From Candidatus Aenigmatarchaeota archaeon (GTDB lineage: Archaea > Aenigmatarchaeota > Aenigmatarchaeia > GW2011-AR5), in assembly GCA_018304585.1 (NCBI GenBank), contig JAGVVY010000005.1:1-32784 (forward strand): 32,784 bases of DNA. The letters are read 5' to 3'. A program made the position numbers and the translations under genes. Shown here piece after piece: positions 1-32,784 of this stretch; the stretch's first letter is position 1; each line of letters starts with the position of its first letter. The notes beneath the pieces are model-generated. The model did no database searches and was not told where the DNA came from. It saw nothing but the letters and a program-made list of their open reading frames with translations.

Positions 1-222
1 GTGTCAATACACCCGTTCACGGACGGCAACGGGCGCCTGTCAAGGCTTCTCATGAATTACATACTAAAGAAGAACGGCTATCCCGAAATAAACATATACA
101 TAAAAGACCGTAACAACTATTTGAGGGCCGTGAGAAAAGCGAACGACGGGGATTATCAAATGATTTGCGATTTTGCCTGCAGGACACTGCTTAAAAACTA
201 CGATTTCCTGAAGGCTCAATAA
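1..222 (+). CDS. Fic/DOC family protein, C-terminal part (5' end outside window)
   Basis: Fic core motif HPFTDGNGRLSR (HPFxDGNGRxxR) at N-terminus of the visible ORF. Confidence 0.88.
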   Translation: MSIHPFTDGNGRLSRLLMNYILKKNGYPEINIYIKDRNNYLRAVRKANDGDYQMICDFACRTLLKNYDFLKAQ

Positions 223-223
223 A

Positions 224-307
224 TATGGCAAATGACAGAAGTATCCGGGCAAAATTCTGTCTTTGCTGTACGTAGAGAATGCCTGAAAACTAATGTCATC
301 TACTATA
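224..307. repeat. Structured dispersed repeat family R1, copy 1 (84 bp)
   Basis: TATGGCAAATGACAGAAG...CTAATGTCATCTACTATA; near-identical to 2177-2260, related to 6483-6574; imperfect terminal inverted repeats. Confidence 0.85.
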
Positions 308-356
308 ACATCCGACCAATCCATGTCTGTCCTCCATTTCAATAAAAGAAAATCAT

Positions 357-1034
357 ATGAAAGATGAAGCCGACTACAACAGCCAGCCAATAAATCTATT
401 GCGAACTATTGATAGCATGAAGCTAACCCTGATTCTCATCGCAGTCATGGCCGCGGCGTTCGCCGTCTCGCTAACCGGCCTTGAGAGCATCGTGAACTTT
501 TACGGCCTTTCGGGCGGCAACTTTGCGGCGCGGCCTTACGTTATTTTCACGTCCATATTCCTTCATGCCGACCTTGCGCATCTTCTGTCAAACGTATTCG
601 CGCTCTTTTTCTTCGGCGCGGCGGTCGAGGCTGAAGCCGGCAAATCAAGGATGCTCCCCCTTTTCTTTGCCGGCGCGCTCGCAGGCGCGGCATTTTCCCT
701 CCTTTATTACCCGCCTCACGAGCTGGCTATAGGGGCATCGGCCGGCGTCTTTGCCCTTGTCGGCGCGGGTATGCTGCTCAGGCCGATGGACATATCGTTC
801 TATCCGTACTTTGTGCCTGTGCCTCTGGCGCTCCTCGGCGCGGGCTACATACTCTACAACATATACGGCTTCTTCTTTGATGCCGCTTCCAACGTTTCCT
901 ATGTCGCCCATTTCGGCGGTATTTTCGTGGGCCTTGCATACGGCTTCCGCCGCCAGGGCATAAAGAAGTCCATGCTCGTCATCGCATTTTCCGCTTTCGC
1001 GCTCTATCTTCTCGCGGCGTTCCTGCTGAAATAA
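357..1034 (+). CDS. Rhomboid family intramembrane serine protease (start may be 417)
   Basis: HADLAHLLSNVFAL and GASAGVFALVG motifs, multiple TM segments. Confidence 0.88.
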   Translation: MKDEADYNSQPINLLRTIDSMKLTLILIAVMAAAFAVSLTGLESIVNFYGLSGGNFAARPYVIFTSIFLHADLAHLLSNVFALFFFGAAVEAEAGKSRMLPLFFAGALAGAAFSLLYYPPHELAIGASAGVFALVGAGMLLRPMDISFYPYFVPVPLALLGAGYILYNIYGFFFDAASNVSYVAHFGGIFVGLAYGFRRQGIKKSMLVIAFSAFALYLLAAFLLK

Positions 1035-1066
1035 ACTTCTTATAGTACCGCCGCCATAATCATGAA

Positions 1067-1438
1067 ATGGCAAAAGGAGTAACCGAAGTAATTGCAATCA
1101 TACTACTATTGCTCATAACGGTTGCAGTTATTGGATTCGCAACGGGTTTCTTCCAGTCAATCGTGACAACGGGTGGACAGCAGGCGCAAGACGCGTCTAA
1201 AGCAACAGGAGACAGAGTTCATTCCATAACCATCAAGAATGCCGGGACGCAGGACATAGACACAGCCAAACTCTCATTCCTTGTAGACGGCAGCTCTGTG
1301 ACATGCATTCCTGCATTGTCAGGCTCCAAAAGCCCGGGACAAACCATAACATGTGAGGGTATTACCTGTGCAAGCGGGGACGCTATAACCGTATCCGCTC
1401 CGGGAAACACGGTAACTGGAGTATGCCCATCGGCATAA
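1067..1438 (+). CDS. Archaeal type IV pilin-like protein, copy 1
   Basis: Class III signal-like N-terminus MAKGVTEVIAIILLLLITVAVIGFATGFF; paralog of the next two genes. Confidence 0.85.
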   Translation: MAKGVTEVIAIILLLLITVAVIGFATGFFQSIVTTGGQQAQDASKATGDRVHSITIKNAGTQDIDTAKLSFLVDGSSVTCIPALSGSKSPGQTITCEGITCASGDAITVSAPGNTVTGVCPSA

Positions 1439-1639
1439 AAACAATTTAGTTTTTTCTTTTCCGTTTCCTTATTATTGGCCCTGCCAAAGCCGCGTATAGG
1501 CATTTGCAAAACATTTTGCATCAACCGATAGGTTGTGGCGTACCGCTTAGGGTACTGCTGTTTATCATCGTTTGCACAATGCGTCTGCGCGCATCGAACC
1601 TTTTTATAGCGGCTCTCCCATATTTGGTCAGGCGATTGA

Positions 1640-2095
1640 ATGAAGAAAGGTATAACGCCGGTAATTGCAATCATACTACTGTTGCTCATAACGATTGCAG
1701 TTATTGGATTCGCAACAATTTTCTTCCAGTCAATCGTGACAACGGGTGGGGAACAGGCGCGAAACGCATCACAACAGACAAGCTCAAGGGTTCTTCAGGT
1801 CATAGAATTCGTAGTTGCATCTAAAGACTCTATAAGCGTCAAGAACTCCGGCGCTGCAAACATATTGAAGGAAGACATCAGCTTCCTTGTCGGCGGTTCT
1901 CCGGTTCCTACTTGCGGCGGAACAAGCTCGGGTGATGTCTTGATCGGCAATAGCGCCGAACCCGCAGAAGCTGCGCCAGGACAACTCATAACATGCAGCC
2001 TTGATGGCGTCTGCGATGGTGACAATTCGGGCAAGTCCATAACCGTCGCCGCGCCTGGCAACAGCATAACGGACAAGGCTTGCCCCACGGCCTGA
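1640..2095 (+). CDS. Archaeal type IV pilin-like protein, copy 2
   Basis: MKKGITPVIAIILLLLITIAVIGFATIFFQSIVTTGGEQA; upstream 'cctttttata' TATA-like box shared with copy 3. Confidence 0.86.
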   Translation: MKKGITPVIAIILLLLITIAVIGFATIFFQSIVTTGGEQARNASQQTSSRVLQVIEFVVASKDSISVKNSGAANILKEDISFLVGGSPVPTCGGTSSGDVLIGNSAEPAEAAPGQLITCSLDGVCDGDNSGKSITVAAPGNSITDKACPTA

Positions 2096-2112
2096 TTATA
2101 TGCGGATAAAGT

Positions 2113-2149
2113 TTCCGTTTTCGGAAGGCTTTGTTGCAAAAGCCTTTTT
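2113..2149 (+). terminator. Hairpin(s) followed by T-run downstream of pilin copy 2
   Basis: ttccg-tttt-cggaa, then aaggcttt-gttgc-aaaagcctttttt-like stem plus T-run. Confidence 0.5.
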
Positions 2150-2176
2150 ACGCCCCCATACGCCGGCATGCTTAAC

Positions 2177-2260
2177 TATAGCAAATGACAGAAGCATTCG
2201 GGCAAAATTCTGTCTTTGCTGTACGTAGAGAATGCCTGAAAACTAATGTCATCTGCTATA
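2177..2260. repeat. Structured dispersed repeat family R1, copy 2 (84 bp)
   Basis: TATAGCAAATGACAGAAGCATTCGGGCAAAATTCTGTC...ACTAATGTCATCTGCTATA. Confidence 0.87.
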
Positions 2261-2361
2261 ATGCAACACGCCGATTGCATTCTATATCCATTTACGCAAC
2301 AACGCTTTTTTCGCAAAAAACCTTTTTATACGGGCTCCCGCATACTTAGTTAGGTGATTGA

Positions 2362-2746
2362 GTGAAGAAAGGTATAACGCCGGTAATTGCAATCATACTA
2401 CTGTTGCTCATAACGATTGCAGTTATTGGATTCGCAACGGGTTTCTTCCAGTCAATCGTGACAACGGGTGGACAGCAGGCGCAAGACGCGTCTAAAGCAA
2501 CAGGAGACAGAGTTCACCATCAAGAACGCAGGAACGAAGAATATTTTAGGTACAGAATTATCGTTCCTTCTTGCAGGCAGTCCCATAGCATGCTCCCCTG
2601 CCCTGACTAATACCGACATTATTTTACCAGGGAAGACGGTTACATGCGTAATTGGAACAACAGCAGGAGATGACTGCGCGTCTTTGGCCGCTATAACTGT
2701 ATCCGCGCCGGGAAACACGGTAACTGGAACTTGTCCATCGGCATAA
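2362..2746 (+). pseudogene. Type IV pilin-like gene copy 3, frameshifted (GTG start)
   Basis: N-terminal half (2362..2610 frame) and C-terminal half (2468..2746 frame) are both homologous to copy 1 but in different frames; relative to copy 1, 8 bp ('attccata') are missing at ~2515. Confidence 0.8.
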
Positions 2747-2852
2747 AAATAGTTTAAGTTTTTTCCGTTTACTTATTCTTATCTTATAGATATGGCAATG
2801 CAAAGTCACTGCATATTTAAAGTTGAGGAAATAACTTATCAAAGTGTTTTGA

Positions 2853-3242
2853 ATGGAAAAGAAACCCAGCACGGTAAAGGCGCAGAAACCAGGTAGCTTC
2901 GTCCTCATAGACGATGTCCCTTACAAGGTTGACAGCGTCCAGATATCCAAGCCCGGCAAGCACGGCTCGGCCAAGGCAAAGCTGACCGCATCCGGCGTTT
3001 TCGCACCACAGAAGAAAATAATAGTTCAGCCTGCGGATGCAAGGATAGACGTTCCGATGATAGAAAAAAGGAACTGCCAGATACTGAGCTTCATCGGCCC
3101 GAATGCGCAGATCATGGATCTTGAAGATTATTCCACTAACGAGGTCCTCCTGCCTGACGAACTCAAGGGCCAGGTCAAGGAAGGCGACGAAGTCCTTGTC
3201 TGGAAATACGGTCATTACATGATGATCAAGGGCAAGAAGTAA
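2853..3242 (+). CDS. eif5A: Translation initiation factor aIF5A
   Basis: Hypusination loop SKPGKHGSAKAK and the IF5A fold sequence over 129 aa. Confidence 0.95.
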   Translation: MEKKPSTVKAQKPGSFVLIDDVPYKVDSVQISKPGKHGSAKAKLTASGVFAPQKKIIVQPADARIDVPMIEKRNCQILSFIGPNAQIMDLEDYSTNEVLLPDELKGQVKEGDEVLVWKYGHYMMIKGKK

Positions 3243-3510
3243 CAGCCTATCATGATTTAGTTTGCCATACTTAAAAATAAAAATCAGATATTTTTATAAA
3301 TGTTTCTTGGGGATTCTTAGCGTGTCTTGCACTTCTGCCTTCTTTTACCGTATCATGCCTTAATGGTCTTGGTCTGGTATTTTCGTTTCCGATTTCATGC
3401 CGAACAAACTAAAAAATGTAACCATACGGCAATAAGGGTCGAGATATTAATTCCTGAAGCATGTTGAAGGTTTATATAGTCGCCGACCACAAATAGTCTA
3501 AAGTGACAAA

Positions 3511-3726
3511 ATGGCAAGAAGATCAAGAAAAGCAGCAAGGACAAAGAAGAAAAGCGATTTCGTGCTCACAAGCCACGACGAGGAAAAGCTTCTCCTCTTC
3601 GCATCCGGTCTGCTGTTGGGCGTGGGCCTTTCCCTGTCGCTATTCTTCAACTATTGGTGGTACGGGGGAATGGTCGCTATAGCGCTTGGCGTAGTATTGC
3701 TTCTGATAGAAAAGAGGCAAGGCTAA
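3511..3726 (+). CDS. Small membrane protein, two predicted TM segments
   Basis: 71 aa ORF with basic N-terminus and two hydrophobic stretches; TATA-like 'gtttatata' upstream. Confidence 0.6.
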   Translation: MARRSRKAARTKKKSDFVLTSHDEEKLLLFASGLLLGVGLSLSLFFNYWWYGGMVAIALGVVLLLIEKRQG

Positions 3727-3780
3727 CCGGGCATTTGATTCTGTTTTTTCAATTAATTTTTCCTTTAGTAAAACTACTGC

Positions 3781-5067
3781 TCAAGGCGTGAGCCTCTTCC
3801 TGTCGCGCGGGAAGAGGACGCACTCGCGAACGTTCTTCATTCCCGTGATTACCATCGTGAGCCTGTCAAGGCCGATGCTCCATCCGCCGTGCGGGGGCAT
3901 GCCGTGCCTGAACGCGTTGAGGTAGAACTCGAAATTATCGGGATTCATCCCGCGCCTCTTCATTTCCCTGACAAGCTCGTCGTGCTTGTGTATCCTCTGG
4001 GCGCCGGAGGATATTTCAACGCCGTCCATGAGAAGGTCGTACGCGCGGCATATCTTCTCGTTGCCCGGCTCGGGCATGGAATAGAATGCCCTCAGGTCCG
4101 TGGGCCATTTCGTGACTATCACGGGATTGTATTTCTTGTTTATTATCCTCTGCATCTCGGGGGTGAAATCATCGCCCCATTCGAGCTTTGATTCCTGGTT
4201 TATGATGCCCCTTGCTTCGTCGTAAGTTATCTGCTTTATTCCTTTCGGGGGCGTCGCGTCCCTGCCAAGAATTTTCATTTCCCCGGCGCATTCGGCTGAA
4301 AGGCGCGAATAGATGTACTTGATCACACCTTCGAGATAGTGGAGTATTTCCGGCTCGCCGTTTACAAAAGCCATTTCTATATCCATCTGCATGGATTCAT
4401 TGAGATGGAAGGACGTATCATGCTCTTCTGCGCGGAATACCGGACACTGTATTATGACCTTGTCCAGACCCGATGCCATCAATATTTGCTTGTAGAGCTG
4501 CGGACTCTGGACAAGAAACGCCTCTGTATCAAAATATGATATGGGGAACAGATTGGTTCCTCCTTCGGTCGCCGCCGCGACTATTGAAGGCGTGTTGACC
4601 AGTATGAATCCGTTCTCTTCCAGATACCGCACGAAGCTGCGCTGTATCACGTCCCTTACGCGGAATATTGCGCGAACTTCGGGCCTTCGCAGGTCAAGAT
4701 AGCGGTAATTCAACCGTGTATCAAGGTTCGATTTCACGTTCAGGTCAAGCGGCAGCGGCTTTTCCGCCTTGTTGAGAACCGTTATTGCCGACGGGATTAT
4801 TTCCTTCCCTCCGGGCGCTTTCTCGTTTATCCTCACAATTCCCCTGACAGAAACAACGTCTTCCTTGTCGACGCTCCGCATATCTTCAAGGACTTTGGCG
4901 TCCGTCTCGCCCGCTTTCCCCAGGACCTGGGTTTCGCCCGTCCTGTCCGCGACTATCAGGAACTTTATTTTGCCGGTATCGCGGATGTTCCTTGCCCAGC
5001 CTGCGATGGTGACTTCCCTGCCGCCGAGGTCTTTCCCTATTTCAGAGGAATAATAGGTTCTCAGCAT
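3781..5067 (-). CDS. aspS: Aspartyl-tRNA synthetase (archaeal, possibly non-discriminating Asp/Asn)
   Basis: OB-fold N-terminus; class II motifs FRAEEHDTSFHLNE and GWSIGLDRLTMVITGMKNVRECVLFPRDRKRLTP. Confidence 0.95.
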   Translation of the reverse strand: MLRTYYSSEIGKDLGGREVTIAGWARNIRDTGKIKFLIVADRTGETQVLGKAGETDAKVLEDMRSVDKEDVVSVRGIVRINEKAPGGKEIIPSAITVLNKAEKPLPLDLNVKSNLDTRLNYRYLDLRRPEVRAIFRVRDVIQRSFVRYLEENGFILVNTPSIVAAATEGGTNLFPISYFDTEAFLVQSPQLYKQILMASGLDKVIIQCPVFRAEEHDTSFHLNESMQMDIEMAFVNGEPEILHYLEGVIKYIYSRLSAECAGEMKILGRDATPPKGIKQITYDEARGIINQESKLEWGDDFTPEMQRIINKKYNPVIVTKWPTDLRAFYSMPEPGNEKICRAYDLLMDGVEISSGAQRIHKHDELVREMKRRGMNPDNFEFYLNAFRHGMPPHGGWSIGLDRLTMVITGMKNVRECVLFPRDRKRLTP

Positions 5068-5068
5068 G

Positions 5069-5317
5069 CTATACACCTATGTTGAAGAATAGCGTGAATA
5101 TCGCGTACCATGCCGCAAGGAAAATGAATGCGCCGTTGCCGGCAAGCCATTTGTAGTTTTCGGGCTTGAGCAGGAACATGAGGGCAACGCTCACAACTGC
5201 AAGCATTATCAGGGCGATGCCCAGCCCGTAAAGCGGCACTCTCGCCGTGGCTGAAAGCGCGCCTGCGGCTATGCCTGTTGCAGCATAAATGAGCGTGGAC
5301 TGCAGACCCTTGTCCAT
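5069..5317 (-). CDS. Small multi-pass membrane protein
   Basis: MDKGLQSTLIYAATGIAAGALS...; start overlaps the rnhB stop (TAATG), consistent with coupling. Confidence 0.6.
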   Translation of the reverse strand: MDKGLQSTLIYAATGIAAGALSATARVPLYGLGIALIMLAVVSVALMFLLKPENYKWLAGNGAFIFLAAWYAIFTLFFNIGV

Positions 5318-5952
5318 TACCACAATTTTGCCTGCCGGCTTTCCGCCAGCAGCATTTTCGACGTTGTCCATGATTTCCTCGCCATCTCCGGCAGCTCTTT
5401 ATTCCTTTTCAGCCAATCTTTTAAAAAGGCTATAGTCCTCTCGTCAGACGTGTAGCCGGTGCCGAAATATCCGTATTCCTTGTGCAATTTCGCTATTTCC
5501 CCCTCCCTTGCGCTCTTTGCAAGGACGGACGCAGCAGAGACTTCAGCATAATTTGCGTCCGCGTAATTCTCGCATATTATCTCCGCGTCCATCAGAAGCC
5601 CGCCCATGACCTTTTCGGCAAATTTCCTCGTGTTGGTTTCCGGGCAATCGACCACGATCTTGCCGGGTTTCAGCGCCTTTATCATCTGGCGCATCTTGTC
5701 TATCTCCAGACGATTCAGGTTTCCGCACGAATCTATCTCTTCGCAGGGAATTTTCAATATAATATAGTCAGAACAAAGCGCCTTCAGGACTGGAACTAGG
5801 GACTCCCTCTTCTCCGCGGAAAGGACTTTGGAGTCCTTCACGCCCGTGGCGCGCAGCTGCGCAAGCTTTTCTTCCTCAATGAGATAGCCGCACATGACCA
5901 TAGGCCCAAGCACCGGCCCGCGACCTGCTTCGTCGATTCCGAGAACTTTCAT
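5317..5952 (-). CDS. rnhB: Ribonuclease HII
   Basis: GIDEAGRGPVLGPMV; GVKDSK; YAEVSAASVLAKSARE; GYTSDERT. Confidence 0.95.
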   Translation of the reverse strand: MKVLGIDEAGRGPVLGPMVMCGYLIEEEKLAQLRATGVKDSKVLSAEKRESLVPVLKALCSDYIILKIPCEEIDSCGNLNRLEIDKMRQMIKALKPGKIVVDCPETNTRKFAEKVMGGLLMDAEIICENYADANYAEVSAASVLAKSAREGEIAKLHKEYGYFGTGYTSDERTIAFLKDWLKRNKELPEMARKSWTTSKMLLAESRQAKLW

Positions 5953-5990
5953 CGCGCCACAATTGTCAATGGTCTTGGATGTTTATATCT

Positions 5991-6539
5991 CTACGGCTTC
6001 TTTTTCCTTTGTTTCTTCTTCGGCACCGTTTCAAAAGGCGGGAGATTTACTTGCGATATTGCATAATCTTGCATGCCATTAAGGCAACCGTAAACTATCA
6101 GAACGAATGGCATATTATACGCTGTTATAGCCGGATCGAGCCCTTTTTCTATGCCGGCCCTGAATTTCTTGACTTGTATTTTTGCGCCTGCTTCTATCTG
6201 CGCATCTTTCATGGATTTGACTTCAACGGGAATATAGAAAATCGCATCACAATCCCCGGCGCCATATCCGACTATCCCGATTTCAAGAACAAGATCGGGC
6301 ATAGCCGTATTGACTGCTTGATTGCCGTTTTCGTCTTTCGGCATATAATCCAGATGCACGCTCCTTATGTGCGATATTCCGGCCGCGCGCTCAATATAAG
6401 GAAGCAATGTTTCCGGCCTATTGTAAAAAACATCTGAAGCCTGTCGTGCGCCGTAACAACATGGCCGTCTGTAAGCGTCATATATAGCAAATGACAGAAG
6501 TATCTGGACAACTCTGTCTTTGCTGTATGCAGATGACAT
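5991..6539 (-). CDS. Hypothetical protein, possible PD-(D/E)XK-type nuclease fold (true start uncertain)
   Basis: GDCDAIFYIPVEVKSMKD resembles the D...ExK signature; the 5' end of the ORF lies inside repeat R1 copy 3. Confidence 0.45.
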   Translation of the reverse strand: MSSAYSKDRVVQILLSFAIYDAYRRPCCYGARQASDVFYNRPETLLPYIERAAGISHIRSVHLDYMPKDENGNQAVNTAMPDLVLEIGIVGYGAGDCDAIFYIPVEVKSMKDAQIEAGAKIQVKKFRAGIEKGLDPAITAYNMPFVLIVYGCLNGMQDYAISQVNLPPFETVPKKKQRKKKP

Positions 6540-6574
6540 TAGGATGCCTGAAAACTAATGTCATCTACTATAGA
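6483..6574. repeat. Structured dispersed repeat family R1, copy 3 (92 bp, longest form)
   Basis: TATAGCAAATGACAGAAG...GCAGATGACATTAG-GATGCCTGAAAA-CTAATGTCATCTAC-TATA; retains the full second hairpin. Confidence 0.87.
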
Positions 6575-6631
6575 ACCCTTTTCTGCTTGTAAATTTCCTA
6601 TCTATTTAAGTCTAACCGCGAAGGAATAGGT

Positions 6632-6807
6632 AGCGGGATGGAGCAGCCCGGAGTGCTCATCGAGTTTGCGGCTTTGCCGCGAGCATGAAAGGCCCATAGG
6701 TTGCTCTGGGGCACCCGATGATATCTTTTTTCAAAGATATCGGGGATAGGTCGGTGGTTCAAATCCACAAAAGGTCTGGCATTCAGCCCTTTGGAGAACT
6801 CCCGCTA
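6632..6807 (+). tRNA. Initiator tRNA-Met (CAT) with four inferred introns: 6663-6690, 6699-6712, 6719-6747, 6769-6798
   Basis: Spliced exons give AGCGGGA-TG-GAGC-AGCCCGGAGT-GCTC-A-TCGGG-CCCATAA-CCCGA-AGGTC-GGTGG-TTCAAAT-CCACC-TCCCGCT-A. Every stem is paired, with A1-U72 and GGG/CCC initiator hallmarks. TATA-like 'ctatttaag' upstream, T-run at 6820-6826. Confidence 0.88.
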
Positions 6808-7012
6808 TCGGCCTCCCTATTTTTTTCTTTAGAGTTGCCCTGCTTTCTCGTTTTCCGCCTCTTCCGGAAGTCGCGTTTTATAGCAGTCCGGTTAATGACG
6901 GAAGAATTATAATCAGAAATGCTCTATGCAAACGACGTTGTAAAATGCTCCAAAATCAACGCACCCTTTATTTACCGCCGCCTTTAAACGGTTTCGCGCA
7001 TTTATTCGGTCC

Positions 7013-7477
7013 ATGCAAGGCCGCTATCTAAGGAACTTGAAGACCTATATGGCTGCAGCCATGACAACCGGACTTCTTGGGCTGGCACCGGCATGCGCCG
7101 AGCCTCCGGCGATAAGCCAGCAGGAATACTGCAACAGGACTACAGTTACCAGAACGCTCGCTATTGGAGGAAAAATACCGGTGGAAGATTACATTGACGG
7201 CAAGGTCAGAAACATGGCAGAGATAACGCTGGAAGACGTCAGAGGCGATGATATTTTTATAGGCGTGAAAAACGTGGGCCACGAACGTATGGCAATATAC
7301 GATACAGGCGAACCCCGCTCATGGGGCATCGTGGGATCCGATGCCCATGGAAACAGGCAGGCCCTGTATGTCGCCGGGTTTGTTCCGAGCGGAAATGAAA
7401 CCGCTACACTTACCACGATGCCGTATAGATGCAGTAAGGGGGACGAAGACGCAAATCAGCCGCCGAAACCGGCGTAA
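7013..7477 (+). CDS. Secreted/lipoprotein-like hypothetical protein
   Basis: Signal-peptide-like N-terminus MKTYMAAAMTTGLLGLAPACAEPP; TATA-like element upstream. Confidence 0.55.
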   Translation: MQGRYLRNLKTYMAAAMTTGLLGLAPACAEPPAISQQEYCNRTTVTRTLAIGGKIPVEDYIDGKVRNMAEITLEDVRGDDIFIGVKNVGHERMAIYDTGEPRSWGIVGSDAHGNRQALYVAGFVPSGNETATLTTMPYRCSKGDEDANQPPKPA

Positions 7478-7542
7478 ATCAAGCTTTCGTAAATGTTATC
7501 ATCGGCATCATCAACTTTTAATCGCTTCTGAAAATACAGCCC

Positions 7543-7787
7543 ATGAAATTTTACAGCGGGCATAAAGACGTAGTTTGCAGCATGAAAATCGGTGACCGCA
7601 ACGCCCAATCGTTTTTTCCTTCGATTACACGGCATCCGTAAACAGCAAGGATGTCCGGATAAACTACGGCACAGTGGACGTAACGCCGTGCCCGGCAACA
7701 TCAACCCCGTGGATGCAATGTTATACGCTGAGATTTTCGCTCCCGAATACAAAAATATTGCAAAAGGCCCCATTATCAGATGAATAA
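7543..7787 (+). pseudogene. Small gene with apparent 1-nt frameshift in a T-run
   Basis: MKFYSGHKDVVCSMKIGDRNAQSFF then, in another frame, SFDYTASVNSKDVRINYGTVDVTPCPATSTPWMQCYTLRFSLPNTKILQKAPLSDE*; frames join if T6 at 7612-7617 were T7. Confidence 0.4.
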
Positions 7788-7837
7788 GCGCCAATGGCAT
7801 TTGGAGCGTATGACCGCCGAACCCACGCCTCCCTGAA

Positions 7838-8332
7838 TCAGCACCCTTCGCTGCCGTCTATTCCGCAGTACGTCGTGAATTTGTAAGTCCAGTTCACGCC
7901 CGTGCCTTCGCTTGGGTATTGCAGCGACGACCATTCGTTCCAGCCTATGTTGAGCTCCTTGACCGCTATGCCCCGCTCGGCAAAGGCGAGCCCCGCCTTG
8001 CGCGAAAGCATGCAGGAGTGCGCCCAGCAGTAGACTATGAGTTCCTTTCCTTCCGGCACTTCATAAGAGCTTATCTGCTCATACGGGACGGACACTGCGC
8101 CAAGCGCGTGGCCCTTCGCGTAGGAAGCCGGGTCGCGGACGTCCATCAATACGTACGATGTGTCATTTGCTCCCATCCGCGCTATGATGTCGGTCGGGCT
8201 TACCATGTACGCGAGCTCGGTTGAATAATAATCCCTTGCAGACGGCACGCCGCCCGCCATCAAGCCTGCGATGAAGCCCAATGCCGCAAGCAGCGCCGCG
8301 GCCAGGATCATTTTCGCACTGTTATTTTCCAT
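7838..8332 (-). CDS. Membrane-anchored rhodanese-like domain protein
   Basis: N-terminal TM; VLMDVRDPASYAKGHALGAVSVPYEQ; active-site-like YCWAHSCMLSRKAG. Confidence 0.85.
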   Translation of the reverse strand: MENNSAKMILAAALLAALGFIAGLMAGGVPSARDYYSTELAYMVSPTDIIARMGANDTSYVLMDVRDPASYAKGHALGAVSVPYEQISSYEVPEGKELIVYCWAHSCMLSRKAGLAFAERGIAVKELNIGWNEWSSLQYPSEGTGVNWTYKFTTYCGIDGSEGC

Positions 8333-8419
8333 GCAATAATAATACCAATCGGGAATTTAAGTTTATTCCTTGCTGAAACCTTTATAGTCCGGCCCGCGAT
8401 AATTATATCCGGTGGTCAT

Positions 8420-8545
8420 ATGGATCTCAAAGGAAAAGTTGCGATAGTCACGGGCGGCACAAAAGGCATAGGGCAGGGCATAGCAAACAAGCTTGCCGAA
8501 TACGGCGCAAAGGTTGTCGTATGCTCCAGAAGCAAGGCGAAGTCT
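8420..8545 (+). pseudogene. Truncated short-chain dehydrogenase/reductase (N-terminal Rossmann portion only)
   Basis: MDLKGKVAIVTGGTKGIGQGIANKLAEYGAKVVVCSRSK, then sequence loses SDR character at ~8545. Confidence 0.75.
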
Positions 8546-8589
8546 AATAAGCCGTTTAAGGTATATGGGAAGGTTAGGGGGAAGTTAGA

Positions 8590-10059
8590 TTATCCAAAAA
8601 AAACGTTTAGCTCCTCAACGTCTATGATAAATATATTATCATATTTTTTAATAAGAGGTTTAAACTTGTTTATAATAACAGGAATAATAGAGTAATCAGT
8701 TATATCACCTTGTATTCCTAGTTTTGACTTAAACCAAGAAAATCTGTCTTTAAACGTTTCAACTCTTTCTATATGACGTAAAATTCTCCCGTACAATCCT
8801 TCATCAGTATCGGGATATATTTCTTGACGAAGAAATGTAGTACCAGTTATAGAAGATGGTGCAAAATCTCTATATTTTGCCTCACCTATAATTATTTGTT
8901 TCAATTTCTCTGAAACCCCTATAATGTCGTAGCCCAAGTCGTTTTCTGCTTTTAGCTCTTTGGGATAAACTGAATACCCATTTTCAGATACTTTATTTCT
9001 ACATTCTTCTTCAAAAGTGTCCGAAGCCCACTGCTTGGCTTGACCTATAATTTCGCTTCCACTCAATGGTTGGCTTGGGGCTCTTTTAGTGTCTATGGAA
9101 AATAAATATAACAAATAAAACATAATCGTGTGTTTATCCACTAAAAAATAATCTTTATATTTAAATGTCAGGGGAGATGAAGTTGTGCTATATTTCTGAA
9201 CAAATCCACTGAAATCTGGCGTAACCCCTGAATACTTACAAGTATTTTCATAATGGTTTTTTATCCCACGTGAATTCCATGTTGTATCATTTTTAACAGA
9301 ACGGTATAACCCCAACAGAGCTGCCAAATCTATTGGAGTTGGGTCGTATTTGTAATTCAGTGATGTTCTGTAATGCTGCTTAAGAATATATGATATTCCA
9401 ATTATAAGTCTAAAATTCTGTTGAAAAAACTTACTAAATTCCATTCCAATTCTAGGAGTTATGCGAATTATTTTTTGCTCATCAATTTTCTGATATTTGA
9501 ATAAACCTTCACCTATATTCGCAGATGCGAATCCATAATTTTTATACATATCTAAGATAACATCCCAGTACTTTAAGGCTAAGGTATATTTCCCATCACT
9601 ACTTATTACGAATCGTTTATTTTGTATGTCTTCCAGCATATTTGCGGTTTTGAAATGATCATTGTAGCTACGAATAAAATCATCTAATTTCTCTTTAGTT
9701 TTCAATCTGCCTACAGGGGGCGAATTGCTTAAGTATAATAATATTTCATCGCACAGTAAGACTTCTTCCATATTTGCTCTCCCAGAAAAAGCCTTTTTTA
9801 TCAAATCTGCCCGTTTCCTATATACATATTCAGCAAGAGCTAGAAAGTCATATTGTTTGCTCTGTAGTTTTAGCGCAATTTCTTTTCTTCTAAGGTCTTC
9901 CTTAAAACGGCTATCGTCTGTGGCTATTGAAAATGGTGCACATAATACACACTGAGTATTAATACAGTATTCAAGCTTAGTTTTTACGTCAATGTATTTT
10001 AGCTGTTTACAACTATTGCATAGGTAATCTGACTCTATTAGCTGTTCGTTTATAGGCAT
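8590..10059 (-). CDS. Putative restriction-endonuclease-like protein (N-terminal Cys-rich motif + C-terminal PD-(D/E)XK-like domain)
   Basis: CNSCKQL...CINTQCVLC; LGYDIIGVSEKLKQIIIGEAKYRDF (D...ExK). AT-rich relative to neighbours. Confidence 0.55.
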   Translation of the reverse strand: MPINEQLIESDYLCNSCKQLKYIDVKTKLEYCINTQCVLCAPFSIATDDSRFKEDLRRKEIALKLQSKQYDFLALAEYVYRKRADLIKKAFSGRANMEEVLLCDEILLYLSNSPPVGRLKTKEKLDDFIRSYNDHFKTANMLEDIQNKRFVISSDGKYTLALKYWDVILDMYKNYGFASANIGEGLFKYQKIDEQKIIRITPRIGMEFSKFFQQNFRLIIGISYILKQHYRTSLNYKYDPTPIDLAALLGLYRSVKNDTTWNSRGIKNHYENTCKYSGVTPDFSGFVQKYSTTSSPLTFKYKDYFLVDKHTIMFYLLYLFSIDTKRAPSQPLSGSEIIGQAKQWASDTFEEECRNKVSENGYSVYPKELKAENDLGYDIIGVSEKLKQIIIGEAKYRDFAPSSITGTTFLRQEIYPDTDEGLYGRILRHIERVETFKDRFSWFKSKLGIQGDITDYSIIPVIINKFKPLIKKYDNIFIIDVEELNVFFG

Positions 10060-10137
10060 GCATATAGTAATGTCTAAAAAACTTAAAAGCCAAAACCGTT
10101 CAAAAAAGTGGCTACTGTATATACCCCCAAATGAGTA

Positions 10138-10246
10138 TGGGTCCGGGGAGATTTGAACTCCCGTCTGAGCCTATTTCTATGCGCGCGAATATGACTCATA
10201 TCCTCGGGAAGGAAGGCCCGATCCTACCAAGCTAGACTACAGACCC
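10138..10246 (-). tRNA. tRNA with canonical-position 36-nt intron; best fit tRNA-Arg(CCT), identity uncertain
   Basis: GGGTCTG...CGGACCC acceptor; GGGAG-TTCAAAT-CTCCC T-arm; GGGCC-TTCCTT/A-GGCTC anticodon arm after removing CCCGAGGATATGAGTCATATTCGCGCGCATAGAAAT. Confidence 0.75.
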
Positions 10247-10369
10247 TTCACAATCATTGCTATGGGAAAGGTTATAGTGCCAGAAGAAAATAAATAGGCT
10301 ACAATTCCGTCACTATATGCGAAACAATAATATTCCCTAATTATCTGGCATCTTTCACTATAAAAGCGG

Positions 10370-11524
10370 CTACCGCCTGCCCGGCCTGCGGGTGAACCAG
10401 CGCAGGAGCACCGGCGTTATCACGATGCTCAGTATCACGAACGCTATGACGACGGTATACATGTCGGCCCGGATGAAGCCGGCGACCAGGGCGAGCTGCG
10501 CCATCACTATGCTGTATTCGCCATGCGGTATCATCCCTATGCCGATGACCTTCTGCTCATGCTCGTTGTAGCCGAACCATCTTGCTATCAGGCCGCATCC
10601 TATGACCTTGCCCGTGGAAACTATCAGGACAAGCGCGGCTATGACTGGTAGGAACCGCACAACCGAAGCCATGTCGAGAAGCACGGCGGAGTAGGCGAAG
10701 AATATCGGTATGAAGAAGCCGTAGGATATCGCCTTTATCTTCGGCAACACGAGCGGCTCGACCAGGGGCGACTTATTCAGCGCCACGCCTGCAAGGAACG
10801 CGCCGGTTACCGCGGCTATCCCTACGTGCTCGCTGACGAAGGCCGTTACGAACAGCACGACAAGCGGCATGGACACCATTATCTGCTCGTCCCTCATGCC
10901 GCGGAACGCACTCAGAAGCCGGCGCGCCAGCGACGAGCCTGCTGTGAGTATGAAGAAGAAAAATCCGAGTATGGCGAAGAACAGCGACACCGTTTCCCAC
11001 GGCTTCACCACGCCGACGGTGAAGTAGGTCGTGAGCAGCGCCAGCGCCAGTATCGCTATGACTTCGTCGGCTATGTCTATGGCAAGGGCAAGCTTGTAGG
11101 GCCGCGACTGGAATTCCCCTATGTCGGCAAGTGAGCGCAGGGTTATCGCAGTGCTTGTAGATATCACGGCAACCCCGAGTATGACGCCGGCCTCCATGCT
11201 GCCGAAGAACACGTTGCCTACTATCAGACCGCCGACAAACGCAAGCATGCAGCCGGCAACTGCAAGGGCTATGCCGACGTACATGTTGCCCTTGATTTCG
11301 TCGAACTTCGTGGACAGGCCTATCAGGAAAAGCATGAAGATTATGCCGAAGTCCGTGATCAATTTCAGCTCTTCAGACGGCATTATCACGCCAAGAAGCG
11401 GGCCGACGATTATTCCTGCGGCGATCTCGCCTACAAGCGAAGAGAGGTTGAGCCTTTCAAATATCTCGCCCAGCAGCTTCGCTGAGAAGAGCAATATAGC
11501 AAGCGACAGGAAGAGTTCGGCCAT
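10370..11524 (-). CDS. Cation:proton antiporter (CPA2/KefB-NhaS type)
   Basis: 384 aa polytopic; LVGEIAAGIIVGPLLG, FGIIFMLFLIGLS, AIDIADEVIAILALALL, GMIPHGEYSIVMA. Confidence 0.88.
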   Translation of the reverse strand: MAELFLSLAILLFSAKLLGEIFERLNLSSLVGEIAAGIIVGPLLGVIMPSEELKLITDFGIIFMLFLIGLSTKFDEIKGNMYVGIALAVAGCMLAFVGGLIVGNVFFGSMEAGVILGVAVISTSTAITLRSLADIGEFQSRPYKLALAIDIADEVIAILALALLTTYFTVGVVKPWETVSLFFAILGFFFFILTAGSSLARRLLSAFRGMRDEQIMVSMPLVVLFVTAFVSEHVGIAAVTGAFLAGVALNKSPLVEPLVLPKIKAISYGFFIPIFFAYSAVLLDMASVVRFLPVIAALVLIVSTGKVIGCGLIARWFGYNEHEQKVIGIGMIPHGEYSIVMAQLALVAGFIRADMYTVVIAFVILSIVITPVLLRWFTRRPGRR

Positions 11525-11550
11525 TCAGACACACCATGTACAGCATCGCC

Positions 11551-12015
11551 TTATTTCCCGGTCTTTTCCTCGCGCATGGAAAGGGCATAAACTATGTCCA
11601 CTATCCTTATCTTGCCGACCAGCCTGCCCTCGGAATCCACTATGATTATCCTCCTGAAATCGCGGTTCAATACCATGTTAAGCGCGTCTTCCATCGTATC
11701 GGTTTCCTTCAGAGTCACCGGATCCTCCGTCATTATGGAGCTTATCGGCTCGGTAAGAATCCCAGCGGGCAATTTTCTTTCTATTATAGGATAGTTGGAA
11801 GCGGCGCCCTCAACTTTCATGAGCTTTATCAGGTCCTTTTCGGTCACTATGCCCACGAGCTTCTTGTCCTCGCCAACGATAGGCATGACTTCCATGTTCT
11901 TCTGGCGCGCAAGCTTCACGAAATCGGCGATTGTCGCCGACGAATTAAGCGAATCGCATTTTTCGGCCATTTCCCCCAAGCGGTAATCTTTCAATATATC
12001 CTGAATCATGGTCAT
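11551..12015 (-). CDS. CBS-domain pair protein
   Basis: Two CBS-like repeats (KNMEVMPIVGEDKKLVGIVTEKDLIKLM; NRDFRRIIIVDSEGRLVGKIRIVDIVYAL); 26 bp upstream of the antiporter on the same strand. Confidence 0.88.
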   Translation of the reverse strand: MTMIQDILKDYRLGEMAEKCDSLNSSATIADFVKLARQKNMEVMPIVGEDKKLVGIVTEKDLIKLMKVEGAASNYPIIERKLPAGILTEPISSIMTEDPVTLKETDTMEDALNMVLNRDFRRIIIVDSEGRLVGKIRIVDIVYALSMREEKTGK

Positions 12016-12255
12016 TCTCCGGCGGCAAACGGTGATATTTGCGGGCAAAATTATATATACGACTGAGCGGGATCAAATGCGCAGCAGGGGTTGAAACATA
12101 ATTGAATACTGCAAAACGGACAGCGCCGCAGGATAGAATCAAACTGAATAAAAAAGGCAGACGTGCGTTATGGCGGTCTTGCTTGCTATGGCGCTGGCAG
12201 TGGCGGCCATCCGGGTGAAAACAGCGTTCCATGCCCCGGAACTAAGCCCGTTCCT

Positions 12256-12645
12256 TCATTCCACTATTACATTTATTTTTCCTTTTATAATCCCGGAAGA
12301 CGGCCAGTATGATATTATGGTAAAGTTGTCCGCCGCCGTGAACTCCACAGACTTCTCCGGCGGGTCGCCTGTCCTGTAAGTGAGGTTGAATTCCTTGCTC
12401 TTTATGTCAATCCCTGCGCCGCGGGAATCCCCATAATATATGTTGCTTGTGTTGAAGCTGAACGTCATGTTCACGCGGTCTCCTTTAGCCACGCTTATCC
12501 CGGCGGCCGCCTGCCCGTCAAAGCCTGCGTCGTCCGATACGAACACGAAACTTTTCCGGCCGCCGGAAGCTGCCCCTCCTTCATCGTCAATAGTACCTAC
12601 GCAGCCGGCCGAAAGGAGTATCAGGGCTAAAAAATATGCCTTCAT
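12256..12645 (-). CDS. Secreted lipoprotein, possible cupredoxin-like fold
   Basis: MKAYFLALILLSAGCVG lipobox-like N-terminus; beta-rich remainder. Confidence 0.6.
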   Translation of the reverse strand: MKAYFLALILLSAGCVGTIDDEGGAASGGRKSFVFVSDDAGFDGQAAAGISVAKGDRVNMTFSFNTSNIYYGDSRGAGIDIKSKEFNLTYRTGDPPEKSVEFTAADNFTIISYWPSSGIIKGKINVIVE

Positions 12646-12802
12646 TGCGATATTTTCCCCCTGCGTATTTATAGCCGATGCCGAAAGCCGGCTATGCAAG
12701 GGACGCCGATATGTAGTACGATGTCCGCTAAATTCCTTTATTAATTCTGTTCATGCTTTCGGGCAATTTGCCTCTAAGCTCCGTTTTTAGCATTGTAATT
12801 CA

Positions 12803-12900
12803 AGCTTTGCACGAAAAGTAGCCAATGAACACAAGATGTTGTGATTTTAGAAAGTCAGAATACAACCGGTTGACCGATTTTGGACTTTAGGTGCAAAGCC
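12803..12900. mobile_element. MITE-like element M1, copy A (98 bp)
   Basis: Ends AGCTTTGCACGAAAAGT / ACTTTAGGTGCAAAGCC; flanked by TGTAATTCA direct repeats (12794-12802, 12901-12909); 97/98 identical to copy B. Confidence 0.92.
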
Positions 12901-12967
12901 TGTAATTCATAAAGCTTTTTTAGGGACTGTGTAGTAGATATTCTTCATCGCGCATGACAGATACCTT

Positions 12968-15900
12968 TCAGAGCTCCTTCTTCCTGAGCAACTTCGCGCC
13001 CACGCCAAGAACCACGGCAAGCATGAAGCCGCCCGCGATGAAAGCGGACACGCTGTCATGCCCCTCAACCACTACCCTTGCAACGTCCTCGTCAAGTACC
13101 CTGCCGTCCGGCGACTCCATGACCGCCCTGAAGTCGTACGTGCCCGGCGAACTCAATTGCAATTGCGTCGTATACAACGTCTTTCCGCCCATGCTCTTGG
13201 AGAGGAGCTCCTCCTTGCCGTCTTTCGTGACCGTAAACTTTGTCACGGACTCGTTCTCGAACGACCTCACGGTTATGGTGCCCGGACTGCCCTCTGAAAG
13301 GAGCGATGCGTTCAGCAAAATTGTGAGGGGCCTGAAATCGATGCCCACGCGCTTTGAGGATTCGCTGTCGCCGACCTTGGCATACACAAGGAACTCGCCG
13401 GACAGCGTCTCAGGCACGGTCATCATGAATGTGAGCCTCTCTTCCGACCCGCCAGGCACCGAAACATCCCTTGTCCATGCCCCAAACGACTGCTCCGCGG
13501 CTTCGTGCGACTCGTGCTGCACCGAGCCTGCAATAAACACGGCTTCCGCAAACACTTTGACGGTTATTGCTTCGGCAGGCTTGAGCACTAATGTCACGTT
13601 GAATTCCTCGGCATTCTCCACGCTCGCTGGCGCCAATATTTCCATACCGATTCCTCCCGCAGTCACGGTCTTCGTTGATACGGCAGCGTTGACCACGGCT
13701 TGCGGGTTCTCGTCCACTGTCTCGTTCTTCACCACGATCGACACCCTGCCTCCGCCGGAAGCCGCGCCTCCTCCTGCAGCTTGGGCGCCGGTTTGCTGGG
13801 CAGATGGTTGGGCCGCGGCGGCTACGGTCGTACTGGTCGTCGTGGCCGTTCCGTCGCTCGATCCCTCAAGGAAGAATTGCTTCGTGGACAGGGAGAAGCC
13901 CGAGAACGTGACGCTGTGGTTGGCGTTGTCAACCTGGAGATTGTAAGCCTGCGTGACGTCCGCCATTCCCGCGCCCTCGTACAGCCGCCACGCCGTGTAA
14001 GTGAACTGAGGGCTGAAGTCTATAGTCGCCGTGACGTTGGAGAACGAGTTCTCGGACGAAATGTTGAACTCCTTCTGGTACAGCGTCGATCCGAACAGCG
14101 AAGTCCTCCCGACCAAGATCGCCGGCGCTGGCACGTCGACGAGCAGCCACGCCTGTCTTGCGGCGTCGCCGCTCCATGTGACGTTGTTTGCGTCCAGCGG
14201 GTCAACGGACACGCCCCTTGTCGTGCCCGACTCGTTGACGCGGATGTTGCTCGCATTAATCAGCGCCGGCCTGCGCACGGAGAACGCCTGCGCCGCGCCT
14301 GAATAAATTATCGGGTAGCTGTAAATCACATCCGCGCCCCCGGCGACGACAGGCGTTATTTTCTGCGGCGACGACAGGAGCGCCAGGGATCTCGCCGGCA
14401 GCGTTGTCGTAGTCGTTGTAGTGGTGGATGGGAAGGATTGAACCGATGACATATTCTCCGGCCCGATCTCCACTATCCTGCTGTAGGACGCCTGTACATA
14501 GGGCACGGTTTCTGCTGCAGTCGGCGTCTGGGTGTAGCCGTCGTATGCCTTGGCGTAAAAGTATGTATATCTCCGGCCGCTGCTGGAAATGTCCAGAGCC
14601 GTCTCGAAAGGAGCGGCCGTGTCCGTGACTATCAACTTTTCATCGTTCCATAATTCCACCTTCGTGACGCCGTTGTCGTCCACTGCGTCTGCCCTGAGCC
14701 TGACTGTGCCGCCATCCACGTCAACTTTCAGCGAGACTGCCGGAGGCATGTCCACTGAACGGGAGAATGTATATGCCTGCGTACCGGAACCTCCACTCTG
14801 TGTAATTGTCTTCAGCGTCATGGCGATCTGTAGGGGAAGGGAACCCATAGGCGTGATCAACGCATCAACGAAAGAAGAGTAAAACGTAGATCCTCCAGTC
14901 AAATTGCCTGGAATCTGCGCCTGCGTCGCAGGATTGGTCTGGTCCTTCCGGAAGACGACAAAGTCCTGCGGCAGACCGCCCGGTCCCTGATAACCGAATA
15001 CTCTGAAGAACGTGTTTGCATTCTGGTTCCATCCGAAATCCAGAGACGGGGATCCCGCGAACGACACGTTTATGAACTCCATATAATTTGCATTGCAACT
15101 CTGGTCGTTCGTGACGGCTATGGTCTGCTTCGTGAGGTCGCATCTGCTTGTATCATGCGCCTGCGAGACGTCGATATCGTTATTTGAAAATATGCCGCGT
15201 ATGATCCTTGCCGGCCAATCCGGCGACGGGGGCTGCACATAAGAAACTATATTGATTCCTGTCTGGTTGTCTGTAAACCACGCAGGCTTGCTGCCCCCTA
15301 TGTATTCATTATCCTGATGATGCGTGCGTATTGACCACACGAGAACCTGCTGCTGGGCATTCTCCGCAAACCGGGAATTGTAAAGCTTGATCGGATTTAC
15401 ATATGATGACCACCAGAATCCTGTCATGCCGTTCCTCCATGAATGAAACTCCAGAAAATCCCTGACCCCGCAATTGCCGCACCATGTGAGGAACCCGGCT
15501 GCCCTGTTGCTATGCGCCTCGTTCCCATAGAGTATGAAATAATCCGGTTTGCCGGATACCTCGACATCCGAGCCTTCATCCGCCTGGAACCCTCCGTTTC
15601 TCAAGGTCTCCGGCCCGGATGTCGCATGCGCCCCCACGGCCACGTTCCCTATGAGAGTCTGGTAAATTCTCTGATCAAGCCAGAATATTGCTTCGTCGCT
15701 CGGCGCTCCTCCAAGGCTATTGAAGGCGCTTACGGGCATTGACATGACGCCAAGATTATGGACCAGGACGTTGTCCTGAGGGGGCGGCGTATTGACGCAT
15801 CTCGGTGTGATGGCATTTTGCGGGCACGTCAACTCCATGAAATAGGGGCTGGCGACCGTATTGAACGCAACATTGTCTTCCACAAGTATGCCGTCCGAGT

Positions 15901-16933
15901 CGTGAATTACGTAAGCCCGGGAGCCGCTGTACCACACGGAGTTGCCGCGGATTATGCTTCCCAGCGACGAATTATGCATCTGATGGAAGTGCACGGGGTA
16001 TCTTCCCAGAACGCGATCATGCCCCATGTACTTGAATTCGGCGTACTCGACGTTCCCTGCAGAACCCGACATATACATGGTGTGCGCAAACCTTCTGCCG
16101 TCCCTTGCGGACTGGGATGCCGATTCCAATGCGCCTTCATTCGTTCCAAGTATATCCGTGGTTATGAGAACGTTTCTTGTGAGCAGCCCTGCCTCCCCGC
16201 GCTCCTTCCCTGACCCCTTATGGGCAAACGAGAGCCCGGAATCAAGCGTCAGCCTTGTTCCCTCAGGCACCTTCTCCACCGCCGTTATCCTTCTAACTTC
16301 ATTTTCGTTTTTGAAAGTCTCGGAATCCTCCTGGAGCGGGTTGCTCGTCTGCGTTATTACCATATAGCCGTTCACCGGCCAGTCAGTCAGATTATTCTCC
16401 ATTGTAATGCTCGCCGATCCCGCCGCTTCGTCGGCCGCAAGCTTGCTCCACGTCCTGACAAGAGGGGCGCCGTGCACTTCCCATATGCCCGACGGCATGA
16501 CGAAAAGCCCCGTGTCCGCAGGCGCAAGATGCGGATTGCCAAACTGGTCGGTTCCTGTGAACGTTTTCCCGTTGGGGAGCACAAATATGAGCTCGACTTT
16601 CACGTTATTGGGTATGTAGTCCGATTCCGTTCCCATATCAAGGAATCCGCCCCCGTGCACTATGATGCTGTCATTGGTTTTCAGCCGCGTGGATACGGAA
16701 CGCGAGAATTTGAGCGTGCCGTATATATCAACGCCGTCAACCACCGCATCCGACTGCCCGTCATAGGCGACTATGTGCCCGGCCGTAATCGTCACCCTGT
16801 CCCCTGCCTTCGGCACGCCCGCGTCCCATGTCGCGGCGCTGGACCACGCGCCGGTTTGGACGCTTGAGATGGACGCGGCAAACGAAAACGCGGGGGAAAA
16901 TAATACAAGCAACGCTATAAGCGCAAATTTCAT
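12968..16933 (-). CDS. Large secreted, C-terminally membrane-anchored surface protein with G8-like domain and parallel beta-helix-like region
   Basis: Signal peptide; SSVQTGAWSSAATWDAGVPKAGDRVTITAGHIVAYDG (G8-like); Thr/Ala/Gly-rich linkers; C-terminal TM AFIAGGFMLAVVLGVGAKLLRKKEL. Confidence 0.82.
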   Translation of the reverse strand: MKFALIALLVLFSPAFSFAASISSVQTGAWSSAATWDAGVPKAGDRVTITAGHIVAYDGQSDAVVDGVDIYGTLKFSRSVSTRLKTNDSIIVHGGGFLDMGTESDYIPNNVKVELIFVLPNGKTFTGTDQFGNPHLAPADTGLFVMPSGIWEVHGAPLVRTWSKLAADEAAGSASITMENNLTDWPVNGYMVITQTSNPLQEDSETFKNENEVRRITAVEKVPEGTRLTLDSGLSFAHKGSGKERGEAGLLTRNVLITTDILGTNEGALESASQSARDGRRFAHTMYMSGSAGNVEYAEFKYMGHDRVLGRYPVHFHQMHNSSLGSIIRGNSVWYSGSRAYVIHDSDGILVEDNVAFNTVASPYFMELTCPQNAITPRCVNTPPPQDNVLVHNLGVMSMPVSAFNSLGGAPSDEAIFWLDQRIYQTLIGNVAVGAHATSGPETLRNGGFQADEGSDVEVSGKPDYFILYGNEAHSNRAAGFLTWCGNCGVRDFLEFHSWRNGMTGFWWSSYVNPIKLYNSRFAENAQQQVLVWSIRTHHQDNEYIGGSKPAWFTDNQTGINIVSYVQPPSPDWPARIIRGIFSNNDIDVSQAHDTSRCDLTKQTIAVTNDQSCNANYMEFINVSFAGSPSLDFGWNQNANTFFRVFGYQGPGGLPQDFVVFRKDQTNPATQAQIPGNLTGGSTFYSSFVDALITPMGSLPLQIAMTLKTITQSGGSGTQAYTFSRSVDMPPAVSLKVDVDGGTVRLRADAVDDNGVTKVELWNDEKLIVTDTAAPFETALDISSSGRRYTYFYAKAYDGYTQTPTAAETVPYVQASYSRIVEIGPENMSSVQSFPSTTTTTTTTLPARSLALLSSPQKITPVVAGGADVIYSYPIIYSGAAQAFSVRRPALINASNIRVNESGTTRGVSVDPLDANNVTWSGDAARQAWLLVDVPAPAILVGRTSLFGSTLYQKEFNISSENSFSNVTATIDFSPQFTYTAWRLYEGAGMADVTQAYNLQVDNANHSVTFSGFSLSTKQFFLEGSSDGTATTTSTTVAAAAQPSAQQTGAQAAGGGAASGGGRVSIVVKNETVDENPQAVVNAAVSTKTVTAGGIGMEILAPASVENAEEFNVTLVLKPAEAITVKVFAEAVFIAGSVQHESHEAAEQSFGAWTRDVSVPGGSEERLTFMMTVPETLSGEFLVYAKVGDSESSKRVGIDFRPLTILLNASLLSEGSPGTITVRSFENESVTKFTVTKDGKEELLSKSMGGKTLYTTQLQLSSPGTYDFRAVMESPDGRVLDEDVARVVVEGHDSVSAFIAGGFMLAVVLGVGAKLLRKKEL

Positions 16934-17259
16934 TATTATATCTGGTTCTCCCGACAATAAATAATGTGATTAGATATTTTAGGGGCAAAATACCGATTAT
17001 GCCACCGGTAGGGAGTAGACGTCTTGTTTTCCGTTGAACATGAATTCCGTTTCTTTGGCATAAAAAAGCTATCAGATGCACGCCATTAACCTTTAGTCAT
17101 ATCAATATCGCGCCATCCGGCACTGCGAAGAGCGTTAAAGATACGGCGACAAAATAAGGTTTAATAGCTTCGTAGAAAACCTACACTAAAGTTCCATTAC
17201 TATTGCAATTTACTATAAGACTTGCGCGCCCGCAAACCGCATTGCCGTGCATCAGGGAT

Positions 17260-19428
17260 TCATACATCCGTTTCCTTCTCTTCCGCGCCGTATATGGCGC
17301 TTCTCCCGATCTCTTCCATGACCTTTTCCGCGACCTTGATGCCCAGCAGCTCTTTCACCTTTTCCGGGTCGTTGCGCACGTCAGCGAGCCGCTTGATTCC
17401 GTTACTGTAAAGCTTCCGCGCCCTTGTGCGTCCTATGCCCCTGACAAGAACAAGCCTCAGCAGCTCCTCCTTCACGCCGTAGACGACGCGCAGCCGCACC
17501 TTGTTTATCTCCTTCGCGGCATCCTTGTCGCCAAGCGTCATCGCCAGTTCGCGGGCGGCATAAAGCATCCAGCCGGCATTCGTTTTCTTCGTATGGATTT
17601 CTCCCGGCGCAGCTCCGTATTTCTCGAGCAGCGCATCCTCGCCTGTCTCGTTCATCCAGTCAAGGAACATTAGAGACGTCTTGAATTCGCCCAGGAAATC
17701 CTCGTAGTCCATGTCCCATGCGTCTGGCGCCGCAAGGCCGGAACTTTCGAGCGCGGTCTCGATATCCTCGGCTTCCTTCTGCTTGACGCGCAAGAGCGGC
17801 ATCATCTCGACGCAGTGATTCATGGTCATGAGATATTCAAGAGCCGACTTCTTTCGCACGTTCTTTATCAGATGATTCGCGGAAAGCGGATCTATGTAGA
17901 GCTCGGCCACGCGCCTACCGAGCGCCGTTGCCTCAAGCGCAGGATCCGTGTTCAGCTCGAAAGCAGGCATGAAGTCGCCGAGCGTTGCGGCCTCGCCGGA
18001 GAATTTTATGAACCCGAAGTCCTTCAGTATGCGCAAAACTTTCTCTATCTTGGACATGACGTCTTCGATATCGCCGTACTGGTGGGCAAAGAACGTCTTT
18101 GAGAAGAAGTTCCGCAGCTGGCCTTTGGAGGTCGCGAAGTTTGACGTCACAAGAGCCAAAACGTGCATCCTCAGCACAGGCTCAACCGAAAGCTTGGAAT
18201 AGATGTTCTCGGTTTCGCCGTTTATGTAGCGCTCTTCCATGGCGCTTTTTTCAGCTTCACTCTTCGCCAGAAGTATTGCCTCCCCTTCCTTGTCGTAGCG
18301 GGGCCTGCCTGCCCGTCCGAACATTTGAGATATTTCTATGTTAGGGATGAAGTCCATGCCGTACTTCATATAGCGCTTCGTGTCCCTGACAATGACGCGG
18401 CTCGCCGGCAGGTTCAGGCCAAAGGCAAGGCTTGTTGTCGCCGTTATGAAATTTATCTTTCCTGCGCGAAAATTATCCTCGATAAGCTTCCTCTGCTTCG
18501 CTACAAGCCCTGCATGATGGAACGCGCTGCCTTTTCTTACTATAGTTGCAAGGCGCCTGCACTGCTTTGTCGGCGAGGGCAGGGCGCGCTCTATGTCGTT
18601 CGCTATTTTTTCAAGTTCAGGACTCGCCACCGGAATCTTCGCAGCTATCTTCTCGGCTTCGGCCTCGGCGCTCCGGCGCGTTGAAACGAACACGAGCGCC
18701 TGCTTTTTCCGGTCAAGCGTGTCCTTGCACAAGGCGAACTGGTCCTTGTGGCCGTTGCTTATGGCGATTTTTTCGTTGCCAAAGTGGATGAAATTGTCAA
18801 GGAATACGCCCTTCTTCAGCTTTACCGGCCGATAGTCGCTCTTTACAAGCTCCGCGGAAAGCCAGCCGGCTATTTCTGACGCGTTCTTTATCGTTGCCGA
18901 AAGTGCAAGAATCTGGGCGTTAGATTCCGCGCGCAAGCGCGTAAGGACCATCTCAAGCGTGGGCCCCCGCGAGGCATCGTCCAGCAGATGAACTTCGTCC
19001 GATATGACCAGCGTCACGTCCCGAACCCACTGCGCCTTGTGCCGCAGCAGCGAGTCCATCTTCTCGTTGCTCGCAATGATGAGGTCATAGTTCTTCAGCC
19101 ATACGTCTTCCGAGTCCATGTCGCCTACCGATATCGCAACCCTCATGCCTATCTTCCCGTAACGCGACTTGAACTCATCGTATTTCTCGGATCCCAGCGC
19201 CTTTAGCGGGACGAGATACACCGACTTCCCGCCGGAAAGGAAATGCCTGAGAAACGCCATCTCGGCTATCAGCGTCTTTCCCGAAGCCGTTGGCGCGGCA
19301 ATGACCAGGTTCTTGCCATCCAAAAGCCCCGCCTTCACCGCTGCCTCCTGCGGCGGATTAAGCTTCTCGGCTTCTTCCGATAGAACGACCAAGGCTTTCT
19401 CCGGCAACGGAAGCTCTTTCACAAGCAT
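17260..19428 (-). CDS. hel308: ATP-dependent DNA helicase Hel308
   Basis: Q-motif PPQEAAVKAG; Walker A APTASGKT; DEVH box; MFGRAGRPRYD; C-terminal HhH LVRGIGRTRARKLYSNGIK. Confidence 0.95.
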   Translation of the reverse strand: MLVKELPLPEKALVVLSEEAEKLNPPQEAAVKAGLLDGKNLVIAAPTASGKTLIAEMAFLRHFLSGGKSVYLVPLKALGSEKYDEFKSRYGKIGMRVAISVGDMDSEDVWLKNYDLIIASNEKMDSLLRHKAQWVRDVTLVISDEVHLLDDASRGPTLEMVLTRLRAESNAQILALSATIKNASEIAGWLSAELVKSDYRPVKLKKGVFLDNFIHFGNEKIAISNGHKDQFALCKDTLDRKKQALVFVSTRRSAEAEAEKIAAKIPVASPELEKIANDIERALPSPTKQCRRLATIVRKGSAFHHAGLVAKQRKLIEDNFRAGKINFITATTSLAFGLNLPASRVIVRDTKRYMKYGMDFIPNIEISQMFGRAGRPRYDKEGEAILLAKSEAEKSAMEERYINGETENIYSKLSVEPVLRMHVLALVTSNFATSKGQLRNFFSKTFFAHQYGDIEDVMSKIEKVLRILKDFGFIKFSGEAATLGDFMPAFELNTDPALEATALGRRVAELYIDPLSANHLIKNVRKKSALEYLMTMNHCVEMMPLLRVKQKEAEDIETALESSGLAAPDAWDMDYEDFLGEFKTSLMFLDWMNETGEDALLEKYGAAPGEIHTKKTNAGWMLYAARELAMTLGDKDAAKEINKVRLRVVYGVKEELLRLVLVRGIGRTRARKLYSNGIKRLADVRNDPEKVKELLGIKVAEKVMEEIGRSAIYGAEEKETDV

Positions 19429-19463
19429 ACATATTACTTCGGAAGAAAGGTTTTATGGGTTAA

Positions 19464-19561
19464 AGCTTTGCACGAAAAGTAGCCAATGAACACAAGATGT
19501 TGTGATTTTAGAGAGTCAGAATACAACCGGTTGACCGATTTTGGACTTTAGGTGCAAAGCC
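19464..19561. mobile_element. MITE-like element M1, copy B (98 bp)
   Basis: Flanked by ATGGGTTAA (19455-19463) and GTGGGTTAA (19562-19570), 8/9 match; one internal mismatch to copy A. Confidence 0.92.
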
Positions 19562-19605
19562 GTGGGTTAAACAACGCTTATATTCCACCATATGCAATTA
19601 TCAAA

Positions 19606-20202
19606 ATGCAGAGAATACCGCACGTCATATCAGCCGGCGTGATACTTGTCCTCGCATGGTATTACTTTTTCAGCCTTGGCAGGCCTTTCGGCATCAATTA
19701 TCTTAATGCGATAGCTGCGTTCTCGGCCGTCTTCATCATAGGATTGTCATTTCTCATGGGGCCGATATCGCGGTTCGTGCCGGCGCTGCAGCAGGATCTT
19801 CAATTCAGGAAGACGTTCGGGCTATGGGGTTATGCGATGGCGTGCGTCCATCTTGCGCTTGTGCCTGCAGTGCTGCTGCAAAGCAGCAGGGAAATGACGC
19901 TTGCCGACGGGGCATCAATGGCATTTGCCGCAGTCGCTTTCATGATATTTACCCTGATGGCTGTCACGTCCACTGGCAAATGGATAGCGACTCTCGGCTA
20001 CGAGAACTGGCAAAGCCTGCAAAGGACGGGATACGTTGCCATGGCGGCCATGATACTTCATGTGGCGCTGCTTGAAGGAGGAGTATTCTTCTCAAGAACG
20101 ACGGGCATTGCGGCCATGACGTTCATACTCGCCGTCTTTCTGTTGAGGGCGCTCGTTCTTGTCATGGGCGCCAAGAAGACCCAGAAGCCGAAGCTTCAGT
20201 AG
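19606..20202 (+). CDS. Ferric reductase-like transmembrane (YedZ/MsrQ-like) protein
   Basis: Multi-TM with conserved His (ACVHLALVPA; MILHVALLEGG) and GYENWQSLQRTGYVA. Confidence 0.7.
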   Translation: MQRIPHVISAGVILVLAWYYFFSLGRPFGINYLNAIAAFSAVFIIGLSFLMGPISRFVPALQQDLQFRKTFGLWGYAMACVHLALVPAVLLQSSREMTLADGASMAFAAVAFMIFTLMAVTSTGKWIATLGYENWQSLQRTGYVAMAAMILHVALLEGGVFFSRTTGIAAMTFILAVFLLRALVLVMGAKKTQKPKLQ

Positions 20203-20662
20203 GGAAAAAGTCCGTGCATCGGAGCGGGCCGAAGCCTACGGCTACACTATCGCCGGAAGAATTGGCGGTTATGATATAACGCCCTGCAACGCTTCCATCC
20301 GCGTTTTTGCCCACAACTTCTGAAATCCCGTCGCCGGTCCGATGCAACTCCAACGTGTCAAATACCGAATACTCCTGCACTCCCGAAAATGGCAATTCCC
20401 CGCCCGGCATTATCCTGATTTTATATCTGGCCACGTCTATAGGTTTCCCGTGGTGCTTATCCTTTAACGTCAACGTGTCCCCGTCGCGAAGGTTACCTAT
20501 TCCCGTAATCCCGCTGCAGTCCGCAAGCGGCTCTAAAAAATTATACCGAATTCCTTCTTTCTGTTGTCTTCTATAGTCGTCCAGAGGTGCCGAACATAGC
20601 ATACTGCCAGCGTAAAGCAAGACTGATAGCCCCGCATACCCAAGCCATTTGCTTATTCTCAT
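20162..20662 (-). CDS. Secreted hypothetical protein
   Basis: Signal-peptide-like MRISKWLGYAGLSVLLYAGSMLCSA; convergent overlap with preceding gene. Confidence 0.5.
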   Translation of the reverse strand: MRISKWLGYAGLSVLLYAGSMLCSAPLDDYRRQQKEGIRYNFLEPLADCSGITGIGNLRDGDTLTLKDKHHGKPIDVARYKIRIMPGGELPFSGVQEYSVFDTLELHRTGDGISEVVGKNADGSVAGRYIITANSSGDSVAVGFGPLRCTDFFPTEASASGSSWRP

Positions 20663-20694
20663 GTTATCAGAAAAACGGCGATTTATTTATAGTT

Positions 20695-20782
20695 AACCCA
20701 GTAAAGATTCCGAATATGATTTACTGGGTTCACATATAGTTCCCAAGGAAGTAATACATATTTGTTTCCTTGGAGAACTATA
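20695..20782. repeat. Two tandem long-stem hairpins
   Basis: AACCCAGTAAA-N14-TTTACTGGGTT (11 bp) and TATAGTTCCCAAGGAA-N15-TTCCTTGGAGAACTATA (16 bp with one bulge). Confidence 0.8.
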
Positions 20783-20803
20783 ACTGGAACTCTTGGTTCA
20801 TGC

Positions 20804-22288
20804 TTATACGGAAAACGCAAATCCTGTCTCAAGCCCGTTCACGCTTACCATGTACGGCCCCTGGCCAGTCGGGCTCATGTCGAGGTATACCGTCTTCTCC
20901 ATGAGCACCATGTCCCTGGTGCATGCTGCGCCCGTTTGCGTATATGTCACGTCCACGAAGAACGCATTCCCTTCCCTGCGCACGCCAATATCGTTCAGCG
21001 TTGTGCAGCTTCTTCCGCCATACTGGCCCTTTATGGTCACCGGCATCTGCTTCGTGGCGTTGTTGTACTGCCCGATAGACACGTCCGTTATAGCGACGTT
21101 ATGGATTCCGATTGTGCCAGGCGCGGTGACTGCATCGCGCCTGATACTCTCGAAAACGAAGGACACAGGCTTGCCGGTCTTGGCTATTTTCACTATGTGG
21201 TACGGGGTGGTGAACGACATCGTCACTAACGCGCCTTCCGGTGGCGTAGTCTCCCTGACATACACCACTATCCCGTTTGGCGTTTCCTCTATCCGCGTGA
21301 TTTCAACCGAATATCCGCCGGATGAATGCTGCTTTATCACCGCTATGGCGGTTTCCTTGCCAAAGTCCGGCATAATGATGTTCTTTCCCGCAAACAGCCT
21401 GTCCCATTCGCTCTGGTTGTTTATGACATACTCGCCGTATTTCTGCATGAAATCAAAATCGTATGTGCCGGAAGCTATGCTGTTGAACTCGATGCCCCGT
21501 CCGGAAATAATATTATCTACCGCCATCTCGAACGCTGCCTTGGCGCCGTTCACGTTCACCGTGTAGTTGCCGGCAGGCAGCCCGTAGACATCCAGCGCCA
21601 CGCTCTTCTCAAACGGCACTATGGACTGGGTACAATATGGCCCTGTCGGCCTCTTCGTGGTTATCTCTATCATGAATCCATTCCCGTCCCTTTTCTGCGC
21701 CACCTTGTCGATTTCCGTGCAGCCGTCCGGGAAGTAACCGTGAATGACCGCGTTGATTTTCGCAGGGAACGACTTGAGGGTTATTATGTCAACGCTGCCG
21801 ACCGGCGCGATGCCGTATGTGAAACCGTCCTCGCTGCCATATTTTATGTTGCCATCATAATTGAAAACTACAGGCTTGTCGTTTTTCGCGAGCTTCACAA
21901 TGTGGCCAGGTGACGTTAAGACCAGAGATGCGGCATCCGAGGGATGCGTTTCCTTCACATATACTATTAGCTTGTCTTCCGTTTCTGCTATGCGGGTTAT
22001 CTCTATCGAAAACCCGCCCATCGTAAGATCACCACTAAAAACGCCTATTGCCATCTCCTCGTCAAAATCCGGCATGACTATATTCCTGCCTGCAAAAAGC
22101 GCATTCCACAAGGTTTCATCTTTTATAACGTAATTGCCCGGCTCCCTCATGCCGCCCGACGTTACCGTGCTGTAGATGGTTTCAAAATCAACATCTGCCT
22201 GGGGCCCGGGATCGTAATAGCTTGTGCACCCGCTTGCAAGCAGTATGCCTATCAGCGCGATTGCCGCCATCTGCGCGTTTCCTTCCAT
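20804..22288 (-). CDS. Lipoprotein with two tandem PrcB_C-like domains
   Basis: Lipobox LLASGC; duplicated block (LWNALFAGRNIVMPDFDEEMAIGVFSG... and WDRLFAGKNIIMPDFGKETAIAVIKQ...; both ending P.HIVK.AK..KPV.F). Confidence 0.75.
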   Translation of the reverse strand: MEGNAQMAAIALIGILLASGCTSYYDPGPQADVDFETIYSTVTSGGMREPGNYVIKDETLWNALFAGRNIVMPDFDEEMAIGVFSGDLTMGGFSIEITRIAETEDKLIVYVKETHPSDAASLVLTSPGHIVKLAKNDKPVVFNYDGNIKYGSEDGFTYGIAPVGSVDIITLKSFPAKINAVIHGYFPDGCTEIDKVAQKRDGNGFMIEITTKRPTGPYCTQSIVPFEKSVALDVYGLPAGNYTVNVNGAKAAFEMAVDNIISGRGIEFNSIASGTYDFDFMQKYGEYVINNQSEWDRLFAGKNIIMPDFGKETAIAVIKQHSSGGYSVEITRIEETPNGIVVYVRETTPPEGALVTMSFTTPYHIVKIAKTGKPVSFVFESIRRDAVTAPGTIGIHNVAITDVSIGQYNNATKQMPVTIKGQYGGRSCTTLNDIGVRREGNAFFVDVTYTQTGAACTRDMVLMEKTVYLDMSPTGQGPYMVSVNGLETGFAFSV

Positions 22289-22345
22289 GCTCAGAATATG
22301 CCGGAAACATTATTTATATGGCGCAGAAATCAGAGGGTTTTCGCC

Positions 22346-23335
22346 CTATTTCTTCCTCTCCACAAGATAATCCGCGAAGCTATTCAGTATTTCACGCAGT
22401 GCCGCAGGCATATCTTCAGTTATTTTCTTCGCCTTTGTTATAAGAGTTTTCGCCTTCTCCCTTGCGTATTCCATGGAGCCGTATTTCTCCATCAGCACTT
22501 TTGCCCACAACACGTCGCGGTCGGTCGTCTTTTCCGGCTCCTTTCCCAGCACTGCAAGGAGCTTTGCCTTTTCCTCGCCCGTGCATCTGGAAAGGCAGTG
22601 AACGACCATCATGCTTCTTTTTCCTTCTTTGATGTCCCTGCCTATTTCCCCGCGGCCCTTGCCCTCGCTCATGTCCAAGACGTCGTCCGCTATCTGAAAA
22701 GCAGGACCGGCATATTCGCCGTATTTAAGTATTTTTTCTATCAATTTCTGGTCAGCTCCTGTCGCTATGGCGCCGCCCACTGCCGGGACCGTAAGATAAT
22801 GCGCGGTCTTGCCGGTCACAGTCTTCATGTATTCCTCTTCTGTCGGCTCCGCGCTTTGCCGCATATTCATGTCCATCGCCTGGCCTTCGGCTGTTTTGAC
22901 AGCCGTGGTGACTATGGCCTCTATCAGGCGGAAAACCGTCTTCTCGTCCATGCCCCGGTTTCGGCACCTTAAAATAAGCTCGTATGTTTTCTGCGACATA
23001 TAATCCCCGATGTTTATCGCGTGCGGCACCCCGTATCTGACCCAAACCGTAGGCTTGTCCCGACGCATCCGGTCCCCGTCCTCAATGTCGTCGTGCACAA
23101 GAAGCCATGCGTGCAGAACCTCGCACGCCGCCGCGAATGGCAGTATTTTATCGCCCTTGCCTCCGAGAGCTTCATAGGTTGCTATTGCCAGAACAGGGCG
23201 TATGCGCTTGCCGCCGGTCCCTATATGATACCAGACCGCTTCCTGAAGATTGGCTATGCCATTCTTGGGGAAAACTGCATCAAGCTCCTTGTCAATAAGG
23301 CCTGCCTTCTCGGCCATTGCGGTTTCTATGCTCAT
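22346..23335 (-). CDS. idsA: Polyprenyl (geranylgeranyl/farnesyl) diphosphate synthase
   Basis: GGKRIRPVLA; first Asp-rich HDDIED; second FQIADDVLD. Confidence 0.92.
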   Translation of the reverse strand: MSIETAMAEKAGLIDKELDAVFPKNGIANLQEAVWYHIGTGGKRIRPVLAIATYEALGGKGDKILPFAAACEVLHAWLLVHDDIEDGDRMRRDKPTVWVRYGVPHAINIGDYMSQKTYELILRCRNRGMDEKTVFRLIEAIVTTAVKTAEGQAMDMNMRQSAEPTEEEYMKTVTGKTAHYLTVPAVGGAIATGADQKLIEKILKYGEYAGPAFQIADDVLDMSEGKGRGEIGRDIKEGKRSMMVVHCLSRCTGEEKAKLLAVLGKEPEKTTDRDVLWAKVLMEKYGSMEYAREKAKTLITKAKKITEDMPAALREILNSFADYLVERKK

Positions 23336-23402
23336 GCTCTCTATATTCTTTGGGAATTTTTATAAATGCCTTAACTTACTGCTTAATAGTTCGTTGACTC
23401 GA

Positions 23403-23936
23403 TCATATCATTCTTATCAATTTCGGGCTTATTCCCAGCCTGTTTCTCAGGCTCCTTACCGAACTCATAAGCGCATTTGCCATCATCTTCTTGATTTTCC
23501 CGTCCCATGGGTCGAAGAATGTTGACGTTTGCTTGTCCATTTTGAGCAGAAGAATAAAGTGCGAATAATGATATATGCCGTCAAGGTCATATTTGTCCAT
23601 ATAAACGGCAATAGGCGCCTTTGCAGCCAGCCTCATGACGAGCCTCTTGCTGTTTTTTGCCGGCAAAAGCTTGATGCTCTTTGGTATGTCAAGACGTAAA
23701 AGTTCGTCATTGAAAGAAGGAAAATCAGTATACTGCTCTATGCCGACTCCATATTTCTTCGCAACGTAAATAAGCTGCCCTATAGTATAGTCAAGCTTGG
23801 TGAAAGTCAGCCCTTCCATGAGTATCTTCGTTTCTTCCGAATCCTTCACCCTCACCCCTCTCATACGCAAGAGTTCCATGAGGCATACCGGCAGGCATGA
23901 TTCGCAGGTGGATTGAGCTTTCATACAGTTCATCAT
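23403..23936 (-). CDS. C39-like cysteine peptidase domain protein
   Basis: QSTCESCLPVCLMELLRMRG (Cys region), YHYSHFILL (His), FFDPWDGK (Asp). Confidence 0.6.
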   Translation of the reverse strand: MMNCMKAQSTCESCLPVCLMELLRMRGVRVKDSEETKILMEGLTFTKLDYTIGQLIYVAKKYGVGIEQYTDFPSFNDELLRLDIPKSIKLLPAKNSKRLVMRLAAKAPIAVYMDKYDLDGIYHYSHFILLLKMDKQTSTFFDPWDGKIKKMMANALMSSVRSLRNRLGISPKLIRMI

Positions 23937-23972
23937 AACTAATTATAGGTATTATTTTAACTATTAAAACTT

Positions 23973-24917
23973 TTATTGAATAAGTATATTACTATTATAA
24001 TATGAGGGTAATTCATGAAAATTAAATGAAGGTATCACTCGCCGATGATCTTGACTATGAATTCTTTGCCACAGTTTTTGTGTGAACTTTTCAGAGTGCC
24101 CTAACTCATGGCTCAAAGCTTCAGAAGAATACTTTTTATCATAAGCTAAGAATAACGCTAAATCAAGAACTCTATATACATCTCCGGGTGTAAAATCTGT
24201 AGGAATTTCTGCAAAATACGATGACACTTTATCGGTTGCAAAAGTAGAATTTATTGGTCTCCTTTGTATAAAAGGATCTGGGATAGCAAGTGCTTCGGCA
24301 AGATCGTATACCTGAGTTTTATAAAAATCTGATAGTATCGCTGCTTCGCCACCAGCTCCAATCACTATTTCTCCCAAAACAACCTCGGTTTTATTTGTAG
24401 AGTCTATGGCACAATGTCCAGTTTTATCAGCATACTCTAAAACTAACAGATCCATAAGACGTGTAGCCAATTCTCCGGGGTATATTTTTTTACGATGCGT
24501 TAAATTTAGCAAATAATCTGTTATTTCATTTATATGGTTTAATAACGGAATAATATCTTGTTCTATATATTGTATTTTTAATCTTGGATATTTAGATCTT
24601 ATATATTCAATAAATAATCTAGAATAATTTGTATCTTCTTTACTCCGTCCTCTAAAATTAATTAAACCCAAATTGGTATCACGAATATGTCCACTTTCAA
24701 CAGCATTCTGCATGGTTTCAGCTACAACAGAACTACAAACGCAAGAATCTATACCCCCGGATAATCCTATGACCGCTCCAAGCGAATTTTCATCATATGT
24801 AACAGTTTTTATTGCATTTTCTGTAAAATTATAAATATCAGGAAGCATAGACCTAGCCATATCAATATTTGATAAATATTGAGCAGACCAATTCACATCT
24901 TCTATTTTATCGGTCAT
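23973..24917 (-). CDS. NAD synthase-like N-type ATP pyrophosphatase (divergent NadE paralog or amide ligase)
   Basis: SGGIDSCVCSSVV P-loop; STNKTEVVLGEIVIGAGGEAAILSDFYKTQVYDLAEAL. Start overlaps stop of the upstream small ORF. Confidence 0.75.
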   Translation of the reverse strand: MTDKIEDVNWSAQYLSNIDMARSMLPDIYNFTENAIKTVTYDENSLGAVIGLSGGIDSCVCSSVVAETMQNAVESGHIRDTNLGLINFRGRSKEDTNYSRLFIEYIRSKYPRLKIQYIEQDIIPLLNHINEITDYLLNLTHRKKIYPGELATRLMDLLVLEYADKTGHCAIDSTNKTEVVLGEIVIGAGGEAAILSDFYKTQVYDLAEALAIPDPFIQRRPINSTFATDKVSSYFAEIPTDFTPGDVYRVLDLALFLAYDKKYSSEALSHELGHSEKFTQKLWQRIHSQDHRRVIPSFNFHELPSYYNSNILIQ

Positions 24918-25128
24918 TCGGTATAGTTTTCTTGCTTCTCTTTCTAGCGACCTCATCATTAACACCAATATTTAAAATTTCTTCAAACGCGGAGTTTACA
25001 GCAGACGTTTTAGAGCTTTTCGATAAGAATTTATTCAAATAACTAGGGAGTTTGCAACTTGCGCCTTTTGAATCGAATAGAGTTATTTTCGCTCTTTTGA
25101 TTTTCAAATTTCTACACCTCGATATCAA
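24907..25128 (-). CDS. Small peptide (~65-73 aa), putative peptide substrate/carrier
   Basis: Overlaps the ATP-grasp stop upstream and the NadE-like start downstream; LKIKRAKITLFDSKGASCKLPSYLNKFLSKSSKTSAVNSAFEEILNIGVNDEVARKRSKKTIPNDR. Confidence 0.55.
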   Translation of the reverse strand: MISRCRNLKIKRAKITLFDSKGASCKLPSYLNKFLSKSSKTSAVNSAFEEILNIGVNDEVARKRSKKTIPNDR

Positions 25129-26170
25129 TAATTTTCACATTATCGAATTTTCCTGTCCTGAGTTTATTCATCGGATAAGTAATTTCATTCGCTAATCTTG
25201 TGAACATAAGATTATTCTTATAGAAAGATTTGCCATTAATTTTATTTTCATATAAAATATCAACTAATATTTTTGGTAGATTTTGACCCGCTGCGGTGGC
25301 CAAATAAATCCAAGAAGGGAATCTTGGGTTTATTTCAAATAAATAATATTTTTTAGTGACATGATCTCTGACAAATTCTAATTCAAAAGGTCCTATCCAA
25401 TTGATGCATTCAATTATATGATCGGCTATATTTTTTATTCGATTATTTGTGATCGTGAGACCACTCCAAGTAGTACCCTTAGAATCGATGGCCAATTTTT
25501 TCATGATTGTATATCTTTTTATTTTACTTTTGTAATCCGCGACACCTGAAATACAATAGTACTCTCCGAATAAAAATTCTTGTAATATTACGCTTCCTTC
25601 TCCACCGCTCCATATATCTCTTATTTTCGAGAAGAAAATAAGCACTTCCGAAGAATCTTTTGCAATATAAGCATCTTTGAGTATACCTTTACAAACCAAC
25701 GGTAATCCCAAAGTTTTTATTGCAATATCGATTTCGTTTTCTTTAGAAATTAAAAGTGTTTTTGGAATTAAGATGCCGTATTTCCTCAGTTCTGCTAAAT
25801 AAGGTTTTGAAGCTTGTCTAATAGAATACGAAGAAGGCAACAATAATTTTATTCCTATATTTTCTATTTCTTTTTTATATTTAGCAAAGAAAAAAACATC
25901 CTTATCATAACATGGTATCAATATGTCAATTCCTTCTTTATCTTTTATTTTCATTAAGATTTTTTTAAATTCATTAAAATTTTCTGTTTTCAATGAATTA
26001 GTAATATAGACCGCGTCAAAATATGACGCAATTATTGCAGATGTTAAATAACTATCGTCAATGCCTATAACTTTATATCCAGCATACTTTAAAGATCTGG
26101 CCACGGCAAACCCAGGTTGGGGGCTTTCAACGGTTTTTAATGCAGTGACTGCGACTGAAATGGGTTTCAT
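25112..26170 (-). CDS. ATP-grasp ligase (carbamoyl-phosphate synthase/PylC-like)
   Basis: PreATP-grasp N-terminus; ILIPKTLL, GLPLVCKG, GPFELEFVRD..KYYLFEINPRFPSW. Confidence 0.82.
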   Translation of the reverse strand: MKPISVAVTALKTVESPQPGFAVARSLKYAGYKVIGIDDSYLTSAIIASYFDAVYITNSLKTENFNEFKKILMKIKDKEGIDILIPCYDKDVFFFAKYKKEIENIGIKLLLPSSYSIRQASKPYLAELRKYGILIPKTLLISKENEIDIAIKTLGLPLVCKGILKDAYIAKDSSEVLIFFSKIRDIWSGGEGSVILQEFLFGEYYCISGVADYKSKIKRYTIMKKLAIDSKGTTWSGLTITNNRIKNIADHIIECINWIGPFELEFVRDHVTKKYYLFEINPRFPSWIYLATAAGQNLPKILVDILYENKINGKSFYKNNLMFTRLANEITYPMNKLRTGKFDNVKIIDIEV

Positions 26171-27399
26171 TTTAATAACTCCCAGTTATCTAACGAGATC
26201 ACGTCCTCCGGATTTTCTTTTCGTCTAATTAAATCGATGCCTGATTTTTCTATGGCCACAACAGCAGGCCGTGTTCTGATAAATTGAATAGAATGAGATA
26301 ACTCATATGCGCCACAGGTGCCTATTTTCAAGATATTACCGACCGTGGCTTTTGGAAGATATATGCCAGAATCTATTAGATCGACTTGCATGCATAGGGG
26401 GCCATATATGTCAGTAATTATGGGTTTCTCTTTTGAGTCGCTTATAAGTTCTATGGAGTGTTTTCGATAATACGAAGATGGGATTATATTTACGCCTGCA
26501 TCAATAAATATAGAATGCACATCAAAGATGTTTTTTATCGCTGTTATCGTAGTAAGAAGGCACATTGCATCATCTATTATTGCCCTTCCTGGTTCTATTA
26601 TCAGGACGATTTCTTTCGACTTTCCCAATTTATCTATTATAATATTGCAGATAGCATGAGCATAATCTTTGATACAAGGAAATTTTGTTTTGCTTTGGTA
26701 TCCCAATGTCTCAAGACCATTCATTTCTGTACAAAACCCGCCGCCTATATCTAAGTATTTCAAATCTATTTTATCGACATTCTTCAGGTAAAAATCTACT
26801 ATATGATTCGTAGCCTTTGAATAAAGGGCAACATCCGTTATATTCGTTCCTATATGCGTATGTAAACCTATTATTTTTATGTTATTTAATTTAGAGATGA
26901 AATCAACTATTTGCTGTGCTTCGCCATTTTCTAAATTAAATCCAAACTTATTCCAAATTATTTTACTGCCCACATTAATATTAACTCGCAATCCTATTTC
27001 GATAGTAATATTAAATTTATTTGCGATTCCTATGATATCTCTAAGTTCAAAAATATTATCAACATTTATTTTGCATCCATATTGAATGATGCTGATTAAC
27101 TCACATTCTGGTTTATATGGCCCATTGACAATTATTTTTTCTCCAGGGACTTTAATTTTTTTTGCAATTTCAAATTCAAATCCCGGTATTACTTCAGCAT
27201 ATGCACCGACCTTGTGGAGACTGTGACATATAAACGGAAGATAATTTGTTTTGTAAGAATATGCGACAATAGTTGGAAACAACTTATTAAATTCCGTGTT
27301 TATTTTCTCAAAATTAGAAACTAATTTTTCTTTATCTAGAACAAATAACGGAGAACCGTATTTTCTTATAAGGCCTTTATCTAATGATTTTTTTCTCAT
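26167..27399 (-). CDS. Fold-type III PLP-dependent decarboxylase (DAP/ornithine decarboxylase family)
   Basis: YSYKTNYLPFICHSL (PLP Lys), GLHTHIGTNI, YLDIGGGFC, IIEPGRAI, YGPLCMQVDLI. Confidence 0.9.
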   Translation of the reverse strand: MRKKSLDKGLIRKYGSPLFVLDKEKLVSNFEKINTEFNKLFPTIVAYSYKTNYLPFICHSLHKVGAYAEVIPGFEFEIAKKIKVPGEKIIVNGPYKPECELISIIQYGCKINVDNIFELRDIIGIANKFNITIEIGLRVNINVGSKIIWNKFGFNLENGEAQQIVDFISKLNNIKIIGLHTHIGTNITDVALYSKATNHIVDFYLKNVDKIDLKYLDIGGGFCTEMNGLETLGYQSKTKFPCIKDYAHAICNIIIDKLGKSKEIVLIIEPGRAIIDDAMCLLTTITAIKNIFDVHSIFIDAGVNIIPSSYYRKHSIELISDSKEKPIITDIYGPLCMQVDLIDSGIYLPKATVGNILKIGTCGAYELSHSIQFIRTRPAVVAIEKSGIDLIRRKENPEDVISLDNWELLK

Positions 27400-27609
27400 A
27401 TATCAATTAATAGTTTTTATTAAATATAATTATTGTAAAATTATTTTTTACCAAATGGTTAATTTATTTTTGGCGATTCTATTGAACACCTACTCTGCGA
27501 TTACCACGCATGGCAAAACTCTGCACGACGTCTATACCTCTATAAATAGAACGTAAATTTTAAAGAACGAAATATAGAGATATTTAAACTTTCATCTTAC
27601 ATAAAATAT

Positions 27610-28434
27610 ATGAAATTTCCCACAATAGGGGAAAATTCCACTAAGGATAAAATAATCTCGGTACTTAGTACTGAAAAATTTATTTCCATGCGAAAATTAT
27701 ATAGTATACTTAAAGCTAGGTATTCGCTTTCTATAACATATCACGCGATTTACAAGACGATAAATGAAATGGTTAAAAATAAAATAATAGAAAAACATAA
27801 TAAATTTTATAACATTAGCCATAATTGGATAATCGAAACAAAAAACTTCATAGAAAAAATAGAAAGAGATGAAACATCTGGAATTCCTCCGGCAGAAAAA
27901 CTTTTCATGGGGGAATTAAATACTGTGACTTTCAATAGCCAGTTTGATTTTTTCAATTATATGATAGATTTTTTTACTTTATTTGCTCACAATGGCGACA
28001 GGAAATTCTATGGATGTTTTTATCATTTATACTGGGCACTATCTTTCGAGGGAGAGAAGTTTGTAAAATTTAAAAAGATGATAAATAGCTTTAAAGTGGG
28101 CTATTTATTGTGTAATGGGTCGTCACAAGCGGACAAAATAATTTCAGATTACTATATGAGCTTTAATCCAACTGCAAATATAAAACTTGGAGTAAATTGC
28201 ACCGAAACCTGTGAAATCTTTGTGTGTGGAAATTATATAGCTCAAGTATTTCTTGAAAATAAGTTTAGACGAAAATTAGACAAAGTCTATACAAACATAG
28301 ACTTTGAAAATCAGAAGGCCATGAGAAAGTTGATGGAAACACTTTTTTTCACTAAAACAAAAATAACACTTATAGTCACTAAAAATAAAACTTTAGCATC
28401 TGAAATAAAGAAAGGTGTTCTGGAATATTTCTAG
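27610..28434 (+). CDS. Winged-HTH domain putative regulator
   Basis: N-terminal wHTH-like MRKLYSILKARYSLSITYHAIYKTINEMVKNKIIEKHNKFYNIS; divergent from the PLP/ATP-grasp operon. Confidence 0.6.
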   Translation: MKFPTIGENSTKDKIISVLSTEKFISMRKLYSILKARYSLSITYHAIYKTINEMVKNKIIEKHNKFYNISHNWIIETKNFIEKIERDETSGIPPAEKLFMGELNTVTFNSQFDFFNYMIDFFTLFAHNGDRKFYGCFYHLYWALSFEGEKFVKFKKMINSFKVGYLLCNGSSQADKIISDYYMSFNPTANIKLGVNCTETCEIFVCGNYIAQVFLENKFRRKLDKVYTNIDFENQKAMRKLMETLFFTKTKITLIVTKNKTLASEIKKGVLEYF

Positions 28435-29516
28435 TTTTGTAATTTTTTCTGTAAATCGTATTCCTTTCTGAATCTTCCAAGCTCCCATGAAATTTTCAGT
28501 TCCATCATTTTTTTTCTTAGAATTGAAGGTATTTTTTCATATTTTTTGATGCTTACTTTATCACTCAATATCATTTTTTCATAATCTTCGTTAAGCATCT
28601 TTTCAAGGAATATTCTTCTTATTATACTTTCTGAAAGATCCTTGCCGAAAGCATTTCTCCACAGCTCATCGTAGCTGACTTTATTCATTATAGACTTTGC
28701 TGCAAGAATGCCGGACCATATTGCATATTTAATACCAAAGCCTCTGGCAGGGTCAAGAAAACCTGCCGATGAGCCAACAACCTTTTTTCCATTTATTTCT
28801 GCCGTTTCAGGCATATTACTGTAAGAGTGACCGGACGTGTAGCGAAGCAGTTTTGCATCCTGAAGAATATCTGCCACTATTTTGTTTTCTTTCAGAAATC
28901 TGAAAAATAAAGGGGCGAGATTGCATTTCATATCAAATGTGGTAGCGGCTATCGTAACTTCTTTCCTTCCATAAGGTACAAGGTATATGTAACCTTTCGG
29001 GCAATAGTCATTGTTCATGAAAAAAAGTATCGTTTCCGGATCTACATCCTTGACCTCGTAAACGCCACCAAACGCCCATATATTATGGAATAAAGGTCCT
29101 ACAGAAATAATGTCCGCGTCTGTCTTCGTCAAGTCTTCCTTGCTGTTGAAATTTATTTTTACGCCACTATTAAGCGCCTGCTTGTATAGTTGATGGTCTA
29201 CAGCCTTCTCTTCCTTTCCCCTTTTTAAAGCATAAAATATCGGCATAGAGTTCTCAGATTGAACCGTCATACTTTTACCAGAAGGCGCATATTTCACTAT
29301 GCTATATATTGGCTTGGTATATTTTAGAGTTATACCTTCCCGTGAGAAAAAATCCAGTTGATCATAATCATGCTCATAGTTTCTGATTGCTTGTATGTCA
29401 TCAACCACTGTCCCAATAAATTCCGCCTTTTCCTTGATTATAACTTCGTGACCCCCTTTCCTGAGTAGTATCGCAGCACTCAGCCCTGCCAGCCCCGAAC
29501 CAAGGATCTTTATCAT
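28431..29516 (-). CDS. FAD-dependent oxidoreductase (geranylgeranyl reductase-like)
   Basis: IKILGSGLAGLSAAILLRKGGHEVIIKEK dinucleotide motif; GFLDPARGFGIKYAIWSGILAAKSI. Confidence 0.8.
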   Translation of the reverse strand: MIKILGSGLAGLSAAILLRKGGHEVIIKEKAEFIGTVVDDIQAIRNYEHDYDQLDFFSREGITLKYTKPIYSIVKYAPSGKSMTVQSENSMPIFYALKRGKEEKAVDHQLYKQALNSGVKINFNSKEDLTKTDADIISVGPLFHNIWAFGGVYEVKDVDPETILFFMNNDYCPKGYIYLVPYGRKEVTIAATTFDMKCNLAPLFFRFLKENKIVADILQDAKLLRYTSGHSYSNMPETAEINGKKVVGSSAGFLDPARGFGIKYAIWSGILAAKSIMNKVSYDELWRNAFGKDLSESIIRRIFLEKMLNEDYEKMILSDKVSIKKYEKIPSILRKKMMELKISWELGRFRKEYDLQKKLQN

Positions 29517-29590
29517 ATAACTTACAATGCTTAATAAGGTAAATAAATGTTTGCTAATATACCATTTAAGAGAACTGGAGATATGTTTGT

Positions 29591-30385
29591 ATGAATCTAA
29601 TAAAATCGTGGATAGAACTATCTTTGCTATTGTCCCTTATACCATATGCAGCATTGTTCTTTATAAGGAGACTTCGCAAATATGTAGCAAAAAACTATAA
29701 CCTTATTATGATTGATATGGATGGTACGTTTATAAAAACGCATACATTTCAGAAAGCTCTAGAAATGGCTTATGCAAACCAAGGGGATAATATCTATAAT
29801 GAACTTATATATAGAAGCAAGCAAACAAGAGCGTATACGCAGGATAATATTAGAATGCTCAAAGGACTTGAAGCACTGGTTAATGCAAAGTTTACAAAAA
29901 ATATGGAAATGAAAGTTGCCAAGATTTCTGAACTATATTTAAATTATGACCTTTTGAAAAGTCTAAAAAAAATTAAGGGCAAAGAAATTATAATAACTAC
30001 GAAAAGTTCTGATCTTATAGCCAAGTATCTTTCAAAAAAATACGGGCTTTCAGGCGGTTATGGCTCTATTATGAAATATGGACGTAAAGGCAAGATTGTG
30101 GGTGCTGAAAGACTTATCACAGATAAGGAACATAAATTCAATAAACTTTTCGTTACAAAACTATCATTGGCCAAATTTCATATGACTAAAAAAGACAAGC
30201 GGTTTGACCCGAAAAAAACTGTTATTATAAGCAATGATATCCTTGATATTGAAACAATGAAAAATGTGGGATTAAGCATAATAGTAAAGGAAAACTCCTA
30301 TGACTTAATCGGCAGACTTTCATACAATTTAAAACTATTTGATATTATGATAGACAATAAATACACACAGATCGAAAATATCTAA
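29591..30385 (+). CDS. HAD-superfamily hydrolase-like protein with N-terminal hydrophobic segment
   Basis: IMIDMDGTFIKTH (DxDGT), IITTKSSDLIAKYLSKKYGL, TVIISNDILDIETMKNVGLSI. Confidence 0.7.
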   Translation: MNLIKSWIELSLLLSLIPYAALFFIRRLRKYVAKNYNLIMIDMDGTFIKTHTFQKALEMAYANQGDNIYNELIYRSKQTRAYTQDNIRMLKGLEALVNAKFTKNMEMKVAKISELYLNYDLLKSLKKIKGKEIIITTKSSDLIAKYLSKKYGLSGGYGSIMKYGRKGKIVGAERLITDKEHKFNKLFVTKLSLAKFHMTKKDKRFDPKKTVIISNDILDIETMKNVGLSIIVKENSYDLIGRLSYNLKLFDIMIDNKYTQIENI

Positions 30386-30898
30386 TTACTTCTTAGGTGA
30401 AACCACAAACTCGCATATATCGCCTCCTGTGGCGACGCATTTTATTTCGGTACTGTCAAGATCTGTCTTTACTATGTAACTCATGCCACCAGCGACAAGA
30501 CCGTTAAAAAGCGTATCTATAGGTTTATTAGTCTTACCAAAATGCTTGGCAACTGTAGAATTTTTCAGAATAAATATGAATGTTTTTTTATCCATGTCGG
30601 CCTTTTTTAAGACAGGCACACCCCATCCTGAAAAAGAAACCAAATCTACACCCCATTTTATTGCCTCCATTTGCCTCATTCCGGGAAATTTTTCGGACAT
30701 TATTTGAAACCATTCATATCCCGCCTTTTTGCAACTGTCATATATAAGTTTTTCATTTTTACTTTCTGTTATGACCTTTAGAATATCTATATAAGTGTCT
30801 AATGGCGTAAAACTGTCTCTGTGTCCCATTAACTCTATGCGACCACTATCCACTTTTATTTGCTTGTTCAGAAGCATTTCTGCCAGCATTTTAAACAT
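30386..30898 (-). CDS. V4R-like domain protein 2
   Basis: C-terminal IKCVATGGDICEFVVSP signature; start overlaps upstream stop (TGATG). Confidence 0.65.
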   Translation of the reverse strand: MFKMLAEMLLNKQIKVDSGRIELMGHRDSFTPLDTYIDILKVITESKNEKLIYDSCKKAGYEWFQIMSEKFPGMRQMEAIKWGVDLVSFSGWGVPVLKKADMDKKTFIFILKNSTVAKHFGKTNKPIDTLFNGLVAGGMSYIVKTDLDSTEIKCVATGGDICEFVVSPKK

Positions 30899-31407
30899 CA
30901 AACTATATCCTCCTTGATAATAAAATAGCAGTTCTTGTTTCCCTGTGACATACACTTAATTTCTTTACATACTACCGCCTTGCCGTTTACTAACTCCAGT
31001 AATCCTGCAAGAAATCCGCTCATTTGATAATCTACTGGCGTTTTGTTCTTTCCCCATAAGTCTGCAGTAAGTGAATAAGAAAGTGAAAATTCCGTGTTTT
31101 TTTCACTCTGCTTTTCCATTTTTATCTCCCCAAGCCCTAGCAAATTTAATATCTTTAGTGAAAGCTCGAGTATTTCATATCGTGACTTTTTTCCCATATT
31201 TTTAGTCAGGTTTGCAAACCAACGCAAAGATGACATTTTACTGGACTCATAAATTATTTGCTCTTTTTTCATATTCTTTAATTCTTTAAGTAAAAGAACA
31301 TATACATGAGGAGGTATCAGACACAAACTAGTACCCAACAATTTTATTTCTCCTTCTTTCATTTCAAGCTTTTTTAGATTCAGTAACTTGTTGAACAATT
31401 CTAACAT
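30898..31407 (-). CDS. V4R-like domain protein 1
   Basis: C-terminal IKCMSQGNKNCYFIIKED; paralog of the adjacent gene. Confidence 0.62.
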   Translation of the reverse strand: MLELFNKLLNLKKLEMKEGEIKLLGTSLCLIPPHVYVLLLKELKNMKKEQIIYESSKMSSLRWFANLTKNMGKKSRYEILELSLKILNLLGLGEIKMEKQSEKNTEFSLSYSLTADLWGKNKTPVDYQMSGFLAGLLELVNGKAVVCKEIKCMSQGNKNCYFIIKEDIV

Positions 31408-31436
31408 TCTTATCCCTGAAAATCCTTAACAATTAA

Positions 31437-32174
31437 TTAAATTGTCCGTTCCTTCTCAATACTCAATCCGCTTTTTCCTATCTTGAGTATGAAAGAATCC
31501 TTGCTATGATCCGTCCTACGCATCTTTCTGATAAGCAGGCTTCTTGTCGATACATCGCCTACACCCAGATAATTCAGAACTATAACCCCGTCAACCACGA
31601 ACTCCTCCACGCCAAAGCGCGAAAGCCCCTTTGAGTCTTCCAGTATTTCAGCGGTCATCAGTATAACTGCGTCTGTTTCTTTCAGTGCCTTGATAAGCTG
31701 GTAGAGACGCTTCCTCAGCTCATGCTCGTTCTCGAAGACCATGCCAAAGATCGATGTGGAGTCAAAAACTACGCGCTTTGCCCCGAATTTCTTTACAGAC
31801 TCCTTGACAACTGTGGTTATGTCGGTTATCTCAAACGGATCCTCGTACTTGATTATGAAGTCGCCCTTATCTATGTATTTCTTGAAGTCCCATCCGAATA
31901 TTTCGCCGTCGTGGAGGACGTCCTGCGGCAGTTCCTCAAGCGAAAAGAATATGCCTTTCTCGCCTTTCTGCAATCCGTCCCACAGGAATTGCGAGCAGAA
32001 AAGCGTTTTTCCCGTGCCCGTCGTTCCTGTGATCAGGTATACGTCTTTTTCAAGGAATCCGCCTTCCATCAGCTTGTCCAGCCCCGGTATGCCCGAAGTG
32101 CGCCTTGGGTGCAGGTCTGCGGCCGGCTTGGCCGCATCAGGCATTGCAGAATGCAAAGGCTTCTTTTCTTTCAT
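31437..32174 (-). CDS. KaiC-like RecA-superfamily ATPase, single domain
   Basis: TSGIPGLDKLMEGGFLEKDVYLITGTTGTGKT; FFSLEE; KRVVFDSTS. Confidence 0.9.
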   Translation of the reverse strand: MKEKKPLHSAMPDAAKPAADLHPRRTSGIPGLDKLMEGGFLEKDVYLITGTTGTGKTLFCSQFLWDGLQKGEKGIFFSLEELPQDVLHDGEIFGWDFKKYIDKGDFIIKYEDPFEITDITTVVKESVKKFGAKRVVFDSTSIFGMVFENEHELRKRLYQLIKALKETDAVILMTAEILEDSKGLSRFGVEEFVVDGVIVLNYLGVGDVSTRSLLIRKMRRTDHSKDSFILKIGKSGLSIEKERTI

Positions 32175-32242
32175 AGTACCGTTATTATTTAATTATTCTG
32201 TAAAAAAAGATTATTGGCGCCTAATCCCACTCATTTCCCACA

Positions 32243-32497
32243 TCATTCAAACGGGCTTCGCACGGCTTTTATGTTTTCGACGTCTGACGGCCAGACGACA
32301 AGGGCCTTTCCTACCCTCTTGGACTTCACCAGACCGCGGTTCACAAGGGCCTTGACGTGGTAGCAAAGATGGGCTATCGCCCCATTCCTGCCTTCCTTTG
32401 GGAATCCCATCTTCTCGGCTATTTCCGTGACATGGAGCGGCCAGTGCATGGAGATGATGCGGTAAACCGCCTCCGCTTTGATGCGTCTTTTTACCAT
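32243..32497 (-). CDS. Winged-HTH transcriptional regulator (ArsR-like)
   Basis: HWPLHVTEIAEKMGFPKEGRNGAIAHLCYHVKALVNRGLVKSKRVGKALVVWP. Confidence 0.7.
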   Translation of the reverse strand: MVKRRIKAEAVYRIISMHWPLHVTEIAEKMGFPKEGRNGAIAHLCYHVKALVNRGLVKSKRVGKALVVWPSDVENIKAVRSPFE

Positions 32498-32610
32498 ACG
32501 CCCAATATTTTTGTCGCAGACCGGATAAATACCTTTGCCGGTTTGGAGCCCCCGCAGTTCCGCCCGCCAGGCGCGAACGCCCCGTTGCTCCGCCTATTTT
32601 TATAATACAC

Positions 32611-32651
32611 TCTAAAATCCCCCAAAAAATTCCCACAAGTGGGATTTTAGA
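32611..32651. repeat. Inverted repeat TCTAAAATCCC...GGGATTTTAGA
   Basis: 11-bp arms; nested CCCAC-AA-GTGGG. Confidence 0.75.
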
Positions 32652-32784
32652 AACTTCCCGAAGCAGTAGTAAATAGATAATTATAATATAAATGCCAGCG
32701 CTATAGAAAGCAATAAATACTACCGAGTAGTGGCAATTATACTATGTTCTGGATAATCGGGACCGATAGGAAGCCCAAGCCCGC

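Follow-up and report, generated by a model that had tools for sequence, protein, structure and literature searches.

A 98-bp non-coding element in the genome of a Candidatus Aenigmatarchaeota archaeon, here called MITE-1, is a MITE, and we consider it very likely that it is non-autonomous and moved in trans by an IS903-like transposase from a family of cargo transposons. It is a sequence family of its own, found in one species only, and a fresh member of the known class of MITEs. Its relation to transposons that carry defence genes lies beyond what could be seen in the window, i.e. the whole 32,784-nucleotide stretch of DNA that was analysed, from which an earlier note had described the element. 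The window is part of an archaeal assembly of 825 kb (82.5% complete), which encodes an archaeal-type Hel308, pilins and a thermosome.

Structure of MITE-1

Copy A occupies positions 12803-12900 of the plus strand, exactly where the earlier note had placed it, between two identical 9-bp target-site duplications (TSDs; TGTAATTCA, 12794-12802 and 12901-12909, both plus strand). Its termini are inverted repeats, as described there: the left terminal inverted repeat (TIR; AGCTTTGCACGAAAAGT, 12803-12819, plus strand) and the right one (GGCTTTGCACCTAAAGT on the minus strand, 12884-12900) pair at 14 of 17 positions, with position 1 (A/G) unpaired, a perfect inversion of GCTTTGCAC at positions 2-10, then two mismatches, and then AAAGT. 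The inner palindromes reported for this non-coding element are also present, one of them perfect (CAACCGGTTG, 12863-12872, plus strand) and the other imperfect with 5-bp arms (CACAAGATGTTGTG, 12830-12843, plus strand). Single strands fold better than 200 of 200 shuffles (z -4.3 to -5.3); a structured RNA was ruled out because an Rfam search of the window returned no matches. With a length well under ~300 bp, no coding capacity, TIRs, a TSD and an empty site, multiple dispersed copies, and ends in common with transposase-bearing elements, none of which is intact in its own genome, the element has the features that define a MITE.

Transposition and distribution of MITE-1

The second copy in the window, copy B (19464-19561, plus strand), differs from copy A only at position 50, in agreement with the 97/98 identity given earlier. 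Its flanks, ATGGGTTAA on the left (19455-19463, plus strand) and GTGGGTTAA on the right (19562-19570, plus strand), match at eight of nine positions. It lies between the start of a Hel308-like gene (17260-19428, minus strand) and a ferric-reductase-like gene on the plus strand with a probable ATG at about 19606; the site is a divergent promoter region, and the helicase gene starts some 35 bp away. The congener G002 can be aligned on both sides of this copy and has a single ATGGCTTAA there, lacking exactly 98 + 9 bp. Copy B arose by transposition with a 9-bp duplication, and the comparison of empty sites called for in the earlier note thus bears out its claim of a transposed MITE. The neighbourhood of copy A, sought in G002, is missing there, so that its insertion by transposition follows from its perfect TSD and its kinship with copy B. 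The two copies, 6.6 kb apart, have a private change in common at position 56 and are therefore each other's closest copies.

A genome-wide search for the 98-mer, also proposed in that note, gave 10 full copies on eight contigs. Nine of these are 96-100% alike, with 0-4 base differences over positions 3-90, and the one on C4 is older, with 17-18 differences. Flank pairs match at 9/9 positions in five copies (A, C29:914, C16, C2 and C24) and at 8/9 in two (B and C4), while no recognisable duplication was found at the remaining three (C14, C3 and C29:19195); when the left flank of one copy was set against the right flank of another as a control, the best of 90 mismatched pairs reached 6/9. MITE-1 was found neither in the 145 relatives searched nor in viral contigs, the sole other match among the relatives being that of its right end (20/20 nt) to a transposon-type end in G141. 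This result suggests a recent origin, as had been proposed, and leaves no sign of the conservation at orthologous sites that the earlier note had named as evidence against it.

One could suppose that the repeats spread once by transposition and are now retained in intergenic DNA as host regulatory elements, either promoter insulators or hairpins. The sites are all essentially intergenic (an ORF crosses just one MITE-1 site and one examined MITE-2 site, both as edge overlaps), copy B is placed in a divergent promoter close to a gene start, and the repeat has a strongly palindromic sequence. The intergenic bias, however, is what one would see if purifying selection simply removed insertions that disrupt genes. 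MITE-1 is not found in relatives, its sites are unshared with the congener where this is testable, and the window has no Rfam match, while almost no divergence among copies means that there has been no time for selection to show. We therefore regard retention for regulation as very improbable, and a recently active MITE as the better account of the copies.

MITE-2 and other short repeats

A second family, MITE-2, is 99 bp long (AGCTTTGTTTAATAAATGG...TTTAAACAAAGCC) and present in about nine copies with flanking duplications of their own (e.g. ATTCTATGC); a single degenerate copy occurs in congener G002. The two families have a common inner core, 75% alike over 44 bp, and differ in their termini. 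The palindrome CACAAGATGTTGTG is common to both and was ruled out as a transposase site, as it is found at none of the ends of the full transposons described below. At C29:18982-19291 (L005), three MITE-type elements stand in tandem, namely a third type (GGGTTTGCACAAAAAGC..., with CACAAGATGCTGTG), MITE-2 and MITE-1; 9-10 bp separate MITE-2 from MITE-1, and clear duplications are seen at none of the three.

A further repeat family of about 88 bp is found in the window at 215-312, 2173-2261 and 6482-6572, and the genome holds 18 or more copies of nearly full length. Its ends (TATAG-CAAATGACA... and ...TGTCATCTACTATA, whose outer edges are TA) are suggestive of an IS630/Tc1-like MITE. The MITE-2 copy at C1:8576 sits inside one of these repeats. 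The same family occurs near three diverged tandem pilin-like genes with D1/D4 repeats (window 1017-2763), the third of which is frameshifted.

Cargo transposons in related genomes

Related transposases (E<=1e-20) are encoded in 25 of 158 genomes of the phylum, the MITE-bearing genome included; the sampled genomes listed are each no larger than 1.9 Mb and mostly 0.4-1.2 Mb, sizes that make a DPANN-type lineage likely for the window. Six complete elements of 2.6-6.9 kb were delimited in relatives, all of which have ends of the same type and exact 9/9 TSDs; this count leaves out G006, G078, G113, G053, G033, G032, G139 and G040, with regard to their far ends. Two of the six, both in G015, carry a type IIG restriction-modification (RM) gene, split in G015a (5754 bp) and intact with 978 aa in G015b (6754 bp), and a third, G111a (5150 bp), carries a Dam-type methylase, a PDDEXK_11 nuclease and a ParB-like protein. 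Clear defence cargo, restriction-modification, is thus present in three of six complete elements, in addition to the DISARM element described below. The cargo of G056 (6896 bp) is mixed and includes no recognised defence system, and that of G010b (2576 bp) consists of small unannotated genes. The element of G002 (3686 bp, L130:16053-19738) encodes two proteins, one of 478 aa that has a GGQHR motif and one of 162 aa that is weakly HEPN-like; this cargo had no matches in PADLOC, and the two proteins are a candidate for an unknown defence pair.

The end motif of the family is TTTGCACnTAAAGT, or TTTGTTTAAATAAT or TTTGTTGAATAAGT in other members. At the far end of several elements it recurs in direct orientation at about positions 22 and 42, and at the transposase end it recurs inverted at about 32 and/or 52, where shuffles lead one to expect 0.05-0.9 matches. 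Most of the transposases have a SWIM-type zinc finger, which is clear in ORF L074:7839-8969 and scores 17.4 bits, below the cut-off, in the G015b transposase. We consider this defence-carrying family, with its asymmetric multi-repeat ends and SWIM-finger transposase, to be a novel variant; no account of it was found in searches of open-licence papers, which is not proof of novelty. The earlier note had looked towards a full-length IS with GCTTTGCAC..AAAGT termini, and larger elements with such ends do exist elsewhere; no compact IS (about 1.3-1.6 kb) with MITE-1 ends was found around the transposases of the relatives.

A DISARM element in the same genome

Searching the MITE-bearing genome for such ends uncovered a 10,888-bp element with MITE-type ends (C29:34314-45201). 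The end at C29:34314 (AGCTTTGCACTTAAAGT) lies 24 bp beyond the stop of a DDE transposase gene (PF01609), which is in pieces with several frameshifts, and the opposite end (TTTAGGTGCAAAGCC) is at C29:45201; the flanks CGGCATTCA and CGGTATTCA form a TSD of 8/9. Between the ends are five intact adjacent genes, for a cytosine methylase (DrmMII), DrmE, DrmA, DrmB and DrmC, a cargo that, judged by gene content, is a complete class 2 DISARM operon (drmMII, drmA, drmB, drmC, drmE). DrmA, DrmB and DrmC have PADLOC E values of 2e-168, 4e-65 and 7e-17, and do not reach the NCBIfam equivalog cut-offs, from whose DISARM proteins the genes of this element diverge. DrmE scores 152.8 bits against NF038316 DrmE_fam (cut-off 80) and also matches PF24957; DrmMII has an E value of 9e-63, although the DruM2/MTase_II models outscore the DrmMII model.

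Congener G002 has an uninterrupted CGGCATTCA at the corresponding site and lacks exactly 10,888 bp and one 9-mer. This empty site is inside a tract of ~2 kb that is 99.6% identical to the MITE-bearing genome, so that the insertion was precise and is younger than the common tract. Neighbouring genes of this tract (L083:11712-13740 of C29 against G002:C3, L155) are 81-92% identical, and a recent exchange of DNA between the two species is likely from this comparison. The recent insertion and the broken transposase together suggest that the DISARM element was mobilized in trans, unless the frameshifts in its transposase gene are assembly errors.

It might be objected that the DISARM island just happens to sit between two solo MITE-like ends that are unrelated, and is then neither one transposon nor informative on the source of the MITE. 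The far end consists of the terminal motif alone, without the repeats further in, at 22 and 42, that most complete elements have, and the TSD is 8/9 instead of 9/9. The near end, on the other hand, fits the repeat pattern of the family, with inverted repeats at 31 and 51 beside the transposase stop, the congener lacks precisely the 10,888 bp and one 9-mer between almost identical flanks, and in the phylum sample DrmE was not found in any of the 157 remaining genomes. An accidental pairing of ends thus appears highly improbable, and we treat the island as a single transposon. An artefact of MAG assembly is unlikely overall, given that six exact duplications occur independently and that there are two empty sites, though errors at single sites are possible. 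A third MITE-type end, at C6:2339, adjoins a fragment of an MvaI/BcnI endonuclease gene.

Transposase and proposed mechanism

The best NCBIfam model for the transposases of the family is IS5_2, as it is for IS903B; they score 100-135 bits against it (IS903B, 356), under the cut-off of 140, and are therefore termed IS903-like rather than members. The DDE_Tnp_1 domain (PF01609) is present, and D221, D296 and E358 of the DDE triad are invariant with IS903B. The proposed source transposons have GGCTTTG-type ends and a 9-bp TSD, and IS903 itself makes a TSD of 9 bp. At its left end MITE-1 is similar to the transposase-side end of the G015b transposon, and at its right end to the far ends of G015b and G141. 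An origin of MITE-1 by simple internal deletion from a known transposon was rejected, as the match is confined to about the terminal 20 bp, and its core has none of the inner repeats that the full elements bear at their ends. An intact transposase of the family was sought in the assembly, which is 82.5% complete, and none was found, the gene at C29:34314 being frameshifted and that at C29:25334 also broken; nor is there a transposase in the window, as the earlier note had stated.

We propose that an IS903-like (IS5-group) DDE transposase, encoded in trans, would recognize the terminal ~17-20 bp of MITE-1, cut or copy the 98-bp element and join it to intergenic DNA at target sites staggered by 9 bp, and that host repair would convert the stagger into 9-bp direct repeats. 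The source of the transposase would be larger unit transposons with the same ends, the transposase gene at one end and cargo, often defence, between; members of this family in the MITE-bearing genome are the 10.9-kb DISARM transposon with its broken transposase and the remnant by the MvaI/BcnI endonuclease gene fragment. Two parts of this scheme are inferred, namely the movement of the MITE by transposases of this family and the chemistry of cutting. A REP/BIME-type or other housekeeping palindrome, short, palindromic, intergenic and multicopy though the repeat is, is barely credible, as it is already contradicted by the 9-bp target duplications and the precise empty site of copy B.

More broadly, we lean towards the view that small-genome (DPANN-like) archaea harbour dedicated unit transposons, in which a single IS903-like SWIM-finger transposase acts on asymmetric three-repeat ends, and which would carry antiviral systems (DISARM, and restriction-modification of the type IIG and Dam/PD-(D/E)XK kinds) from one species to another and give rise to MITEs, with non-autonomous members, including the DISARM carrier, moved in trans.

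Relation to known systems and significance

The IS903 group of the IS5 family (IS903 and Tn903 of E. coli/Salmonella) has the GGCTTTG-type termini and DDE_Tnp_1 catalytic domain in common with the archaeal family, whose transposases differ in being only about 25% identical and, in most cases, in having an extra N-terminal SWIM zinc finger, and whose elements have extra subterminal end repeats and passenger genes without flanking IS copies. Transporter IS, or IS with passenger genes, combine one transposase and cargo unrelated to it within a single pair of ends, as the archaeal family does. Tn7-type transposons also have asymmetric ends with several repeats, but Tn7 makes a 5-bp TSD, whereas the archaeal family has a single IS903-like transposase, a 9-bp TSD and archaeal hosts, and accessory genes of Tn7 were not seen in it.

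MITEs occur commonly in bacteria and have been described from several archaea, with examples in Sulfolobus, Halobacterium and Haloquadratum and the Coxiella QMITEs (PMC10969869). Like MITE-1, these are short, non-coding, multicopy and intergenic, with TIRs and TSDs, and a related transposase is presumed to move them in trans. MITE-1 differs from them in having a sister family, MITE-2, with the same core and other termini, and in that its related full elements are cargo transposons and not compact IS.

According to a 2019 survey of archaeal integrated elements, no archaeal DNA transposons with passenger genes had been detected (PMC6563490). In a 2026 survey, restriction-modification was underrepresented in DPANN archaea, for which a preference for compact single-gene defences was suggested (PMC12988326). 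Set apart from other class 2 DISARM systems, the one described here is borne by a precise single-transposase transposon. In this case a defence system of several genes came into a small archaeal genome on a single, precisely delimited transposon, and a congener has kept the empty site. The question of what moves defence islands in small archaea can thereby be tested directly, and the abundant MITE offers a ready-made substrate for the transposase, and a marker for it as well.

Follow-up and report, generated by a model that had tools for sequence, protein, structure and literature searches.

A candidate archaeal operon for an amide-containing metabolite, with a NadE-like enzyme of a distinct subfamily and a C39-like papain-fold protein

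In a Candidatus Aenigmatarchaeota genome, four enzyme genes encoding a PLP decarboxylase, an ATP-grasp ligase, a NadE-like ATP pyrophosphatase and a C39-like protein probably form a small, uncharacterised pathway to an amide metabolite rather than a chance neighbourhood, since parts of the set recur adjacent to each other in a genome of the same class and in a bacterium. The explanation that we favour, with a probability of about 50%, is a small NRPS-independent biosynthetic operon for an amide-containing metabolite. The linkage looks better than chance and comes from few genomes, and we are surer of an amide-forming pathway in general than of any one product.

Gene set and composition of the operon

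The window (the whole stretch of 32,784 nt that was analysed) is contig 21 of an 825-kb genome (MAG) that is 82.5% complete. The genes follow one another on the minus strand in this order:

26167..27399, minus strand: PLP decarboxylase of the LysA/FigC type, resembling decarboxylases of conjugated amino acids; first gene; PF02784/PF00278
25112..26170, minus strand: PylC/CarB-like ATP-grasp ligase; Pfam and NCBIfam matches; subfamily motif E[IV]NPRFP[AS]WI
24907..25107, minus strand: small ORF of 66 aa, a doubtful gene; TTG start (73 aa from 25128)
23973..24959, minus strand: NadE-like N-type ATP pyrophosphatase of a distinct subfamily; PF02540; probable start ATG 24959
23403..23936, minus strand: C39-like papain-fold protein; conserved Q8, C14, H126 and D142

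The initial annotation had described five genes here. The four enzyme genes lie where it placed them, and Pfam and NCBIfam confirm the enzyme families that it claimed, with the C39 match below the Pfam cut-off; the small ORF is the doubtful member. The decarboxylase and ATP-grasp genes overlap by 4 nt (26170/26167), and 36 bp separate the NadE-like gene from the C39-like one. Because the window NadE-like protein and its Daviesbacteria homologue share LYR followed by DVNWSA, the NadE-like start is probably ATG 24959 and not 24917, and the gene therefore overlaps the small ORF by about 50 nt instead of the 11 nt (24917/24907) originally described. According to the ORF list and a family search, the operon contains a single ATP-grasp gene, no transporter and no phosphopantetheinyl transferase. 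No other small ORF accompanies the 66-aa one in the operon, no Rfam RNA was found in the window, and a library of defence systems gave no match.

GC content is ~0.30-0.34 across the four genes upstream of the C39-like gene, compared with ~0.5 in the left flank. The C39-like gene itself is host-like (GC 0.44), with a GC3 of 0.56 against 0.19-0.34 for the other operon genes. AT-richness was considered as proof of a recent transfer into the window, and this was dropped because in another genome of the genus (G002) the adjacent GGR and V4R genes are rich in AT too.

The small ORF runs from TTG 25107 to 24907, with GAGGTG upstream of the TTG, inside the 3' end of the ATP-grasp gene. It could be a real gene, with a weak to borderline coding signal: 1.25% of shuffles contain an open run as long, and 11% of wrong-frame stretches attain its codon score. 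Its single-sequence structure model is of low confidence (pLDDT 63). It matches no Pfam family and no carrier-protein family, and contains no GG site. A search of 156 genomes from the phylum yielded no convincing homologue, the best match having an E of 0.0057 over 38 aa. Lack of conservation was what the initial annotation had named as speaking against its idea of a small polypeptide serving as substrate or carrier; that idea is not upheld for an ORF that is perhaps no gene, and we would not build any mechanism on it.

The NadE-like subfamily and its C39-like neighbour

The NadE-like protein matches NAD_synthase (PF02540, E 8.9e-18) and, among solved structures, 2E18 (E 3e-10), and scores 57.9 bits against TIGR00552, below the cut-off of 63.65. 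In an alignment with the phylum's NadE proteins, it retains SGGIDS and YKTQV; the SGGxDS ATP-pyrophosphatase motif is also kept in the Daviesbacteria homologue (L080), and this region is missing from the truncated homologue in genome G065 (L077). The canonical NadE motifs RxRM, GYFTKxGDxxxD and PxAxLW are replaced in all three proteins by GELxxR, LGExVIG and PINST, with GHCAIDSTNxTE and PINST standing in place of the latter two, which presumably bind the NadE substrate. Compared with canonical NadE, the NadE-like protein also has an insert ahead of the C-terminal part. Judged by sequence, the window protein and its relatives in G065 and Ca. Daviesbacteria are a distinct subfamily. Its members share a single cysteine, that of GHC, and would therefore lack an Fe-S site of the kind found in CtaC.

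The initial annotation had also pointed out that its proposal would fail if this protein were simply the genome's only NAD synthase. It is indeed the sole PF02540 match of the 82.5%-complete genome, but with the canonical motifs replaced it is probably not a NAD synthase. Two genomes of the same genus (70% and 93% complete) have no NadE match, so the lineage seems to be independent of NadE; where a canonical NadE occurs, at locus L003, it adjoins an NMN-adenylyltransferase-like gene. Annotation pipelines would probably label the subfamily as NAD synthase and so wrongly credit genomes with NAD synthesis.

G065 belongs to the same class as the window genome and is recorded as Candidatus Micrarchaeota. 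Its contig C8 starts within a NadE-like gene (L077 and L081, the same contig stretch) that is 49% identical to the window's over 211 aa and is separated by 71 bp from the C39-like gene downstream. Its contig C23 ends within a decarboxylase gene ~55% identical to the window's, disrupted by frame changes near the contig edge, in an orientation that matches that of the C8 pair. Both stretches are AT-rich (GC 0.25-0.30 against ~0.41-0.51 for the contigs), and no ATP-grasp was found in G065 at E <= 1e-3. The simplest reading would be a single AT-rich operon that the assembly has broken at a gap, where the ATP-grasp gene would be hidden. In Ca. Daviesbacteria (JACPZA010000026.1), NadE-like and C39-like genes (45% and 47% identical to those of the window) lie 3 bp apart, with no counterpart of the small ORF seen upstream and no ATP-grasp or decarboxylase gene beside the pair. 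No decarboxylase homologue was found anywhere in this genome (G156), so the NadE-like/C39 and ATP-grasp/decarboxylase modules are separable.

A C39-like gene lies directly downstream, on the same strand, in all three genomes with the NadE-like subfamily. When 374 genomes of Daviesbacteria's class were searched by profile, no further subfamily member appeared at E <= 1e-30, while five further genomes yielded solo C39-like relatives (one of them weak), none of which adjoins a NadE-like gene. Single-sequence scans of genome and viral contigs with the ATP-grasp or NadE-like protein gave nothing; an alignment-based scan of genome contigs with the NadE-like protein recovered the Daviesbacteria and G065 loci (L080 and L081), and alignment-based scans of viral contigs gave nothing. 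Among plasmids, the window NadE-like protein had no match and its Daviesbacteria homologue found distant NAD synthases only; no C39-like protein was found in phages. From these searches, the NadE-like subfamily is rare among the genomes searched and the C39-like family is broader. The co-occurrence of the five families, which the initial annotation had suggested as a check, is thus seen in part: the NadE-like and C39-like genes come together in three of three genomes and the decarboxylase joins them in one, but the complete five-gene set is present in the window only.

The C39-like protein matches Peptidase_C39 with an E of 8.5e-4 and 19.6 bits, below the Pfam cut-off of 22, and all nine aligned family members match PF03412 weakly. 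The papain-type residues Q8, C14, H126 and D142 are invariant in five members (a separate comparison took L091 in a reading that lacks the Cys region). A profile of the family, compared with PDB sequences, gave E values of ~0.003-0.004 for CDI papain-fold toxins and for the BtrH_N protein 9quz (0.0036). These data support a papain fold. Foldseek with the structure model, which is of low confidence (pLDDT 57, three sequences), gave CtaG with a probability of up to 0.84 and staphopain with 0.77 among unrelated matches, none at E <= 0.001. The family appears to be about as close to peptidases as to the BtrH/CtaG transacylases, to which its sequence resemblance is weak. No ABC transporter is fused to the protein or encoded near its gene. 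Of the product-releasing protease proposed earlier, the papain-type site is present, but proteolysis is one option next to an equal resemblance to transacylases.

The same-genus genome G002 keeps the gene order kaiC, V4R, (UbiA-like), GGR, C39 and ids, with the four operon genes absent between GGR and C39, a region that varies among relatives. Its C39 copy is 76% identical to that of the window; a more distant copy stands alone in G005. This synteny had suggested that the C39-like gene is a mere resident flanking gene, an idea that we revised because G065 and Daviesbacteria show the same NadE-like/C39 adjacency. In an unrooted tree of nine sequences, the NadE-linked C39s, together with those of the window and G002, split from the solo ones with a support of 96. 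This grouping would be accounted for if G002 had lost the four genes, but the difference in composition between the window C39-like gene and the rest of the operon would not.

The decarboxylase and ATP-grasp module

The decarboxylase (PF02784, E 1.5e-29) has the N-citrylornithine decarboxylase FigC as its best solved relative (7KH2, E 2.4e-59), with DAP decarboxylases trailing at 1e-50 and BtrK a more distant match (E 1.5e-18). TIGR01048 (lysA) is its best NCBIfam match, at 237.7 bits, below the cut-off of 297.9. The FigC motif GPxCMQxD reads GPLCMQVD in the window and GPSCMQHD in FigC; the CExxD motif of DAP decarboxylases has become CMQVD, and the arginine of their RPxxY is absent, with IIPSSYY instead. 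FigC, SbnH, AcsE, MccE and BtrK fall into one clade with DAP decarboxylases, and these five act on conjugated substrates, that is citryl-, carrier- or peptide-bound groups (PMC7857480). Relatives 48-55% identical to the window decarboxylase occur in G150, G048 and G065.

The ATP-grasp protein matches PylC-like_N (E 1.1e-5), ATPgrasp_Ter (9e-6) and the NCBIfam PRK12767 group (1.9e-20). Other ATP-grasp matches in the phylum are 19-34% identical to it, and the NPRFPxW motif was seen at none of those loci. A Streptomyces plasmid (NZ_CP108525.1) encodes a 758-aa fusion of an ATP-grasp domain and then a decarboxylase domain, in which the ATP-grasp domain is of the same subfamily as the window protein (29% identity, NPRFPxWI motif). 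No NadE-like gene lies beside this fusion; the gene after it encodes a 195-aa unannotated product that looks transglutaminase-like by eye and has no Pfam match. ATP-grasp and decarboxylase, fused in Streptomyces, thus make up one module, and the NadE-like and C39-like proteins, alone in Daviesbacteria, the other.

Proposed pathway, alternatives and known systems

In the pathway that we infer, from its substrates and order of steps to its product, the ATP-grasp enzyme would couple a carboxylate to an amino acid (probably one of the diamino acids), and the FigC/BtrK-type decarboxylase would act on this conjugate, turning its amino-acid part into an amine by loss of the carboxylate. Amide formation would fall to the NadE-like enzyme, which would adenylate a carboxylate for attack by ammonia or by the newly formed amine. 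The C39/BtrH/CtaG-like cysteine enzyme would then move or release the acyl group, presumably by acyl transfer rather than proteolysis.

Two unrelated modules, ATP-grasp/decarboxylase and NadE-like/C39-like, might instead have been brought together in a variable AT-rich region, as the lone pair of Daviesbacteria (in a genome with no decarboxylase match), the Streptomyces fusion with no adjoining NadE-like gene and the different GGR-C39 interval of G002 would allow. We regard this as unlikely, given that the same decarboxylase and NadE-like subfamilies are both present in G065, in the expected orientation across the contig gap, and that the window shows a 4-nt overlap and tight spacing. Less probable still is a carrier-bound (thiotemplated) pathway akin to those of closthioamide and butirosin, in which the product of the small ORF or another carrier would hold the chain and the C39-like protein would be a transacylase. 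Closthioamide assembly uses the ATP-grasp enzyme CtaD, the carriers CtaE/CtaH, the peptidyl transferase CtaG and the AANH-family CtaC (PMC6772006), BtrK decarboxylates carrier-bound glutamate (PMC7857480), and the C39-like protein has its weak CtaG match; against this stand a small ORF with neither a carrier-protein family match nor a homologue, a NadE-like subfamily whose one shared cysteine leaves no CtaC-like Fe-S site, and an operon with a single ATP-grasp gene and no phosphopantetheinyl transferase.

The gene order and the papain fold of the C39-like protein would also suit a RiPP-like system, in which the small ORF encodes a precursor peptide, the ATP-grasp and NadE-like enzymes modify it and a C39-like peptidase cleaves it. 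This is very unlikely: the ORF is unconserved, lacks a GG site, runs into the NadE-like start and has no counterpart seen upstream of the Daviesbacteria NadE-like gene, and the C39-like protein has no ABC transporter fused to it and no transporter nearby. Ordinary metabolism, with the decarboxylase acting as the DAP decarboxylase of lysine biosynthesis and the NadE-like protein as the cell's NAD synthase, is likewise very unlikely: the sole PF02540 match of the genome and the leading, if sub-threshold, lysA match fit it, but the NadE motifs are replaced and TIGR00552 is missed, canonical NadE keeps other company in L003, same-genus genomes do without any NadE-like match, and the DAP-decarboxylase arginine is gone.

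The genomes of DPANN archaea and CPR bacteria are reduced, and few specialised metabolites are known from either group. An amide-forming gene set that recurs in both, and has apparently moved horizontally, would point to the production of at least one dedicated small molecule. A bolder form of the favoured biosynthetic reading, which we put forward tentatively and think rather improbable as a whole, is an undescribed pathway common to both groups, in which a repurposed NAD-synthase-fold enzyme, a papain-fold transacylase, an ATP-grasp ligase and a conjugate decarboxylase would make a new amide metabolite for host-cell interaction.

The NadE-like protein shares its fold family and ATP motif with NH3-dependent NAD+ synthetase (NadE), but lacks the canonical motifs and has its own motifs and insert. 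NadE and AANH enzymes are linked at the superfamily level, and BtrJ is the ATP-grasp enzyme of the butirosin side-chain pathway. That pathway, like the window, combines an ATP-grasp enzyme with a LysA-type decarboxylase, BtrK (PMC7857480), and the papain-like BtrH (PMC10318531); unlike it, with its carrier BtrI, the window shows no carrier, oxygenase or cyclotransferase and has a NadE-like enzyme in addition. The rhizoferrin route (FigC/FslC; also SbnH/AcsE) likewise starts with a ligase, whose conjugate is then the substrate of a decarboxylase with the alanine-racemase fold (PMC7857480), whereas the window ligase is an ATP-grasp enzyme and not a NIS synthetase, an MFS exporter is absent, and the NadE-like and C39-like proteins are extra. 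The closthioamide cluster brings together an ATP-grasp enzyme, a papain-like transferase and a PP-loop ATP-pyrophosphatase-type enzyme (PMC6772006), but the window enzyme is NadE-like and not a TtcA-like Fe-S protein, and its decarboxylase has another role. Although the operon shows neither a carrier with a phosphopantetheine site nor an AANH enzyme with Fe-S cysteines, and by these tests falls outside the closthioamide-type clusters, its choice of enzymes resembles that of rhizoferrin, butirosin and closthioamide assembly.

Flanks of the operon

The polyprenyl synthetase gene starts at 23335, and TTTATAAA, lying some 24 nt upstream, is a possible archaeal promoter that would set this gene apart from the C39-like gene ending the operon.

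23359-23366, minus strand: TTTATAAA
27610-28434, plus strand: 274-aa protein, function unassigned
29591-30385, plus strand: HAD-like hydrolase
30386-32174, minus strand: two V4R-domain genes adjoining a KaiC-like ATPase

The 274-aa protein and HAD-like hydrolase genes lie on the strand opposite to the operon. At this place the same-genus genome G002 instead carries a UbiA-like gene together with a small HTH-like ORF; this region is therefore variable. The V4R/KaiC-like gene order is conserved between G002 and the window, but G002 has a single V4R gene.

Two long genes outside the operon

8590-10059, minus strand: 489-aa ORF, within a second patch of AT-rich sequence (GC 0.33)
12968-16957, minus strand: 1329-aa protein; domains: G8, CEMIP beta-helix, bacterial Ig

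Pfam returned no matches for the 489-aa ORF. The 1329-aa multidomain protein looks unusual for an archaeal genome this small.

Decarboxylase and NadE relatives

L055 (genome G048, contig 58), 3122-4072: decarboxylase relative, 49%
L003, 1291-2142: canonical NadE
L003, 792-1289: adjoining NMN-adenylyltransferase-like gene

By eye, the end of the decarboxylase relative, at the contig end, resembles an insertion-sequence gene start. The NAD pathway is present in some genomes of the window's order, unlike the window's genus, which seems to be without it.
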